A stretch of 63,937 bases of DNA from an uncultured Treponema sp. (GTDB lineage: Bacteria; Spirochaetota; Spirochaetia; Treponematales; Treponemataceae): positions 1 to 63,937 of the forward strand of contig CAMVHR010000013.1 in assembly GCA_947167345.1 (NCBI GenBank). Reading direction: 5' to 3'. The notes beneath the pieces are model-generated. The model saw only the letters and a list, made by a program, of their open reading frames with translations. It did no database searches and was not told the origin of the DNA. A program made the translations under genes and the position numbers. Positions 1 to 63,937 of the stretch are shown here, piece by piece (within the stretch, counting starts at the first letter, position 1; the number at the start of each line of letters is the position of its first letter).

Positions 1-55
1 TATGATATGATATGATATGATATGATATGATATGATATGATATGATATGATATGA
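1..55. repeat. Pentanucleotide microsatellite, TATGA x11
   Basis: Eleven uninterrupted copies of TATGA begin at the window edge, so the true copy number may be higher. Read on the minus strand (TCATA) the repeat has no stop in any frame, whereas on the plus strand every frame contains TGA. A five-base unit shifts frame with each copy gained or lost, as in phase-variable contingency loci. Confidence 0.95.
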
Positions 56-121
56 GTTTGCAGAAGTTTGTGTAAGCCTAACATCAGTATTTGACATTAC
101 ATGTTTGTCAGCAATTTTCAT
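1..121 (-). CDS. Possible start of an ORF running through the TATGA repeat (partial)
   Basis: On the minus strand an ATG at 119-121 opens a frame that stays open through the pentanucleotide repeat and leaves the window. The first residues read MKIADKHVMSNTDVRLTQTS and then a repeated SYHII. A promoter-like pair lies upstream (TTGACT at 186-191 and GATAAA at 164-169, spacing 16), followed by a purine-rich AAGAAGG near 136-142, which is rather far from the ATG. I do not recognise the protein. It may be a phase-variable gene whose body is outside the window, or just an open frame created by the repeat. Confidence 0.3.
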   Translation of the reverse strand, partial: MKIADKHVMSNTDVRLTQTSANSYHIISYHIISYHIISYH

Positions 122-290
122 ATCAGCTACACTAACCTTCTTCCGTTTTTTCTTTTATATTATTTTATCATAATACTATAGATAAAGTCAAGCAAAAACT
201 TAGCAAATACAGACATCTACGAGGTTTCAGAGCAGAGAATAATGTTTACTCCGCTTATAGTATTCTCCTCATATTTACAGGCTTTTTGTT

Positions 291-389
291 CTAACTGTAA
301 TAGATATCATGGTCACCTTTGCCATGACGCACAAATAGACAGCCATGTGCAATGAGAACTTCCCGAACTTTTTTTTTCGTATTACGCCA
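291..389 (-). pseudogene. HicA-like toxin remnant, no start codon, truncated
   Basis: Directly after the stop codon of the hicB-like gene, in the same frame, 32 codons read through to a TAG. The translation contains KVREVLIAHGCLFVRHGKGD followed by HDIYYS, which resembles the first half of HicA mRNA interferases, including the conserved His in the GKGDH segment. There is no ATG, GTG or TTG at the beginning, and the C-terminal half (the second strand and terminal helix) is missing, so it should not give a working toxin. HicA proteins are usually about 60 residues. The fragment shows that the neighbouring antitoxin gene once belonged to a toxin-antitoxin pair. Confidence 0.65.
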
Positions 390-605
390 TTATGCAAGAA
401 CCTTTTCTCTTCGTTCTACCGAGAAATAAAGAGAATTTACAGAAGGAGCATTGTTTAATTCTATAAGTTCTGGAGCTGCAAAACGGACTCTTTCAATTAA
501 AGCATCAAGAGAACCGCCTTCAAGAATGAGTCCGGGAATATCATCACTTTGAGCAATCCATACGCCAGTTTCTTCATCCCATATAAAATTTACTTTATAC
601 TCCAT
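390..605 (-). CDS. DUF1902 / HicB-like antitoxin, orphan
   Basis: This 71-residue protein has the short N-terminal beta segment and the WIAQSDDIPGLILEGGSLDAL core typical of the DUF1902/HicB family, whose partial RNase-H-like fold binds and neutralises HicA toxins. The C-terminal part is short and I see no ribbon-helix-helix DNA-binding domain. The start at 605 is supported by GGAG a few bases upstream and by a TATAAT box behind it. The partner toxin immediately downstream is only a remnant, so this copy is probably a solitary antitoxin that either is decaying or could neutralise related toxins elsewhere. The family assignment is fairly sure; the current role is inference. Confidence 0.7.
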   Translation of the reverse strand: MEYKVNFIWDEETGVWIAQSDDIPGLILEGGSLDALIERVRFAAPELIELNNAPSVNSLYFSVERREKVLA

Positions 606-625
606 GAGCTTTTCTCCTATATAAA

Positions 626-653
626 ATTATACCATCAAAAAAATGCCTTGCAA
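626..653 (-). promoter_or_regulatory. Promoter of the hicB-like gene
   Basis: On the minus strand TTGCAA (648-653), a 16-base spacer and TATAAT (626-631) precede a GGAG ribosome site and the ATG at 605. The match is to a sigma-70-type promoter. Confidence 0.55.
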
Positions 654-798
654 GCCTTTCTAATTTTATCATAAAAATTGAACTCTTGCTTTTGACAAAA
701 TAGAAAACATTCAAAAACTTCAGTAGTGAAAAACAACAAACAGAAACAGTAAGAAGTAATTGCTAAAAAAGGCTGCCTCTACAGCAGCCATTCTAACG

Positions 799-972
799 TT
801 ATTTTTCAATATTAATTTCCAGTGCAAGCTCTTCTATCTTTTCCAACGGAAGCCCTACAGCTTCTGAAATCTGTTCATGAGTAAGGACCTTCATTGTAAG
901 AAGTTTTCGTGCATTTTCCAACTTGGTTGCTTCTATGCCCTCTTTCCTACCAGATTTTTGTCCTGCATTACA
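799..972 (-). pseudogene. C-terminal remnant of a Rpn/PD-(D/E)XK transposase-family protein
   Basis: The last 50 or so codons before the stop at 799 encode a charged helical tail, with EGIEATKLENARKLL followed by HEQISEAVGLPLEKIEEL. This matches the usual C-terminus of Rpn-type recombination-promoting nucleases (PD-(D/E)XK transposase family), which ends in a helix-turn-helix-like repeat. The nuclease domain is missing: upstream the frame runs into unrelated sequence and into the oppositely framed end of the ATPase gene. I read it as a leftover tail. The family is common and often fragmented in treponemes. Confidence 0.5.
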
Positions 973-1087
973 AGTCCAAACATATACATGACCTCTGTAT
1001 ATGTAATATCCAAGATGTGTATTTTTTTGCACGATTTCGGCTAAAAAAAATAAAAAAATTACTTTCGCAAGGAAAGCTATTGCAGTT

Positions 1088-2302
1088 TTAGTCTTGTTCC
1101 AGCAGCCACTGTCGGATATTCTTTCGTACAATACCGTTTTCGTTTGATTCAGGAAGATCATCCAATGTAAGAATGAGTTTGGGAAAATTGTCCTTAATTG
1201 CAAGCAAAGGGCGGTATTCCCTTTCTTTTGTTTCCTCAGAACTGAGAAGATATGAAACTTGGATGTATGTAGTCTCTGCTCCCTTTATGGCAATAAAGTC
1301 AATTTCGTTTTCTCCTATTTTTCCTATAAAGACTTCATAGTTTCTTCGTAAGAGTTCCATAAAAACAATATTTTCAAGAATTCCATTTATGTATGAGTCT
1401 TTATATCCGTGCAGAAAAAATAAAAGCCCTTGGTCTGCAAAATAATATTTTTCCATAGTCTCAAGGATTTTCTTTCCTCGAATATCATACCTTTGAACCT
1501 TGTGCAAAACAAATGCATTTTGCAAATATTGCAAGTCGTTATAAACAGTTTCCACAGAAAGATTTCTTCCGTTTGCTTTCATAAAATCAGAAATACGTTT
1601 TGCCGAAAAAATATTTCCCACATTGTCAGCTACATACAAAATGATTTTTTCGAGTAATGAACTTTCCCTTATCTTGTTTTTTGAAATGATGTCTTTTAAA
1701 AGAACTGTAGAATAAATGCCCTCAAGATAAGAGCGGATTTGTGTGTCTTTTTCCATCATATCTTTTAATCCTGGGAATCCCCCAACCGTCATAAACTTTA
1801 AAAAGCTGGCACTAGATTCTTCAAGCGAGTTAAAGTATAAGAATTCTTTGTATGAAAGCGGATTAATATTGATTATAACATAACGACCACTCAGATAGGT
1901 TGCAAGTTCTGATGACAAAAGCCGTGCATTGCTGCCTGTTATATAAATATCTGTGTCTATAGTTTTTGAAGAATAGAGGCTGTTTACACATTTTTCCCAA
2001 TCAATACATTCTTGAATTTCATCGAATAAAAGGTATAGCTTTTTCCCACTTGAACTATGTTTTTTTATTTCCGCATAAAGAGAGTTTGCATTTAGCAAAG
2101 CAGCATTTTCAAAATCTTCAAAATTTATGCTCAAAATCTGTGAAGGTGAAATGTCTTTTTCAATTAATTTTTTTTCAATAAGCGAAAGTAAAAATGACTT
2201 TCCGCTTCTTCGTATTCCCTGAATAACTTTGATAACAGGCTTGTCTTTATAAAGAGATATGATTTCATCTGCACAGGCTCTGTCTAAAACACTTTGTTTC
2301 AT
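1088..2302 (-). CDS. AAA_14 / DUF4143 family ATPase
   Basis: This 404-residue protein has a P-loop GIRRSGKS at about residues 29-36, a Walker B segment LYLLFDEIQE near residue 95, a sensor-like ITGSNARLL and the SGR segment typical of the AAA_14 ATPase family, followed by a C-terminal DUF4143 region. The end contains EIDFIAIKG and a YIQVSY strand, like the PD-(D/E)XK-fold tail of these proteins. Such ATPases occur as scattered single genes in many anaerobes; their function is not established, and mobile-element or toxin-like roles have been suggested. The ATG at 2302 is 8 bases from a TATAAT box. A striking inverted repeat covers the promoter. A related but divergent copy lies at 10582-11835. 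Confidence 0.8.
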   Translation of the reverse strand: MKQSVLDRACADEIISLYKDKPVIKVIQGIRRSGKSFLLSLIEKKLIEKDISPSQILSINFEDFENAALLNANSLYAEIKKHSSSGKKLYLLFDEIQECIDWEKCVNSLYSSKTIDTDIYITGSNARLLSSELATYLSGRYVIININPLSYKEFLYFNSLEESSASFLKFMTVGGFPGLKDMMEKDTQIRSYLEGIYSTVLLKDIISKNKIRESSLLEKIILYVADNVGNIFSAKRISDFMKANGRNLSVETVYNDLQYLQNAFVLHKVQRYDIRGKKILETMEKYYFADQGLLFFLHGYKDSYINGILENIVFMELLRRNYEVFIGKIGENEIDFIAIKGAETTYIQVSYLLSSEETKEREYRPLLAIKDNFPKLILTLDDLPESNENGIVRKNIRQWLLEQD

Positions 2303-2311
2303 TTGTTTCCA

Positions 2312-2369
2312 TTATAACCGAAACTTTTTGCAAAAGCAATAAAAGTTTTGGTTATAACTGAAACTTTTT
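2312..2369 (-). promoter_or_regulatory. Inverted-repeat operator/promoter of the ATPase gene
   Basis: TTATAACCGAAACTTTT (2312-2328) is mirrored by AAAAGTTTTGGTTATAA (2341-2357) with one mismatch, and a third half-site, TTATAACTGAAACTTTT, overlaps the second arm at 2352-2368. On the minus strand the -10 TATAAT lies in the first arm and a -35 TTGCTT (2334-2339) lies between the arms with 17-base spacing. Binding here would block or control transcription of the ATPase gene. Confidence 0.6.
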
Positions 2370-2427
2370 AACAAAACTGCAATTTGTACCGAATCATTTT
2401 GCAGAAGCTGCAATAAATTTTTGCGGT

Positions 2428-2525
2428 CGTATTTGACACGCGTACCGTTCGTATTTGACATGCGCATCGTCCGTATTTGTCATGCGTACCGTTCGTATTT
2501 GTCATGCGTACCGTCCGCATTTGTT
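2428..2525. repeat. 22-bp tandem repeat, about 4.4 copies
   Basis: Units start at 2428, 2450, 2472 and 2494, with a partial fifth at 2516. The unit is close to CGTATTTGTCATGCGTACCG plus two bases, with single-base variants between copies. The repeat lies in the 337-base gap between the ATPase gene and the ACT-domain gene. No coding role is apparent. Confidence 0.9.
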
Positions 2526-2601
2526 TTCAAACACTGCCGCAATTGCATTAAACTAGCTAGGACTCTGCGTCACAATTTCTGGCAAGAAAACAGCCCGTTA
2601 C

Positions 2602-2630
2602 TTGTAAATAAATCCATTATGCGGTACTAT
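2602..2630 (+). promoter_or_regulatory. Promoter of the ACT-domain gene
   Basis: TTGTAA (2602-2607), a 17-base spacer and TACTAT (2625-2630) end nine bases before the ATG at 2640. There is no Shine-Dalgarno site, so the mRNA is probably leaderless or nearly so. Confidence 0.55.
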
Positions 2631-2639
2631 TCCTAGAAT

Positions 2640-2909
2640 ATGAAAGCAATTATTACAGTAGTAGGAAGCGACAAAGTAGGTATTATTGCAAAGGTATCTG
2701 CTTACCTTGCAGAAAAGTCAATTAATATAGTAGACATTACACAGACAATTTTGAGCGGTAATTTCGTAATGATGATGATGGTAGACTTTGAAAAGTCTTC
2801 AACCGACATTGACGGAGCACGCAAGGATTTGACAGAAACCTGCCGCAACATGGGTGTGGAAATCAACCTCATGAGCGAAAAGGTATTCAGTGAAATGCAT
2901 CGCATATAA
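2640..2909 (+). CDS. ACT domain-containing protein (UPF0237 family)
   Basis: This 89-residue protein is a single ACT domain: it starts MKAIITVVGSDKVGIIAKVS, followed by the INIVDITQTIL segment and a MMMMVDF strand, as in the small UPF0237/ACT_6 proteins. ACT domains bind amino acids or other small ligands and usually regulate an enzyme. In many bacteria this protein is encoded beside a DUF711/UPF0210 partner, which is absent here, so its target is unknown. The last 23 bases overlap the 3' end of the convergent aat gene. The start is fixed by the beta-strand start and by the promoter immediately upstream. Confidence 0.85.
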   Translation: MKAIITVVGSDKVGIIAKVSAYLAEKSINIVDITQTILSGNFVMMMMVDFEKSSTDIDGARKDLTETCRNMGVEINLMSEKVFSEMHRI

Positions 2910-3606
2910 TGCGATTGGCTTTTTCTAAAAACCGTTCTTTCAAGTCATGATCGAGAGGACGGTAAAGATATTCTGATTCAAGACGAAGAAAAGCATCCCT
3001 GCTTATATTCGTTGCCCCGTAACGGGCAATGTTATCAGTGTAAATCTGACTATCAATAAGCTTTCCTCCACATTCAGCAAATGCCTTCGCAAACAAGACA
3101 AACGCACTCTTTGAACTGTCCGGCAGTTTCGTAAACATTGATTCACCGCAGAAAACACTGCCAATCAGGACTCCATAAAATCCTCCGACAAGTTTGTTTT
3201 CATGCCATACTTCAAAACTATGGGCAAATCCTTCTTCATGAAACTCTTTGTAAGCTTTTATCATTTTATTACCAATCCATGTACCCCTCTGCCCTGCCCT
3301 CTTCATTACACGGCATTCTTCCATTACAGTTTCAAAACAGGTATCCATGGTATATGTATACGGAGAATGCTTTAAGAAGCGGTCAAGTCTTTTAGGAACA
3401 TGAAGGTTTTCAATTCTAAGGCAAAAACGCGGATCAGGAGAATACCACACGACAGGCTCTCCCTCATCCTCATCAAACCAAGGAAACACCCCCTGCATAT
3501 ATGCTGAATATAAAAGCTGAATGTTTAGTTCCCGCGTAACAAGACAAGCTCCATTATATTCTGCAATGGGATTTGGAAATTTCAGAATGTCTAACGTATT
3601 AATCAT
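2887..3606 (-). CDS. aat: Leucyl/phenylalanyl-tRNA-protein transferase
   Basis: Aat moves Leu or Phe from charged tRNA to the N-terminus of proteins that begin with Arg or Lys, turning them into ClpS substrates. The 239-residue product has the family's GVFPWFDEDEGEPVVWYSPDPR segment split over residues 31-52 or so, and the GGFYGVLIGSVFCGESMF core with the conserved Gly-Gly and Glu-Ser-Met. I chose the ATG at 3606 because it begins [13 protein letters not shown] and overlaps the clpA stop by eight bases; a longer frame is open upstream but would run well into clpA. With clpS and clpA it completes an N-degron operon. Confidence 0.93.
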   Translation of the reverse strand: MINTLDILKFPNPIAEYNGACLVTRELNIQLLYSAYMQGVFPWFDEDEGEPVVWYSPDPRFCLRIENLHVPKRLDRFLKHSPYTYTMDTCFETVMEECRVMKRAGQRGTWIGNKMIKAYKEFHEEGFAHSFEVWHENKLVGGFYGVLIGSVFCGESMFTKLPDSSKSAFVLFAKAFAECGGKLIDSQIYTDNIARYGATNISRDAFLRLESEYLYRPLDHDLKERFLEKANRIICDAFH

Positions 3607-5806
3607 AAGAAAAAGAAAGTCCCTTATTATCAGAACCAATGCTCACAATTCCGCCTTTGCTCAGTTTTCCAAATAAAAGCTCATCCACAAGAGGCGATGC
3701 AATAAGCTCTTCTACAGTGCGAGCTATGTTCCGTGCCCCAAATTCCCTGCTGTAGCCCTTGTCTGCAATGAATGACACAGCTTTTTCGGAAACTTCCAGT
3801 TTCACATTTTTTTTGGCAAGACGTTCTGCAAGTTTAGAAACATTCTTGCGAACAATATCGTTAGTTATGTCAGAAGAAAGATGAAAGAATGGAATTACAG
3901 CATCAAGCCTGTTACGGAATTCTGGCGAAAACTCTTTGTCCACAGCATTCTTTAATGTAGCCCTGTCATCAGAAGAAGAAACAGTACCAGAACCAAACCC
4001 CATGCTTCCTTTTTCCATGTCACGCGCACCTGCATTGCTGGTCATGATGATAATGCAGTTGCGAAAATCAGTCTTGCGTCCCTGATTGTCAGTAAGCATG
4101 CCGTAATCCATAACTTGCAGAAGAATGTTGTATATATCCTGATGAGCTTTCTCTATCTCATCAAACAGAATTATCGAATGAGGCTCTTTACGAACAGAAT
4201 CAGTGAGAATGCCACCATTTTCATAACCTACGTATCCAGGAGCAGAACCAATCAAACGGCTTACAGTATACTTTTCCTGATACTCGCTCATGTCAAAGCG
4301 CAAGAGCTTTTCACCAAGGGTATCAGCAAGCACTTTTGTAAGCTCTGTTTTTCCGACTCCTGTAGGTCCTACAAAAAGAAATGCGGCTTCAGGCTTTTCC
4401 ATGTTGCGGAATCCTGCGCGGGCTTTTTTTACGGCAAGGCTTACTGCTCGCACAGCTTCATCCTGACCGAATATCTGAGACTTCAATGTCTGTTCTATAT
4501 TTTTCAGATTATCCTTTTCATTTACAGTAATGTTTTCAAGTGGCACACGTGCCATTCTTGCAGTTATGCTCCGGATTACACTTTCAGAAACGGAAGGTTT
4601 TGCAGAAGTTTTTCTTGCATGAATGCGACAATAAGCACCTGCCTCATCCATAATGTCAATAGCCTTGTCTGGCAGTCGGCGATCCGTAATGTACTGCATG
4701 GACAAATCAACTGCACATTCCAGAGATGAAAAAGGATACCGCACCCTGTGGTACTCTTCATATTTTGACTTTAATCCAGTCAAAATCTTTATGCAGTCAT
4801 TGCGTGACGGTTCCAGAATGTCTATCTTCTGAAATCTTCTGGCAAGAGCCCTATCTTTTTCAAATATGCGGGTGTATTCTTCAAAGGTTGTAGAACCTAT
4901 GCATCTGATTTTTCCGCTAGTAAGCAGTGGCTTTAATATATTTGCGGCATCAAGGGCACCATTACCGACAGCACCAGCTCCTACTATAGTATGAATTTCA
5001 TCAATAAAAAGAATCGCCTTTTCTTTCTTAAGAAGTTCATCTGTAATCTTTTTGAGTCGCTCTTCAAAATCACCCCGATACTTTGTTCCTGCAAGCAGAC
5101 TGCCCATATCAAGGGAATACACTTCGTAGCCGAGCAAAAGTTCCGGCACTTTTTTGTTCACAATCAGCGAAGCAAGACCTTCTGTAATGGCAGTCTTTCC
5201 GACTCCGGCATCACCTACATGCAGGGGATTATTCTTTGTGCGGCGGCACAGAACCTGAATAGTACGTTCAATTTCTTCTTCGCGGCCAACAAGTACATCA
5301 AGCTCAGCTGACTTTGCTTTTTGAGTAAGATTTGTAGTATATTTGTCCAAAACTGACGGATTAGAAGAAACGTCTTGTTTTTCGCTGTCATTTATGCTAA
5401 TGGCTTCAAGAAGGACAAGGCGGTTTATGCCGTTTTTCTGCAGGATGAATGAGCAGTAATTGTTTTCTTCATCTATCATGCTTACAATCACGTCAGACAT
5501 TGTTACTACAGACTTGTCGGCATTCAGGCACTGTTGCCCCGCACGTTCCATTACAGAATTAAAGCCGAAAGAAGGTTCTGTATCTCCAGAATCACTAAGA
5601 GGTACGTTGCCCGAAATGTACGATTCAAGGTCATAGGATATTCCGCTTATATTTGCACCGCAATTCAAGAGCAAGTCCTTAACCTGATCATATTCAAGAG
5701 ACACAAGCAGAAGATGTTCCGGTGTCAAGAATTCGTGATGGCAGGCTTCTGCCTTTTTATATGCGGCATTAATGATTTTATTAAGAAGAGAATCTATTTC
5801 TATCAT
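3599..5806 (-). CDS. clpA: ATP-dependent Clp protease ATP-binding subunit ClpA
   Basis: ClpA is the AAA+ unfoldase that feeds substrates, including ClpS-bound N-degrons, to ClpP. The 735-residue protein has a Clp N-domain (about 1-145), a first AAA module with GDAGVGKTA near residue 197 and [11 protein letters not shown] near 268, and a second with GPTGVGKTE near 482 and [10 protein letters not shown] near 548. There is no long middle coiled-coil domain, which separates it from ClpB and ClpC. It lies 12 bases downstream of clpS and overlaps aat. No clpP is in the window. Length is close to E. coli ClpA (758). Confidence 0.95.
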
Positions 5807-5818
5807 GAGTATATCCTG

Positions 5819-6121
5819 TCAGCAGCTTTCAATCTTGCAGTTTAAGGGGAATCCGTTGGCGCGTGCAAGCTTTATGGTTTTTTGAGCCTTTGAGGCCGCT
5901 ATGTCATAAGTGTATATGCCGGCAACGCCTTTTCCTGTTTTATGAACAGATTCCATTATTATTACAGCTTCGGCTTTGTTTTTGTGGAATACGGACTCAA
6001 GAATATGCACGACAAAATCTTTTGTAGTATAGTCGTCATTTAAAAGAATAACCTTGTAGTCCTTTGGTGGCTGCAAGCTGTTTTCGTCAATAACTCCACC
6101 TTCTATTTCATTCAATTCCAT
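5819..6121 (-). CDS. clpS: ATP-dependent Clp protease adaptor ClpS
   Basis: ClpS is the N-recognin that captures proteins with N-terminal Leu, Phe, Tyr or Trp and hands them to ClpA. The 100-residue protein has the ClpS core: KVILLNDDYTTKDFVVHIL (residues about 23-41) with the Asn-Asp-Asp that contact the N-degron, then the VHKTGKGVAGIYTYDIA segment that forms the binding pocket and the ClpA interface. It is first in the operon clpS-clpA-aat. The upstream region is shared with the divergent GNAT leader. Confidence 0.95.
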   Translation of the reverse strand: MELNEIEGGVIDENSLQPPKDYKVILLNDDYTTKDFVVHILESVFHKNKAEAVIIMESVHKTGKGVAGIYTYDIAASKAQKTIKLARANGFPLNCKIESC

Positions 6122-6166
6122 ACGCTAAGACTATATCATGATTACAAAAGAAGGAATAGACTAAAC

Positions 6167-6195
6167 TCGAATTTATCCGAGAGTCATGCTATAAT
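6167..6195 (+). promoter_or_regulatory. Promoter of the GNAT leader transcript
   Basis: A consensus TATAAT (6190-6195) with a weak -35 TCGAAT (6167-6172, spacing 17) would start transcription near 6202, just before a strong ribosome site (AAAGGAGG, 6211-6218) and the short ORF. Confidence 0.55.
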
Positions 6196-6222
6196 AAACC
6201 AATAAATTTTAAAGGAGGCTGG

Positions 6223-6258
6223 ATGCTTAAATCTGGCAAAATTTGGTTCATTGTTTAG
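6223..6258 (+). CDS. Short upstream ORF / putative leader peptide (11 aa)
   Basis: The frame ATG to TAG encodes MLKSGKIWFIV. Its ribosome site, AAAGGAGG at 6211-6218, is the strongest near this gene and much better than that of the acetyltransferase it precedes. It sits between a TATAAT box and a pair of competing hairpins, an arrangement typical of leader peptides that control antibiotic-resistance genes by ribosome stalling. I do not recognise this peptide from a known system. Confidence 0.5.
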   Translation: MLKSGKIWFIV

Positions 6259-6259
6259 T

Positions 6260-6289
6260 CGCCTTGAAAGATTAGGCGGTCTTTCAAGG
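6260..6289 (+). promoter_or_regulatory. Putative attenuator: two mutually exclusive hairpins
   Basis: CCTTGAAAGA (6262-6271) pairs perfectly with TCTTTCAAGG (6280-6289). The alternative pairing CGCCT (6260-6264) with AGGCG (6274-6278) uses part of the same arm, so only one can form. The long hairpin is followed by TGTTGTTTT, a weak U-rich tract. A further short GGGAA/TTCCC stem lies at 6301-6312, just upstream of the coding start. Confidence 0.5.
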
Positions 6290-6342
6290 TGTTGTTTTAG
6301 GGGAAAATTCCCGGCCAATAAAACATTTTCTTGGAGATGAAC

Positions 6343-6990
6343 ATGAACGTAAATTTTACAATTCGCGAGGAAGAGCCTCGCGATTTTAGAATCGTTGAAA
6401 ATCTTACCAGAGATTCATTCTGGAACGTTTACAGGCCTGGCTGCACGGAGCACTATGTCCTGCACTGCTACAGAAACAATCCCGATTTTATTCCTGAGCT
6501 TTCCCTTGTAATGGAAAAGGACGCTCTGATTATCGGTCATGTAATGTTTTCAAAGGCAGAGCTAAGCATTGAAGCCTATGGAAAAGCGACTGGAGAAAAG
6601 CTTCCAATCTGGACTTTTGGACCAATCAGCATTCATCCTGATTTCAAAAGGCAGGGCTATGGACTTAAGCTCTTGAATCATGCACTTGAAAAAGCAAGGA
6701 ATATGGGAATCGGATTTATCTGTATGGAAGGCAATATCAATTTTTACCGACATGCAGGGTTTGACCTTGCCAGTAAGATGCACATTCACTACCACTGTGA
6801 GCCAAAAGAATCTGATGTTCCTTACTTTTTAGCACAGGAACTGATACCCGGCTACTTGAATGGAATTGAAGCAACCTATACTCCTCCAAAAGGATATTTC
6901 GTTGCTGATGAAAATCCAGAGGAGTTTGCCAAGTATGAAGCAGGCTTTCCATATAAGGAAAAACTTGTTTTACCTGGTCAGCTAGGTTAA
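6343..6990 (+). CDS. GNAT family N-acetyltransferase
   Basis: This 215-residue protein transfers an acetyl group from acetyl-CoA to an unknown amine. The GNAT acetyl-CoA site is visible as HPDFKRQGYGLKLLNHALEK (motif A, with the Gln/Arg-x-x-Gly-x-Gly loop) near residue 105, followed by GIGFICMEGNINFYRHAGFD (motif B). The start at 6343 is preferred over the in-frame TTG and ATG at 6331 and 6337 because GGAG at 6333-6336 is correctly spaced from it. The gene stands alone between divergent clpS and convergent sod, ends in a strong terminator and has a regulated-looking leader. It may have been acquired from Firmicutes; this is a guess from the family's distribution. Confidence 0.8.
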   Translation: MNVNFTIREEEPRDFRIVENLTRDSFWNVYRPGCTEHYVLHCYRNNPDFIPELSLVMEKDALIIGHVMFSKAELSIEAYGKATGEKLPIWTFGPISIHPDFKRQGYGLKLLNHALEKARNMGIGFICMEGNINFYRHAGFDLASKMHIHYHCEPKESDVPYFLAQELIPGYLNGIEATYTPPKGYFVADENPEEFAKYEAGFPYKEKLVLPGQLG

Positions 6991-6994
6991 TTAA

Positions 6995-7025
6995 AAAATC
7001 AGGCAGTTCATTACTGCCTGATTTT
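6995..7025. terminator. Bidirectional intrinsic terminator
   Basis: AAAATCAGGCAG (6995-7006) pairs with CTGCCTGATTTT (7014-7025), flanked by A-runs and T-runs on both sides. It can serve both the GNAT gene and the convergent superoxide dismutase gene. Confidence 0.9.
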
Positions 7026-7044
7026 TTCTTTTTTTAGAGATTGT

Positions 7045-7662
7045 CTATCGTGCAGCAGCCTCATACAGTCTGGCAACAGCGTTCCAATCAACGACATCAA
7101 ATAATGCCTGAATGTATGAAGCCCTCATGTTTCTGTACTTAAGGTAATAGGCATGTTCCCATACATCAATGCAGAAAATTGGCTTGCAGCCTGTACCAAG
7201 GCTGATCGGATTATCCTGATTGCCAGTGGCAGAAAGCACAAGAGCTCCATTCTTATCGACAGAGAGCCATGCCCAACCGGAACCGAACTGACCTGCAGCA
7301 AGGGCAGAAATCTTTTCCTTAAAGGCTGCAAAGCTTCCAAAAGCAGCATTAATTTTTTCTGCAAGAATGCCTACAGGTTCTCCTCCAGCCTTTGGAGCAA
7401 TGGTAGAAAAGTAAAGGTTATGATTGTAATAGCCTCCGCCGTTGTTTCTAAGTCCATTTCTTATGGCCACATCTGATACGGAATCGAGCGAAGAAAGAAT
7501 CTCTTCAACAGATTTTCCTTCAAGACCAGCCTTTTGTACGAAGTCATTGAAATTTTTTGTATATGCCGCATGGTGCTTAGAGTAATGAGTTTCAACCGTA
7601 AGTGCATCTATAACGGGTTCAAGGGCATCATAAGCATAAGGCAGTTTATACTGTTCAAACAT
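7045..7662 (-). CDS. Superoxide dismutase (Fe/Mn type)
   Basis: The enzyme dismutates superoxide to peroxide and oxygen. The 205-residue product has the family segments in order: YKLPYAYDALEP at the N-terminus, the first metal His in THYSKHHAAYT, the second in NHNLYF, GSGWAWL in the middle, and the last Asp and His ligands in DVWEHAYYLKYRN. I chose the ATG at 7662 because GGAGG lies just upstream of it; an ATG twelve bases earlier overlaps that site. Whether Fe or Mn is used cannot be decided here. In a mostly anaerobic genus this points to protection against oxygen exposure. Confidence 0.95.
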   Translation of the reverse strand: MFEQYKLPYAYDALEPVIDALTVETHYSKHHAAYTKNFNDFVQKAGLEGKSVEEILSSLDSVSDVAIRNGLRNNGGGYYNHNLYFSTIAPKAGGEPVGILAEKINAAFGSFAAFKEKISALAAGQFGSGWAWLSVDKNGALVLSATGNQDNPISLGTGCKPIFCIDVWEHAYYLKYRNMRASYIQALFDVVDWNAVARLYEAAAR

Positions 7663-7699
7663 AAATTCCTCCATAAAATAATGTGATTATGTTATATCA

Positions 7700-7728
7700 A
7701 GTATCTCGCAGGATTGACACTTAGTCAA
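7700..7728 (-). promoter_or_regulatory. Promoter of sod with overlapping inverted repeat
   Basis: On the minus strand TTGACT (7723-7728), a 17-base spacer and GATACT (7700-7705) form a promoter. The -35 lies in the inverted repeat TTGAC-N5-GTCAA (7714-7728), a possible operator. Confidence 0.5.
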
Positions 7729-7737
7729 ACTTTTTTT

Positions 7738-8409
7738 CTAATGCAGCCCATACATCCGTTTAAATTCGTCCTGACGGAACACTATGTAAACCATGTTGAG
7801 CAAAGTGCCAAACAAAAAAGTAAAAATCCAAGTTGTAGGGTGACGGTCCGGGAATGCCATTCTGTCCAGTACATCCTGAATGACAAGATTCATCCTGCTT
7901 ACCAAATCCCATGAATTCCAGCGAAGAAAGCGACCAAGATAAATTCCAAAACATGCCAGATAAATCAACAAGGCACTTAGAATTTCTACATGTTTCAGAC
8001 GAAAGACAATTTTTATCTTTTCTTCTATCATCTGTAGACTTACAAAGCCATAGATAAGACCTGAAAATCCATAGCTTAGCAAAAGAATAAGGTCATACCA
8101 CACAGGAGCAGAATTTCCTTTTCCAAGATGAATTAAATCCGTCAATACATAAGGAGCATTAGGAAAGAATACCAGCCAGAAAAGAATTATAATAACAATT
8201 ACAGCTTTGTTTTTTATATCCTTTACATACACGATAGACGCAGCAAACCAAGGAAGAAAGGCAAGAAACAAGTTCCATATCATGAACATAAAAAGCGAAC
8301 GACCTGTAACAGCAACTCTACATACGGAAAGTAATATTGAAAACAAAGAAATGGCAAGAAGCACCCAAGTAGTTTTATAGCGGAAAATCTTCTGGAAGTA
8401 ATCTTTCAT
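7738..8409 (-). CDS. DUF1361 family membrane protein
   Basis: This 223-residue protein has about six hydrophobic segments and the family signature FFPNAPYVLTDLIHL near residues 81-95. The function of DUF1361 proteins is unknown. It is monocistronic, facing away from ygiQ. The start at 8409 is supported by a near-consensus promoter whose predicted transcription start coincides with the ATG. Confidence 0.8.
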   Translation of the reverse strand: MKDYFQKIFRYKTTWVLLAISLFSILLSVCRVAVTGRSLFMFMIWNLFLAFLPWFAASIVYVKDIKNKAVIVIIILFWLVFFPNAPYVLTDLIHLGKGNSAPVWYDLILLLSYGFSGLIYGFVSLQMIEEKIKIVFRLKHVEILSALLIYLACFGIYLGRFLRWNSWDLVSRMNLVIQDVLDRMAFPDRHPTTWIFTFLFGTLLNMVYIVFRQDEFKRMYGLH

Positions 8410-8415
8410 AAAAAC

Positions 8416-8444
8416 ATTATATTTACGAGCTTATGTGGAGTCAA
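8416..8444 (-). promoter_or_regulatory. Near-consensus promoter, leaderless DUF1361 mRNA
   Basis: On the minus strand TTGACT (8439-8444), a 17-base spacer and TATAAT (8416-8421) are followed by only six bases before the ATG. Transcription should begin at or next to the A of the start codon. Confidence 0.7.
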
Positions 8445-8514
8445 GTAAAACAAGTTTTGTAGAGTCTCCCTAAAACTAATAGAAAATATATCAGCATTGA
8501 TGTATATTAAAGTC

Positions 8515-10485
8515 ATGCCTAATCCTTTTTTGTGCGTTTCCATGGAAGATGTTCGGGAACGCGGACTTTCAGAAGTAGACTTTGTTTTTGTCTCTGGAGA
8601 CGCATACGTTGATCATGCAAGCTTTGCAGCTGCCCTACTAGGCAGGCTTTTGGAAAGCCATGGCTATACAGTAGGAATTCTTGCCCAGCCCGACTGGCAC
8701 ACGGCAGAAAGCTTTAAGGAATTTGGCAGACCAAAACTGGCCTTTCTTGTAAGTGCAGGTGCAATGGACAGCATGGTAAGCAATTACACGGCGAACAACA
8801 AGCCTCGCAGTGAAGATGCATATTCCCACGGCGGAGTTGCAGGCAAAAGACCTGACAGGGCACTAGTAGCTTATGTTTCAAAGATAAGAGAAGCATATAA
8901 GGGGGTTCCTGTCCTAATTGGAGGAATAGAAGCAAGTTTAAGGCGTACAAGTCACTACGATTACTGGTCAAACACTGTAAAGCACTCAATTCTTCTGGAC
9001 ACAAAGGCAGACCTTCTAATGTACGGCATGGGAGAACATGCCATTCTTGAAATTGCAGAACGCCTTAAGGCAGGAGAAAATGTCCGCGACATACGAGATG
9101 TAAGGGGCACTTGCTGGTTCACAGGTAAGGAAAGCGAACTGCCACCTTATGTACATGCTCTGGACTCTTACGAAGAAGCATACCGAAACGGAACTGCAAC
9201 AGCCCCGAAAGAAGCAACGCAGACAAAGAGTAACGCAGGACGAAAACTAAAAGACGTTGGCGTAATATGCCGGAATGTAAAACTAGACATAGCATTGATG
9301 CTTCCATGCTATGCAGACATAAGCAAAAATACGCCTCAGAGCAAGGAACTGTTTGCACGCTCATACATTGTGCAGGAACAGAACACAGACGCAATCAACG
9401 GACACACCTTAATAGAACCTGCCGAAAGCCGCTTTGTAGTGCAGAATCCAGCGGCATTGCCACTGACAACATCAGAACTTGACTCAATTTACACCCTGCC
9501 TTTTACAAGAAGGTGGCACCCAATGTATGACGCTCTGGCAGAAAACGGAAAGACAGGAGTTCCTGCACTAAGCGAGGTTAAATTCAGTCTTACAAGCTGC
9601 CGCGGATGTTACGGTGCGTGTTCATTCTGTGCAATCACATTCCATCAAGGCAGACGCATCCAATCGCGCAGTCACGAAAGCCTTGTAAAGGAAGCCACTT
9701 TAATGACTCAAGACAAAGACTTTAAGGGCTACATTCATGATGTAGGCGGACCTACCGCAAACTTCCGCAAAGACGCATGTAAAAATCAGGAAAAGAATGG
9801 AGCGTGTGCCGGAAGAGACTGTCTTGGAACAAATCCGTGCAAGAATGTAATCGTTGACCACACAGAATATGTTGCACTCCTTAGAAAGCTAAAGGCAATT
9901 CCTGGTGTAAAAAAGGTATTCATCCGAAGTGGAATCCGCTTTGATTACCTTATGATGGATAAAGACCAAACTTTCTTTTATGAGTTGTGCAAAGCTCACA
10001 TTTCAGGGCAGCTAAAAGTTGCACCAGAGCATGTAAACAACAACGTCCTACGTCTCATGCGCAAAAGCACGCATGAAGTTTACGAGGCGTTCAGCAATGA
10101 ATATGAAAAGATAAACCGTGAGTTAGGCAAGAAACAATACCTTGTTCCGTATTACATTGCAGGCCATCCGGGGGCAGGTCTTAATGAAGCAATCGAAGTT
10201 GCCCTGTACTTAAAAAAGACGGGATTCGTGCCTGATCAGGTGCAGGACTTCTACCCCACACCAGGAAGCCTTGCCACATGCATGTACTGGACGGGGTTTA
10301 ATCCACATGAAGAAACGGAAGACGGTCACCTAGAATCCGTATATGTGGCACGAGGTGGTCATGAACGAAGGTTGCAGAGGGCTTTGCTACAGTTTAACAG
10401 AAAGGAAAATTTTTCACTTGTACGTGAAGCATTAAAACTTGCAGGCAAAGAAAATCTTTTAAAAGTGTTTTACCCACGACGATAA
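8515..10485 (+). CDS. ygiQ: YgiQ family radical SAM protein (UPF0313)
   Basis: This large (656-residue) radical SAM protein has an N-terminal B12-binding-like region with the IGGIEASLRRTSHYDYWS segment and a radical SAM domain whose cluster cysteines are in SCRGCYGACSFCAITFHQGR near residue 365. DVGGPTANF and the ASG/HIS GQLKVAPEH segment follow, as in UPF0313 proteins. The family's reaction is not established to my knowledge. The ATG at 8515 (MPNPFLCVSMEDV) is favoured over a TTG/ATG 15-18 bases upstream because a TATATT box (8503-8508) lies over those codons. Length fits the family. Confidence 0.92.
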   Translation: MPNPFLCVSMEDVRERGLSEVDFVFVSGDAYVDHASFAAALLGRLLESHGYTVGILAQPDWHTAESFKEFGRPKLAFLVSAGAMDSMVSNYTANNKPRSEDAYSHGGVAGKRPDRALVAYVSKIREAYKGVPVLIGGIEASLRRTSHYDYWSNTVKHSILLDTKADLLMYGMGEHAILEIAERLKAGENVRDIRDVRGTCWFTGKESELPPYVHALDSYEEAYRNGTATAPKEATQTKSNAGRKLKDVGVICRNVKLDIALMLPCYADISKNTPQSKELFARSYIVQEQNTDAINGHTLIEPAESRFVVQNPAALPLTTSELDSIYTLPFTRRWHPMYDALAENGKTGVPALSEVKFSLTSCRGCYGACSFCAITFHQGRRIQSRSHESLVKEATLMTQDKDFKGYIHDVGGPTANFRKDACKNQEKNGACAGRDCLGTNPCKNVIVDHTEYVALLRKLKAIPGVKKVFIRSGIRFDYLMMDKDQTFFYELCKAHISGQLKVAPEHVNNNVLRLMRKSTHEVYEAFSNEYEKINRELGKKQYLVPYYIAGHPGAGLNEAIEVALYLKKTGFVPDQVQDFYPTPGSLATCMYWTGFNPHEETEDGHLESVYVARGGHERRLQRALLQFNRKENFSLVREALKLAGKENLLKVFYPRR

Positions 10486-10581
10486 ATAAATCCCCTTTGG
10501 TGAGTTCTTATGGAAGCTCTGCTTAAAGTCAACGGATAGCCTGTTGATAACATTTCCACCATAACCGCCCTAAAACTTTTT

Positions 10582-11835
10582 CTAAAAACTTACTTTATCC
10601 AGCAAAAAATCGAACAGGTTCAAAATAAGAATACCGTTCTCATCTCGGTATGTTGGCTGCATTCCTCCTGTAATCACAACTTTTTGAAAACTGTCTTTTA
10701 TATGCATCAAAGAACGTAACTCTTGTTCTCTTTTTTCGTCGGTATCAAGTGCAAATGCAGACTGCACATAAACTCTGTCGTATCCTTTGTTGCAGACAAA
10801 ATCTACTTCCAGATTCTTGCGCTCGCTTTTGCCCTCTGCATTTTTAGTGTTGAGTGTTACCTGCCCCACGTCAACAGAATATCCGCGAAGACGAAGCTCG
10901 TTGTAAACCAGATTTTCCATAAGATGAGTTTGTTCTGTCTGCCTAAAATTCAATCGTGCATTCCGCAACCCAAGGTCTGAAAAATAATATTTTGCAGGAG
11001 TATCAATGTATCGTTTGCCTTTTATGTCATATCGCACAGATTTTTCTATCAAAAAAGCGTCCTGCATATAGTCAAGATAGGCTTTTATGGTATCCTGCGT
11101 TATACTGCTTTTTTTGATGGATTTAAAAGTGTCTGAAAGTTTTCTGGGATTTGTAAGACAGCCGATTGATGAAGAAAGAACATTTATAAGCTCTTCAAGG
11201 TCATCATCTTTTTGAATTGCATACCTTTCTTTTATATCCACAAGATATGTACTCAAAAAAAGCGACTTCAAATATTCTTTCTTTAGGTTTTCATCATTTT
11301 CTAATGCAACTTTTGGAAGAGCTCCATAAATCATATATTCAAGAAGCAAATCATCTTTTTGTCTGTCTTGATTTATTGAATAAAATTCCTTAAAAGATAA
11401 TGGCTGAATATGAATTTCATAACCGCGACCTCTGAATTCTGTGATTACGTCTTTTGAAAGAAATTTTGCATTACTGCCTGTCACATAGACATCGACATTC
11501 TTAATGTTCAAATAGCTGTTCAAAACATCTTCAAAATCACTAACCATCTGAACTTCGTCCAAAAGCACATAGTACATTTTTTCGTCGCCGATACGGGTGT
11601 CAATATACGCCAAAAGTTCATCTGGATTTCTCAAGTGTTTGTTTCGCCTGTCTTCCAAATTTATTTGAATGATATGTTTGTCATCAATTCCCTCTTGTTT
11701 TAGAAAATGTGCAAAAAGATTGAACAAAAGATATGATTTTCCACACCTTCTAAGTCCTGTAATCACTTTTATCATACCATTATGGCGGGCTGCAACAAGT
11801 TTGTTCAAATATAAATCACGATTTATGCTAATCAT
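10582..11835 (-). CDS. AAA_14 / DUF4143 family ATPase (second copy)
   Basis: This 417-residue protein is a divergent relative of the ATPase at 1088-2302. It has the P-loop GLRRCGKS (residues 27-34), Walker B MYYVLLDEVQ, the sensor YVTGSNAKFLS, an FRGRGYEI segment in place of SGR, and a C-terminal DUF4143 region with LEVDFVCNKGYDRVYVQSAF. I chose the ATG at 11835. A TTG twelve codons upstream is open but coincides with the -35 box of a promoter that would make the mRNA leaderless at 11835. The gene is alone between ygiQ and a decayed HU-like gene. Its function is unknown. Confidence 0.8.
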   Translation of the reverse strand: MISINRDLYLNKLVAARHNGMIKVITGLRRCGKSYLLFNLFAHFLKQEGIDDKHIIQINLEDRRNKHLRNPDELLAYIDTRIGDEKMYYVLLDEVQMVSDFEDVLNSYLNIKNVDVYVTGSNAKFLSKDVITEFRGRGYEIHIQPLSFKEFYSINQDRQKDDLLLEYMIYGALPKVALENDENLKKEYLKSLFLSTYLVDIKERYAIQKDDDLEELINVLSSSIGCLTNPRKLSDTFKSIKKSSITQDTIKAYLDYMQDAFLIEKSVRYDIKGKRYIDTPAKYYFSDLGLRNARLNFRQTEQTHLMENLVYNELRLRGYSVDVGQVTLNTKNAEGKSERKNLEVDFVCNKGYDRVYVQSAFALDTDEKREQELRSLMHIKDSFQKVVITGGMQPTYRDENGILILNLFDFLLDKVSF

Positions 11836-11842
11836 AATTGAT

Positions 11843-11914
11843 ATTATTGCAGATATACGCAAAAATATCAATTAAAAGAATAGATATCAGTCGATATTTA
11901 TGCGTATTTACGCA
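11843..11914 (-). promoter_or_regulatory. Promoter and inverted-repeat operator of the second ATPase gene
   Basis: On the minus strand TTGATA (11866-11871), 17 bases and AATAAT (11843-11848) end seven bases before the ATG. ATACGCAAAAATATC (11855-11869) lies over the spacer and -35 and is mirrored by GATATTTATGCGTAT (11893-11907), with one mismatch. A third half-site, TACGCAA, follows within the palindrome TGCGTA-TT-TACGCA (11901-11914). This repeats the layout at the first ATPase gene with different sequence. Confidence 0.6.
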
Positions 11915-11922
11915 ATTTTTTG

Positions 11923-12477
11923 GATAGTGTCAAAGAAGTATTTGTAACGGAAGACGGACTTGTCGGTTGGAATGAAAGCGACAACTCTAAACTTGTTTAC
12001 GAGCCGTTTAATCCCAAAGCGGAGCCCTAGTACATGGAGGAGCTGACGGTTGGAGACCTTGCAAAGGACATTTCCGATGCCTAAGTCGCGTAAGCGACGA
12101 TGTATAATAAATTTCCAATTACGCAAACGACGCAAAGCGGCGTATGCATGTACCTTGAACGTAACCGATGTTGAGGCAGTTCTTACTTCCCTCGTGAGGA
12201 AGCTTCCCATCTACCTTAAAAACGGATTCAAAATCCAGCTGGGAAACTTTGGCCGGGTAAAACTTTCCTTCTCTTCAAAAGGATACGAAAGCCCGGAGAA
12301 CGAGGATGACTCAAGCGGTTTTTATTGTTTTTTTGCGAAGCAAAAATTGACGCGGACTGCGGCAAAAATAAAACCCGTGGTTGCATAGCAACCGACATTA
12401 CAAGTAAGAGGATTTTGTTCACGCCGAGCAGCGAGCTCAAAAACGAAATTGAAAAGACATCATTTTCAAAAGTTTGA
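11923..12477 (+). pseudogene. Broken HU-like DNA-binding protein gene
   Basis: Fragments of one HU/IHF-like protein can be read in order: NPKAEP then a TAG, MEELTVGDLAKDISDA then a TAA, VTDVEAVLTSLVRKLPIYLK with NGFKIQLGNFGRVKLSFSS, and finally RILFTPSSELKNEIEKTSFS up to the TGA at 12475-12477. These match the helix-turn, saddle-strand and C-terminal parts of the Bacteroides/spirochete HU-like proteins. Short GC-rich palindromes interrupt the gene: GTCGC/GCGAC at 12085-12098, TTTTTGC/GCAAAAA at 12330-12346 and GGTTGC/GCAACC at 12379-12393. The stops and insertions rule out a full product. The codons before 12001 are open but not recognisable. Confidence 0.65.
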
Positions 12478-12496
12478 TTTGTTAAGATAAAGTAAA

Positions 12497-12538
12497 ATCT
12501 TACCCTGCCTGAGAGGAATCTTGGGCGGGGATTTTTTT
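12497..12538 (+). terminator. Possible terminator after the HU-like pseudogene
   Basis: A CCCTGCC stretch and a GGGCGGGG stretch about 13 bases later can form an imperfect GC-rich stem followed by eight T residues. Confidence 0.4.
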
Positions 12539-12611
12539 TGCGTGAGGGATTTGGATAATAAAGAGATAATTTTTACCATTATTTGTATCTTAATTATTAC
12601 TTTTACAAGAG

Positions 12612-12658
12612 TTTTAGATAAAGTAAACCTTTACAAATATCTAAAATTATATTATTTT
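12612..12658 (+). promoter_or_regulatory. Promoter and inverted repeat of the third ATPase gene
   Basis: TTTTAGATA (12612-12620) is mirrored by TATCTAAAA (12638-12646), with a further partly matching AAGTAAA/TTTACA inside. A -35 TTTACA (12630-12635), 17 bases and TATTTT (12653-12658) make a plausible promoter, so one arm lies in the spacer. Confidence 0.5.
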
Positions 12659-12675
12659 ATATGTGGGGTAGTTTT

Positions 12676-14118
12676 ATGAATGAGAAGATTATTGGTCGTC
12701 AGAAGGAAATGAGACAACTTCAGAAATGCATGAATGCAAACCACGCTCAACTTATAATTGTCTATGGAAGACGGAGAGTAGGCAAGACATTTCTAATAAA
12801 TAACTTTTTCAACGGAAGATTCGATTTTAAGGTTGCCGGTTCATACTCACAAACCAAAGAAATACAGCTCAAAAATTTTATTACAGAACTGAACCTTCAG
12901 TCAAAGCAAAAAATGAAAGTCCCTGAAAACTGGACGGACGCATTCTTTTGTTTACGAGAATATCTCGACACTCTTCCAAAAACCGAAAAGCATGTTGTAT
13001 TTTTTGATGAAATGCCATGGTTTGACACTCCTAGAAGCGACTTCCTTCCAGCCTTTGAATATTTCTGGAACAACTGGGGTTCGGCCCAGGATGATCTTGT
13101 ATGCCTTGTCTGCGGTTCGGCAACAGCCTGGCTAGTTGACAATATTGCGAAAAACAAAGGCGGCCTTTACAACAGGCAGACTTGCAGACTATATCTTGAG
13201 CCGTTTACATTGAACGAAACGGAGCAATATCTCAATGCAAACGGATTTGAATGGTCTCATTATCAGATTGTTGAGAATTATATGATAATGGGTGGCATAC
13301 CGTATTATCTGAGCCTGTTGGACAATACAATTTCTTTTGAAGCGAATATTGACAACATGTTTTTCAGGAAGCGGGCTTTGCTTTGGGATGAATTTGAGCA
13401 TCTGTATGCGACGCTCTTTAATAACAGCGAACAATATCTGAAAGTTGTAGAGGCATTGAGTTACAAGAAGATGGGTCTTACAAGAAAAGAGATTTCCCAA
13501 ATCACCAAACTTCCGCCAAACGGTGTGCTTACAAAAATTCTTGAGAACCTTGTCAATTCAGAATTTGTCCGCTCCTATCAATTCTTCGGCAACAAGAAGC
13601 AAGATATGCTTTATCAGCTTTCAGATTACTTTACTTTGTTTTATTATAAGTTCCTGAAGAATAATTCTGGAAAGGATGAGCGGTTCTGGTCCAATTCGAT
13701 CGACAATCCATCCGTTAAGGCATGGGAAGGATTTACGTTTGAGCAGGTATGCAAAGATCATATCCAGCAGATAAAGAAAAAACTCGGAATCTCGGGAATC
13801 CTCACGGAAGTTTCCTCCTGGTTTGCAAAATCAACTGAAGGAAATGATGAAGCCGAAGGAGCCCAGATTGATATGTTGATAGACCGCCGGGACAAAGTTA
13901 TAAATATCTGTGAAATGAAATTTTCAGCCAATGAATACGAAATCGATAAGGATTATGAAAAAAAGCTGATTAACAAGATAGAGTGCTTCCGCAAAAAAAC
14001 ATCTTCAAAAAAAGCTCTGCACCTTACCATGATAACAACTTATGGCATAAAACGAAACGCCCACTCCGGCAGGGTTCAGAGCGAAGTCACAATGGATGAT
14101 TTGTTTGGGGAAGGATAA
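12676..14118 (+). CDS. ATPase_2 / DUF234 family ATPase
   Basis: This 480-residue protein starts MNEKIIGRQKEMRQLQKCM, the GRxxE box of this ATPase family, followed by the P-loop YGRRRVGKTF (residues 30-39), Walker B HVVFFDEMPW near residue 115 and the sensor LVCGSATAW. The central ALLWDEFEHLY segment and the HTH-like RKEISQITKLPPNGVLTKIL lead to a C-terminal DUF234 nuclease-fold-like tail with INICEMKFS. ATG 12676 fits a GGGG ribosome site better than the ATG at 12661. The family is widespread as single genes in archaea and anaerobic bacteria; its biological role is unclear. It is the third orphan ATPase of the window and belongs to a different subfamily from the other two. Confidence 0.8.
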   Translation: MNEKIIGRQKEMRQLQKCMNANHAQLIIVYGRRRVGKTFLINNFFNGRFDFKVAGSYSQTKEIQLKNFITELNLQSKQKMKVPENWTDAFFCLREYLDTLPKTEKHVVFFDEMPWFDTPRSDFLPAFEYFWNNWGSAQDDLVCLVCGSATAWLVDNIAKNKGGLYNRQTCRLYLEPFTLNETEQYLNANGFEWSHYQIVENYMIMGGIPYYLSLLDNTISFEANIDNMFFRKRALLWDEFEHLYATLFNNSEQYLKVVEALSYKKMGLTRKEISQITKLPPNGVLTKILENLVNSEFVRSYQFFGNKKQDMLYQLSDYFTLFYYKFLKNNSGKDERFWSNSIDNPSVKAWEGFTFEQVCKDHIQQIKKKLGISGILTEVSSWFAKSTEGNDEAEGAQIDMLIDRRDKVINICEMKFSANEYEIDKDYEKKLINKIECFRKKTSSKKALHLTMITTYGIKRNAHSGRVQSEVTMDDLFGEG

Positions 14119-14242
14119 AGGTTGTGGTCAGCTGACTGCGGAACTTTTTATCCTTATCATTTTATACCTTTCTGATATATTATACCATGATTCAATGCAA
14201 AAAACTAAAGGAAAATCAAAGAAACAACTGTTGCATGGCCTC

Positions 14243-16591
14243 CTATTTCATGATATTCCCTGTTTTTTTTCTTACGACAACTAATTTTTTTATTTTTTGC
14301 GGAGATGGATTATTTTTGCTTGACGGCTCCACAAAATTCACAGTGCCACTTACAAGAGGCTTCTTAACCGCATTATTTTGAGATATGACAGCTGCAATTG
14401 TTGATTGAGATGTTGTTTTCTTCTTTTTCTCTGTTTTTATAAGGAACTTTTCAAATGAATATTTACCTTCATATACTAACGTATTCTCGCTTTTACAATA
14501 AGGACATTCCGGCTTATGGTCAGATGTTAAAGTTGTGATATTTTTGAAACCTAAGCTATTTTCATCTAGCAGTATCTTCATACCTATTGATTCAGTATCC
14601 AAGTGAAAAACTTTTGGAAATATATAGTCTGTATACCAATATTTCTTTTTACAATCTGGACATTGTGAATTGTAAATCTTGAAGTTACATTCCTGATTTA
14701 CGCAAAAATAACCTTGAGTTTTATCACCCTTTAGTTTTGAACCACACTGTGGACAGCAATTTTGTTCACTTTTTATGATAATCATGTTTTTCAAGAATAT
14801 CTTAGAGAGTCTTCTAAACGAGTTCACATCATTAATAGTAATCGGAATAATTCCGTATTCTTTATTTTTAATTGATTCTTGATTCCGAACATTGTATGAG
14901 ACTAAAGAATTTAATAAAGGCTCATCACTAATGCTTCTCAATTCATTTGGACGAGTAATATTCAAAATATAATATTCGTCATAACCGGAAGGAATTAACT
15001 CCCCTATTTGTTTCAGAGTTTCTTTTGCCGTTTTATAATCATCAGCAATCCCATATTTCCACGGCACAAACAGTAAAGTTTCTTTACTGACAGAAACCTT
15101 CATCATTGCATCCAAAAGAGTCTTTCTAAATTCTTGTTTCCACTTTCCTTGTAGTTTTTTTTCTATCTTATCCTGCAGTAAATTACAAAGTTCATTCTGT
15201 TCACTTTCATCCAGCTTTTTTTCAAAAATAATGTCATTATTTGATTTAGAAGCCTTAAATTGTTGATAAACAGAACTGTCTGGTAATTCTATTGAAAAAT
15301 GAACCGGAAGCTTTTTTTTCTGAGAAATCTCTGCAGTAATAAATCCATCAAACAATTTTGCTTTTTCTGAATTTAAGATAATCTCCCAGTCTTCAAAAGT
15401 AAATACACAATGATTGAATAAATTATTACTTAATAAAGTTTCATCATCCTCTTCAGGTTTAAATCCCATGTATTTCAAACAGAACAGAATTACAAGCTCT
15501 ACATAAAGAAGGTATTCTTCCTGAAGTTCTTTCTTTTCGAGGATGTCAGTAATTTCTTCTTTCTTTCCTAACAATTCCCATAATTGATAAACCTTTTTGT
15601 AATAGTTATCCATCATGAAAATGTTTGTTTTCTTCAATGAACCTCTGATTTCTTTTTCTTTTCTTATATGGCGGTAGAGGTTTGTTGATTTACATTTTGA
15701 CAAATACTCCAGGATTGAATTGATAACTTCAAGAGTTTCTTCAATTAATTTTTGAGTTGTACTAGATTCTGAATTTTCAAAACCTTTAAAAAGAAAATTG
15801 ATTGCATCAAAGAAATTTTGTCGTTCGCCACCTTGAGAATATGATTCTGACAAAGTGAAATTCATTTTACAATCAATAGTATCTTCCTTTTCTTTTTTCT
15901 CTAATGCATAGATTCGATCAACTATTGTTTTTGCTGCAACATTTTCGTATATGGCATAATCATCTTCAAGAATTCTTGCTAATAATCGTTCTGGAATAAG
16001 ACCATTCGCCTTAATTCCTTTCCAGTGTTCACTATGTGATGCCAAATGTCGGATTGATTCAGTACCAATTCTTGTAACTATAGAGGCAGGTCTAACCTCC
16101 TCTACCTGTTTTAGGTGTAGTTTTGGTCTATAAAAAATATGAGGAAGATATTTGACATCCTTCAATATTTCATCTCTGTTATTCGACTGCCGGAGATTAT
16201 CAAATTTTTTATTGAAAGAGCACAATCTGATGGCATTATCATTATCAATATCAAAAGCTTTTAATAAATCTTGTCCATCAAAGCATCCATCATTTGTGAA
16301 AGATAAATATTGCTTATAGATATCCTGATAATCAATAATACTTTCTTGTGAAAGTTCACCTTTGAGAATTTTTATTCTAATAGTGTCTGAACCGCAACTT
16401 AGAATAATATCATCTTGTTTAACTGGTAATTCGAATATGGAATCATGATGAATTAGCTTGTGATTTAACACACAACTATCTGGACTCACATCCTTTATTA
16501 CCAGTTTTCCAGAATAAGGAATAACATAGTTTATTTCTTCTAATGATATTTCTTTGTTGGCTTCAAATACATCAACAAATGAAACTGTCAT
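14243..16591 (-). CDS. DUF2357-like protein with C-terminal zinc ribbons; last gene of the island operon
   Basis: This 782-residue protein is not firmly recognised. Residues about 165-235 (RPASIVTRIGTESIRHLASH, then GLIPERLLARILEDDYAIYE and AAKTIVDRI) resemble the DUF2357 segment found in nuclease subunits that partner McrB-like AAA proteins. The middle is acidic and helical. The C-terminal third has Cys pairs that look like zinc ribbons: CPQCGSKL with CVNQEC, CPDCKKKYW, and CPYCKSENTL. I could not find an intact PD-(D/E)XK triad, so nuclease activity is only a possibility. The gene abuts the upstream coiled-coil AAA gene with no gap, supporting a McrBC-like pair. No clear terminator follows. 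Confidence 0.5.
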   Translation of the reverse strand: MTVSFVDVFEANKEISLEEINYVIPYSGKLVIKDVSPDSCVLNHKLIHHDSIFELPVKQDDIILSCGSDTIRIKILKGELSQESIIDYQDIYKQYLSFTNDGCFDGQDLLKAFDIDNDNAIRLCSFNKKFDNLRQSNNRDEILKDVKYLPHIFYRPKLHLKQVEEVRPASIVTRIGTESIRHLASHSEHWKGIKANGLIPERLLARILEDDYAIYENVAAKTIVDRIYALEKKEKEDTIDCKMNFTLSESYSQGGERQNFFDAINFLFKGFENSESSTTQKLIEETLEVINSILEYLSKCKSTNLYRHIRKEKEIRGSLKKTNIFMMDNYYKKVYQLWELLGKKEEITDILEKKELQEEYLLYVELVILFCLKYMGFKPEEDDETLLSNNLFNHCVFTFEDWEIILNSEKAKLFDGFITAEISQKKKLPVHFSIELPDSSVYQQFKASKSNNDIIFEKKLDESEQNELCNLLQDKIEKKLQGKWKQEFRKTLLDAMMKVSVSKETLLFVPWKYGIADDYKTAKETLKQIGELIPSGYDEYYILNITRPNELRSISDEPLLNSLVSYNVRNQESIKNKEYGIIPITINDVNSFRRLSKIFLKNMIIIKSEQNCCPQCGSKLKGDKTQGYFCVNQECNFKIYNSQCPDCKKKYWYTDYIFPKVFHLDTESIGMKILLDENSLGFKNITTLTSDHKPECPYCKSENTLVYEGKYSFEKFLIKTEKKKKTTSQSTIAAVISQNNAVKKPLVSGTVNFVEPSSKNNPSPQKIKKLVVVRKKTGNIMK

Positions 16592-19078
16592 TTAGTTTTC
16601 CTTTTTTGAGCTAAGAAAATCCAAAGCAAGTTTAAGCTTATAATTCTTAAAAATAGTTTCAAGTTCTTCGATCTCTTCTCCTGTCATATCGATATATTCA
16701 AGTTTTCTTAAAACTTTATTAGTAATCTGATAATCAAGAGCCTCATATATATAAACGTTTTCTTCGTCTACACTTTTTGGTTTCGAGGCAAAAGAAGCTG
16801 CTACATATACAGGAACAAATTTGTTAATCTGGTCCAAGATTCGATTACCAAATGAAACCTTGAAGTGTTCCTTAAGATAATCGTCGATATCAATGATAGC
16901 AGGATTTTTTGCACAATTAAATTCAAAATCTTTTTTTGCTTTACTAAAGAGAGTCTTTAATGTGCTGTAAGGAACAAACTTCTTTTCAATATTCATATCA
17001 AGTTTTGTTCCCTTAGCTCGTTTTTTGAAGTTCATAACCTGAGCACGGTCATACACCTTATCTGTAATTTCAAATGTAGATTCATCTTTGTTTGCTGTTC
17101 CTATGAACCAAACATTTTCTGGAATTATGATTGTTTTACCTTCTTCAAGAAGCTGAGGCCCTGTAACAAGACTTGCAGAACCATGAATATTTTTAAAATG
17201 CTTTTCCTCTAAAAATTGAAGCAATTTTTGTTTTTCACCTGTCTGCGCATTCTGAATTGCTTCAGAATCAAGACTTCCCTGCTCTGGGTAAAGTTTTTCT
17301 ACAATTGCTCGTAATTCTACATATCTAGCAGAATCATCTTTAGCTAATGCATCTCTAACTTCTGGTGTAATTTCATTAGGAAGTTGTCTCATATCTGTTT
17401 CAACCAATTGAACTTTCCATTCGTTTGGCTCATTTTCAAGTACGGATAAGAAATCAGCAAAATAATATTCTACACGAGAAAGATTCATTTCATCCAATAC
17501 AATAAAGTATGGAACTCTTCTATAATTAGGTGTATTTGCCTTGTATAAATCGCAGGTAAATTCTTTTGCAGTATATTTCTTACTAAAGTCATTATAATAA
17601 CCAAGTAATTCATTTCTATCACGCCAAGAAGATTCAACAGGAACTATATTTACTTCTCCAAATATTGCATCTGCAAAAATTCTAGGAAGGCTTGTCTTTC
17701 CTGTTCCTGACATACCCTGAAGAATTGCAAAAGGAGAAGCTGCCATACCTGCAATAAATGCTTTTATATCTTCTTTTGTGTAAAAAAGTGGTTTTGCACG
17801 GCTTGCCGCATATGTGATAACATGATTTACGATAGAGTTTAATGTTTCTGACTGCGACATTAATTCATCACGATTCTTTTTTGCATTGTTTTCTTTATCA
17901 GAATCAATATTCGTATCAATTTGAGTTAATGCAGGACATACATCGCCTGTTGAACTTTCAAGCATTTTCTTTGTTGTTGATAATTCAGTTCTTAAATGAT
18001 CATTAAGTGAACGTAGTAATCCCAACTGTTCTTTGAGTTGCTCATATTCAAGCTGGACATTAGCACGTCTTGAGAGTTCATGTTCTTTACTTGCCACTTC
18101 TGACTGTAACTGATTAATCTGATCAATGTATTTTGGCTTATCTTCCAATGCCAATTTCATTTCAGCAAGTTTTAAATCTGTATAGTCACTAAATTTGTTC
18201 TGTAATTCGTCTAATTCGTTTGCAAGTCGTTCGCGTTCCTGCTGAAGTTCTTCAATCGAATAGCCTTCAATTTTTGCCTTTGTTAATTCAAGTTCATTCT
18301 TCTGTGCTGAAAGTTTCTTATATTCTTCTTCCCAGCGAGCAAGAGATTCTCTTAAATTTTCGATTACAGATTCCTGTTCCGCAATTTTAACTGGATTTGA
18401 GTTGTTATACTCTTCCTCTTTAGCTTTTAATCTATTATCACGTCTTTCAAAACTTTCTCTAGTAGCTTCTTTTTCTTCTTCAAATACTTTTCTCTCTTTT
18501 TCAAGCTTCTTTTTTTCCGAAGTCATTTCTTCATTAAAAGCTTCTTTTTCTGCTTCGAGAGATTTTCTTTGGTTTTCAATATCATCAAGATTATCTTTTA
18601 ATTCTTCCTGATCTTTTTTAAACTGAGCTTTTTGTTCTTCGAATAGTTTATAAAATTCTTGTCCAGCTTCTTCTTCTTCTTCTTCTTTTTCAAGTACTTT
18701 CTTTCTTTCAATATCGAGATTATTTTTATCTCGTTCTAAGTCAATTCTTCCCTGCTCTATTGCTTTCTTTTCTTCTTCGAGTTTATCAAGTTCGTCTTTC
18801 AGAGCTTTTATTTCATTAACTTTATCAGTATGTTCTCTTTCAAGATTCTTTATAAAGTCTTCTTTTTCAACATCAAGTTCTAATTTATGTTCTTCATTAG
18901 CTTTCTCTGCTAATTTCTGAATAAGAGTTTTTAAATCTTTGTCACCTTCTTCTACAAGCTTTTTTGCTAATTCAAGAAGTTCTTTATCTTTTTCAGAAAT
19001 ACTACTAGAAGCAGGAGTTGCTGCAATTGTTGTATTTGATGCTGATTGTCTGTTTCCACCTTTATTCTTTTTTCCCAT
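16592..19078 (-). CDS. Coiled-coil protein with McrB-like AAA (AAA_5) domain
   Basis: The 828-residue protein begins with a low-complexity Ser/Ala tract and then about 330 residues of Glu/Lys-rich coiled coil (roughly 45-380). The AAA module follows: P-loop ILQGMSGTGKTSLPRIFADA near residue 457, Walker B YFIVLDEMNLSRVEYYFADF near 526 (as in McrB IIDEINR) and sensor VWFIGTANKDESTFEITDKV near 656. McrB-like proteins form ring motors that bind a nuclease partner; the gene directly downstream could be that partner. The long coiled coil is unusual for McrB and may act as a tether or sensing arm. The start is set by MGKKNKGGN behind a ribosome site (GGAGATAGG). Confidence 0.65.
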   Translation of the reverse strand: MGKKNKGGNRQSASNTTIAATPASSSISEKDKELLELAKKLVEEGDKDLKTLIQKLAEKANEEHKLELDVEKEDFIKNLEREHTDKVNEIKALKDELDKLEEEKKAIEQGRIDLERDKNNLDIERKKVLEKEEEEEEAGQEFYKLFEEQKAQFKKDQEELKDNLDDIENQRKSLEAEKEAFNEEMTSEKKKLEKERKVFEEEKEATRESFERRDNRLKAKEEEYNNSNPVKIAEQESVIENLRESLARWEEEYKKLSAQKNELELTKAKIEGYSIEELQQERERLANELDELQNKFSDYTDLKLAEMKLALEDKPKYIDQINQLQSEVASKEHELSRRANVQLEYEQLKEQLGLLRSLNDHLRTELSTTKKMLESSTGDVCPALTQIDTNIDSDKENNAKKNRDELMSQSETLNSIVNHVITYAASRAKPLFYTKEDIKAFIAGMAASPFAILQGMSGTGKTSLPRIFADAIFGEVNIVPVESSWRDRNELLGYYNDFSKKYTAKEFTCDLYKANTPNYRRVPYFIVLDEMNLSRVEYYFADFLSVLENEPNEWKVQLVETDMRQLPNEITPEVRDALAKDDSARYVELRAIVEKLYPEQGSLDSEAIQNAQTGEKQKLLQFLEEKHFKNIHGSASLVTGPQLLEEGKTIIIPENVWFIGTANKDESTFEITDKVYDRAQVMNFKKRAKGTKLDMNIEKKFVPYSTLKTLFSKAKKDFEFNCAKNPAIIDIDDYLKEHFKVSFGNRILDQINKFVPVYVAASFASKPKSVDEENVYIYEALDYQITNKVLRKLEYIDMTGEEIEELETIFKNYKLKLALDFLSSKKEN

Positions 19079-19090
19079 TTTTCCTATCTC

Positions 19091-20725
19091 CTATTTATCA
19101 AAGTTAGACACTAAAACGCTTGAAAGTTCGTTAAAAGTTGTCACAATATCTTTTAGTAATTTTGAATCAATTTCTGCAACATCATATCCGTCGTTATGGC
19201 CCGCAAAGTCATTTCGTTTATAATTTATATAATCTATTTTTGCTACTATAGATTTATCTTCTTTTAAAGCCTTTGCAAAATTTAGATTTTTATCCAAATA
19301 TGCTGCGTACAATAGAAAATAATATTTTTCTCTTAATGAACTTCCATTTCTGTTACCATTAAAGTTTCTCATAATAGATCTCTTAAAGAAATTATTTCCT
19401 GAATCAGAAAGAGTTCTTTTCTCAGTATTTATTGCAGATAGTCTGTCTGTAATTCCAAAATAAACAGGGATATCATCAATATCCGATTCAAAACCTATAG
19501 AATTGAAATAGGCATCAACAATTTTTTGCTTATTAATTTTTTTAATATAATTGTTAAGCAATAATTCCAATGACCTGTATACATTCATGATTACATCAGA
19601 TTCATTGTCCGCACCTTTCTGTGCAAATATTTCCTGACGAACGAGACGTAAATAGCTTTTCTTCAGAATAGCTTTAATGCTGCATGAATTTAATTCTGGA
19701 TAGGTTCTTTCCAAATATTCTTCTGGATTAAGTTCCTTTAATTCTGGAAGTTCGCAATACATCTGATCTGTTACTGTATCGCAGTATACATTCAACTCCA
19801 TCATAGCCGATTCAGATAAACCAAATGTTACATTGGTATCTCTTCTCATACGAGCAAAAGATTCTGAATACCATTTTGTTTCATTTTCTTCAAACGGAGA
19901 ATTAATTTGAAATAAGCCTGGATCATCTTTTAGAGCATACAATCTAAATTTTATATATAACTCTTTTGGACTTGTTTTAAGTAGTTTAATGCGAGCATTC
20001 TTCAGATTTGTAAGTTCTTTTTTCTCTTCGTTGCTTAAATATGAATTTTCCAAATCAGCTTCATAATCAAAATCTTGATCCTGAATATCATCTTCGGCAT
20101 CAACAAACATATTTTCATCAAATAAAGCATTTTCAGAAACTTCCTTTGATTTATGGTAGATATAACCATATTTGTGATAAGCACGGTTTATCTTATTTAG
20201 AAGTGAGGTTGAATCTTCTTTCTGTTCAGCCAGATTTGATTTTACATCAACATAATACAAACCATCTTTATTGTGCCATGGATCTGGTAATGTTCCTTCA
20301 TAGAAAAATGGGAAGAATTCACCATCCACCAGACTTTGGAACATATAACCAAAAACTTTTTCCTTGCTAATTTCATTAGTTGTTATATCTCTAAGGTATT
20401 CTGCTCCTTTTTCAGTAACCTTAAATTCTTTTTTGCTTTGTTCACAATATCCTTTAGAAAGAAGTTCGCGATCAATAATGTGTTCAAGGAGTTCTTTGCT
20501 GATTCCTAAATCATCAGCAATCTGATCCAATCTTAAATATTGAAGATTTAATAATTCCAATACTGTCAGAGCCAAAGCATCCAAAGAACCTGATTCAATT
20601 TTATTGGCATAACATTCAAAAGCTTTTACGGGCCAGGCAAATTCAATTACATTATATGCATTTGGAGAAAGTGGATGTTTGAATGGTCCAAATGAAAATA
20701 CTGTTTTACTATTTAATAAGTTCAT
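19091..20725 (-). CDS. Unknown island protein with winged-helix-like N-terminal region
   Basis: I do not recognise this 544-residue protein. Residues about 48-115 (LDALALTVLELLNLQYLRLD, then DDLGISKELLEHIIDREL and FKVTEKGAEYLRD) look like a winged helix-turn-helix. A strongly acidic stretch near residue 210 and a basic, aromatic-rich C-terminal half follow. The start overlaps the end of the helicase gene by 17 bases, a sign of translational coupling. Its place between a superfamily 1 helicase and an McrB-like motor suggests a DNA-binding or adaptor role; this is inference. Confidence 0.5.
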   Translation of the reverse strand: MNLLNSKTVFSFGPFKHPLSPNAYNVIEFAWPVKAFECYANKIESGSLDALALTVLELLNLQYLRLDQIADDLGISKELLEHIIDRELLSKGYCEQSKKEFKVTEKGAEYLRDITTNEISKEKVFGYMFQSLVDGEFFPFFYEGTLPDPWHNKDGLYYVDVKSNLAEQKEDSTSLLNKINRAYHKYGYIYHKSKEVSENALFDENMFVDAEDDIQDQDFDYEADLENSYLSNEEKKELTNLKNARIKLLKTSPKELYIKFRLYALKDDPGLFQINSPFEENETKWYSESFARMRRDTNVTFGLSESAMMELNVYCDTVTDQMYCELPELKELNPEEYLERTYPELNSCSIKAILKKSYLRLVRQEIFAQKGADNESDVIMNVYRSLELLLNNYIKKINKQKIVDAYFNSIGFESDIDDIPVYFGITDRLSAINTEKRTLSDSGNNFFKRSIMRNFNGNRNGSSLREKYYFLLYAAYLDKNLNFAKALKEDKSIVAKIDYINYKRNDFAGHNDGYDVAEIDSKLLKDIVTTFNELSSVLVSNFDK

Positions 20726-23700
20726 AATAACCTACATCTCCTTTTTCACAAATTTCAATCAATTCTTTCATTTCTGGAATAAAAGACATCGTTTCTTTGT
20801 CACCTACTGTAACAAGTAACTGTCTTGCACGTGTATAAGATACACATAAACGATTCTTATCACTTGAATGACCAATTTTTTTATGTAAATCATCTTCTGA
20901 ATAGTTGTTTGCCCTTACACAAGAAAGGAAAACGACATCAAACTCTTTTCCCTGGAAGGCATCCACTGTTCCAATTTCAACCCTAGTTTTCTGTTCATCT
21001 GTAAGATTAATCTTATATTCGTTTATAACATCAACCTGCTTTCTATAAAAAGTAATGATTCCGATAGATTTATTAGGATCTTTTTTTAAGACTTTAACAA
21101 CTTCATCCATAATTACTTTAGCTTCAGCAGGACGAGATTTACTTACTCCTGATTTTTCTGCATCAAAAGTTTCCTGTGGCAAGTCAAGAAATACAAGAGG
21201 TTTATCTTTATACATACCAAGATTAGCCTGCTTTTCTTCAACTTTTACTTCTGAAGAATCAAGACCAACATCAGTGTTTTTTTCTTCATAGAAACATTTA
21301 CTTGCAAAATTACTTATTATCGGATTCATTCGATACTGTTTTGTAAGTCGAGTTGTACGTTTTTTTGCGCCAGAAGCTTCAAGTGTATTGAATAAACGTT
21401 CAAAAAGACTTTCTTCCAATACTTGCATTTGCTCAGTATTTCCTTCTTTTCGATATTCCTTAACTACCTCCGGAGATAACATATGAGGAAGCTGTTTATG
21501 GTCTCCTACCAAAATAACTTTTTTACCCATAGCCATAGGAATCATCAAATCTAAAGGATTTGCACGTGCTGCTTCATCAATGATTACTAAATCATATTTT
21601 TTATCTATCGCACCTTTTCTTATATCCATAGACTGCTGACAAGTAGCCGCATTGATACTTGAATATGACTCAACAATTCTCTTTATTTCGGCATCATCCT
21701 GTATCATATCGAGATATTGTCTAAGTATTAATGTTTCAGCTGCCATTGAATCATTCAAATTCTCAATTTTCTTATTCTTTAATTCTCCATCAATACGTTT
21801 TAACAAGAGTTCTAACTTATGAGGAATATCTACCTTTTCTTCCTGTATCTTCACATCTTCTTTAAGATAGTGTTCTTTTAGAAGGTTGACAGTCTCAACA
21901 TATTTTTTGAAAATTTCTGCATCTTCGCCTTCAGAAGAAATCACTGCTTTAATAGGTTCAACATCAGCATCATCAAAAAGTCCTTCATCTTCTATGGCAA
22001 TCTTCAGTTTTTTTGCATGTCTAACACCATCATCTTTGAAAGCTTCATTATCGAGTCTTTGAGATAATAAAATGATATTTCTTTGTTGATCTTCTTCATT
22101 CAAGATACTCTTTATAGCTTCAGTTTTACCACCATTTTCTACCTGAGCAATCAATGTTCGGGATTCATTTAAAACGTCATCAGACAATGAAACCATGTTT
22201 TCATTTATCTGGTTTTTAAGAATCGAAAACCCTTCTGTTAAGTCGCATCCTTTTTTTGACCAGGCAAAGATTTGTCCTCTTAAACTTTCTATTGAATCAT
22301 CTTTTTCAACCTGGTTCTTGTCTAATTGTTCAGAAAGTTCTTTTGTTTTCTTCTTTTTCCAATCATCTATATAGAAAGAAACATTACTGCCTTCTCTCTT
22401 CTTTCCTCCTGTTCTATTTGCAGGAAGTCCATCATTTTCCATACCGATTGCAGCATTATCTACAGCCTCGTGTTGAAAACTTGAAATAAGAATATCAGGA
22501 GTTTCGTTTGGATTATTCTTTTTGAATAACTCTTCAAAACGAGTAACAATTCCTTTTATTACTGTAGTTTTTCCAGTTCCAGGGGGGCCCAAAATAAGTG
22601 AAATATCTGGAGTATTTATCGCATTGTCTATCGCCTGAATCTGTTCGTCATTAAAAGTTTTATTCTTAAACTGAGGAGATGCCTTAAGTTTATTTGTTAT
22701 CGGATTATTTTCTCCTATTTGATTATGAAAAAGAGTTCCGTCCTCTATTATTTCCTGAAGATGATCTATTTCTGCTCTATTGTTGCTAATTCTCTCCTTA
22801 GCTATTTCACAACGCTGCATTCTGATTTTGTCACCAGATAAAGAAGTAAAGAGATATCCTTCAGCAGGAATATGATTATTTATAGATGGAGCATCTGTAT
22901 CGATTACAACACATTCATTGCCAATTACTCTCGAGAAAGCTCCAACTTTAGTCGTTCGATATGAAGTAATATTATCAGGCGTTGTTTTTTCACTATTGAT
23001 TATATCTTCTGCATAAGAATCGAGAATATCGTCTTTTGAAAATTCAGCATACTGTCCATCTTCCAAAGTAAATATGTATTTATACCCATCACTTGTAGCT
23101 TGACTTCTAACAGACTTGTATTTTACAACACCTGTATCCTTTGCATGCTGGAGCATAGTGATTCTTTCAAGATTTAGATACGCATCCCAAATCTCAAAGT
23201 ATTTTCCGCTTGAGCGGATTTTTTCCATGTTTTTATTTAATTCACCAGATATCTTTGCATCTCTTGTTGAATCTACAAATTCAATATTTCCTGTAATCAA
23301 ATATACTGCATCAAAATCCGCATAACTGCTGTCATACCTAGAATAACCACTAGCAATATATGAATCGGAGTCCCTAGAAACATTTAATCTGTTTCTTCGA
23401 GATAGAATAGAAAAGTCTGCATTTTTTTTATTGTAGCCTTTCACAAAAATCATGGTTTTCTTTGTTTTTGGGTCTGTATAAATAAACTTTTCTTTAAATG
23501 CTTCTATAGGATTTTGCTGTTCATTGTCAGATAATCTTTCTATTACTTCATCTGTAATCGCAATTCTTAATGTAGACAACTGTCCTAGGACAACAATTTC
23601 TTCAAAAATCCTTAATTGGATAAAACATCCGTCTTCATCCATACTAAGAATCGTATTCATACTGCTTCTACCATTTCTTAATAAATCCAGTTGGTCTTCA

Positions 23701-23879
23701 CTTGATTTATTACAAGGAGTAATTACAGTTTTCTTACCTTCAAAAGAGAGTTCGTATACATTATCAAGGTAATTATATTCAATTTGAACTTCATCACCTT
23801 CTTTCATTCCTTCTATTTGATTTCTAAGACTTACTATTGCTTTATGGTCGCCACCCCAAATAATATCTGATGCTTTCAT
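20709..23879 (-). CDS. Superfamily 1 DNA2/Upf1-like helicase
   Basis: The 1056-residue protein has all the SF1 motifs: I LILGPPGTGKTTVIKGIV (about residue 430), II VIIDEAARANP (768), III LVGDHKQLPHML (793), IV TKQYRMNP (850), V GTVDAFQGKEFDVVFLSCVR (975) and VI RLCVSYTRARQLLVT. About 250 residues rich in charged helices are inserted between motifs I and II. The first 400 residues are unlike a known nuclease and may be a substrate-binding region. DNA2/Upf1-type helicases unwind DNA or RNA 5' to 3'. It is the largest enzyme of the operon and sits directly downstream of the kinase, so it could be a target of phosphorylation. Confidence 0.8.
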   Translation of the reverse strand: MKASDIIWGGDHKAIVSLRNQIEGMKEGDEVQIEYNYLDNVYELSFEGKKTVITPCNKSSEDQLDLLRNGRSSMNTILSMDEDGCFIQLRIFEEIVVLGQLSTLRIAITDEVIERLSDNEQQNPIEAFKEKFIYTDPKTKKTMIFVKGYNKKNADFSILSRRNRLNVSRDSDSYIASGYSRYDSSYADFDAVYLITGNIEFVDSTRDAKISGELNKNMEKIRSSGKYFEIWDAYLNLERITMLQHAKDTGVVKYKSVRSQATSDGYKYIFTLEDGQYAEFSKDDILDSYAEDIINSEKTTPDNITSYRTTKVGAFSRVIGNECVVIDTDAPSINNHIPAEGYLFTSLSGDKIRMQRCEIAKERISNNRAEIDHLQEIIEDGTLFHNQIGENNPITNKLKASPQFKNKTFNDEQIQAIDNAINTPDISLILGPPGTGKTTVIKGIVTRFEELFKKNNPNETPDILISSFQHEAVDNAAIGMENDGLPANRTGGKKREGSNVSFYIDDWKKKKTKELSEQLDKNQVEKDDSIESLRGQIFAWSKKGCDLTEGFSILKNQINENMVSLSDDVLNESRTLIAQVENGGKTEAIKSILNEEDQQRNIILLSQRLDNEAFKDDGVRHAKKLKIAIEDEGLFDDADVEPIKAVISSEGEDAEIFKKYVETVNLLKEHYLKEDVKIQEEKVDIPHKLELLLKRIDGELKNKKIENLNDSMAAETLILRQYLDMIQDDAEIKRIVESYSSINAATCQQSMDIRKGAIDKKYDLVIIDEAARANPLDLMIPMAMGKKVILVGDHKQLPHMLSPEVVKEYRKEGNTEQMQVLEESLFERLFNTLEASGAKKRTTRLTKQYRMNPIISNFASKCFYEEKNTDVGLDSSEVKVEEKQANLGMYKDKPLVFLDLPQETFDAEKSGVSKSRPAEAKVIMDEVVKVLKKDPNKSIGIITFYRKQVDVINEYKINLTDEQKTRVEIGTVDAFQGKEFDVVFLSCVRANNYSEDDLHKKIGHSSDKNRLCVSYTRARQLLVTVGDKETMSFIPEMKELIEICEKGDVGYYELIK

Positions 23880-23888
23880 TCTCTTCCC

Positions 23889-25301
23889 CTATCTCACTAC
23901 TGCATATCTAAAGGATATTCCCTTTACATTGTTTCCAAAATCAAAATTCTGCAAGTCTTTTGGGTTATCAAAAATAATAGTGTCCTTTATTTCCAAAGGT
24001 TTCATCTCATCTTTTTTAATAACAATGAACTTTTCTTCATTTGCCTTTTTTAGAGCAATCATATTTCCCGATTGATTTATTAAATAAAATTTTCCATCCT
24101 TTGCCAACCGAACAGAAAAATATTCCTCCAAAGCCATATCATCATTTTCTTCATAAGAATCTTTAATGTAATTTTTTGTTACAATATTCTTTGACTTCTC
24201 TTTAAGGATAAAGTCCTCCAGATGTTTATCGCTTACTGGTATCTTTTGTCCACTTATTTTGCAATTATACTTCTCGTAAAATGCAATTCGTAATGGCTTT
24301 TCATAAGGGGCATCACACCACGGACAAATGTATTTATGGTTATTATCAGGTCTTGCATAATGCCAGTTACCACATTCTGAACATTTTACAACCAAATTGG
24401 ATGCTCTCTGAAAGGCTAAAGCATATTCCTGTGCTCTAATTCTAGCAACTCTGTTCTCTTTACCATCAATAAAGGTCTTCTGGAATAATTCCTTTAATTG
24501 AGTTGTAAAAACAACGTCTGATGGAAGCATTTGCGATGAGCGATTCAAATCATTCGATGGATCCTCAACATAAGGATAAAGACCTTTATATGCCTCTGTC
24601 ATTTGTTCAGGAGTTCCATCCTCTATAAAATCTCCAATATAGGGATGACCAGCCTTTAATAACTCAAACAAAATAACTGCTAAAGAATAACTATCTGTAA
24701 ATATATCTGGATCAAGCTGCCGTGTAAGAATTTCAGGAGCCATGTAACGAGAAGTTCCAAGTACATTTACTTCATCTGCCCCAGGAATGTAAATATTATC
24801 AATATCAATCATGCAGACAGAATTAACATCGGTGTTTTCATTTACAAGAATATTATTACCTGATAAATCACAGTAGGCTAAATTCATTTTATGAAGATTT
24901 GCGAATTGAGTTGCAATCTTCTGTCCTACAAGAAGTCGCCTGTATAATCCACCAGTATTGGTGTTATACCAATCAGAAAATGACATCTCACGATTAGGAA
25001 TTAGCAATTTATTTAAGGAAGTATGACCTTTTACTTTCTTCATTACATATCCAATGTATGGAGAATCAATAATATCAAGAGGTTTGATAAACTGATCCGG
25101 ATAGTCCGTTTTCAAAAGCCAAGTTAATTTCTTTAATTTTTTCTTGTTTTTTAGTTCCGATTCGTTCTTATACAGCTTAACTACATATTCATCATCAGCT
25201 GTGCTGTATATAATTCCTTGAGCTCCCTGGCCAATAATCTTAGAAAGATAATACTTAGTTCCATTTTTTGATGTTAAAATCTGTCCTTCCAGTTCGTCCA
25301 T
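23889..25301 (-). CDS. Ser/Thr protein kinase with C-terminal zinc ribbon (TerY-P type)
   Basis: The 470-residue protein is an eukaryotic-like kinase: Gly loop IGQGAQGIIY (residues 23-32), Lys 42 in VVKLYK, catalytic loop YCDLSGNNILVN near residue 146 (Asp and Asn present) and IDIDN in place of DFG near 164, followed by the activation segment GTSRYMAPEIL. A zinc-ribbon CSECGNWHYARPDN with CPWCDAPY lies near 304-330. This layout is that of the YegI-like kinases encoded with a PP2C phosphatase and a vWA protein. Both partners lie immediately upstream. The last 120 residues are unfamiliar and may bind the partner proteins. Confidence 0.8.
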   Translation of the reverse strand: MDELEGQILTSKNGTKYYLSKIIGQGAQGIIYSTADDEYVVKLYKNESELKNKKKLKKLTWLLKTDYPDQFIKPLDIIDSPYIGYVMKKVKGHTSLNKLLIPNREMSFSDWYNTNTGGLYRRLLVGQKIATQFANLHKMNLAYCDLSGNNILVNENTDVNSVCMIDIDNIYIPGADEVNVLGTSRYMAPEILTRQLDPDIFTDSYSLAVILFELLKAGHPYIGDFIEDGTPEQMTEAYKGLYPYVEDPSNDLNRSSQMLPSDVVFTTQLKELFQKTFIDGKENRVARIRAQEYALAFQRASNLVVKCSECGNWHYARPDNNHKYICPWCDAPYEKPLRIAFYEKYNCKISGQKIPVSDKHLEDFILKEKSKNIVTKNYIKDSYEENDDMALEEYFSVRLAKDGKFYLINQSGNMIALKKANEEKFIVIKKDEMKPLEIKDTIIFDNPKDLQNFDFGNNVKGISFRYAVVR

Positions 25302-25307
25302 TTTTTT

Positions 25308-26024
25308 CTATCTTCCTTCGATTTTGCATATAAGAATGGTTTTATCATCACCATTTTTGTTATTAAGACTTTTTACCCAATCTTTTAATTCTACCACGAA
25401 ATTTGGGTTTTCGATAGCCAAATTTATGTAATCTGCGAAGTCCTCAATTTTTTCAGAATTGAGTTCCTTTTCTATCCCATCTGTCATCAAAATAATAAAA
25501 ATAGGTAGCAATTTCTCATATCTCATTAAGATAATCTTAAATCGTTCTTTTGGTATAGATTCTCCCAAAGCAAATGTTTCTGATGTATAAAAATCTGACT
25601 CCTCATGTAAAAATGAAGTATTTTTTCCATTTTTTACAAGTACAGCACCATCACCTACCTTTCCCATGACTAACCTATCAGAATATCCATATAAAAAATT
25701 GATGGTAGTTCCATAGTCATTCCAAGATTTACCAACCAGTTTCTTCCATTCTGAAAAAACTGTCTGTTTTATTTCTTCTTCTGATAATTCTGCACAAGCA
25801 CTAAGCATGTTACACACAGTTTCACATGCTTTATCAGCACCTTGTTTTGCAAATTTACAAGTACTTACACCATCTGCAACCACGAACGCATAATTTCCAG
25901 AGTCATCTATTTTAAACGAATAGGAATCTTGATTACAAATACCATTTTTCTTGTGGTTCTCCCCTTGAACAGAGAGAACCATGATTTTTGCTTTATCAAG
26001 TTCTTTGATAATTACATCACTCAT
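25308..26024 (-). CDS. PP2C-family protein phosphatase (TerY-P type)
   Basis: The 238-residue protein has the metal-dependent phosphatase motifs: NQDSYSF (Asp 33), VVADGVST (Asp 51-Gly 52), KVGDGAVLV, LMTDGIEKEL and GDDKTILI, so the two-metal site appears intact. PP2C enzymes remove phosphate from Ser or Thr. It overlaps the vWA gene by four bases (ATGA) and lies six bases before the kinase gene, so the three are surely co-translated. It probably reverses the action of that kinase, as in the YegK/YegI pair. Confidence 0.85.
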   Translation of the reverse strand: MSDVIIKELDKAKIMVLSVQGENHKKNGICNQDSYSFKIDDSGNYAFVVADGVSTCKFAKQGADKACETVCNMLSACAELSEEEIKQTVFSEWKKLVGKSWNDYGTTINFLYGYSDRLVMGKVGDGAVLVKNGKNTSFLHEESDFYTSETFALGESIPKERFKIILMRYEKLLPIFIILMTDGIEKELNSEKIEDFADYINLAIENPNFVVELKDWVKSLNNKNGDDKTILICKIEGR

Positions 26025-26725
26025 ACAAGAATATCATCATCTTCAGCATCTGAATCAAACTTGAGGAAACTCTGTACATTATCGGGATCTGTGCTAGACA
26101 TTCTGCTAATAGTAGACATAGTTACCCATTTGAACATTTTTGCAATATCATTTGCATTTATCGCCTGCATAGGTTCTGTTTCATTATTTAAGAATGCTCT
26201 AAGCATATTAAGGTCTGTAGCTTCATCTACACTCATAGCAATTCTCATACATTTTGCACATCTTGGAGCCTCATGGAATAACTTGATTGGCTCCCAGTTC
26301 AAGTAATTTTCAAGAGAATCATATTCTTTTCCTTCATAATCCGTTGGGCATCCATCACTTAAAAGAACAATTGTAGGCTGAAAATCTTTTGATTTTACAA
26401 TTTCTTTGTCTTCAATAATTTCTTTAAGTTTAGTAATAGCAGCACCCATTGGTGTTCTGCCTGCTGCAGACAATTCAGTAATTTCTACATCTTTAATATC
26501 AGTTGGTAATTGCTGAACAATGACCTCATCATTTCCACCAAAAGTGATGATACTGAGCTTAAATACACCACGAATGTCATCTACATTACGAAGAGTTGCA
26601 ACCATATCCTGAATTGCTTTGTTTACAGCCTGGATTTTCATTCCACGCATACTTCCGCTTACATCTGCCAGAATAAAAATTGGCAGTGCTCTTTCTTTTG
26701 TTATGGCAAAATCATTTAATCCCAT
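26021..26725 (-). CDS. vWA domain protein, TerY-like
   Basis: The 234-residue protein is a single von Willebrand A domain with a complete MIDAS: DVSGS (Asp 21, Ser 23, Ser 25), the Thr in AAGRTPMGAAI, and the Asp in IVLLSDGCPTDYEG. A Cys pair in APRCAKCMRIAMS is typical of the TerY/YegL subgroup. TerY-like proteins are part of the TerY-P triad with a PP2C phosphatase and a kinase, known from tellurite-resistance and antiphage contexts. The gene has its own promoter-like cassette upstream (26749-26793), in the only sizeable gap of the operon. Confidence 0.85.
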   Translation of the reverse strand: MGLNDFAITKERALPIFILADVSGSMRGMKIQAVNKAIQDMVATLRNVDDIRGVFKLSIITFGGNDEVIVQQLPTDIKDVEITELSAAGRTPMGAAITKLKEIIEDKEIVKSKDFQPTIVLLSDGCPTDYEGKEYDSLENYLNWEPIKLFHEAPRCAKCMRIAMSVDEATDLNMLRAFLNNETEPMQAINANDIAKMFKWVTMSTISRMSSTDPDNVQSFLKFDSDAEDDDILV

Positions 26726-26748
26726 AATTCTTACTCCTCTATAATTAG

Positions 26749-26793
26749 TCTTACAATCTACAAGCAGTAACTTTCTAAGAAAGTTGACAAATT
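26749..26793 (-). promoter_or_regulatory. Internal regulatory cassette before the vWA gene
   Basis: Read on the minus strand: AATTTGTCAACTTTC (26779-26793), CTGCTT 17 bases after TTGTCA (26762-26767), and ATTGTAAGA (26749-26757), which is 23 bases before the ATG. The same three boxes at the same distances lie before the first gene of the operon. The first box overlaps a perfect inverted repeat, AACTTTC-TAA-GAAAGTT as read on the plus strand (26769-26785). Confidence 0.6.
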
Positions 26794-27712
26794 AATTTAT
26801 TATTTTTTCAAAAAACCTGGTTATTTTTTTACTTACACCAGATTTTGTAAGTCCATACTTTTCCCCTATTTCTTGCTGTGAAGGAATTGACTCATCGTGA
26901 TTAGTATAGAAGATTTTGAGCATTTTTCGATTAATAAACTCATAAGGTTCTAACGATGTATACTCAATACTGATAAACTTTCTATTAAGAGCCTCTATTA
27001 CAATCAGCGTAAGCAATTCTGACATTAATGCCTTAGAATCATCTTTTTGAAGTTTCCATTCCTTATTGATTTTTGAGAGAATCTCCGTATTCTCTTCATT
27101 TTGCTCATATAAATTGACAGAAGAATAATCATTCGTTCCACCAAAAATGTCTGTTATATCATACGAATCATCTTCGGAATTATTGCTTTCTATACTTGTT
27201 GCTTTCTTTGGATATAGAAAATCAGTAACAGTGCCCTTATCAATTCCCAAATATTTAGATGCGTATTCAACAAAGTTATTATTTATCTCACACTCAGATG
27301 AATTAGTCTTTCGCAAAGCAATAAAAGATTTATAGAGTCTCCTTAATTTACTCTGAGTTTCTTTATAGTTATCAGAAACGTGCATACCTCCGGTAGCATC
27401 CTGAAAATCTGAATCAATAGAACTGGTTATAAGTTTATTTTTGATAGATTTTGTTGTATAAGCAGCAAATCCTTTACAATCTTCGTACTTTGAATATTGC
27501 TTAATACAATAAGAGGTTGTATCTACCATCACATCTGCATTTTCAACAAGTGCAGCTGCAATTCTTTTCTTAGTTCTAAGATTATTCCACAAGGCTGTGA
27601 TAATATCATTTTTCAATTTATCAAGATACTTTTCCGTATTTTCTTGTAGAGATGCATCTTTGTATTTCAAAAAGAGATTATCAATTTCTGAAAACTCAAA
27701 AATCCTAGTCAT
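26792..27712 (-). CDS. Sigma-factor-like protein
   Basis: This 306-residue protein is not close to a housekeeping sigma factor, but its plan fits the family. An N-terminal helical part with CKGFAAYTTKSIKNKLI resembles region 2 of sigma-70 factors, and the C-terminus has a helix-turn-helix, QQEIGEKYGLTKSGVSKKIT, in the position of region 4.2. The middle is acidic (NNSEDDSYDITDIFGGTND). It lies three bases from the stop of the CARF-like gene and just before the second regulatory cassette, so it is a natural candidate for the factor that reads both cassettes. An alternative is an ordinary DNA-binding regulator. Confidence 0.5.
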   Translation of the reverse strand: MTRIFEFSEIDNLFLKYKDASLQENTEKYLDKLKNDIITALWNNLRTKKRIAAALVENADVMVDTTSYCIKQYSKYEDCKGFAAYTTKSIKNKLITSSIDSDFQDATGGMHVSDNYKETQSKLRRLYKSFIALRKTNSSECEINNNFVEYASKYLGIDKGTVTDFLYPKKATSIESNNSEDDSYDITDIFGGTNDYSSVNLYEQNEENTEILSKINKEWKLQKDDSKALMSELLTLIVIEALNRKFISIEYTSLEPYEFINRKMLKIFYTNHDESIPSQQEIGEKYGLTKSGVSKKITRFFEKIIN

Positions 27713-27715
27713 AGT

Positions 27716-28336
27716 CTAGTTCTCAAACAAAGCTTCAACGGCAGCAATAGCTTTTTCACCAGAAGAACATTCAATAGTGTTGGTAAAACTATTTAACATA
27801 TAAAGTGGGGTATAATCACAAATAATCTGTGAAGATTCATCAACTCTACCGTTTTTGAATTCTGTTTTAAGATAAATGACATTTCCTATAGTACAGTCAA
27901 AGAATTTTTCTCCAAACTGCATTGCAGCAAAAATCAACAACGGAAGTGATTTTGGACCGAAAGTAACATCTGCATATAACTCAGATTCAGATTCGAAGGC
28001 CTTTATCAACTTCTTATATAAATCCTTGAATTTATCTTTTGTTTCAATAAAATCTGAAGGAATTACTTCGTAAGTTATGTTGGCACCACATGAATTCAAT
28101 TCATTTAGTTCATTCATAAATAATTGAGCATTCTTCGTCCCAGCCTTATCTCCGCCTTTTGTTTCAAGAAGTACAACTTTTATATCATCATCAGATTTTA
28201 TTGTTTTTGCCAATACAGCATTAATTGCGTAATAAACCTCACCAGGGTATTCAATAAATGAATTTCCATCAACTGGATAATGACGCTTATGCATATCATC
28301 CGCCATCATCAAAGTTACAAAAACTGTTTTCTTCAT
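27716..28336 (-). CDS. Stand-alone CARF / DxTHG-like protein
   Basis: The 206-residue protein starts with a hydrophobic strand (KKTVFVTLMMADD), has a second (IKVVLLETKGGDKAGTKNAQ), and near residues 123-134 carries DVTFGPKSLPLL followed by IFAAMQFG and NVIYLKTEF. The order and spacing resemble the TM1812/Csx2-type CARF fold of CRISPR accessory proteins, whose signature is D-x-T-H-G-x-x-x-L-P-L-L; here the His is Phe. CARF domains bind cyclic oligoadenylates. There is no effector domain and no CRISPR in the window. ATG 28336 follows GGAG with an eight-base gap; a GTG lies one codon earlier. Confidence 0.55.
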   Translation of the reverse strand: MKKTVFVTLMMADDMHKRHYPVDGNSFIEYPGEVYYAINAVLAKTIKSDDDIKVVLLETKGGDKAGTKNAQLFMNELNELNSCGANITYEVIPSDFIETKDKFKDLYKKLIKAFESESELYADVTFGPKSLPLLIFAAMQFGEKFFDCTIGNVIYLKTEFKNGRVDESSQIICDYTPLYMLNSFTNTIECSSGEKAIAAVEALFEN

Positions 28337-28348
28337 CACTTAATCTCC

Positions 28349-28762
28349 TTAAGCTATGTAGTAGTCCAAATACCGATTCTTTTTAAGGAACTCATAATTT
28401 GGATCCATATTGTAAATTTTGCGAAGAGAGTGTTTTTTTGCATATTTCTTTGGCTCTTCGTAAACTCGTTCTTCTACAAAGACATTGTTTTCAATTTCAG
28501 AAAAATACATTCTCTGTTCCTGTATACTTTCACAAGTGTAATAGTGAATTGTATGATTCAATTCACGTCCAATTTCAAAAATCATCTCATCAATTTCAGA
28601 TACACTTAAAATTGCATCTTTTTGGTCATGTTTAACTCTCGGACACTCTCTTGCCTGCTTAGCAGCAGCCCGACCATTTTCTGCCTTCAAGAACAAAGTG
28701 CCCTTGTAATAATTGTTCTTTCCAACATGTCCACACTTAACAGTTACCATAAAATACTTCAT
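28349..28762 (-). CDS. Small unknown protein, first gene of the island operon
   Basis: This 137-residue protein begins MKYFMVTVKCGHVGKNNYYK, continues with KAENGRAAAKQARECPRVKH and ends in a basic, tyrosine-rich tail. I do not know a characterised homologue. The Cys-Gly-His near the start and the KAENGRAAAKQAR helix suggest a compact nucleic-acid-binding or adaptor protein, without proof. The ATG at 28762 is preceded by GAAGGAGAAG, a good ribosome site; the longer open frame upstream crosses the promoter cassette and is not used. The next gene follows after 12 bases. Confidence 0.6.
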   Translation of the reverse strand: MKYFMVTVKCGHVGKNNYYKGTLFLKAENGRAAAKQARECPRVKHDQKDAILSVSEIDEMIFEIGRELNHTIHYYTCESIQEQRMYFSEIENNVFVEERVYEEPKKYAKKHSLRKIYNMDPNYEFLKKNRYLDYYIA

Positions 28763-28785
28763 ACATTCTTCTCCTTCTCTTACGT

Positions 28786-28831
28786 TCTTACCATTATTAA
28801 GAAGGTGAATGTATGAAAAGTTGACAAAATT
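28786..28831 (-). promoter_or_regulatory. Regulatory cassette at the head of the island operon
   Basis: Read on the minus strand: AATTTTGTCAACTTTTC (28815-28831), CTTCTT 17 bases after TTGTCA (28799-28804), and ATGGTAAGA (28786-28794), which is 23 bases before the ATG at 28762. These match the internal cassette before the vWA gene box for box and distance for distance. Confidence 0.6.
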
Positions 28832-28927
28832 TTTACTGAATTTTGCCTTTACTCTGTGCTGAGAATCCAATCTAAAGTTACTAACAAATTCTATATCTAT
28901 CTCCCAAATTCATCCCCCTTCTCACCT

Positions 28928-29662
28928 CTAAATCTCCATCCCAAACACCGCCATCACATCCCCATCGTCCATGATGCGGTCGCTGGGCTTGGAGGCATTT
29001 TCTATCATGCTCTGGATTCTGTCCTTGATTGCGTTTCCTATCAGGCGGTCGGTGTCTACTCCACGAAGCTTGAAAAACAATAGCGGGTCTTTGTCAAAGC
29101 GGGAACCGATTCCGTAAAGGACTGCAGCTACGTGCTTGCACATGTCGGCATAGTCGGGGCAGGAGCAGCTAAAGTGAATCTTTGCCATGGAAGGAAAAAG
29201 GCCGGCTCCTTTTTGGGTAAAAAGTGTTTTTAGGTCGTCGGGAAAGTTGCCTTTTACAAGGTCATCGATGTTCTGGATTTTTGATGCGCACTTTTCTACA
29301 ATGCTCTCGTACTGTTCTTCGGTAAGCTCGTCGATTCTTACTCGGACATTGTAGGGCTTTTTTCCGCTTCCCTGAACCAAGGCCGTTACTTTTCCCACGT
29401 CTATTTGCAAATCAAGGACACAGTTTGCGTGGACATATTTTCTGCCACGCTCTAGGCGGCTTGCATAGTCGGCATAGAGTTCAAGGTTTTGGCACCAGGC
29501 TTTTCCCCACCAGCTTTTTGCGATTGTTCTTCCTTCTAGTTCAACCGGATTCAGCACCACGCCTTTTTTGCGCTGCTCCTCGATATATTTTTTTGCCTTT
29601 GCCTTGTGTTCCGCAACTGAAACGTAAGGGGCAAATCCGCTGTAGTAATCGTAATATCCCAT
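28928..29662 (-). CDS. SWIM zinc finger protein
   Basis: The 244-residue protein carries a SWIM zinc-finger: IHFSCSCPDYADMCKHVAAV near residues 165-184 gives the C-x-C-x(n)-C-x-H ligands. Bacterial proteins of this kind are almost always encoded beside a SNF2-family helicase and are thought to help it bind DNA or a partner. Here the SNF2 gene ends three bases upstream, so the two form an operon. Base composition is visibly richer in GC than the island that follows, which marks the island's boundary. Confidence 0.88.
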   Translation of the reverse strand: MGYYDYYSGFAPYVSVAEHKAKAKKYIEEQRKKGVVLNPVELEGRTIAKSWWGKAWCQNLELYADYASRLERGRKYVHANCVLDLQIDVGKVTALVQGSGKKPYNVRVRIDELTEEQYESIVEKCASKIQNIDDLVKGNFPDDLKTLFTQKGAGLFPSMAKIHFSCSCPDYADMCKHVAAVLYGIGSRFDKDPLLFFKLRGVDTDRLIGNAIKDRIQSMIENASKPSDRIMDDGDVMAVFGMEI

Positions 29663-29665
29663 GAC

Positions 29666-32467
29666 TTACTCCTGTCCGTCCAAACGGAACATATTCATAA
29701 GGTCGCTGTCGCTCATCTCGGTTATCCAATTTTCACCGGAGTCGGCGGAGATGACGTTTTGCGCAAGCTCGATTTTGCTCTTTATGAGCTCGTCGATTTT
29801 TTCTTCGATTGTTCCACGCGATACAAATTTGTGAACCATGACGTTTTTTGTCTGGCCGATTCTGAACGCGCGGTCGGTGGCCTGATTTTCCACTGCGGGA
29901 TTCCACCAGCGGTCAAAGTGAATTACGTGGTTTGCGTTGGTAAGGTTCAATCCTGTTCCGCCTGCTTTTACCGAAATGACCATGTAGGGAATATAAGTGT
30001 CGCTCTGGAATTCTTCCACCATTTTGTTACGCTTGGAAATCGGGGTTCCGCCGTGAAGGACAAAGCCCCTTATGCCGAATACGCCGGAAAGAAAATCATC
30101 GAGGGCTGGGCATATTTCCTTGAACTGGGTAAAGACAAGCACACGCTCGCGCTTTTCGTAAATCGTCTGGCAGATGTCTTTTAGCATCTCAAACTTTCCG
30201 CTGTCTTTTTCTGCAAATCCGTCTGCTCCGTTAAACTGGTCGGGGTGATTGCAAATCTGCTTGAGCTTTAAAAGGGATGCAAGAACAAGTCCGCGACGTT
30301 TCATTGGGTCATCATCGTCTTTTGCTTTTTCCAAAAGTTTTGCAAGGTCGTCCACATATTTTTTGTAAAGGACCCGCTGTTTTTTGGAAAGGGTCACATA
30401 GTCGGTCATCTCCATTTTTTCGGGGAGGTCAGAGATGATTGACTTGTCCGTTTTTAGGCGACGCAGCATGAAGGGTGAAATCATTGCCTTGAGCTTTGAG
30501 TAGCCTGAAGGATTTTCTTTTAGCGATGATGCGAATCGTTTGAATTCAGTTGATGTTCCCAAGAGCCCCTTGTTCAAGAAATCGTAGAGCGACCAAAGGT
30601 TTGTCAGATCGTTTTCTATTGGAGTTCCAGTGAGGGCGATGCGGTTTTTGGCTTTGAGTGACTTTATGCTTTTTGTTTGTTTTGATGAAGGATTTTTGAT
30701 TGCCTGGGCTTCGTCCAGAATTACAAGGTCCCAATCTGTTTGCTGCAAATCTTCCATGCGGCTTACCATGCTGTAGGTGGTGATTGAAAGGAATGGAAAG
30801 TTGCCATTCTGAATTGCGCCACTGTCACTCTGAATTGCGCCACTGTCATTCTGAACTTGTTTCAGAATCAGAGATGCCGAATCAAGTTCGGCATGACGGG
30901 CTACGTTTTCGGCATGACGGGTTGCATTTTCGGCATGACGGACTGCGTTTTCGGGCTGGCAGTTTTTCTTTTCTGCATTACGAGAGGCTGATGGGTGCAA
31001 AATCTGGAGTGGCAAAAGAGGAGCGAACTTTTTACATTCATTCTGCCAGTTGCCCAAAAGGGATGCGGGAACTACAAGGAGAATTTTTGAATCTGGAGCA
31101 TCCTGCCTTATACTTTCCAAAAATGCGAGGACTTGAACGGTCTTTCCCAAGCCCATGTCATCGGCAAGACAGGCACCAAAATTGCAGGCCGTCATCTTGG
31201 AAAGCCATTCGTAGCCCTTTGACTGATATGGACGCAAGGTAGCCTTAAAGCTTGAAGGTAGTTTCATGGCTTTTTTGCCTGTGCTTGAAACAGAACGCAA
31301 GTCACGGAGAAGCTCTGAAATCCATGTGGCGTTGGAGATGGCGTTTATGTCGATTTCGTCTTTTGAATCGGAATCAGCATTGTCAGAGTTAAGGCTCATG
31401 CGCAGGGCTTCCACCATGCTTATGTCACCCTGATATTTTTCCATCTCTTTTAAAAGCAAGTTCAGCCGCTCGTGGTCAACTTCAACCCACTTGCCTTTTA
31501 TGAGCGAAAGTCCTTCGTCCATGGCAAGCATCTTTTTGATTTCTGCCTTGGTGAGTTTTTCACCGTCAACTTCAAGGTAGCCTTCCATTCCAAGAATTGA
31601 GTCCAGCCCCAGAAGTGATTTTTTCTTTGTGAGCGAGACTGAGACCTTTGCCTTTTGCCGAGATTTTTTCCACCAGTCGGGAATGCGGCAGACGATTCCG
31701 CTTTCTTCTATTTTTGGAATGTCGCGCAAAATTTGCCATGCCTCATTTGTAGTAAGCCGCAGGGGATGGAACATTTCTCCGCTTGCAGTAAATTCCCCGA
31801 TTAGCTTTGAAACCTCGGCCGCACGGTTAAGGCAGGAAAGAAGCTCCAGAATTTTATCCCGGTCATTTTTGTATTCGGTTAGGGCATATTTTAAGGGAGC
31901 GTGCTTTATGCTTCCCTTTTCGTTTTTTGTGGAATAGGTTGCAAGAAATGAAAATGGATAAGCATCATCATTTTTGTTTTCCACAAGATGAAAGAAAATC
32001 CTCTCCGCAACTTTTAGCCGCTCATCTTTTTCCGCAAGATAAAGGGCAACTGTTCCCGAATAATTTTTAATCTCGTGGGAAAAGCAGCCGTTCAGTTTTG
32101 CCCAAAGAATCTGAATCCATTCTGAGTTTACGTTTTCAGATCCGGGAGCAAAGGGGAGTGATGAAAGAAGATTTTCGGTTAAATCATCAGTCAGCGAAAC
32201 TTCTGTATTTTCCCTGCTAAGCTCAAGGCCTTCAGTTCTGGAAAGCTCTGTTAAAAATGAATCTGCCACCTGCCAGAGAAAAAGTCCCGCATCGTCAACG
32301 CTTGCCACAGGTCGCACGTCAAAGCCAAGATTGTACAGGGCCATGATTGGCTCGTCTTTAAAAGCACCGCTGTAAGTTGCATCGTCTACTGCAAAGAGGG
32401 ATGACAAAAATCTAAAGCGAAGTGGACCTGCCACATTTTGTTTTTTATTTGTATTAGTATTTCTCAT
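29666..32467 (-). CDS. SNF2-family DEAD/DEAH helicase
   Basis: The 933-residue protein has an N-terminal region typical of bacterial SNF2 partners of SWIM proteins, then motif I LADDMGLGKTVQVLAFLES (about 439), Ia ILLVVPASLLGNW, II VILDEAQAIKN (586), III RIALTGTPIEN, and the C-lobe with VLHGGTPISKRNKM, VMVISVKAGGTGLNLT-like V and DRAFRIGQTKNVMVHKFV (VI). Between Ia and the ITTYSM strand it carries about 50 extra residues (502-557) encoded by a palindromic repeat element, in frame. The helicase fold should tolerate it as a surface loop. SNF2 proteins translocate on double-stranded DNA; the bacterial role is unclear. Confidence 0.9.
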   Translation of the reverse strand: MRNTNTNKKQNVAGPLRFRFLSSLFAVDDATYSGAFKDEPIMALYNLGFDVRPVASVDDAGLFLWQVADSFLTELSRTEGLELSRENTEVSLTDDLTENLLSSLPFAPGSENVNSEWIQILWAKLNGCFSHEIKNYSGTVALYLAEKDERLKVAERIFFHLVENKNDDAYPFSFLATYSTKNEKGSIKHAPLKYALTEYKNDRDKILELLSCLNRAAEVSKLIGEFTASGEMFHPLRLTTNEAWQILRDIPKIEESGIVCRIPDWWKKSRQKAKVSVSLTKKKSLLGLDSILGMEGYLEVDGEKLTKAEIKKMLAMDEGLSLIKGKWVEVDHERLNLLLKEMEKYQGDISMVEALRMSLNSDNADSDSKDEIDINAISNATWISELLRDLRSVSSTGKKAMKLPSSFKATLRPYQSKGYEWLSKMTACNFGACLADDMGLGKTVQVLAFLESIRQDAPDSKILLVVPASLLGNWQNECKKFAPLLPLQILHPSASRNAEKKNCQPENAVRHAENATRHAENVARHAELDSASLILKQVQNDSGAIQSDSGAIQNGNFPFLSITTYSMVSRMEDLQQTDWDLVILDEAQAIKNPSSKQTKSIKSLKAKNRIALTGTPIENDLTNLWSLYDFLNKGLLGTSTEFKRFASSLKENPSGYSKLKAMISPFMLRRLKTDKSIISDLPEKMEMTDYVTLSKKQRVLYKKYVDDLAKLLEKAKDDDDPMKRRGLVLASLLKLKQICNHPDQFNGADGFAEKDSGKFEMLKDICQTIYEKRERVLVFTQFKEICPALDDFLSGVFGIRGFVLHGGTPISKRNKMVEEFQSDTYIPYMVISVKAGGTGLNLTNANHVIHFDRWWNPAVENQATDRAFRIGQTKNVMVHKFVSRGTIEEKIDELIKSKIELAQNVISADSGENWITEMSDSDLMNMFRLDGQE
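30806..30956. repeat. Palindromic repeat element inside the SNF2 gene, with 21-bp tandem flanks
   Basis: Two hairpins lie side by side: ATTCTGAA/TTTCAGAAT at 30848-30868 and ATGCCGAA/TTCGGCAT at 30874-30894. On the left, TCTGAA recurs at 30808, 30829 and 30850; on the right, TTCGG recurs at 30887, 30908, 30929 and 30950. Both series have a 21-base period, so each copy adds seven codons. The element is translated as repeated NAxRHAE-like units, then LDSASLILKQVQND, then SGAIQ units. Confidence 0.85.
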
Positions 32468-32573
32468 AATAGTTGTAATTCTCTATTTTATTAGTCACCT
32501 GATTCATGTATCTTGAAAACAGTCTTTATTATAGTATAGGCAGTTTTACTATTCAACTGATAATCAAAACCTT

Positions 32574-32602
32574 TTGACAATCATGACATTTGGCTTTAAA
32601 CT
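32574..32602 (+). promoter_or_regulatory. Promoter of the rhomboid-like gene
   Basis: TTGACA (32574-32579), 17 bases and TAAACT (32597-32602) end eight bases before the ATG at 32611. There is no Shine-Dalgarno site, so a leaderless mRNA is likely. Confidence 0.6.
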
Positions 32603-32610
32603 ATAAGCCT

Positions 32611-33306
32611 ATGGCAAAAAAAAGATATAAAATCATGTTCGATGCACCTGTTACCATTGTTTTTGTACTACTTACTATAGCAGTATATTTCGTAAACATA
32701 ATGATGAAAGAATCTCTTATTCCAATGATGTTTACATGCAGAAGCCTAAAGGCTGCAGATCCGGAAGCCGCATTCAACTTAAAAAATGCTCTTGATTACG
32801 CAAGGCTGATTCTGCATGTGTTTGCATATACTGATTTTCCAACGCTCTTAATAAATGCCGTCATTCTGCTCCTTTTAGGCTCTATTCTTGAAGAGCGATA
32901 CGGAAGCCTTATGCTTTTTATAATGATATTCATAGCTGCACTTGTATCAGGAGTACTTGACGTATGTTCTCCACAGGTTCCGTTCACAGGAGCAGACAGC
33001 ATAATATTCATGATGATCTTTCTGCTTTCTCTTACAGCCTTGGCAAAGCATACAGTACAAGTTTCATGGCTATTAGCTTTCATTGCATTTACAGCATACA
33101 AGGCGTATGGGTTTACAACTACAGGTACAAAAAACCTCTCTGCCATAATACAGGATAATCTTGGACTATTGATAAGTCTTGCAGCCGGTATCTGTGGAAG
33201 CCTTGCAGGATTCCTCATTGCCCCAAAAAAATCACGTAAAAGCCCTAAGGCTGACTGGAAGACTGGAAATGATGATACTACACAACTGATGACCGAGCAG
33301 GAATAA
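32611..33306 (+). CDS. Rhomboid-like membrane protein, probably inactive
   Basis: The 231-residue protein has about six membrane segments and a rhomboid plan: HVFAYTDFPTLLINAVILLL, LEERYGS, then FTGADSIIFMM in the place of the GxSG nucleophile loop. The usual Gly-Ala-Ser-Gly reads Gly-Ala-Asp-Ser, and the last helix (LISLAAGICGSLAGF) lacks the catalytic His. It is therefore probably a pseudoprotease. The C-terminal tail is basic and cytoplasmic-like. ATG 32611 was chosen over a TTG seven codons upstream, which lies inside the promoter spacer. Confidence 0.65.
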   Translation: MAKKRYKIMFDAPVTIVFVLLTIAVYFVNIMMKESLIPMMFTCRSLKAADPEAAFNLKNALDYARLILHVFAYTDFPTLLINAVILLLLGSILEERYGSLMLFIMIFIAALVSGVLDVCSPQVPFTGADSIIFMMIFLLSLTALAKHTVQVSWLLAFIAFTAYKAYGFTTTGTKNLSAIIQDNLGLLISLAAGICGSLAGFLIAPKKSRKSPKADWKTGNDDTTQLMTEQE

Positions 33307-33337
33307 GACACTTTATCAAACACTTCATCCTATTTTC

Positions 33338-33365
33338 TTTACAAACAGTATATTTATGATATACT
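33338..33365 (+). promoter_or_regulatory. Promoter of the phosphofructokinase gene
   Basis: TTTACA (33338-33343), 16 bases and TATACT (33360-33365) are followed by six bases and the ATG at 33372, so the predicted transcription start falls on the start codon. Confidence 0.6.
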
Positions 33366-33371
33366 TAAAGA

Positions 33372-34457
33372 ATGGGTAATTCACAGGTTAAAAGATTCGG
33401 AATCCTTACGAGCGGAGGAGATGCACCGGGGCTAAATGCGGCAATACGAGCAGTATGCCGCACTGCAAAAGTACAGTACGGTATGGATGCCGTGGGCATA
33501 AGAAACGGCTACAGAGGTCTCATTGAAGGTGACATGTTTGAGCTTAAAACCGAAGATCTAGCAGGACTTCTGACAGTAGGCGGTACAATACTTGGAACTT
33601 CACGCGAAAAACCTTTTAAAAATCCAGAAATAAATCCAGAAACAGGCTTGCTTCCTGTCGAAGCCATAAAGCAGAATTACAAAAAATGGAATCTTGATGC
33701 CTTGGTCTGCCTTGGAGGAAACGGCACAAACACCACAGCAAGTCTCCTTGCAAACGAAGGGCTTAATGTAATAGGACTTCCAAAGACAATAGATAATGAC
33801 ATCGTAAAGACTGACATGACGTTCGGATTTCCAACAGCCCTTGACGTTGCAACCGATGCAATAGACCGCATTCATACAACAGCACATAGCCACAACCGCA
33901 TAATGGTCATAGAAGTCATGGGCCACAAGGCAGGATGGTTGGGACTCTACGCAGGAATTGCAGGAGGCGGAGATGTAATCCTAATTCCTGAAATTCCTTA
34001 CGATATTAATTCAGTATCCCAAAAGGTCATGGAGCGCCGTGATGCAGGAAAGAATTTTTCAATCATTGTAGTTGCAGAAGGAGCAAAAAGCAAGGAAGAA
34101 GCACAGCTTTCAAAAAAAGAACTGAAGAAAGCACGTGCTGCAATGCCCTACTCTATTGCATACAGGGTTGCACATGAACTAGAAGAAGCTACCAAGCTTG
34201 AATCCCGGGTTTCTGTATTGGGCTATTTGCAGAGAGGTGGAACCCCTTCACCTTATGACAGGATTCTTGCAACACAATATGGGACGGAAGCTGCCCACTT
34301 TCTTGCACGTGGTGATTTCGGCAAGTTGATTGCATTGCAGGACAAGCAGATTATCGGTGTGCCTCTTGAAGAAATTGCCGGTAAGGTAAAATATGTGCCT
34401 CTGGATTCTTCCATAATACAAACAGCAAGAGAGCTTGGAACAGGTCTCGGAGATTAA
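33372..34457 (+). CDS. 6-phosphofructokinase
   Basis: The enzyme phosphorylates fructose 6-phosphate in glycolysis. The 361-residue protein has GILTSGGDAPGLNAAIRA at the N-terminus, ILGTSREKPF, the phosphate loop CLGGNGTNTTASLL, the substrate loop LPKTIDNDIVKTDMTFGF and MGHKAGWLGLYAGIAGG. The Gly in GGNGT suggests ATP as donor, while the Lys in PKTIDND is common in PPi-dependent enzymes, so this is a mixed, 'group X'-like pattern. The usual Asp in GGDG is Asn. The next gene begins 14 bases after the stop, with GGAG before it. Confidence 0.9.
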   Translation: MGNSQVKRFGILTSGGDAPGLNAAIRAVCRTAKVQYGMDAVGIRNGYRGLIEGDMFELKTEDLAGLLTVGGTILGTSREKPFKNPEINPETGLLPVEAIKQNYKKWNLDALVCLGGNGTNTTASLLANEGLNVIGLPKTIDNDIVKTDMTFGFPTALDVATDAIDRIHTTAHSHNRIMVIEVMGHKAGWLGLYAGIAGGGDVILIPEIPYDINSVSQKVMERRDAGKNFSIIVVAEGAKSKEEAQLSKKELKKARAAMPYSIAYRVAHELEEATKLESRVSVLGYLQRGGTPSPYDRILATQYGTEAAHFLARGDFGKLIALQDKQIIGVPLEEIAGKVKYVPLDSSIIQTARELGTGLGD

Positions 34458-34470
34458 ATCGGAGATTAAT

Positions 34471-35325
34471 ATGTCTTTTAAATGCTATCTATGTAAAGAA
34501 TGTAATGGTAAAGCCTGCATTGGGCAGATACCAGGCATGGGAGGTCCCATGCAGAATAAAAATTTCATATTGAACTGTACAGGGTGGAAACTCATTGAAG
34601 CTTCACACTACGATACAAAACAAATACGTACCCGCCTTGCTCCAATGACAGGAGCTGTTGAGAATGCGGGATATTTTGATGAAAAAACCTTTTATACAGA
34701 CCTTATCAATTATTGCATAAGACATGATGTGGAGTTGAGCATAGGAGACGGAACCCCTGACTGCAAGCTTATGTATGGCATTGAAGCAGTAAAGAATGCA
34801 CAGAAAAATAATGCAGGGCTAAAGACCGCAGTATTCATAAAACCTTATTCAAACGAAAAGATTTTTGATCGTCTTTCCTGGGCAGACGGCATTACGGAAA
34901 TCGCGGGCATAGATACAGACGCATATAACATAATTACAATGCGCAACCTTGTTCATCTTGAACAGAAAAATGCCATGCAGTTAAAAGAAGTTAAAGACTA
35001 CTGCAATAAAAAAGGCATCGCATTTGCCATAAAGGGAATCTTTACCCAACGCGACATTGAAATTGTCGAACAGGTAAAACCTGACATTGCATACATTTCC
35101 AATCATGGTGGACGAGTAGAAACAGAAGAAGGAAGTACAGCTCAATTTCTAGCACAACATGCTGATACAATACGTTCAAACTGCGGAAAGATATGGATAG
35201 ATGGAGGCATACGTACGCAGCAAGACAAGGAAAAGGCTGCTTCATACGGTGTTGACACAGTACTGCTTGGTCGTCCGTACATTACAGCTATATGCAGGGA
35301 AGCAAAGGAAAAAGGATACAGCTGA
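34471..35325 (+). CDS. FMN-dependent alpha-hydroxy-acid oxidizing protein
   Basis: The 284-residue protein belongs to the FMN TIM-barrel family that oxidises 2-hydroxy acids such as lactate. Diagnostic segments are the SNHGGR box ([15 protein letters not shown]), the phosphate-binding [12 protein letters not shown] and [11 protein letters not shown]. It is shorter than lactate oxidases (about 350) and starts with a Cys cluster, [20 protein letters not shown], that is common in the clostridial/spirochete subgroup and might hold an Fe-S centre or zinc. ATG 34471 follows GGAG with a good gap. Its stop overlaps the glpK start (TGATG), so the two are coupled. The substrate is unknown. Confidence 0.78.
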
Positions 35326-36833
35326 TGACTCGTTCGTCTAATAATTACATTATGGCCCTTGATCAAGGCACAACATCATCAAGGGCAATCATATACAATT
35401 CAAAGGCTCAGAAAATTGCCCTTGTACAGCAGGAATTCTCACAGCATTTTCCCAAACCCGGATGGGTTGAGCATGATGCTGTAGAGTTATATCTTTGTTC
35501 CCTGACTGTCATGCAGCAAGCTATAAGACAGGCAAAGATAAATTCCGAACAAATTAGTGCAATAGGCATTACAAATCAGAGAGAAACTGTTGTCGTATGG
35601 GACAAAAATACAGGAGAACCTGTCTATAATGCCATTGTATGGCAGTGTCGCAGGACAGCAGACATCGTGAGCTCCCTTATAAAAGATGGAAAAGGCTCTA
35701 CGATACAGGAAAAAACCGGACTTATTCCAGACGCATATTTTTCAGCAACAAAAATAAAATGGATTCTTGACAACGTAAAGGATGCGAGAAAAAAAGCGGA
35801 AAACGGAGAGCTTCTTGCAGGAACAATAGACACGTGGCTTGTTTGGAAACTTACTGCAGGAAAGGTGCACATTACTGACTACACGAATGCAAGCAGGACA
35901 ATGTTGTTTAACATTCACTCTTTGGAATGGGATACGGAACTGCTTTCAATGATGGATATTCCAAGATCCATGCTACCGGAAGTAAAAGATTCTTCATGCA
36001 TATACGGAACTACTGACAAAGATATATGCGGTTTTGAGATTCCTATTGCTTCGTGCATAGGAGACCAGCAGGCCGCTCTTTTCGGTCAAGGATGCTTTAA
36101 CAGTGGCGAGATTAAGACAACTTACGGAACAGGATGCTTTATGCTGATGAATACCGGCAACACTCCTATCATGTCAAAAAACAACCTTCTCACTACAATA
36201 GCAATAAGTACAGACGGCAAGGTTCAGTATGCGCTTGAAGGCAGCGTATTCATGGGAGGGGCAACAATAAAGTGGCTGCGTGACCAGTTGGGAATAATCC
36301 GTACAGCTCATGAGTGCGACACTCTTGCAGAAAGTGTAACAGATTCAAATGGTGTTGTTCTTGTTCCTGCGTTTACAGGGTTGGGAACTCCATACTGGGA
36401 TCCTTATGCACGGGGAATTCTCGTAGGTCTCACAAGAGGAGCAAACAAGGCTCATATATGTCGAGCTACGCTAGAAGCAATTGCACAGCAGGTAAATGAC
36501 ATGCTTTTGTGCATGCAGGAAGATTCCGGCATACAAATCAAGCAGCTCAAAGTTGACGGTGGTGCAAGCATAAGTAATGTGATGATGCAGTTTCAGGCAG
36601 ACATACTGAACAAACCTGTGTTCAGACCAAAAAATGTAGAAACTACGGCTCTTGGAGCAGCTTTCTGTGCAGGTCTTGCAACAGGATTTTGGAAGAGCAA
36701 AGACGAAATACTCAATATATGGAAAGTCGATAAAATTTTTATGCCTACAATGAAATCAAATCAAAGGGAGATGCTTCGCATCCAGTGGACTCGTGCTGTT
36801 GAACGCAGCAAGGGATGGATAGCCGAGCAATAG
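35325..36833 (+). CDS. glpK: Glycerol kinase
   Basis: GlpK makes glycerol 3-phosphate from glycerol and ATP. The 502-residue product begins with the FGGY-family phosphate loop [15 protein letters not shown] and has [19 protein letters not shown], the [12 protein letters not shown] loop and the C-terminal DGGAS and [17 protein letters not shown]. Length equals E. coli GlpK. The ATG at 35325 overlaps the stop of the preceding gene by one base; the open frame upstream belongs to that gene's frame-shifted sequence. No glycerol facilitator or GlpD is adjacent. Confidence 0.95.
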
Positions 36834-36888
36834 ATTTTTTATTATAATAAATTGAAACAAAATTTTATTCTAAAAAGGAAAACTCACT

Positions 36889-37296
36889 ATGCTCATTTCT
36901 ACAAGAGGTCGATACGCTCTAAGAGTTATCATTGATATAGCTGAACATCAGAATGAAAGCGGATACATTGCTTTAAAAGGCATTGCAGAACGGCAAAATA
37001 TCAGTCAGAAGTATATAGAATCTATCATGACTATGCTTTCTAAGGCAGGTTTTGTTGATGCTGTTCATGGAAAGGGAGGCGGATACCGTCTGAATCGTGC
37101 TCCAGAAGAATATTCCGTGAAAGAGATTTTGGAACTGACAGAAGGAACGCTTGCTCCTGTAACATGCCTTTCAAATGATGCAGAAAAATGTGAGTGGGAA
37201 AAAAATTGCAGAACGCTACCTTTATGGAAAGGACTATACGATAAAATCAATGAATATTTGGGAAGCTATTCCATTGCAGATCTTATAAGGAAGTAA
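36889..37296 (+). CDS. Rrf2 family transcriptional regulator
   Basis: The 135-residue protein begins MLISTRGRYALRVIIDIAEH, the winged-helix start of the Rrf2 family, followed by the recognition region NISQKYIESIMTMLSKAG and the wing GGGYRL. It has three Cys in CLSNDAEKCEWEKNC, the spacing that in IscR-like members ligates an Fe-S cluster, so it may sense iron-sulphur status, redox or cysteine. It is followed at once by the tRNA genes on the other strand. A TATAAT lies at 36843-36848, with a 40-base leader. Confidence 0.85.
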   Translation: MLISTRGRYALRVIIDIAEHQNESGYIALKGIAERQNISQKYIESIMTMLSKAGFVDAVHGKGGGYRLNRAPEEYSVKEILELTEGTLAPVTCLSNDAEKCEWEKNCRTLPLWKGLYDKINEYLGSYSIADLIRK

Positions 37297-37298
37297 AT

Positions 37299-37370
37299 CG
37301 GGTATGGCGGATTCGAACCGCCGACCCCTAACTCCCGAAGCTAGTGCGCTACCAGCTGCGCTAATACCCG
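37299..37370 (-). tRNA. tRNA-Pro (anticodon CGG)
   Basis: The 72-base cloverleaf starts CGGGTAT and ends ATACCCG, giving a seven-pair acceptor stem. The D arm, the anticodon arm CTAGC-TTCGGGA-GTTAG with CGG at positions 34-36, and the T arm GGCGG-TTCGAAT-CCGCC are all intact. CCA is not encoded. Confidence 0.93.
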
Positions 37371-37388
37371 AAAATATAGAAAATAAAA

Positions 37389-37417
37389 AAAGCTTATCTA
37401 GGAACTAGATAAGCTTT
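37389..37417 (-). terminator. Intrinsic terminator after tRNA-Asp
   Basis: A perfect 13-base stem, AAAGCTTATCTAG/CTAGATAAGCTTT with a three-base loop, is followed on the minus strand by a run of T residues. It lies between tRNA-Asp and tRNA-Pro, so tRNA-Pro probably has its own promoter or relies on read-through. Confidence 0.85.
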
Positions 37418-37419
37418 AG

Positions 37420-37493
37420 CGGGATGTACGAGGCTCGAACTCGTGATCTCCGGCGTGACAGGCCAGCGCGATAACCAACTTCGCTAACACCCC
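37420..37493 (-). tRNA. tRNA-Asp (anticodon GTC)
   Basis: The 74-base gene has an acceptor stem GGGGTGT/ACATCCC with one G-T pair, an anticodon arm CTGGC-CTGTCAC-GCCGG with GTC at 34-36, and a T arm containing GAGTTCGAGCC. The discriminator is G. CCA is not encoded. Confidence 0.93.
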
Positions 37494-37575
37494 AGTTGAT
37501 GTTTAAGACTATATCATCTGCACCAAAAAGTGTCAATAGGAAAATCGAAAAAAAAATATTTTTTTTCAAAAAAAA

Positions 37576-37602
37576 AAGAGGAACACTATTTTCGTTCCTC
37601 TT
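37576..37602 (-). terminator. Intrinsic terminator of the coiled-coil lipoprotein gene
   Basis: AAGAGGAAC (37576-37584) pairs with GTTCCTCTT (37594-37602), and on the minus strand a long T-run follows the stem. Confidence 0.85.
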
Positions 37603-37647
37603 GTAGCACTTACATTAGAATTTATAAAAAGTTACCTAAAATGATTA

Positions 37648-38961
37648 TCAGTTTATAACCTCAATATCTGTAATGGTAAAATATTTATCAGAACTACTAG
37701 AATCGTATTTGCTAAGCGTATATGTTGTACCGGCTTTTAGTGTTTCCTCAAAATATCCAGAGCCATCTTTATTATTGTAAACATAAGGATTTGTACCATA
37801 GTCTTCATAAGGATGTTTTAAAGCATGAAGATTATAGCTTTCTCCCCATTCAGCCTTAGAAAAATCAGACTGAAGTGTTACACGTACAGTCATATCCTTG
37901 TCTGCATAGAATTCAAATTCCTTGTATGAACCTGTCCAAGATGATGGATCTGAAAGACTTGCAGATTTTTTTTCTATCTTATCAACAGCATTTGAAGAAG
38001 AAGAGCTAGAAGTTTTCTGAGCTTCATTTGCACTGGCATCTGTTTTCTCAGTAGCAGCGTTCTGAGCAGCTTTTGAAGCATTCTGTGCATTACTAGAATC
38101 ATTTGCCTTTGAAGCGTTCTGTTCCTTTGCAGCAGCAGCCTTCTGTGCTGACTGAGCAGCTTCACGAGCACTCTCTGCGGCTTTCTGTGCCTTTGAAAGC
38201 AAATCTTCCAAAGAACTAATTCTTTTTTCCTGCTCTTTGATTGTATCTTCCAGTTCAGATACATATCTGTTTATGTCATCACTCTGCGATTCTGCCTCTT
38301 CTCCAGAATTCTTAGCTTTTTGAGCAGCTTCTTTTGCTGACTGTTCACTGGCTTTTGCCTTTTCAACAGCTTTTTCTGTATTTTCAGCAGCTTTTGCAGC
38401 GGCATCAGCTGCTGAAACTGCATTCCGTGCAGATTTCTGAGCCTCTGTTACAGACGAAGTTTCTGCAGCACGCCCTGCATGATTCTGAGCATTACGATTA
38501 TTCAATGTAGCTTCCTGAGCATTTTCAGCAGCTTCTTTAGTATCTGACGCAGCCTCTGCATTCTTTTCATCAGCATCAACCTTTTTGTCAATGACATCCT
38601 TTTCTTCTTCCAGCTTCTTTATTTCTTCTGGAGCAGCATCATTTTTCTTCGCGTCTTCAAGTTCCTTACCTTTTTCCAGCTGTTCCTGTTTTGACTTTTC
38701 TACCTGCTCTTCAGCCTTTTGCTGTGCAGATGTAGCATCCGAAATATACTTAGATGCATTTTCGTCGCCCGGCGAAGATTGCGAGTCCTTTGACTGAGAA
38801 TCCTTTGTCTGGACATTTTCAGACTTAGAATTGGAGTTCTGCTTTAGTGACTGTAATTCACTTTCTGGAATCTCATAAATAGAATAAGAACATGATGCAG
38901 TCAGACCGACAAAAAAACATGCAGCTACAGAGAATGCAGCGGCCTTCAAAAATTTCTTCAT
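37648..38961 (-). CDS. Ala/Gln/Lys-rich coiled-coil lipoprotein
   Basis: The 437-residue protein has a signal peptide with a lipobox (FVGLTASC, Cys about 24), so it should be lipid-anchored. Residues about 40-330 are low-complexity, rich in Ala, Lys, Glu, Gln and Ser with heptad-like SAQKAAE/NAQ repeats, predicted to be a long coiled coil. The last 100 residues (from DPSSWTGSYKEFEFYADKDM) look like a small beta domain. I do not recognise a function; a periplasm-spanning or surface spacer holding the beta domain is plausible. The gene is alone, with a ribosome site GAGG and its own terminator. Confidence 0.7.
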   Translation of the reverse strand: MKKFLKAAAFSVAACFFVGLTASCSYSIYEIPESELQSLKQNSNSKSENVQTKDSQSKDSQSSPGDENASKYISDATSAQQKAEEQVEKSKQEQLEKGKELEDAKKNDAAPEEIKKLEEEKDVIDKKVDADEKNAEAASDTKEAAENAQEATLNNRNAQNHAGRAAETSSVTEAQKSARNAVSAADAAAKAAENTEKAVEKAKASEQSAKEAAQKAKNSGEEAESQSDDINRYVSELEDTIKEQEKRISSLEDLLSKAQKAAESAREAAQSAQKAAAAKEQNASKANDSSNAQNASKAAQNAATEKTDASANEAQKTSSSSSSNAVDKIEKKSASLSDPSSWTGSYKEFEFYADKDMTVRVTLQSDFSKAEWGESYNLHALKHPYEDYGTNPYVYNNKDGSGYFEETLKAGTTYTLSKYDSSSSDKYFTITDIEVIN

Positions 38962-39158
38962 AACAAACCTCGGATATTTATAAATAGAAAACTTTATGAA
39001 ATGACATGAACAACTTTATTTAATGCTTCAAATATAGTAAGTTTCTATAGGAAAAACAAGAGCTTACAACGAATTTCTTACGGTATTTTAGAATTTTCTT
39101 ACGTTTCCACACAAAATTTGAATTACAATGATGTTTTTAAATTTGCGAAATGCCCTCT

Positions 39159-39196
39159 TGTCAACCGTTGACAGTCAATTTATACAGTGATAAAAT
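39159..39196 (+). promoter_or_regulatory. Consensus promoter with overlapping palindrome
   Basis: TTGACA (39168-39173), 17 bases and TAAAAT (39191-39196) form a near-perfect promoter. The -35 is half of the perfect inverted repeat TGTCAAC-C-GTTGACA (39159-39173), a possible operator for the chaperone gene downstream. Confidence 0.7.
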
Positions 39197-39237
39197 TGGT
39201 CTACTATAAATTATATCATAAAGGATGTCGTACTCTT

Positions 39238-40734
39238 ATGGCTCAGGAAAAAACAAAGAAAGACAATACAAAAATAGGTGCTGTAATCATTCTGATTATT
39301 TCAGCAATTGTTTTTATCCCTTTCGGTGGATATGAAGTAATGAACGCTTTTTTCGGAAAGAATAAAGCTCCTGTATTCGGAAAATATGATGGAAAAGAAA
39401 TCCGCTATGAAGCCGGAACTACATTTACACGTGCTACGCAGAATCTTGCAGACAGATATAAGTCTATGGGATACGAAGTCAGTTCAGAAGCTTACTACTA
39501 TATCTTCAACCAGGCATTTGAAGAAACTGTAAAGGACATGGCATATCTTAATGCTGTTGAAAAAAGCGGATACACTGTACCAGAAGAAGCAGTAAACCGT
39601 CGTCTCATTACATATTATACAGATGAGACAGGAAAATACTCAAAGCGCATATACAATCAGACAGATAAAGCAACAAGGGATTCTGTAGCCGAAGGCGTTG
39701 AACTTACACTTGCATACACAAGATATACAGATGATCTGCTTGGTTCATCCCTTTCTGTAAACGGTGAAAATCTTTATGGTGTAAAGACTTCATCAAAAGA
39801 AATTGACTTTATTGCAGATATGGGCAGAAAAAATCACTCCTTTAGGGTTGTAACATTTGATACTGAAAAATTTCCTGCAGAAGAAGCTGCAAAGTGGGCA
39901 TCTTCAAACATGGAGAAATTCGTAAAGTACAACCTGTCTGTCATTACTGTAGACACTCAGTCAGAAGCAGAATCCTTGCTCAAGCAGCTGAATGCAAATG
40001 AAATTACTTTTGATGATGCTGTTACCGAAAAGTCTCAGCAGTATTATTCTGATGCACAGGGAAAGATTTCACGTCCATATCATTACCAGCTTGAAATTGC
40101 CATCGAAGACAAGAATGAAGTAAGCAAAGTTACATCTCTTGCAAAAGATGAGCTTTCTCCTGTAGTAAAGACTGTAAGAGGTTTTTCAATCTATCGTGCA
40201 GACGGTTCTGCAACACCGGCAGACTTTACCGATGAAGAAACCTTGAATGTTGTGCTTACATATATAAAGACAAATGAGCACGGATATATTGAAGATTATT
40301 ACACAAACATTGCAAACAACTTTATTGCCCAGACTGCAAAAACTTCTTTTGATGAAGCATGCGAAAAATTTGATGTCACGTATTCTGATACAACTCCGTT
40401 TCCTGTAAACTATGGCAGTTCATCAATGTACTCTGCTGCTCCTTCAAACATGAATGTCCTAAACAACCTTTCTACAAATGCAGAAGTTCTTCAGAAGATT
40501 TTCGCACTAAAAGAAAATGAAACAAGTGCACCAGTCCTTCTTGGAACAAACATTACTGTATTTAAGTGCATCGGTATCATGGACGATTCAACAGAAGTCG
40601 ATAAGGAACAACTTAAGAATCGCATTGCCTCTGCAAACAATTCTACTGTAACAAATGCCCTCATGACATCCGATAAAGTAGAAAACAACGTATGGCAGGC
40701 ATATTTTGACCATTTCGCAAACCTTGGCGACTAA
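39238..40734 (+). CDS. SurA/PpiD-like periplasmic folding factor
   Basis: The 498-residue protein has a short cytoplasmic start, one membrane segment (KIGAVIILIISAIVFIPFGG, about residues 12-31) and a large periplasmic part. The SurA_N-like helical region (QNLADRYKSMGYEVSSEAYY) and a rotamase-like middle (TQSEAESLLKQLNANEITFD) resemble PpiD/SurA chaperones, which help proteins fold after crossing the membrane. Whether isomerase activity remains is unclear. ATG 39238 fits AAGGA upstream and the start of the cytoplasmic tail; an earlier TTG/ATG frame lies over the promoter. The end overlaps the next gene. Confidence 0.65.
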   Translation: MAQEKTKKDNTKIGAVIILIISAIVFIPFGGYEVMNAFFGKNKAPVFGKYDGKEIRYEAGTTFTRATQNLADRYKSMGYEVSSEAYYYIFNQAFEETVKDMAYLNAVEKSGYTVPEEAVNRRLITYYTDETGKYSKRIYNQTDKATRDSVAEGVELTLAYTRYTDDLLGSSLSVNGENLYGVKTSSKEIDFIADMGRKNHSFRVVTFDTEKFPAEEAAKWASSNMEKFVKYNLSVITVDTQSEAESLLKQLNANEITFDDAVTEKSQQYYSDAQGKISRPYHYQLEIAIEDKNEVSKVTSLAKDELSPVVKTVRGFSIYRADGSATPADFTDEETLNVVLTYIKTNEHGYIEDYYTNIANNFIAQTAKTSFDEACEKFDVTYSDTTPFPVNYGSSSMYSAAPSNMNVLNNLSTNAEVLQKIFALKENETSAPVLLGTNITVFKCIGIMDDSTEVDKEQLKNRIASANNSTVTNALMTSDKVENNVWQAYFDHFANLGD

Positions 40735-42409
40735 TAAGAGTAATGAACAAACGGAAAAACCTCTGCTGGTAAATGCCAGCGGAGATTTTTCTAATGTAAA
40801 AATAGTACAGTATAAAAACCGTTTTCTTTATTCAAAATACAATCCGTTTAGAACAATTTTTTCAGTAATACAAAGCACAATTTTTTTAGAAGGTTCTATA
40901 ATAGTTGTTTGTGCTCCATGTCTTTGGTATGGAATTGCTGAACTCATGCAAAAGATTCCAAAGTCCTGTAAAATAATTGCAATTCAAGATGATGCAGAGC
41001 TATTTTCCATCACGCAGCAATGGATTCCGCAAGAGTACACTTCTGAAATAAAACTTTACAATACGAAAAATCTTTTAGAACTCGATAACTATATACGCAG
41101 CCTTGTACAGACAGGCATGTATAAAAGAGCAGTCCGCATTGATTTAAGTGCAGGCGTACAATTGAATGTACAACTATATAATGCAATATTTTCAGGCATT
41201 CAGGAAATAACAAATTCTTTTTGGATGAATAGAATTACATTAGTAAAAATGGGACGGCTGTTCTCAAAGAATATATTTCAAAATCTTGCCCTAATGGAAG
41301 ATGCTCAGCAACTTTCAGAAGTCTGCAACACAATTTCAAAGCCAATAATAGTTTGCGGGGCTGGAGAAAGCCTTGACAGTACACCAAAAAAGCTTATTGA
41401 ACAGTGTTTTGTCATAGCTGTAGACGCAGCGCTCATTGCCTTGTTAAAAAGGAACATACATGTAGATGCTGTCGTCAGTCTTGAAAGCCAGTATGTCATA
41501 CAAAAGGCTTACATTGGAGTAAAAGAATTTCAAGATGATATAATTCTATTTTCTGACATAGCATCCCGTCCTTCAGTAATCCGTTCCATTAAAAACAGAA
41601 CAATATGGTTTGCTTCGGAATATACACAGGCCGAATTTCTCTCGAATCTAAAAAAATCCAATATCATAGATGATTTTATCCAGCCATTAGGTTCTGTTGG
41701 ACTTGCAGCAACACTGATTGCAATAAAACTGCGCAAGTCCCAAAATGTGCCGGTTTTTGTAACAGGACTCGATTTTAGTTACAGCATTGGTGTAACACAT
41801 GCAAAAGGAACGCCTGCTCACGTAGCAAGGCTTTCTACAGCTCAAAAACTTTCACCCGCTGAAAATTATGCAGCAGCATTTGCACCAGGAGTATTTTCTG
41901 TAAAAAATAAAACAAAGCATATAATGATGACAAGTAAATCAATGAAGGCATATTCAGAGAATTTTGCAGCAACATTTCATGATGTTAATAGCCTATATGA
42001 TATAGGAAAAACAGGACTTTTACTTAATATTCCATTTATAACGGAAGCCACAGCTCAAGAAATCATTAATGCATCTTGCGAAAGCGTGTACGCAAATTGC
42101 CCTGACACCGATATTTTTAATGAAATCACTGCAACCACCATAAGCCGAAAGAAAAAAATAGCAGAGTTTTACAGAAACGAATACGAAGCCCTAAATACAA
42201 TAAAGGACTTACTCATACATGGGGAAAACAGCAGAAAAAGAGATTGCAACATGCCACTTGAAGCACAACTCAGAAATCTTCTGGAACAAAGAGAATACCT
42301 TTTTCTGCACTTTCCAGACGGATATAAAGTCAGTACGGATATATCGTTTTTAAAAAGAGTACGTGCTGAAATTGATTTCTTTTTGAAACAAATTCCAAAG
42401 CACGTCTAA
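40706..42409 (+). CDS. DUF115 / motility-associated factor (Maf) glycosyltransferase family protein
   Basis: The central part of this protein (about 561-567 residues) has the DUF115 signature: VCGAGESLDSTPKKLIEQCF, then AVDAALIALLKRNIHVDAVV and VFVTGLDFSYSIGVTHAKG. Maf proteins transfer nonulosonic acids to flagellin in several bacteria; spirochete members may modify flagellar or other proteins. No ATG is in frame near the beginning: a TTG at 40706 or at 40724 must be used, both inside the end of the upstream gene. A non-AUG start overlapping the previous gene suggests translational coupling. The exact start is uncertain. Confidence 0.75.
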   Translation: MTISQTLATNKSNEQTEKPLLVNASGDFSNVKIVQYKNRFLYSKYNPFRTIFSVIQSTIFLEGSIIVVCAPCLWYGIAELMQKIPKSCKIIAIQDDAELFSITQQWIPQEYTSEIKLYNTKNLLELDNYIRSLVQTGMYKRAVRIDLSAGVQLNVQLYNAIFSGIQEITNSFWMNRITLVKMGRLFSKNIFQNLALMEDAQQLSEVCNTISKPIIVCGAGESLDSTPKKLIEQCFVIAVDAALIALLKRNIHVDAVVSLESQYVIQKAYIGVKEFQDDIILFSDIASRPSVIRSIKNRTIWFASEYTQAEFLSNLKKSNIIDDFIQPLGSVGLAATLIAIKLRKSQNVPVFVTGLDFSYSIGVTHAKGTPAHVARLSTAQKLSPAENYAAAFAPGVFSVKNKTKHIMMTSKSMKAYSENFAATFHDVNSLYDIGKTGLLLNIPFITEATAQEIINASCESVYANCPDTDIFNEITATTISRKKKIAEFYRNEYEALNTIKDLLIHGENSRKRDCNMPLEAQLRNLLEQREYLFLHFPDGYKVSTDISFLKRVRAEIDFFLKQIPKHV

Positions 42410-42427
42410 CACAGATTCTAGGTGTCT

Positions 42428-44233
42428 CTAATTGTCTTCTTTTTCTTTTAAGACAGCAAGAAACGCACTCTGAGGAAGCTCGACTTCACCTGCAAGAAAC
42501 ATCCTCTTCTTTCCGGCCTTCTGCTTTTCAAGAAGCTTTCTTTTGCGTGTAACATCACCACCATAGCACTTTGCAAGAACATCCTTACGGACAGGGCTCA
42601 CTGTTTCTCGAGCAATAATCTGACTGCCTATAGCTCCCTGAATAGCTATCTTAAACTGCTGGCGCGATATTTCACCTTTCAGACGTTCACATACAAGTTT
42701 TGCACGTTCCACCGCACTAGGACGATAACACAACTGAGCAAGAGCATCTACAGGTTTTCCATTTATCAGAATATCAATTTTAATCAAATCTGTCGGGCGG
42801 TAATCAGTAAGTTCATAGTCAAAACTTGCGTAGCCACGGCTATATGACTTCAATTTATCGTAAAAATCAAAAAGCACTTCAGACAAAGGCATGTCATATG
42901 TTAGCTCAACACGTTTTTCATCAAGGTACTGCATGTTCTTTTGGGTACCACGCTTCATCCTGCACAACTCCATGATAGAACCAAGATATTCTGCAGGAGT
43001 AATGATTGTTGCGTCAATATACGGTTCTTCGGACGCATCAATCTTTCCATCAGGATAATCAGCAGGATTATCTACAAACTGCATTTCCTTTCCCTGCTGC
43101 TTGAGTTTGTATCGTACACTTGGAGCTGTAAATATAACAACCTGATCAAAATCACGCTCAAGCCGCTCCTGAATGATTTCCAAATGAAGCAGTCCTAGAA
43201 ATCCGCAGCGGAATCCATTACCAAGGGCAAGGGAATTGTCTTTTTCATAAACAAGAGAAGCATCATTCAGTTTTAATTTTTCCATGCTCTCTTTTAGTTC
43301 TTCATAATCATTGGAATCAATAGGATAAATTGAAGAAAATACAACAGGCTTTACTTCTTTAAATCCCGGAAGAGGAGCACTAGCAGGATTTGCCACAGTT
43401 GTAATTGTATCACCAACACTTACATCACTTACAGTTTTTATTCCAGCAATGACATAGCCTACATCACCTGCAGAAAGACTGTCCACTTCTTCATATTTTA
43501 TCTTAAACAGACCGACCTGCTCAACTTTATATTCCGTCTTACGCCCCATAAGGCGAATAACATCACCAGCACGAATCGTACCATCTTTAATTCTGATATG
43601 AACAATAACACCACGATATTCGTCATAGTGACAGTCAAAAATCAAAGCAGTAAGAGGAGCATTTACATCTCCTTCTGGAGCAGGAAATTTTGTTACAATA
43701 GCTTCCATTAAGTCATCAATGCCCTGCCCTGTCTTTGCACTAACCAACATTGCATCAGCTGCATCAAGCCCCAAATCATGCTCTATTTCTCTTTTAGCCG
43801 CATCAACATCGGCACTTGCAAGATCTATTTTATTAATAACGGGAACAATGGTCAAATCTTGTTCAAGAGCCAGATACATATTGCTTACAGTCTGGCTTTC
43901 AACTCCCTGCGTAGCATCAACCAAAAGCAAAGCTCCCTCACAGGATGCAATTGCGCGGCTAACTTCATAACTAAAGTCAACATGACCAGGGGTGTCTACA
44001 AAATTCAATTCATAGTCGTGACCGTCTTTTGCATGATAAGGAATCGTAACAGCCTGACTCTTTATTGTAATGCCACGTTCACGCTCAATATCCATATTAT
44101 CCAGAATCTGAGCCTTCATCTGACGATCTTCAATAATCCTAGCTTTCTGAATAAGTCTATCTGCCAAAGTAGATTTTCCGTGGTCAATATGTGCGGTAAT
44201 ACAGAAATTCCGCTTATATTTCAATTCTGTCAT
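42428..44233 (-). CDS. lepA: Elongation factor 4 (LepA)
   Basis: LepA is a ribosome-bound GTPase that affects initiation and back-translocation under stress. The 601-residue protein has all G motifs: G1 AHIDHGKST (residues 14-22), G2 RGITIK, G3 DTPGH, G4 NKID and G5 SAKTG, then the LepA-specific C-terminal domain with GGDVTRKRKLLEKQKAGKKR. Length fits the family (about 600). It is the last gene of tilS-TPR protein-protease-lepA, ten bases after the protease gene. Confidence 0.97.
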   Translation of the reverse strand: MTELKYKRNFCITAHIDHGKSTLADRLIQKARIIEDRQMKAQILDNMDIERERGITIKSQAVTIPYHAKDGHDYELNFVDTPGHVDFSYEVSRAIASCEGALLLVDATQGVESQTVSNMYLALEQDLTIVPVINKIDLASADVDAAKREIEHDLGLDAADAMLVSAKTGQGIDDLMEAIVTKFPAPEGDVNAPLTALIFDCHYDEYRGVIVHIRIKDGTIRAGDVIRLMGRKTEYKVEQVGLFKIKYEEVDSLSAGDVGYVIAGIKTVSDVSVGDTITTVANPASAPLPGFKEVKPVVFSSIYPIDSNDYEELKESMEKLKLNDASLVYEKDNSLALGNGFRCGFLGLLHLEIIQERLERDFDQVVIFTAPSVRYKLKQQGKEMQFVDNPADYPDGKIDASEEPYIDATIITPAEYLGSIMELCRMKRGTQKNMQYLDEKRVELTYDMPLSEVLFDFYDKLKSYSRGYASFDYELTDYRPTDLIKIDILINGKPVDALAQLCYRPSAVERAKLVCERLKGEISRQQFKIAIQGAIGSQIIARETVSPVRKDVLAKCYGGDVTRKRKLLEKQKAGKKRMFLAGEVELPQSAFLAVLKEKEDN

Positions 44234-44242
44234 GTTAAATCC

Positions 44243-45925
44243 TTAAAAATAATATGGACTGTCCAAAGGTACCTGAAAACCGAGGGCAATATCAAGAAAT
44301 CCGTTCTTTCTTTTTTTTGCATAAATCTGAATGGACATATAATCCTTATCAGCACTTATTTCCGTTCTCAGAACCTGAACAGGGTCATTTTCACTAAAGC
44401 CCGCTTCATCTGCAGCAGACCCCTTTATGATGCTTCGTATATTATACAGTTTTTTGTTTGTTGTGGAAGACGGTACCAAATCCATTCCTATCAAAGGAAT
44501 AAGCGCCTGACCAATAACATCATGATTGTAAACTTCATAGCCAGGAGATTTTGGACGCTTTCCAAGATAAACAAGTTTTGTCATTTTGACACCCGCAGCA
44601 TTTGTAATGCCAACCTGAAGAATTGTGTCTGGAATACGCTTTAAAAAATTATTTGTCAACTCATCCGTAGTAGTAATGCGCTCTCCATTTATTGAAGTAA
44701 TTGTATCACCGGCATTAAGGCCACCGAACCCCGCATAGCCGCCTGGCATTACATAACATATATTCACACCAATGTTAGATGCTCCCATGCCATACAACTT
44801 TTTTGTCTTACCGTAAGAAGCCATCCATGGATGAACACGCTCACCTCCTGCAAACAAAATAGGAAGCTCATAGCGAAGATATTCAACAGGAATAGCAAAG
44901 TTCAACCCCTGATACAGAGGAACTCCCGCAAATACAACAGCCTGGACGTTTCCTTGCTCATCAATCAGAGGACCTCCAGAGTTTCCGCTGTTTACAGCCG
45001 CATCTATCTGAAAGACCTTACCTGTAGAAAACAAATCACGATCTTTTGAAGAAATAATGCCACTCGTAAGAGTCCTGTCCAAGCCCAGCGGAGAACCAAT
45101 TGCATAAACCTTATCACCAACATCAAGGTCGGAACTTGAACCTAAATTAAATACATAAGGTGCATCAACTTCTGTTTTCAGAAGGGCTAAATCTACAGAC
45201 TTGTCATATCCTATTATTTTTGCAGGAATACGTGTTTCAGGATCTTCTGCAAGACGAATATACAACCTTGCAAAACCTTCATATTCAGGATCTACACAAT
45301 CAGAAATAACATGATGATTCGTAATAATGTATCCGTTTTTAGAAATGAAAAAACCGCTCCCCAAAACACCGTCATTAAAACCAACTCCATGTTCAACCTT
45401 TATGCCCTTGTCCACGTATACGGTAACAGTACCTTTTATTAAGTCTGCAACTTTTGTATTCAGACTTTCTTTTGTAATAGACAATCCTGGAACATTTTTT
45501 TTAATCAAATCATCAAGCTGATTTTTTTGCAGGGCAAGAGATGAAAGTTCCTTATACCCTACAGCCTCAAGAGATTCAAAATAGCGCAATGCACTTATAT
45601 AGTTCTTTTTTGAGACATCTTTTTTATAGCGAGACACAATCCTTTTTTCACAGTCGGAATAAAGAGTCTGGATCGCAGAAACTGATGGGGAATTAGACTT
45701 TGTTTCAGTCTGAAGGATTTTTACACGCCACAATGCCTGAAGAGGCTCTTTTTCCACCAATTTTTTTATAGTCTGAATCTCATAGGTTACAGCATCTTCC
45801 GATGTATAATTTACAGGAGCAATCGCATCAGCAGCTTTCTTTTTCTTTTCCTTTACTTTTGCAGAAGCAATTCCACAAAGCCCAAGCAAAAAAAAAGAAA
45901 GTGCAATACATATAATCCGTTTCAA
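44243..45925 (-). CDS. Trypsin-like serine protease with PDZ domain (S1C, HtrA-like)
   Basis: The 560-residue secreted protein has a signal peptide (IICIALSFFLLGLCGIASA), an N-terminal helical region of about 150 residues, and an S1 protease domain with the triad: His in YIITNHHVIS (about 205), Asp in SVDLALLKTE, and Ser in NSGNSGGPLID (about 313). A PDZ domain (GINICYVMPGGYAGFGGLNA) and a second, weaker PDZ-like segment follow. The long N-terminal region is unlike DegP, so it is an HtrA relative rather than an orthologue. It likely handles misfolded periplasmic proteins. Confidence 0.85.
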   Translation of the reverse strand: MKRIICIALSFFLLGLCGIASAKVKEKKKKAADAIAPVNYTSEDAVTYEIQTIKKLVEKEPLQALWRVKILQTETKSNSPSVSAIQTLYSDCEKRIVSRYKKDVSKKNYISALRYFESLEAVGYKELSSLALQKNQLDDLIKKNVPGLSITKESLNTKVADLIKGTVTVYVDKGIKVEHGVGFNDGVLGSGFFISKNGYIITNHHVISDCVDPEYEGFARLYIRLAEDPETRIPAKIIGYDKSVDLALLKTEVDAPYVFNLGSSSDLDVGDKVYAIGSPLGLDRTLTSGIISSKDRDLFSTGKVFQIDAAVNSGNSGGPLIDEQGNVQAVVFAGVPLYQGLNFAIPVEYLRYELPILFAGGERVHPWMASYGKTKKLYGMGASNIGVNICYVMPGGYAGFGGLNAGDTITSINGERITTTDELTNNFLKRIPDTILQVGITNAAGVKMTKLVYLGKRPKSPGYEVYNHDVIGQALIPLIGMDLVPSSTTNKKLYNIRSIIKGSAADEAGFSENDPVQVLRTEISADKDYMSIQIYAKKRKNGFLDIALGFQVPLDSPYYF

Positions 45926-45928
45926 GTG

Positions 45929-48046
45929 TTAATTTCCTTTCTTATCTTTTTCTTGCAGAGACTCGGGCACCAATTGACCGTAATAAAAATTTCCCACATG
46001 TACAGCATGTATTCTCTGATTTTCAATCTCTACTACTGCCGAAAATCCCTGTCTGCCGTCTTCTTTTAGAACAGAAACAGCTTCCTGTGCCTGAGAACTT
46101 TTTCCAACTTCACCTACCCAGTAAAAGTCACAGTTCCGGTCTTTAGTTACAGAAAGATTACGACCGTTATGAGTAACAGATGAAGGAAGTCCATTTACAG
46201 AAGTTACAATAACAACAGAACCATCGTAGGAATCATAAAACATGTCATCTTCAACAATGTCTTCATTATCTGCATGAGGACGAACAGAAACCCGGACATT
46301 CCATGCACCATCACCATCCAAATCCCATGAAGATGTTCTTCCCTTACCAGAAAAATATTCTTCCGTAAAGTCAGGTACAGTATCCGCATTCTCGTCAACC
46401 TGTATCATACGCAGATAGAATTGTGCACCAAATGAAGGAAATCCAAACAGATTTGTCATAACAGTCTGTTCGTCTTCAAATGAATGAACGGCAGCAAGTC
46501 CTGACTCATCCAATTCATAATATTCTGTTGTTTCAAAAATTCCGTCACCATCAGAATCCACTATTCTAAGTGAAGGAATATTATTTTCAAACTGTGCATG
46601 GGCATACTGAACGCCATTCTTTGAAAAATAATCTATTGTATGAATGTTACCATTTAAAATAGTAGCTACAAGAGTTGCATTTTCCCGCTCTTTTGTACCA
46701 GCTGTAAACGAAGAACAGGAATTTAAAAGAACATCTCTAGTCATCTTGCGCTCATCTACCTGCAAAGCAGGAAAAAAGAATTGAGAGCCAGAAACAGAAC
46801 TTATCAAACTATCACGCTCTACACGAACAGGAGTCCACTTTAACTCTTCTGAGACAATTTCAAAAGAAGATGCAACATTATCATTTTCATCTAAGAATGC
46901 AAACGTTGATAGATACGGAAAAGAATTCCATGTAAATGCACATTTTTTTGCCTCTGGACTTGTGTTCAAAATACCTGAAACAGGAATGCCAAAATCACAT
47001 TCTACAGACCAGTCACAAAATCCGTCCTGATTGCTGTCATAGACTATTGTCTTAGGACGTCCCCTATAATACTTTACAAAAATATCTGACAGACCATCTC
47101 CATTCATGTCACGTGTTATAAGCCCACCATATGCTGTAAAGTATTCCTTTGCTTCGTTTATGACCCCCTCATCGCTTAAAAGAGGGAGAAAATCCCTGAA
47201 ATATGAATAGTCAATTTCATTATCTGCAAATGATGCAATATATTCAAATGCTTCTTTCTCAGAAATAAGACCAGCCTCAAAAGCAACTTTTGCATACATT
47301 GGATGAATCAGACCACGTGCAGAAAATGATTTCAACAGATTTTCGCGGACTGTACCAGTAGAAAATGAAGCGGCGTAAATTTCAAGCTCCGCATCTTTAT
47401 CAGGAGCAGCTTCCGAATACTGGCTTATTTGAGAAATAAAGGAATCTGCCATCTGATTAACGATTGGTTCAGAAGAATGTGCAGACTCATATTTAAAAAA
47501 TAAGAGAGGGAATCTTGTATCGGACGGATAAATCTTACGTGCACTGGCAATTTTATTCCTTGCATTAGAAACAGAAGCAGCATCTCCTAGTCTGTAATAG
47601 GCTTTGGCACGAATATACTCTGCATCAGCAGAATAGACAAACGGCGAACTGTCAAGCACATCAAAAACATTGGCATAGCGCATTGTATCTGCAAGAATGT
47701 CTGCATACAGAATACGCGCATTATCCCGGTTATAGTCAACCCAGTCATTACATTCAAGAGATTTTTCAACAATTGGAAGGACATCTGCTTTTAATGCCCC
47801 AAGCTCATTCTGTCCAACGGCAAAAATATACCACAAGTCAGAAATAGACTCATCATAACTTAAACCAAGCTGGCACTGGGATACTGCAGCCTTCCAGTCT
47901 TTTTTTACCGCATAACTGTTTGCAGTTGAAAGGCATCGCAAAGCTGTCCTGCGATGAGTTTTTTTTACAGTACTTTCAGAAGCAGTAGCAAAAGAAAGAA
48001 CACATGCCAACATTACGCTACAACAAAGATATACTTTAGATTTCAT
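45929..48046 (-). CDS. Secreted protein with N-terminal TPR-like repeats and Asp-rich Ca-binding-like motifs
   Basis: The 705-residue protein has a signal peptide (VYLCCSVMLACVLSFATA). The first 300 residues are helical with TPR-like periodicity (AVSQCQLGLSYDESISDLWY). The rest is beta-rich and holds DxDxDG-type loops: DMNGDGLSDIF, DSNQDGFCDW, DSDGDGIFETTEYY and DLDGDGAWNV, as in calcium-binding thrombospondin-3/dockerin-like repeats. I do not know a characterised homologue. It starts with ATGA overlap with tilS, so the two are translated together although functionally unrelated. Confidence 0.6.
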   Translation of the reverse strand: MKSKVYLCCSVMLACVLSFATASESTVKKTHRRTALRCLSTANSYAVKKDWKAAVSQCQLGLSYDESISDLWYIFAVGQNELGALKADVLPIVEKSLECNDWVDYNRDNARILYADILADTMRYANVFDVLDSSPFVYSADAEYIRAKAYYRLGDAASVSNARNKIASARKIYPSDTRFPLLFFKYESAHSSEPIVNQMADSFISQISQYSEAAPDKDAELEIYAASFSTGTVRENLLKSFSARGLIHPMYAKVAFEAGLISEKEAFEYIASFADNEIDYSYFRDFLPLLSDEGVINEAKEYFTAYGGLITRDMNGDGLSDIFVKYYRGRPKTIVYDSNQDGFCDWSVECDFGIPVSGILNTSPEAKKCAFTWNSFPYLSTFAFLDENDNVASSFEIVSEELKWTPVRVERDSLISSVSGSQFFFPALQVDERKMTRDVLLNSCSSFTAGTKERENATLVATILNGNIHTIDYFSKNGVQYAHAQFENNIPSLRIVDSDGDGIFETTEYYELDESGLAAVHSFEDEQTVMTNLFGFPSFGAQFYLRMIQVDENADTVPDFTEEYFSGKGRTSSWDLDGDGAWNVRVSVRPHADNEDIVEDDMFYDSYDGSVVIVTSVNGLPSSVTHNGRNLSVTKDRNCDFYWVGEVGKSSQAQEAVSVLKEDGRQGFSAVVEIENQRIHAVHVGNFYYGQLVPESLQEKDKKGN

Positions 48047-49428
48047 TTTAAATCCTTTACTATCCAGTTTTTAAAGCCAGAGGCTTCACCCCATATACAT
48101 ATTAAATCCTGTTGTGCAACAGCCAACCGTTGCACAACAGGAATGAAATCTTTTTTTTCACCACACTTCCAGTCACTCAAAATCTTTGCAACAGGAGTAT
48201 AAGTTCCTGATGAGTTTTTTATCTCATCACCAGGCTGCCTTGTCCTTATGGCAAAAGGAAAATCAAGATTTTCAAACTGCACAGAAGAACCATCTAAAAA
48301 GGAGTCTTCCTTAGCTGCAAGGCAAATTTGTCCATCTTTTATATCAACATCAAACACAAAAGAACCGGCTTTATAAGTGCCGACCTGTTCTATTTTAACA
48401 AAAAAACCTCTTTCTGTCGCTATTTTTTTTTGTTTTTGAACAAAAATGTCAGTTCCATCACATTGAATACAGACACCACAGGCCTCTTCTTTCCACAACG
48501 AATGATGATGCAAAGCATGTTCCATAACATCAGAAACAAGTCGATATGGAATGCGATTACCAGCTTGTATTGCTAAAAAAGCCATATACATCATTCTTCG
48601 TTGAATAGCTCTGGATTTCTGACAGAAAAGTCCATATTTCATGACAACCTGACAGTCTTTTACAGTACAAGAGTTTTCAAAAGCCTCATGTGCCATACCA
48701 TGCAGAACAGATTCGTCATCACGCATTTTACCTGACAGAGCAAGTACACTCTTCTGCCAACCACAAACCTCTTTATTTAAAATCGGCATTATTGTGTTAC
48801 GAATACAGTTTCTGTACATAACTGTTTCAAAATTTGTTTTATCAGTGCAAAAACTTATATTCTGCAGCTTCAGATATTCTTCTATTTCATCTCTGGAAAT
48901 ATCAAGCAGAGGACGAATATACATGTCACGCTTTGAAGGGATGCCTGAAAGCGACTCAGCCCCACTTCCATGCAAAAAACGCATTACAACAGTTTCTATC
49001 TGATCATTTTTGTTATGGGCAAGGCAAACATGAGACATGTCATATTTTTTTGCAAAATCAGAAAAAAATCGGTACCGAACATTTCTGGCAGCAGCTTCAA
49101 TGCCAATATTCTGCTGCTGAGAATCCTTTTCAATAGCCCCTCGTGGAATGTCAATACGCTCACACAGGACATTCAGTTTTCGACAATAATCCTGAACAAA
49201 TTCTGCATCCCCCTCGGTTTCTTCCTTCTTCCGTAAATTATGATTTACAGTAATTACATAAATAGTTACATCATTGGGAATTACATGAACTAACGAAGTC
49301 AGAAGAGAAATAGAATCGGCACCACCGCTAACTGCAACGCCAATGCGTTTATGCAAAGAAAAATCAACGCCAAGTCGAAAAAGTTCTTTTTTTACGTTCA
49401 AATCAAAAGTTTCAACAAAACTGTTCAT
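48043..49428 (-). CDS. tilS: tRNA(Ile)-lysidine synthase
   Basis: TilS converts the anticodon wobble C34 of tRNA-Ile to lysidine so that it reads AUA. The 461-residue product has the PP-loop AVSGGADSISLLTSLV (residues 27-42), the RFFSDFAKKYDMSHVCLAHNKNDQIETV segment split over the family's second motif, and the GIPSKRDMYIRPLLDISRDE part. I set the start at 49428 because the longer open frame upstream reads through the terminator hairpin of rplY. No good ribosome site is visible. It is first in a four-gene operon ending in lepA. Confidence 0.95.
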   Translation of the reverse strand: MNSFVETFDLNVKKELFRLGVDFSLHKRIGVAVSGGADSISLLTSLVHVIPNDVTIYVITVNHNLRKKEETEGDAEFVQDYCRKLNVLCERIDIPRGAIEKDSQQQNIGIEAAARNVRYRFFSDFAKKYDMSHVCLAHNKNDQIETVVMRFLHGSGAESLSGIPSKRDMYIRPLLDISRDEIEEYLKLQNISFCTDKTNFETVMYRNCIRNTIMPILNKEVCGWQKSVLALSGKMRDDESVLHGMAHEAFENSCTVKDCQVVMKYGLFCQKSRAIQRRMMYMAFLAIQAGNRIPYRLVSDVMEHALHHHSLWKEEACGVCIQCDGTDIFVQKQKKIATERGFFVKIEQVGTYKAGSFVFDVDIKDGQICLAAKEDSFLDGSSVQFENLDFPFAIRTRQPGDEIKNSSGTYTPVAKILSDWKCGEKKDFIPVVQRLAVAQQDLICIWGEASGFKNWIVKDLK

Positions 49429-49478
49429 GCAATCAGTATACCACAATAAAGAAGGGCATAATACAAAACATAAAAAAA

Positions 49479-49496
49479 CCCTGACATAAGTCAGGG
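49479..49496 (-). terminator. Intrinsic terminator of rplY
   Basis: CCCTGAC (49479-49485) pairs with GTCAGGG (49490-49496); on the minus strand a run of seven T residues follows the stem. Confidence 0.85.
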
Positions 49497-49520
49497 CTTT
49501 CATCAAAAAAATTACTTTAT

Positions 49521-50078
49521 TTACTTATTTCTTGGTGGTGCAACAGTAACAACTACAGAAGAAGGATCTGTGATGAATGTAATCTTATCACTCAATCCAA
49601 TATCTTTTACTGTATATCTTGTACCAATTTCAACCTTTGAGATATCAGCAAGAATAGTTGTTGGCAAATCAGCAGGAAGAGCCTTGATTACAATTTCAGG
49701 AATATGCTTTACAAGGAAACCTCCCTTCAAAACACCAGCCGGAGTTCCTGAATAATGAATCTTCATTTTAGCCGTAATTGGCTTATTTCCAGATACAATA
49801 TGGAAATCAGCATGAAGGTTTTTATCAGTGATAATATCATATTCTGTATCTTTGATATAAGCCTTATTATCCTGTCCATCAATCTTCAAAGTAATCAAAG
49901 TTGTTGCAGTAACAGAACGCCAAACCTTTGAAAATTCTGCTGCATCAACATCAAGCATAACAGATTCGCCCTTTTCATTATAAGCAATAGCAGGAATACG
50001 ACCTGTTGCACGCAACTTTTTTGCTGCAGATTTTCCAGACTCTTTGCGAACCTTAGCATTAATAACAAACTGTTCCAT
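49521..50078 (-). CDS. rplY: Large-subunit ribosomal protein bL25 (CTC type)
   Basis: bL25 binds 5S rRNA. The 185-residue protein is the long, two-domain form (also called CTC or TL5): the N-terminal L25 fold with KLRATGRIPAIAYNEKGES and a C-terminal beta domain with PADLPTTILADISKVEIG. The ribosome site AGGAG precedes the ATG. A terminator follows. tRNA-Gln and spoVG lie upstream on the same strand. Confidence 0.95.
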   Translation of the reverse strand: MEQFVINAKVRKESGKSAAKKLRATGRIPAIAYNEKGESVMLDVDAAEFSKVWRSVTATTLITLKIDGQDNKAYIKDTEYDIITDKNLHADFHIVSGNKPITAKMKIHYSGTPAGVLKGGFLVKHIPEIVIKALPADLPTTILADISKVEIGTRYTVKDIGLSDKITFITDPSSVVVTVAPPRNK

Positions 50079-50118
50079 TGTAAAAACTCCTATAAGAATA
50101 CAAACTCTTAATTAAATA

Positions 50119-50191
50119 CTGGGACGGCTGGATTCGAACCAGCGGAATGATGGCACCAAAAGCCATTGTCTTACCACTTGACGACGTCCCA
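50119..50191 (-). tRNA. tRNA-Gln (anticodon TTG)
   Basis: The 73-base gene has the acceptor stem TGGGACG/CGTCCCA with discriminator G, an anticodon arm ATGGC-TTTTGGT-GCCAT with TTG at 34-36, and the T arm GCTGG-TTCGAAT-CCAGC. CCA is not encoded. It lies between spoVG and rplY. Confidence 0.93.
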
Positions 50192-50200
50192 AAAAAAATA

Positions 50201-50491
50201 CTAATCATCACCAGAAGCAGAAACTGTCTCTGGTTCTATATGACCTGCAGCATATTCACTCAGAATTTTATCCTGCAGCTCTTTGCGAAAGTCAATGCTT
50301 ATCGGATGCGCAACATCCTTGTATGCTCCATTTGCAGTTTTTCTGCTTGGCATTGCAATAAACAGCCCTGACTTTCCCTCAATAATTTTAACATTATGAA
50401 CGACAAAACTGCCGTCAAATGTCACAGTAACGTAAGCCTTAAGCTTGCCATCACCCTCAACCTTCCTGATTCTTACTTCAGAAACCTGCAT
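50201..50491 (-). CDS. spoVG: SpoVG family protein
   Basis: The 96-residue protein starts MQVSEVRIRKVEGDGKLKAY and has SGLFIAMPSRKT and AHPISIDFRKELQDKIL, the SpoVG hallmarks. SpoVG binds DNA and RNA site-specifically and in Borrelia is a regulator of gene expression. The conserved positively charged helix near the C-terminus (the specificity helix) is present. In spirochetes and Gram-positive bacteria it often lies near tRNA-Gln, rplY and ispE, as here. Confidence 0.95.
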   Translation of the reverse strand: MQVSEVRIRKVEGDGKLKAYVTVTFDGSFVVHNVKIIEGKSGLFIAMPSRKTANGAYKDVAHPISIDFRKELQDKILSEYAAGHIEPETVSASGDD

Positions 50492-50528
50492 AACTCTCTA
50501 ATCCTCCAGTTCTGTAAAAACAAACTTT

Positions 50529-51401
50529 TTAAGCCAGTGCAATCCGCCAGTTTTTAGAAAGAATTTCACAAGCAGTTCTTGCAAGGGAAGAAATTTCTTC
50601 ACCTTCTTTCCTGACAAAAATTCCATAAACAGTAGAGCCAGACCCAGACATATCTGCAAAATCTGCTCCGCAGTTCTTTAAAGCTGCAATTGCATTTGCG
50701 ATTTTTTCAAACCGCCCAGACACAGGAGTTGTAAAATCATTAGAAAACTGCCATTCCTTTATCGGTTTCTGAAACTCCTTTCTCATATCCAGAGCAGGAG
50801 ACCTTTTTTCCAAGTAGGAATCTACCCACGAATAAGCATCTTTAGTAGAGACACTCACACCCGGAAAAACAAGAACAACAGAATAATCATTCCGCGGTTC
50901 TATAGGAGTTATATGCTCCCCTCTTCCTCCGACAACTGCCGCAAAAGGACGTTTATTTCCTTCAATCAGTGCCTGAGTAAAAAAGAAAACATCACTACCG
51001 ACAAGGCCTGCAATCTTATGCAAGTCATCTGCTGCAAGACGAGTATTAAATAATCTGTCAACGGATTGAATAAAAGAAGAAGCATCGCTTGATCCGCCCC
51101 CCAATCCACCGCCAGAAGGAATACGCTTTGTTACGTTAACACGAACTCCGTATTTCGTACCAGTCAGCACGCAGAAAGCTTTGTATGCCGTAGTAAATGT
51201 ATTTTCCTGAGGAAGATTCATTTCCTCACATTCCACAATACAAGCACCTTCAGGTGCATCAGAAGAAACTGTAAGAGTATCGTACAAAGAAACCGTTGTA
51301 AAAATACTCTCAATACTGTGGTAACCGTCCAATCGTTTCGGCAAGACGCGAAGTCCTATGTTTATTTTTGCCGGAGCCGTAACAGTTATGCTATCAGCCA
51401 T
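50529..51401 (-). CDS. ispE: 4-diphosphocytidyl-2-C-methyl-D-erythritol kinase
   Basis: IspE phosphorylates the 2-hydroxyl of CDP-methylerythritol in the MEP isoprenoid pathway. The 290-residue product is a GHMP kinase: TAPAKINIGLRVLPKRLDGYH near residue 8, the ATP loop IPSGGGLGGGSSDASSF, and ADMSGSGSTVYGIF near the C-terminus. Length is typical. A gap of about 37 bases separates it from spoVG downstream, so they are likely co-transcribed. Confidence 0.95.
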   Translation of the reverse strand: MADSITVTAPAKINIGLRVLPKRLDGYHSIESIFTTVSLYDTLTVSSDAPEGACIVECEEMNLPQENTFTTAYKAFCVLTGTKYGVRVNVTKRIPSGGGLGGGSSDASSFIQSVDRLFNTRLAADDLHKIAGLVGSDVFFFTQALIEGNKRPFAAVVGGRGEHITPIEPRNDYSVVLVFPGVSVSTKDAYSWVDSYLEKRSPALDMRKEFQKPIKEWQFSNDFTTPVSGRFEKIANAIAALKNCGADFADMSGSGSTVYGIFVRKEGEEISSLARTACEILSKNWRIALA

Positions 51402-51457
51402 ACGAAAATTATATTAGACTTTTTATGAAATTATGTCAACAGAATTAGTTTTTTACC

Positions 51458-51486
51458 TTGACAAAAGATTTATCCTATTCTACATT
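51458..51486 (+). promoter_or_regulatory. Promoter of the Asp-rich protein gene
   Basis: TTGACA (51458-51463), 17 bases and TACATT (51481-51486) lie five bases before an ATG at 51492 and 50 bases before the ATG at 51537. Confidence 0.6.
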
Positions 51487-51491
51487 TTTAG

Positions 51492-51848
51492 ATGGACGGT
51501 ATAGGGTTAGATCAGCATATTAAGGGGAATACTACCATGCTCGATGACGATTATCTGGACTTTGCAGAAGCTTCTGGTTTTTCATACGATGACGATTATC
51601 AGGACGATGATTTAGATGATTTTGATGATGATTTTGAGGACGATGAAGATCAGGACTATTATGACGACGAGTTTGAAGACAGTCTCGACGAAGATGATGT
51701 AGACGATTACGATGAACCTTTTGATGATCAGGAAGCAGAGGATGGATATGACAACCGCCGTCGTGGCTTCGATGATGACTTTTATAATGATGACGAAGAA
51801 ATCGAAGAAGACAGCGATCCTGCTGACCTAGATGATAATAATTTTTAA
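51492..51848 (+). CDS. Highly acidic Asp/Glu-rich protein
   Basis: The 118-residue protein has no recognised domain. About half of the residues are Asp or Glu, in blocks such as YDDDYQDDDLDDFDDD, with few hydrophobic residues, so it is probably disordered and may act as a histone-like mimic, ion binder or chaperone. Two starts are possible: ATG 51492 fits a leaderless mRNA; ATG 51537 has AAGGGG upstream and would give 103 residues (MLDDDYLDF...). I report the longer form. The reading frame is free of stops and has a promoter and a terminator, so it is likely a real gene. Confidence 0.6.
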   Translation: MDGIGLDQHIKGNTTMLDDDYLDFAEASGFSYDDDYQDDDLDDFDDDFEDDEDQDYYDDEFEDSLDEDDVDDYDEPFDDQEAEDGYDNRRRGFDDDFYNDDEEIEEDSDPADLDDNNF

Positions 51849-51855
51849 TTTTATA

Positions 51856-51902
51856 AAAAAGGTTTCCTTCTGAAGAATTTTCTTCATAAAGGAAACCTTT
51901 TT
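51856..51902. terminator. Bidirectional intrinsic terminator
   Basis: AAAAAGGTTTCCTT (51856-51869) pairs with AAGGAAACCTTTTT (51889-51902), and the loop carries a further TGAAGA/TCTTCA stem. It ends both the acidic-protein gene and the convergent rplU-to-rsfS operon. Confidence 0.9.
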
Positions 51903-51915
51903 ACATTTCCGCAAG

Positions 51916-52263
51916 CTACTTCAGTTTTTTAGCTGCATGCCACAACTTTTCAAGTTCATAAAAATCACGGGCATCTTTAGACATCAAGTGAACGACTACA
52001 GTACCCAAATCAATCAGATTCCAGTCATCACCCTGAGGACTTTTATTTGAAGTAACATGCACCTGCATGTCATTTTCTGCAATGTAATCTTTTATCTGCT
52101 TATACAAACCCTGCCAATGTGCACCGCTAGTTATGGTAACAATAACAAAATAATCAGTCCAGCTGTTCAATCCAGAAACATCAAGAACAGTTACATCCTG
52201 TCCTTTATAATCTTCCATAAGCTGGGCTATTTCCAAAGCCTTTGTCTCATCTGTTTTTTCCAT
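51916..52263 (-). CDS. rsfS: Ribosomal silencing factor RsfS
   Basis: RsfS binds uL14 and blocks subunit joining when nutrients are short. The 115-residue product has the family core: DVTVLDVSGLNSWTDYFVIV, SGAHWQGLYKQIKDYI and WNLIDLGTVVVHLMSKDARD, followed by FYELEKLWHAAK. It is the last gene of the cluster, and the neighbours yqeK, nadD and obg are the usual ones. Confidence 0.95.
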   Translation of the reverse strand: MEKTDETKALEIAQLMEDYKGQDVTVLDVSGLNSWTDYFVIVTITSGAHWQGLYKQIKDYIAENDMQVHVTSNKSPQGDDWNLIDLGTVVVHLMSKDARDFYELEKLWHAAKKLK

Positions 52264-52286
52264 GATATATCCTCACATCAATTATT

Positions 52287-53501
52287 TTATTTTCCCAAAT
52301 CGTCTTTGCCAAAACCACCGCGAACATACCGTCCGTCCCAGTCCTTGCCTAAAATGATTGAAAAGTCTACATCAGAAACATCGTCTTCATAAGTCCGAAG
52401 TTCCTCATTTATTATATTATAACACGTTATGAAATCACCTAAAGAAGATGCTGCTTCATCATTTCCAATATGATTGATGATAACAGTATGTTCATAATCA
52501 TTGCGGTCGGCATTTCCAACCTTAATGACTTTATAGCCTGCTCCGTTTAAAGAAGTTGAAGCTCTCTGTGCAAGCCCCTGTTTTAAAGTTCCATTCAAAA
52601 TCTCAATGTTATAAGTTCGGTTTTCACCAGTACTGTCGCTTACAAGCATGCGTATACGCTGTTTTACAATGTCTTTCATCAGCTGCCCGTCCATATAAGG
52701 GAAAAGCAAAGTTTTTCCATCCACAACGCGAGGACTTCCAACAACAGCTTGAGTTGTAACAGTATCAGTCTGAATGTCAGAAACAATTTTTATCAAGTTA
52801 TAAAAATCATCATCATCTATATTGCTCTTCATCTTTGAACTGAATACAGGAAAATTTTTCTTATTCAAAAAAACATCCCTGTTTTCATTGAATGCTGTCA
52901 AAAACGAAACAAATGCCGTTCTTCTGCGGCTTTCTTGATCATCATCAGTTTCTTCCGGCAGAATATAGTTTATATAAGTCTGAATTTTGTCTCCATCTAA
53001 AGATATTGCACCACTGGGCAACATCCACCGAGTACCATCAGGAGATACAGCATCAACAGGTGTAGGCACAAAAACATTAAGACCGTCAAGCAAATCGGTC
53101 AAGAGACCAAAATTTTCAAGTGTAATTTCAACAGTAAAGGGAATTGCCAAGTCAAGGAATTTTTCAATCTCACTCTTATATACTTCAATTGATTTTTCCT
53201 TATAAATTGCATCAATTCTGTCGGTGCGGCCAAGACTTTTATAAATAGCTCCCGTGTTACCAGTTACATCAAACACCGTAGCCCTTTTTGTCTTCGGGTA
53301 GCATATAAAGACCTCCGTTGCAAGGGCATTTCCGTCATCATCACTCAGAACAAAAAGGACTTTTACAGTCTCATCTTTTTTCAGATTATCTGCAACAGGA
53401 TCTGTCTTTAAATTAAGATACAGCAAAAATACTGTAACAGAAAAAATCATTATAATGACACCAATAAAAATCAAACCTTTAACTTCTTTTGAAAAAGCCA
53501 T
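52287..53501 (-). CDS. LytR-CpsA-Psr (LCP) family protein
   Basis: The 404-residue protein has a membrane anchor near the N-terminus (GLIFIGVIIMIFSVTVFLLYL, about residues 9-29) and a periplasmic LCP-like domain with VEITLENFGLLTDLLDGLNV and RRRTAFVSFLTAF (the usual Arg-rich helix). A LytR_C domain follows (RTYNIEILNGTLKQGLAQRA). LCP enzymes attach polymers to peptidoglycan in Gram-positive bacteria; the role in spirochetes is unclear. The start ATG is one base from yqeK's stop region (the genes abut at 53501). Confidence 0.75.
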   Translation of the reverse strand: MAFSKEVKGLIFIGVIIMIFSVTVFLLYLNLKTDPVADNLKKDETVKVLFVLSDDDGNALATEVFICYPKTKRATVFDVTGNTGAIYKSLGRTDRIDAIYKEKSIEVYKSEIEKFLDLAIPFTVEITLENFGLLTDLLDGLNVFVPTPVDAVSPDGTRWMLPSGAISLDGDKIQTYINYILPEETDDDQESRRRTAFVSFLTAFNENRDVFLNKKNFPVFSSKMKSNIDDDDFYNLIKIVSDIQTDTVTTQAVVGSPRVVDGKTLLFPYMDGQLMKDIVKQRIRMLVSDSTGENRTYNIEILNGTLKQGLAQRASTSLNGAGYKVIKVGNADRNDYEHTVIINHIGNDEAASSLGDFITCYNIINEELRTYEDDVSDVDFSIILGKDWDGRYVRGGFGKDDLGK

Positions 53502-54094
53502 TAGACCGCTCCCAAACCAGCTCCCAAAAGGCTTTCCTCAAAAGCATAACTTTCAGGAGCGGGCTTCTTTCCTTTAGAAAGAAGATATTCAATATTTTCT
53601 TCAAGAACGGCGAGAGTCATTTTGTCTAGATTCATTTCAAAAAGCTTCTGTCTATAAGAATCCGTAGACTGAGGCCGTCCTGGCTCTATTTTATCTGCAA
53701 CATAAACAATCTTTGCAAGAGGACAAAGATTACACGCTCCAAGTGTATGCCTTGCAACAGCTTCAAGGATTTCATCATCAGTAACGCCAAAGTCATCTCT
53801 GAGTTTTACAGCCGCAGCCCTTCCATGCAAAAGGGAAGGAAAGTTTCTTTCGGCATCAGAAATTGGAAGCCCGTCTTTTTCGGCAAGGAAAAGCTGCTCC
53901 TCATCAGGCAAATCCTTACATATATCATGAGCAAGACCTGCAACATACCCCTTTGTTTTATCAACACCATAAATTCCGCACATATATTCTGCGGTCTGTG
54001 CAACACGCACACTATGCTCAAACCGAGTTTTCTTCTCTGCCGACATAGCATACTCACGGATTTTTTCAACCAATTCAGAGCTATTTATATCCAT
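53501..54094 (-). CDS. yqeK: HD-domain hydrolase YqeK
   Basis: YqeK hydrolyses diadenosine tetraphosphate symmetrically and is usually encoded after nadD. The 197-residue product has the metal ligands in RFEHSVRVA (His), AGLAHDICKDL (His-Asp), LLHGRAAAVKL (His) and the later ARHTLGA and ADKIEPGR segments. ATG 54094 lies in the last codons of nadD (a 14-base overlap); the open frame extends further but would sit deep in nadD. Confidence 0.93.
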   Translation of the reverse strand: MDINSSELVEKIREYAMSAEKKTRFEHSVRVAQTAEYMCGIYGVDKTKGYVAGLAHDICKDLPDEEQLFLAEKDGLPISDAERNFPSLLHGRAAAVKLRDDFGVTDDEILEAVARHTLGACNLCPLAKIVYVADKIEPGRPQSTDSYRQKLFEMNLDKMTLAVLEENIEYLLSKGKKPAPESYAFEESLLGAGLGAV

Positions 54095-54740
54095 ATAAAG
54101 AACCATCTTTAATATAATTAAAAACAGCAGTTGGCACAAGATACTTAAAACTTCTGCCGTCTGCAATGCGAGAACGGATATCAGTAGAACTTATTGGAAG
54201 AACAGCATTATCCAGACGCACTGCATCCTTAAAAAGAGGCTCTGAGGCAATATCAAAAGCCTGCTCCCCATGAGACACTTTTGCATATTCCCCCGAATGT
54301 ACATTTGCATGATTTTTATCTTCCGCCTTAACTTCACGTCGGGCAAGAATTAATATGCATTTTTGGGCAAGTTCCGAAGCCTTATACCACAAATGAAAAC
54401 CTGGCAGTAAATCATCACCCATAATAAGTCCTATAGGACCATCAAGTTCTTTTCTGTAGTGTTCTTCAAGATAGCAGATAGTATCGTAAGTATACGAAAC
54501 TCCAGAACGCTCAATTTCACAGGGTTCCGCACAAAATCTTGAATCCGCACTGCAAGCCTGCCTTACAAGTTCAAGACGCTCAGAAGCAGGCAGAGCGGCA
54601 TTCATTTCTTTGTGAGGAGGATTGTACGTAGGAATAAACAGAACCTTATCATAGCCCAAAGTTGTACACACTTCATCAGCCAGAGCCAAATGCCCTATAT
54701 GAATAGGATTAAAACTTCCACCCAATACTGCAATTTTCAT
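54081..54740 (-). CDS. nadD: Nicotinate-nucleotide adenylyltransferase
   Basis: NadD makes deamido-NAD from nicotinate mononucleotide and ATP. The 219-residue product has the nucleotidyltransferase motif GGSFNPIHIGHLALADEV (residues 7-24), the NPPHK segment, GDDLLPGFHLWYKA and the C-terminal PISSTDIRSRIADG. It overlaps obg's stop by one base and runs into yqeK. Confidence 0.95.
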   Translation of the reverse strand: MKIAVLGGSFNPIHIGHLALADEVCTTLGYDKVLFIPTYNPPHKEMNAALPASERLELVRQACSADSRFCAEPCEIERSGVSYTYDTICYLEEHYRKELDGPIGLIMGDDLLPGFHLWYKASELAQKCILILARREVKAEDKNHANVHSGEYAKVSHGEQAFDIASEPLFKDAVRLDNAVLPISSTDIRSRIADGRSFKYLVPTAVFNYIKDGSLYGYK

Positions 54741-55879
54741 TACTGTTCCGAACCTGGAAACTGTTCTTCCATGCTGTCATCAACAGAACGGCTTGAAAGA
54801 AAATCGCTCTTTTTGCCAGCATCCGCCATATTCTTTGAGCCTGCATGATTCCGTCCAGGAGCATGGGTTCGTTCCATCTTTTCAACAAGCTCTATAATTG
54901 CACGTCGTACACTATCCATATTCGTGCGTGCCATTACAGAAACAGGAATTACAACAGCAGAAGAATCAGATTCTGAAATCTTTGCTTTTATTTCCAATGC
55001 CTTTTCTTCCGCACCTTCAACATCAATTTTATTGCACAGTACGATTCTTGGCTTTTCCATAAGACCGTTACCATAGGAAGCAAGTTCCTTAAGCAGCAAA
55101 TCATAAGAGTCAAGACACTTTTCATCGCTACAGTCAATCATAAACAAAAGACCTGCAGTACGTGAAACATGTTTTAAAAAACGTATGCCAAGTCCCGCAC
55201 CTTCGGAGGCACCTTCAATAATTCCAGGAATGTCCGCAATTATGATGTCATTGTTTTCATCAACATGAAGGACACCAAGATTAGGAACTTTTGTTGTAAA
55301 AGGATATGGTGCAATTTTTGGACGTGCATTTGTAAAAAAATCAAGAAGGCTAGACTTTCCTGCATTCGGAAAACCGACAAGCCCTATATCTGCCATGATA
55401 GACAGTTCCACCTTAAGATATTTTTCTTCACCCGGCTTTCCTGCATGTGCATAACGGGGAGCCTGATTTGTACTGGACTTGAAGTGAACATTACCCCAAC
55501 CACCTTTTCCACCATGCAAGAGGACAAACTGCAAATCTTCATCTTCATCCTTAAAGTCGTGAATTATTTCGTTAGTTTCATTATCTCTGATAATTGTTCC
55601 CGGAGGAACAGGAATAACAACATCCTCGCCATCCTTTCCAAACTTATTCCAGCTCATGCCGTCACCACCATTACGAGCTTTGAATATAGGATGAAAGCGC
55701 AAATGAGCAAGTGTCCTAAGATTACGTTTTACACAAAAAATAACGTCGCCACCACGGCCTCCGTCACCACCGTTAGGACCGCCATTTGGAATGTACTTTT
55801 CACGGCGGAACGAAACACAGCCATTTCCACCTTTTCCCGAGATTACCTTTATTACTGCTTCATCAGCAAATTGAATCAT
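54740..55879 (-). CDS. obg: GTPase Obg (CgtA)
   Basis: Obg is a ribosome-associated GTPase in large-subunit assembly and the stringent response. The 379-residue product has the glycine-rich OBG fold (KGGNGCVSFRREKYIPNGGP, then GGRGGDVIFCV), the GTPase motifs VGFPNAGKSS (G1), DIPGIIEGASEGAG (G3) and CNKID (G4), and a short Lys/Arg-rich tail. ATG 55879 gives the normal family start MIQFADEAVIKV; the open frame upstream crosses the rpmA terminator hairpin. Confidence 0.95.
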   Translation of the reverse strand: MIQFADEAVIKVISGKGGNGCVSFRREKYIPNGGPNGGDGGRGGDVIFCVKRNLRTLAHLRFHPIFKARNGGDGMSWNKFGKDGEDVVIPVPPGTIIRDNETNEIIHDFKDEDEDLQFVLLHGGKGGWGNVHFKSSTNQAPRYAHAGKPGEEKYLKVELSIMADIGLVGFPNAGKSSLLDFFTNARPKIAPYPFTTKVPNLGVLHVDENNDIIIADIPGIIEGASEGAGLGIRFLKHVSRTAGLLFMIDCSDEKCLDSYDLLLKELASYGNGLMEKPRIVLCNKIDVEGAEEKALEIKAKISESDSSAVVIPVSVMARTNMDSVRRAIIELVEKMERTHAPGRNHAGSKNMADAGKKSDFLSSRSVDDSMEEQFPGSEQ

Positions 55880-55922
55880 AGCACACCGTACCTTAGGGAA
55901 CCCCCTATTCTGTAACAAAAAA

Positions 55923-55949
55923 GCCCAGCCTGAAACACTCAGACTGGGC
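55923..55949 (-). terminator. Terminator or attenuator after rpmA
   Basis: GCCCAGCCTGA (55923-55933) pairs with TCAGACTGGGC (55939-55949), apart from one G-T pair, and is followed on the minus strand by a T-run. It separates rpmA from obg, giving the ribosomal part of the operon higher expression. Confidence 0.8.
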
Positions 55950-55969
55950 TTCCACACAACAGTATCAGT

Positions 55970-56236
55970 TTAGTTAGATGCTTCTGCAACTGGTTCTACA
56001 GAAACAATCTTACGATCCTTGCGCTCTCCGTAAACAACCTTTCCGTTTACTGTAGCAAAAAGACTGTCATCACCAGCTCTCTTTACATTGCTGCCCGGAT
56101 GGATGCGAGTTCCTCTCTGTCTTACAAGAATTGAACCTGCTGTTACTGTTTCACCACTGTATACTTTAACGCCCAAGTGCTTAGGGTTTGAATCACGACC
56201 GTTTTTTGCGCCGCTACCGCCTTTCGTTCTTCCCAT
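55970..56236 (-). CDS. rpmA: Large-subunit ribosomal protein bL27
   Basis: bL27 reaches the peptidyl-transferase centre with its N-terminus. The 88-residue protein starts [20 protein letters not shown], with the normal SGAKNGRDS core and [12 protein letters not shown]. It lacks the Firmicute-type cleavable N-terminal extension (about 9 residues ending FF), even though the Prp protease gene is directly upstream. Confidence 0.97.
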
Positions 56237-56267
56237 AGTATTCCTCCACCAATATAAAATCGGTTTC

Positions 56268-56603
56268 TTATTCTTCTATAATTTCTCGCAGCCGAATGTT
56301 GTCAGGATATTCATCAGACAAGGCTTTCAAACCGCATCGTATAAAATCCGCAACACATATAAGCCGTTCCCTGTTTAGGGGTTCACCCTCTTCCACAATG
56401 AATGCGAGCTGTCCACGGGAAGGAGCATCAGCCTTTACATTAAGAGTATCGGTCTTTTCAAGAACATCAAGAGCCGTGCGTAAAATGGTAGTTTCTGACG
56501 CACACACAATGTCTTTTCCCTTGGCAGCAAATCCAGAATGCCCGCTAGCAGTACATGCCTTGAAGCACCCTTCTCTACTACAGACCAATACAACCTCAGT
56601 CAT
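56268..56603 (-). CDS. prp: Ribosomal-processing cysteine protease Prp
   Basis: Prp removes the N-terminal extension of bL27 in Firmicutes. The 111-residue product has the catalytic pair in the family positions: His 22 in ASGHSGFA and Cys 34 in DIVCAS. The C-terminal half ([18 protein letters not shown]) also fits. The gene sits between rplU and rpmA, the standard place. Since the bL27 here has no extension, the substrate in this organism is uncertain. Confidence 0.88.
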
Positions 56604-56622
56604 TACAAAACTCTGTCAGAGC

Positions 56623-56940
56623 TTATGCCAGTACAACATCCTCTACAGTAACGTGTGTATACTGTTCACGATGACCGATAAGACGGTGATAATCTTTCTT
56701 TGACTTATACTTGAAAACAAGAACTTTCTTATCCTTGAATGTATCACCAACTTTTACAGTAACCTTAGCACCCTTTACATAAGGAGTACCTACAGAAACC
56801 TTGTCACCGTCGCTTACAAGAAGAACTGTATCGATTGTAACTGTGTCGCCTTCCTTTGCGTCATTAATCTTGCTAACCTGAAGAACGGCACCTTTTTCTG
56901 CCTTGTACTGATTGCCTTTATACTCAACAACTGCGTACAT
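56623..56940 (-). CDS. rplU: Large-subunit ribosomal protein bL21
   Basis: bL21 is a 23S-binding protein. The 105-residue product starts MYAVVEYKGNQYKAEKGAVL and has the VKVGDTFKDKKVLVFKYKSKKDYHR basic loop segment split over the family's C-terminal part. ATG 56940 is the normal start and follows GAGG; the open frame extends 28 codons upstream over the promoter. It is first in an eight-gene operon down to rsfS. Confidence 0.96.
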   Translation of the reverse strand: MYAVVEYKGNQYKAEKGAVLQVSKINDAKEGDTVTIDTVLLVSDGDKVSVGTPYVKGAKVTVKVGDTFKDKKVLVFKYKSKKDYHRLIGHREQYTHVTVEDVVLA

Positions 56941-56995
56941 CTTAAAACCTCTGAAATTTGTATTTGTCGGGGTAAGTAACGGGTTTACCACAAAC

Positions 56996-57024
56996 AATAT
57001 ATAAAGTGTAGCATATAATAGCAA
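56996..57024 (-). promoter_or_regulatory. Promoter of the rplU operon
   Basis: On the minus strand TTGCTA (57019-57024), 17 bases and TATATT (56996-57001) lie about 55 bases before the rplU start. Confidence 0.5.
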
Positions 57025-57113
57025 ATTTATTTTGGCTTGGTCAATAGAAGCTCTGTACCATTTGCCATTTTTTTGTGCATCTGCTTCACAAACTGTGAGA
57101 CAACCTTTTTTTC

Positions 57114-57142
57114 TTGATAAAATTCGGCATTACCATTATATT
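57114..57142 (+). promoter_or_regulatory. Promoter of trxA
   Basis: TTGATA (57114-57119), 17 bases and TATATT (57137-57142) precede a strong AAAGGAG ribosome site and the ATG at 57177. Confidence 0.65.
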
Positions 57143-57176
57143 TTTAGTAAGAAACCATATCCTAAAGGAGAACTAT

Positions 57177-57485
57177 ATGGCATTAGAAGTAAACGAACAG
57201 ACATTTGCAAAAGAAGTATTGGAAAGCAGCAAACCTGTACTTGTTGACTTTTGGGCACCATGGTGTGGTCCTTGCAAGATGATGTCTCCCGTACTGGAAG
57301 AAATAGCTTCTGAACAGACATCTGTAAAAATATGCAAGGTTAATGTAGATGACAATCCAGAGCTTGCAGAAAAATACGGCATAATGAGTATTCCGAACTT
57401 CATTCTCTTTAAGAATGGAAAAGTTGAAAAACAACAGGTAGGAGCAACATCAAAAGACGCAATGCTCGGTTTCATCAATGGCTGA
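57177..57485 (+). CDS. trxA: Thioredoxin
   Basis: The 102-residue product is a classic thioredoxin: VLVDFWAPWCGPCKMMSPVL carries the WCGPC redox site, followed by DDNPELAEKYGIMSIPNFIL with the cis-Pro. The start at 57177 follows AAAGGAG; the longer open frame upstream overlaps the promoter. The stop overlaps the start of the DTW gene by eight bases. Confidence 0.97.
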   Translation: MALEVNEQTFAKEVLESSKPVLVDFWAPWCGPCKMMSPVLEEIASEQTSVKICKVNVDDNPELAEKYGIMSIPNFILFKNGKVEKQQVGATSKDAMLGFING

Positions 57486-58158
57486 TTTATGCTTCAGGTG
57501 CATGAGGCCAAAAGCCTCATGCTATTGCAAATATATAAAACCAGTTGATACAAAAGTAAAATTTGTATTTTTGATGCATCCAAAGGAAGCAAAACAGCAG
57601 CGCACAGGTACAGGAAGACTCGCATCCTTAAGTCTTCCAGGCAGTGAAATACTAATGGGCGTTGATTTTACTGAAAATCAAAGAGTAAACGAACTGCTTG
57701 CAGATCCTTCATATTATCCAGTAATGCTTTACCCTGCTCCTGATGCATGGACAAGTAAAAAAGATGGCTTTTCACAGGCAATTCACGGCAAAACGCTTTT
57801 AGTCTTTATTGTTGATGCAACATGGGCATGCGCAAAAAAAATGGTAAAGCTTTCCCAAAACCTAAAACCTGTTCCAAAATTCTCATTCACCGGCAATTAC
57901 AAAAGCATTTTCACATTCAAGAGGGAACCGAAGGAATATTGTGTTTCTACAATAGAATCCTGTTACTACCTCATAAAGGAGCTCCAGGAAACCGGTATAG
58001 AAAATAAAACCGTAAATCCGGAGCCACTTTTGGATGTATTTAAACGAATGATTTTATTCCAGATTCAAAAAGAAAACGAACGCATCGCTTCCGGTACAGG
58101 AGGAAGCCATGCTTATGACTGGAAATATACAAAACAAAGGGAATTACCTAGCCTTTGA
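57478..58158 (+). CDS. DTW-domain protein (tRNA-uridine aminocarboxypropyltransferase family)
   Basis: DTW proteins such as TapT (YfiP) put the acp group on U47 of tRNAs. The 226-residue product starts with a Cys cluster (CFRCMRPKASCYCK) likely to bind zinc, then has MHPKEAKQQRTGTGRL, YPAPDAW and the signature VDATWACAKKM (a DATW variant of DTW) and the REPKEYCVSTIES segment. It overlaps trxA, so the two are coupled. The substrate position is inference from the family. Confidence 0.85.
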   Translation: MADLCFRCMRPKASCYCKYIKPVDTKVKFVFLMHPKEAKQQRTGTGRLASLSLPGSEILMGVDFTENQRVNELLADPSYYPVMLYPAPDAWTSKKDGFSQAIHGKTLLVFIVDATWACAKKMVKLSQNLKPVPKFSFTGNYKSIFTFKREPKEYCVSTIESCYYLIKELQETGIENKTVNPEPLLDVFKRMILFQIQKENERIASGTGGSHAYDWKYTKQRELPSL

Positions 58159-59205
58159 TTTTCTTTTAGTCTTTATATACCAGTCATCTGCACAGGACGG
58201 CTGGTTAAATCTTTTCCTGCATATCGTTCTGCTTACGGCAGAACTTGTAATGCCCGTGCACGCAACAGCACTAGAAATGTCGCTGGAAGCACTGCCGCTT
58301 TCATCAAGCCAAAGGCTGCTGGATTCAACCATTTGACATACATCGTCAAATTTTGCATTCCACTTTCCATTGTTATTGACATCAGCAAGCAAAAGGACAT
58401 CACAAACTTCCCCGTTCGCTGAATTTCTAAGAACAATAATGTCAGACGGACTAATACGGCTCTTCTGGTTTTCGATCCAGAAATCCCAGCTGTCTCTCGA
58501 AGAATCAACTGCATAAGAAGCGGTCTTGTCTCCATAAATTTCATCAATCATGCCTTTCTGCCTGTATTCACCGCCATCATCCTTCATTTTTCTAAGATGT
58601 ACAGTTACATAATCTCCAGCCTTAACAGTAATCTCAGGAAACTCAAATTTCTTTTGCAACCCGTCTCCAGCAGTAAAAAATTCATAGCCCGAAAGATTTC
58701 CTCCCTTTGAACAGTAGAACTTTACATATTCATACTGGTTCGTCTTAGACGAATAAGCATTTCTTACTTCCGCAATAAACATTTGCGCCAAATTATCATT
58801 AAAACCTTTAAAACCTACACTGAACAGAAGAGAATTTCCGTTTTCATCTCCAACAACTCCGTCAACAGTATAACTCTTTCCTATTACAGCTGGATTTGCC
58901 AAAGTCAAAATCTTTTCAGTTTCCATCTTTGTAGCATCACAATCATAATCCAGCAGACACTCATCATTATCAGACTCATATACACGCAGATTCTCAAAAT
59001 GGACATTACGATCAAACCTGAAAGAAATTTCCTTGGGACTATCTGCAGAAAAAGACAACAGTTCAGGAACAGTTTCACAGGCAAGCAACCGAATTCCATC
59101 TTTTGAAAGAGAACAGCTGGCAGGGGAAACAACAAAAAGTATTGCAGCAGAAAGAACAGCAGACTGCATTACAGTTTTAAGGACATAAAAAAAAGTTAAT
59201 TTCAT
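58144..59205 (-). CDS. Putative lipoprotein with a lamin-tail-like domain
   Basis: The 353-residue protein has a lipoprotein-type signal (ILFVVSPASC, Cys about 31). Its beta-rich middle (QYEYVKFYCSKGGNLSGYEF) resembles lamin-tail (LTD) domains found in bacterial envelope proteins, and further beta structure follows. I do not recognise a function. ATG 59205 is preferred because AGGAG is seven bases upstream; ATGs just before it are too close to that site. The end overlaps the convergent DTW gene by 15 bases. Confidence 0.6.
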   Translation of the reverse strand: MKLTFFYVLKTVMQSAVLSAAILFVVSPASCSLSKDGIRLLACETVPELLSFSADSPKEISFRFDRNVHFENLRVYESDNDECLLDYDCDATKMETEKILTLANPAVIGKSYTVDGVVGDENGNSLLFSVGFKGFNDNLAQMFIAEVRNAYSSKTNQYEYVKFYCSKGGNLSGYEFFTAGDGLQKKFEFPEITVKAGDYVTVHLRKMKDDGGEYRQKGMIDEIYGDKTASYAVDSSRDSWDFWIENQKSRISPSDIIVLRNSANGEVCDVLLLADVNNNGKWNAKFDDVCQMVESSSLWLDESGSASSDISSAVACTGITSSAVSRTICRKRFNQPSCADDWYIKTKRKSKAR

Positions 59206-59290
59206 ATACATACTCCTATTATAGATATGCACCTGAAACTAACTTTTTGTACAAATTCTGCAAAAAAAAATTATTTTTTTTACAATTTTT

Positions 59291-59992
59291 TTATTTTAGC
59301 TTTAATGTTTCAACCATATAGCGGATAGATGTACCCGAATCATCTTCAAGGGTTTTCTGAATGACCAGTACAAGAGAAGTTTTTGTTTTGTCTGTAAAAA
59401 TTCTTTCTATCTGATAAGAACTTATGCCTTTCCGCTCATAATCAGGATTTCCGAGTTTCCAGGACTTTATTACTCTGCCTTCACCGTCTTCCATCTGCAT
59501 TGAGATGTAGTATTTTGAATAGACATTCTTACCTTTTCCCCTATATGTAGGAATAAGCCTTATGTGATAAAAAATATCCTTTTCTTCTGAAGAAGAATCA
59601 AAATCCTGAAAACGAATGTCATTCGTAACGGCAGATCCTTCCTTTACATACAGAAGATTCGCCACGCTGTATGGAGTACAGTCATACTTCTTTAGGGAAG
59701 CCAATGACTTAACCTTTAAGTCGTCATAAGCTTTTTTTCCAGAAATAGAAGCCGTAGACTTGCTTGGCTTTGTTATAAAAACTTCATCAGGAACATATTC
59801 ATTCTTAGCAATGTCAACGGTATAAATTTCTGCCCAGGCCTGAAATTTCTTATCGATTTTTCCATATTCCCCGAATATATATGTTTTACCGTCACTAGAA
59901 AATCCTATATCAGAAAACGCGGCTGCATCGCCTGCAAAAGAGAACATAAACGCTGTAAAGGACAATACTATGCAGAGCAGTATTTTCTTCAT
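59291..59992 (-). CDS. DUF2259 secreted protein
   Basis: The 233-residue protein starts with a signal peptide (KKILLCIVLSFTAFMFSFAG) and then FSDIGFSSDGKTYIFGEYG, the hallmark of DUF2259 (predicted secreted spirochete protein). The rest is beta-rich. Function unknown. ATG 59992 was chosen as the signal-peptide start; a longer frame is open upstream. Confidence 0.8.
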   Translation of the reverse strand: MKKILLCIVLSFTAFMFSFAGDAAAFSDIGFSSDGKTYIFGEYGKIDKKFQAWAEIYTVDIAKNEYVPDEVFITKPSKSTASISGKKAYDDLKVKSLASLKKYDCTPYSVANLLYVKEGSAVTNDIRFQDFDSSSEEKDIFYHIRLIPTYRGKGKNVYSKYYISMQMEDGEGRVIKSWKLGNPDYERKGISSYQIERIFTDKTKTSLVLVIQKTLEDDSGTSIRYMVETLKLK

Positions 59993-60053
59993 AATTCCTC
60001 CCAATAATAAAAAACAGTTCCCTTCATACAATATCGGAACGAACAAAACAGGC

Positions 60054-60082
60054 TTTACTAAAATTTCTACATAGTTTATTCT
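60054..60082 (+). promoter_or_regulatory. Promoter of the membrane-protein gene, leaderless
   Basis: TTTACT (60054-60059), 17 bases and TATTCT (60077-60082) are followed by six bases and the ATG at 60089, which is the predicted transcription start. Confidence 0.55.
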
Positions 60083-60088
60083 ATTTTT

Positions 60089-60919
60089 ATGACATTAAAA
60101 TCAAGAAACAGACTGTTGCTCACCTTTATCATAGTTTCATTCATGCTGTTCATTTTCAGTGCAATACGTCTAGGTCTTTCAATATACAATGGCACGGTTT
60201 TCACCCCCGAAAACCTCACAAGACCTGTATCAATAAAAATGCCAGACTCAATACTTTTTTCAAGAAATTTCTATGCAACATGTGCTGCAATACTGTTTTT
60301 TTACATATATTCCATTGTAGTTACCATACTGCTATACGTACATTTTGAAAAAACACAGGCTATTGAAGTCATATACTTTATGGCATTTGTAACAGGATGC
60401 CTTTTTGAAGGCGTAAGAATTTTTGTCCCGATTGATGGTTTATGGAGCAAAACATCCGTAGCCCTTGCACTAACCGGAAGAATCGTCATTACAGGTAGAA
60501 TAGCAACATGTCTGGGATTACTATTTTCTGTCATATTTAACGAAACCGAACAAAGACAGTATGTAGAACGAAATTTCGTAATACTGTTCATAATTGCCAT
60601 TACAATCGGGCAGATATATCCAATTTCAACAGTAGAACTTCTTTCCACATTTACGGTACAGACCGGCGAAAGAATGCTTTTTAACGCATTCCAATACACA
60701 CTGATGCTAGCAACAATAAGCGTAATTCTTTACGAAGGCATAACAAACCATGTAGAAAAACTTTCGAGAGAGATTTTAGGATGCATCTTAATCATGGCAG
60801 GATATAAAATACTTTACAATGCAGACTGCTACATAATGCTTGCTTTTGGAGCAGTTTGCATGACAATAGGATCTGTCATTTACCTGAAATATCTGCATTC
60901 TCAGTATTTATGGAAGTAA
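60089..60919 (+). CDS. Unknown multispanning membrane protein
   Basis: The 276-residue protein has about seven to eight hydrophobic segments (for example LLLTFIIVSFMLFIFSAIRL, FLLFSVIFN-like and LGCILIMAGYKILY). I do not recognise the family; a 7TM-sensor-like or transporter fold is possible. There is no ribosome site; the start lies at the predicted transcription start. The last 12 bases overlap the convergent gene. Confidence 0.6.
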   Translation: MTLKSRNRLLLTFIIVSFMLFIFSAIRLGLSIYNGTVFTPENLTRPVSIKMPDSILFSRNFYATCAAILFFYIYSIVVTILLYVHFEKTQAIEVIYFMAFVTGCLFEGVRIFVPIDGLWSKTSVALALTGRIVITGRIATCLGLLFSVIFNETEQRQYVERNFVILFIIAITIGQIYPISTVELLSTFTVQTGERMLFNAFQYTLMLATISVILYEGITNHVEKLSREILGCILIMAGYKILYNADCYIMLAFGAVCMTIGSVIYLKYLHSQYLWK

Positions 60920-61531
60920 AAACTGTGCAATTCCACCAAGCACAATAGGAATTATTATATTATCCAAATCCTTTATTGGCATAAGTTCTATAAACATTCC
61001 CAGTGACGCAACTATAAGTGATACATAGGCATTGCCTGATGCCAGAAAGCATGACACAAAAATTGCAGCAAAACATGTAAGGCTGCCAACAGCTGTTTTC
61101 CCCTGAGTCAACGGAATCTGCACTTTTCCAAACAGCTTGCCTGAAAGGCTTGCCAGACCGTCACCAAATGCAAGTGCATAAATTCCGATTGAGGCAGGAA
61201 GAGGATTCCACAGCAGGGCACACACAAGAATTCCTAATGAAAGAGTGACAGGTCCAAGCACAAACTTATTTTCATCACGCTTTCTTGCAGCGGCAGCAGT
61301 CACGGCAGAAACAACAGGTATTGAAATTCCTTTTAATCTGAGCATTTCTGCCACAGTATATGCTATCACTGCAAAAGCCAAGGCAACAAGTACCGGACAC
61401 TTAAAATAATGAAGCAGGATGGGAATAAATGCACTGCAAATATGAATGGATTTGCGGAATACTTCCTTCCTTATATCATTAAGATACTGACGTTTTACTA
61501 TTCCTATAGCTTTACAGGAAGAATGTTTCAC
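60908..61531 (-). CDS. SEC59/DGK1/VTE5-like membrane kinase (CTP-dependent)
   Basis: The 207-residue protein has about six membrane segments and the family motifs VFRKSIHICSAFIPILL, ALAFGDGLASLSGKLFGK and the TQGKTAVGSL segment, as in dolichol kinase, diacylglycerol kinase 1 and phytol kinase. These use CTP or ATP to phosphorylate lipid alcohols. The spirochete substrate is unknown. The ATG overlaps the stop of the TPR gene (ATGA). Confidence 0.75.
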   Translation of the reverse strand: MKHSSCKAIGIVKRQYLNDIRKEVFRKSIHICSAFIPILLHYFKCPVLVALAFAVIAYTVAEMLRLKGISIPVVSAVTAAAARKRDENKFVLGPVTLSLGILVCALLWNPLPASIGIYALAFGDGLASLSGKLFGKVQIPLTQGKTAVGSLTCFAAIFVSCFLASGNAYVSLIVASLGMFIELMPIKDLDNIIIPIVLGGIAQFLLP

Positions 61532-63937
61532 TCAAGACCTTCTTCATCATTCATTATGTTAGGAATTGAAGTGTAAATTCCCGGCTCATATTCAGAATAT
61601 GGCTCTGTAAGATACTTAATATTCTGAGCAGCAAGATTGGAACCTTCAAGGCGGAGCATTGTTTCCTGATTTCTCGTAAGAGCATCCCATGCCCTAAGGC
61701 TTTCCTGAAGGCTTACTATTGCATGTGCATTCATCTTGCTGTCTCCAGTCAGCTGAGCAATACGGGCAAGCGTTACACCAAGGTTATTAGAAGCCTTCAT
61801 GTACGTATCAACAATATCGGCCTGGTCTTCGCGAACCTGTGGCAAAAGCACACCATGTAACTGACGCTGGGTATCAAGGATATTCAAAAGCTTTTCATAG
61901 TAACCTTGTGCCGCATAGTTATCATCACGAAGGCTAAGAGTATTTGCAAGCGAAAGAAGCACATGAGTATCCTCAGGAGCACCTTCCGCACTGCGTATAA
62001 ACGACCCCAGTGCTTCGGGGTAATTTCTGTTTCTGTACTGGATATAGCCTATTCTATAACGGATTGAAGATGTATCATTCTTGCCGTTTACAGCCTTGAT
62101 GTAATTACGGAGAGCAGTGTCCATGTCACCAGAGACAAAATAATCAATATCTCCCATATCGCTGTACAACTTACCAATGTCTGGAGTACTTTCAAAACCA
62201 CTGGAATCGTTTTCCTTTTCAAAAATCTCAATTCCCTGCTGATAAGCCTGTTCGGCAAGAATAAATTCACGCTCACTGACATATTCTTCACCCAAAAGGC
62301 GATATGTATCAATATAACGGTATGTATCGCGACGATTGCGGTATTGTTTAGACTTAAACACATCAATTGCACCTTTAAAGAATGCAACACCGCGCTTTCC
62401 GTTATTTGTCTTTACAAAGTACTGCCCCATATTGTACATAGCCATAGGATTATCAGGAGCACGTTTCATTGCATCCTCAAGCATGCTTCTCAAACCTTCT
62501 ATATGAGAGCGAAGATTTTCTTCAGACAGAGGCAATGTTCCATAACGCTTGTTCAACAGATATCCCGAAAGCTCAACCAAATCATCATCCCCAAGATTCT
62601 TGTTTATAGGGAAATAATTCTGCTTGTACTGCAAGACGAGTCCCAAATTATCTGTACGTATATAATAGCGCATCTGACGGGCAAGATATGTAGGAACATT
62701 ATTTTTCTTATTCCCATACAGTTGCATAAGTAAATCATACTGTTGCTTTGCAAGCTCAAACTTAGACGGTTCTTTTTCAGTTGCCCAATCAAGATACATA
62801 TCACCAAGCTGAAGGATTGCATCAGAATCATTAACATGATAATCAAGAACCTCACGCTTTATTACGCGTTCTGATTCTTCATAATTATACAAATCCTCAG
62901 CTTCCATTGAAGCCCATTCAAGTCCAGCTGTTTTGTCATGATCAAACTGCCTTACAATTCTTTTATACATGTTACGGGCTCGTTCATACTGCTTGTGCTC
63001 CCTGTAACTTCGTGCATATTTAAAGAACCATGACTTCATGATTTTATACGTCTGGGCATCATTAAACTTATCTTCTGACAGAGGATATTCACTCTGCTGG
63101 ATATGAACATAACCCTGCTTATACAAGCTCTGTGCACGCAAAGGAAATACTATGAAGTTTTTAGAGAAAATGAATATGCAGTAGCACATTATGGCAGCAA
63201 CTGTTGTCAGAATGACTCCAGGAATAATCCTGTTCTTCAGCTGATATTCTATAGAATGCTTGTATGCATCATATTCCTCTGCAGTACGGTGCTCAAAGTC
63301 CCTAGGAACAGGAATAGAAATGTCCAGTTTCTTTTCAAGGTCAGAAGCAACCTGACGGGCAGGAACTTTTCTCAGAATCTTTTCAAGAACTTCAAAGACT
63401 GCATCATCGGTAAATTCATTCTTTACAACAAAATCTTCAAGTGCAATACGCACATTTAATGGATAATGCTCAAGATTCTGAAGGAACAGCTTATATTCTG
63501 CATCTGTAAATGTATTTTTTTCTTTCTTTGGCTGATCAGACTTTTCTTCACCATCCTCAGGTTGGGTAGAAGAAGACTCTTCCTTGCGCTTATTAAGGTT
63601 TGCCGTAAGAGTATCTGAAAATCCAGGGATAGAAAAGTCATCACCTTCTACAGAAGTAATGTTTCCAAACTCAAAGTCAGAAGAACTAGCAGGCGGTGTT
63701 GAAAAATCTGCATCACTCATGTCCATGCCTGATGTATCAAAATCAGGAATAGAGGTCATATCTTCTGCTGGTAATCCGTCCACAACACTGCCAGCATCTG
63801 CGCCACTGGCAGCACCAATATCTCCCATGCTGTCCAAATCAGGCAAATCGCCAATCTCAGACAAATCAGATGAAGCTGGTGCATCAAAATCAGGAACAGC
63901 TCCAAAGTCAACAGTTTTTTCAGGAGCATCAAAATCT
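61528..63937 (-). CDS. Large TPR membrane protein, FlcA-like (partial, 5' end beyond the window)
   Basis: The gene is incomplete: the frame stays open to the right edge, and a TTG at 63864 is not a likely start. The translated part has an Asp/Pro-rich N-terminal region with repeated DFDAP and DLPDLDS segments, then a membrane segment (about nt 63140-63240, VILTTVAAIMCYCIFIFS), and a long TPR-type periplasmic region. This plan resembles the flagellar collar protein FlcA (Borrelia BB0236). It may thus belong to the periplasmic flagellar motor, though other TPR proteins are possible. It is coupled to the next gene by an ATGA overlap. Confidence 0.5.
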   Translation of the reverse strand, partial: DFDAPEKTVDFGAVPDFDAPASSDLSEIGDLPDLDSMGDIGAASGADAGSVVDGLPAEDMTSIPDFDTSGMDMSDADFSTPPASSSDFEFGNITSVEGDDFSIPGFSDTLTANLNKRKEESSSTQPEDGEEKSDQPKKEKNTFTDAEYKLFLQNLEHYPLNVRIALEDFVVKNEFTDDAVFEVLEKILRKVPARQVASDLEKKLDISIPVPRDFEHRTAEEYDAYKHSIEYQLKNRIIPGVILTTVAAIMCYCIFIFSKNFIVFPLRAQSLYKQGYVHIQQSEYPLSEDKFNDAQTYKIMKSWFFKYARSYREHKQYERARNMYKRIVRQFDHDKTAGLEWASMEAEDLYNYEESERVIKREVLDYHVNDSDAILQLGDMYLDWATEKEPSKFELAKQQYDLLMQLYGNKKNNVPTYLARQMRYYIRTDNLGLVLQYKQNYFPINKNLGDDDLVELSGYLLNKRYGTLPLSEENLRSHIEGLRSMLEDAMKRAPDNPMAMYNMGQYFVKTNNGKRGVAFFKGAIDVFKSKQYRNRRDTYRYIDTYRLLGEEYVSEREFILAEQAYQQGIEIFEKENDSSGFESTPDIGKLYSDMGDIDYFVSGDMDTALRNYIKAVNGKNDTSSIRYRIGYIQYRNRNYPEALGSFIRSAEGAPEDTHVLLSLANTLSLRDDNYAAQGYYEKLLNILDTQRQLHGVLLPQVREDQADIVDTYMKASNNLGVTLARIAQLTGDSKMNAHAIVSLQESLRAWDALTRNQETMLRLEGSNLAAQNIKYLTEPYSEYEPGIYTSIPNIMNDEEGLE

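What the first reader, a model, noticed from the sequence alone, without database searches (positions are those of the whole stretch)
30806..30956. Palindromic repeat inserted in frame in the SNF2 helicase, expanded in 21-bp steps on both sides
Two hairpins (30848-30868 and 30874-30894) are flanked by 21-base periodic copies of their outer arms (TCTGAA at 30808/30829/30850; TTCGG at 30887/30908/30929/30950). It encodes about 50 extra residues, with LDSASLILKQVQND, between helicase motifs Ia and II. The multiple-of-three period keeps the frame. This is a translated REP-like element, and the stepwise expansion may be an active process.
Basis: partly seen in the sequence, partly recalled or inferred. 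Interest (0 to 1): 0.63.

Follow-up and report, generated by a model that had tools for sequence, protein, structure and literature searches.

The report
Stuttering palindrome inside a helicase gene
A short, widespread DNA palindrome has inserted into a helicase gene of a Treponema bacterium and has grown on one side of each hairpin in steps of about 21 bases; the same one-sided growth, ending at the hairpin loop, turns up in many bacterial phyla and appears not to have been described.

Summary
Window 30845-30897 holds two REP hairpins, tags outward and tails facing. They match the 27-nt consensus YGTCATnCYGAACTTGWTTCRGnATCT built from 248 units of the genus (Treponema) and fit the published CGTC REP superfamily. 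The element sits in frame in an SNF2 helicase, where the solved homologue 1z63 has a short linker. Sister genomes carry the same dimer with fewer 21-bp copies; the most divergent close orthologue has one unit and no array; a distant one has none.

The stronger result is general. Such units repeatedly carry, on the tag side only, tandem copies of a block made of roughly 6-12 nt of local flank plus the 5' half-hairpin. The period is 16-26, mode 21, and the block ends at the 5' edge of the loop. A scan finds this in many phyla. Outside long ORFs 33% of periods are multiples of three; inside, 20 of 20 are. So a frame-blind, polar DNA process makes the copies and selection keeps in-frame ones. No Y1/RAYT transposase is detectable in several genomes with arrays. 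The enzymology is inferred. Element known; polar half-unit array apparently new.

The parts
29666..32467 (-). host gene: SNF2-family helicase, 933 aa (DUF3670 + SNF2-rel_dom + Helicase_C)
30844..30871 (+). REP unit A: tag TGTC, stem ATTCTGAA/TTCAGAAT (8 bp), loop CTTGT, tail CAG
30871..30898 (-). REP unit B: tag CGTC, stem ATGCCGAA/TTCGGCAT (8 bp), loop CTTGA, tail CTC; tails of A and B face each other, so the tags face outward
30802..30843 (+). tag-side array of unit A: two 21-bp copies (half-unit TGYCAYTCTGAA + 9 nt filler TTGCGCCAC)
   Evidence: copy number differs in G058 and G028
30899..30970 (-). tag-side array of unit B: 21-bp copies (GTCATGCC-GAA + filler) ending in a degenerate outermost copy
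   Evidence: G058 lacks two of these copies
30792..30990 (-). approximate insert region of the helicase, encoding NAVRHAENATRHAENVARHAELDSASLILKQVQNDSGAIQSDSGAIQNGNF and its edges

Best explanation
The segment is an in-frame heterodimer of two CGTC-type REP units (tags outward) that landed in a linker of an SNF2 helicase and has since been enlarged by polar tandem duplication. Shown: each unit is a tagged 8-bp hairpin; blocks of about 21 bp (local flank + tag + 5' arm) are repeated only on the tag side; the repeat ends at the 5' edge of the hairpin loop; the phenomenon recurs in unrelated flanks and phyla; inside long ORFs only periods of 18 or 21 are seen. Inferred: when the unit extrudes as a hairpin in single-stranded DNA, the tagged strand is nicked, or synthesis stops, at GAA(C)^TTG, and the 3' end re-engages about two helical turns upstream, so that the flank and 5' half are copied again. 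The enzyme is unknown; a detectable Y1/RAYT transposase is not required. The encoded heptads (RHAENAT, SGAIQSD) are a tolerated by-product in a linker rather than a selected peptide (inferred). The confidence given is for this whole statement; membership of the CGTC REP family alone is about 0.9, the polar half-unit array as a real pattern about 0.85, the nick-and-re-prime step about 0.35.
For: Sharp 27-nt consensus from 248 units. Genus scan for half-unit + unit: 179 matches in 38 of 200 genomes, reversed control 0, and 92 of the 140 listed spacings fall in 18-24 against 32 expected if uniform, p about 1e-27. The mirror pattern on the tail side gives 8 matches in 4 genomes, most of them complete unit repeats. 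In units collected without reference to arrays: tag side 24 vs tail side 0 at 70% lag identity; 17 vs 2 when selected on flank and tag only. Filler is local: 57% in-register identity to the upstream flank vs about 30% after shuffling. End point: register identity mostly 0.87 or more to +11, then 0.43, 0.34, 0.24, the same in and outside the genus. Frame filter 20/20 vs 64/192, Fisher p 2e-9. Orthologue series: none, one unit, dimer + few copies, dimer + more copies. G003, G028, G098 and G134 have array matches but no PF01797 hit.
Against: No event has been caught within a species; all variation is between species. Many arrays were found with patterns that fix the half-unit up to its C, so the end point is partly ascertained; in the unascertained set (n=17, some chance matches) the drop is blurrier, 0.76 at +10, 0.47 at +11 and +12, 0.24 at +13. 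Own genome has no array that meets the exact pattern, and G003 and G015 have only two such matches each, so array growth is uneven among REP-bearing genomes. No candidate enzyme.
Confidence: 0.6

Rival explanations
1. Ordinary minisatellite slippage: a chance 21-bp repeat next to a REP varies in copy number, with no role for the hairpin.
For: Blocks are local tandem duplications and vary in copy number, as any VNTR does. Once two copies exist, slippage alone can add more.
Against: Needs a coincidence of the same period, same side and same end point in unrelated flanks and in many phyla; the tail side shows almost none.
Confidence: 0.2
2. Serial insertion: new partial REP copies are inserted next to existing ones from elsewhere in the genome.
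For: Arm sequences are more alike between neighbouring copies than fillers (0.89 in the free arm positions vs 0.57), and some fillers share no similarity.
Against: Filler matches the local upstream flank far above shuffled pairs; many recent arrays have identical fillers. The arm excess is partly a search bias.
Confidence: 0.1
3. Selection for the encoded peptide: the heptads are a functional segment of the helicase and were duplicated for that reason.
For: Several genes carry heptad or hexad arrays in frame (PriA, Dus, WYL, radical-SAM-like).
Against: Most arrays (192 of 215) lie outside long ORFs and use all periods; the peptide depends on the strand and frame in which the REP is read; the host proteins are unrelated.
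Confidence: 0.06
4. Half-unit arrays are operator-like binding sites (GTCAnnCnGAAC) maintained by a DNA-binding protein, and the hairpin is secondary.
For: Conserved arm; period near two helical turns.
Against: Arrays occur deep inside genes; number and location vary between species. Promoter context was not tested.
Confidence: 0.06

Closest known systems
CGTC-tagged REP superfamily, 8-bp stem / 5-nt loop type (Di Nocera et al. 2013, PMC3733652; includes Rickettsia RPE-4/RPE-6)
   Same: CGTC or TGTC tag, stem starting with AT, 8-bp stem, 5-nt loop, short tail, dimers with tags outward and often heterodimers, intragenic copies often in DNA repair and replication genes, no dedicated transposase; Spirochaetes already listed as hosts
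   Different: Tag-side arrays of half-units with a period near 21 were not found in the sections read or in the term search (no 'slippage'; 'tandem' only for complete units or other repeats); tails here are mostly CTn, not the CCA consensus
REPINs and GTAG REPs mobilised by RAYT (PMC3116915, PMC6006769)
   Same: Tagged hairpins, paired, dispersed; in that system the tag acts as a 5' guide for a single-strand nuclease
   Different: Tag is CGTC; no RAYT detectable in several rich genomes; the tandem arrays described there consist of complete REPs with spacings of 72 and 112 bp
Rickettsia palindromic elements inserted in frame in proteins (RPE)
   Same: Palindromic DNA translated within unrelated proteins without destroying the gene
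   Different: Polar step-wise growth with half-unit copies not reported in the passages read

Membership tests
CGTC REP superfamily | Unpaired CGTC (or TGTC/CCTC) tag at one end | tested here: met
   TGTC and CGTC in the two units; genus consensus YGTC, G/T/C at 96-97%
CGTC REP superfamily | Stem 8-9 bp beginning with AT; loop 4-5 nt | tested here: met
   8-bp stems starting AT, 5-nt loops CTTGT and CTTGA
CGTC REP superfamily | Short unpaired tail, mostly consensus CCA | tested here: inconclusive
   Tails CAG and CTC here, genus CTn; the orthologue G054 has CCA
CGTC REP superfamily | Dispersed, repeated in the genome, head-to-head dimers predominant | tested here: met
   9 exact cores in own genome, up to 213 in congeners, frequent inverted neighbours
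CGTC REP superfamily | No associated transposase | tested here: met
   PF01797 not found in G003, G015, G028, G098, G134; other transposase families not searched
GTAG REP / RAYT system | GTAG tag and a RAYT gene in the genome | tested here: not met
   Tag is CGTC/TGTC; own genome has only a 35-residue fragment match below cut-off
Rickettsia palindromic element (RPE-1) | Sequence similarity to RPE-1 | not tested
   No RPE-1 sequence was fetched

The most novel reading that the evidence does not exclude
CGTC REPs across bacteria are substrates of an unrecognised, strand-specific activity that nicks the hairpin at the 5' edge of its loop and duplicates about two helical turns of DNA on the tag side, steadily feeding short tandem repeats, and in genes new heptad-repeat segments, into genomes.
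Probability: 0.3. Interest if true: 0.82.

Novelty: new variant of a known kind. Interest (0 to 1): 0.6.

Why it matters
CGTC REPs are widely shared among bacteria, and how they spread is an open question, since no transposase is known for them. A polar scar with a fixed end point at the hairpin loop is a physical trace of what is done to them: it points to the tagged strand and to the loop. It also shows how a non-coding process writes new in-frame repeat segments into apparently intact protein genes, with a frame filter that can be measured.

Tried and rejected
RAYT/Y1 transposase as the mobiliser: rejected as a requirement, since several array-bearing genomes lack PF01797. Tail-side arrays: searched with a mirror pattern and locally, essentially absent. 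Simple insertion of half-units from elsewhere: disfavoured by local filler. Literature: sequence strings of the core and its peptides gave no paper; REP papers searched for tandem or half-unit arrays mention only complete repeats. No structure prediction was run: the solved homologue 1z63 already places the insert. A nested second repeat found in G058 was looked for in the window and is absent there. Whether the loop is also a general insertion point (31 interrupted units, most diverging right after GAAC) was noted but not quantified. SbcCD as the loop-cutting enzyme was considered from general knowledge; a paper search was not followed far enough to test it.

Full report
Check. The window holds two hairpins at 30848-30868 and 30874-30894, flanked by 21-bp tandem repeats on both sides, in frame in a 933-aa SNF2 helicase gene read on the minus strand. 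As single-stranded DNA the 55-nt core folds into precisely these two hairpins, far below shuffled energies. Against the solved SNF2/Rad54-family homologue 1z63 the protein aligns up to residue 496 and again from 561, corresponding to chain residues 123 and 132, so the element fills a short linker between two aligned parts of the helicase core.

What it is. The core TGTC-ATTCTGAA-CTTGT-TTCAGAAT-CAG recurs through the genus. From 248 units of own and sister genomes the consensus is YGTCATnCYGAACTTGWTTCRGnATCT, with base composition falling to background on both sides. Counts per genome range from none to more than 200, against 0-3 per strand for the pattern read backwards. Tag, stem length, loop length and dimer orientation fit the CGTC REP superfamily of Di Nocera et al. 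2013 (PMC3733652). That paper lists Spirochaetes among its hosts, reports intragenic copies with many in DNA repair and replication genes, and states that no dedicated transposase accompanies the family.

Comparison with sister genomes. Of 98 genomes searched only a few have this gene. G058 (95% identical) and G028 (94%) have the same dimer, each with a single 21-bp copy on the side of unit A, where own has two. On the side of unit B own has two more full copies than G058. G054, the most divergent close orthologue (90%), has one unit and no array: CCCGTCAGGCCGAACTTAATCCGGCATCCA. G031 (59%) and the more distant G060 have none. The simplest reading is one unit first, then a dimer, then copies added on the outside; loss in G054 is not excluded. 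In G058 unit B has a further in-frame 21-bp insertion in its loop, right after GAAC.

A general process. On inspection many units in G058 and G028, coding or not, carried extra copies of the 5' half-unit GTCAnnCnGAAC at spacings near 21 on the tag side. A gapped pattern allowing any spacing from 12 to 42 gave 179 matches in 38 of 200 congeneric genomes with none for the reversed control; of 140 listed spacings 92 lie in 18-24, mode 21, where 32 would be expected if uniform. The mirror pattern on the tail side gave 8 matches in 4 genomes, most of them complete units in tandem. Several records are named strains or species rather than metagenome bins (Treponema bryantii NK4A124, Pseudoalteromonas sp. 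CIP111854, Sphingorhabdus profundilacus IMCC26285), so binning is not the cause.

Nature of the copies. The filler between half-unit and unit matches the sequence just upstream of the half-unit in register (57% vs about 30% for shuffled pairs). The copied block is therefore local flank plus the 5' part of the unit. Among 67 arrays with similar fillers, register identity is high to unit position +11, the first loop base, then falls to 0.43, 0.34 and background, alike in the genus and outside it. Because many of these were found with patterns that fix the half-unit to that base, I repeated the test on 225 units collected without reference to arrays, choosing arrays by flank and tag only: 17 tag-side against 2 tail-side, with identity falling between +10 and +13. 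The end point near the 5' edge of the loop stands, to within one or two bases.

Frame. Of 215 arrays, those in ORFs of at least 200 aa have periods of 18 or 21 in 20 of 20 cases; outside ORFs 64 of 192 are multiples of three, as chance predicts (Fisher p 2e-9). Several of the 20 are orthologues; counting about 14 independent arrays still gives (1/3)^14. The host genes include PriA, dihydrouridine synthase, a WYL regulator, a HAD hydrolase, an FAD enzyme, a weakly radical-SAM-like protein and a protein with a ResIII helicase domain. A DUF4405-type protein shows different heptad numbers in several genomes. The copies are thus made by a frame-blind DNA process and selection removes those that break the frame.

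Mechanism. Polarity cannot come from a symmetric hairpin alone, since both strands can extrude one; it must come from the tag, the loop sequence or the tail. The end point suggests a nick or stop at the 5' edge of the loop on the tagged strand, followed by re-engagement about two helical turns upstream. That step is inference. A RAYT-type nuclease with the tag as guide (as described for GTAG REPs) would give polarity, but PF01797 is undetectable in G003, G028, G098 and G134, which have array matches. Single-duplication arrays show little microhomology beyond the period, though numbers are small (20 arrays).

Novelty. The element is a new member of a known family in a new gene. The tag-side half-unit array was not found in the papers searched; subscription literature could not be searched. 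I class it as a new variant of a known kind.

Noticed in passing
window 2428-2524: Tandem array of a 22-bp unit (CGTATTTGTCATGCGTACCGTC, 4.4 copies) in an intergenic region between an ATPase-like ORF and a small ORF; the GTCATGC part resembles the REP half-unit but no complete unit is adjacent.
   Followed up: partly
window 1-55: Eleven perfect copies of TATGA at the very start of the contig, possibly the reason the assembly breaks there.
   Followed up: no
L017 (G058), L142, and L108/L135/L145/L150/L154/L159/L166: Units whose loop is replaced by longer, often palindromic inserts (CTGAGCCTGTCGAAG; a 40-nt insert ACTGCTACGCCACA...), nearly always starting right after GAAC, the same position where the tandem blocks end.
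   Followed up: partly
L002 (own C49), L054, L060: A second gene in own genome carries REP units inside its ORF; related ORFs in other genomes carry REP units at about the same place in different arrangements.
   Followed up: no
L309 (Sulfurimonas MAG), ORF 2343-4322 minus strand: PriA primosomal helicase with a hexad array (RHSEQL repeated) ahead of a REP unit, an independent case of in-frame growth with period 18.
   Followed up: partly
G127 against G015: G127 has 59 exact tag-side array matches and 213 unit cores, the richest genome seen; G015 has 82 cores and only two matches, both with period 30. The contrast could reveal the responsible gene.
   Followed up: no
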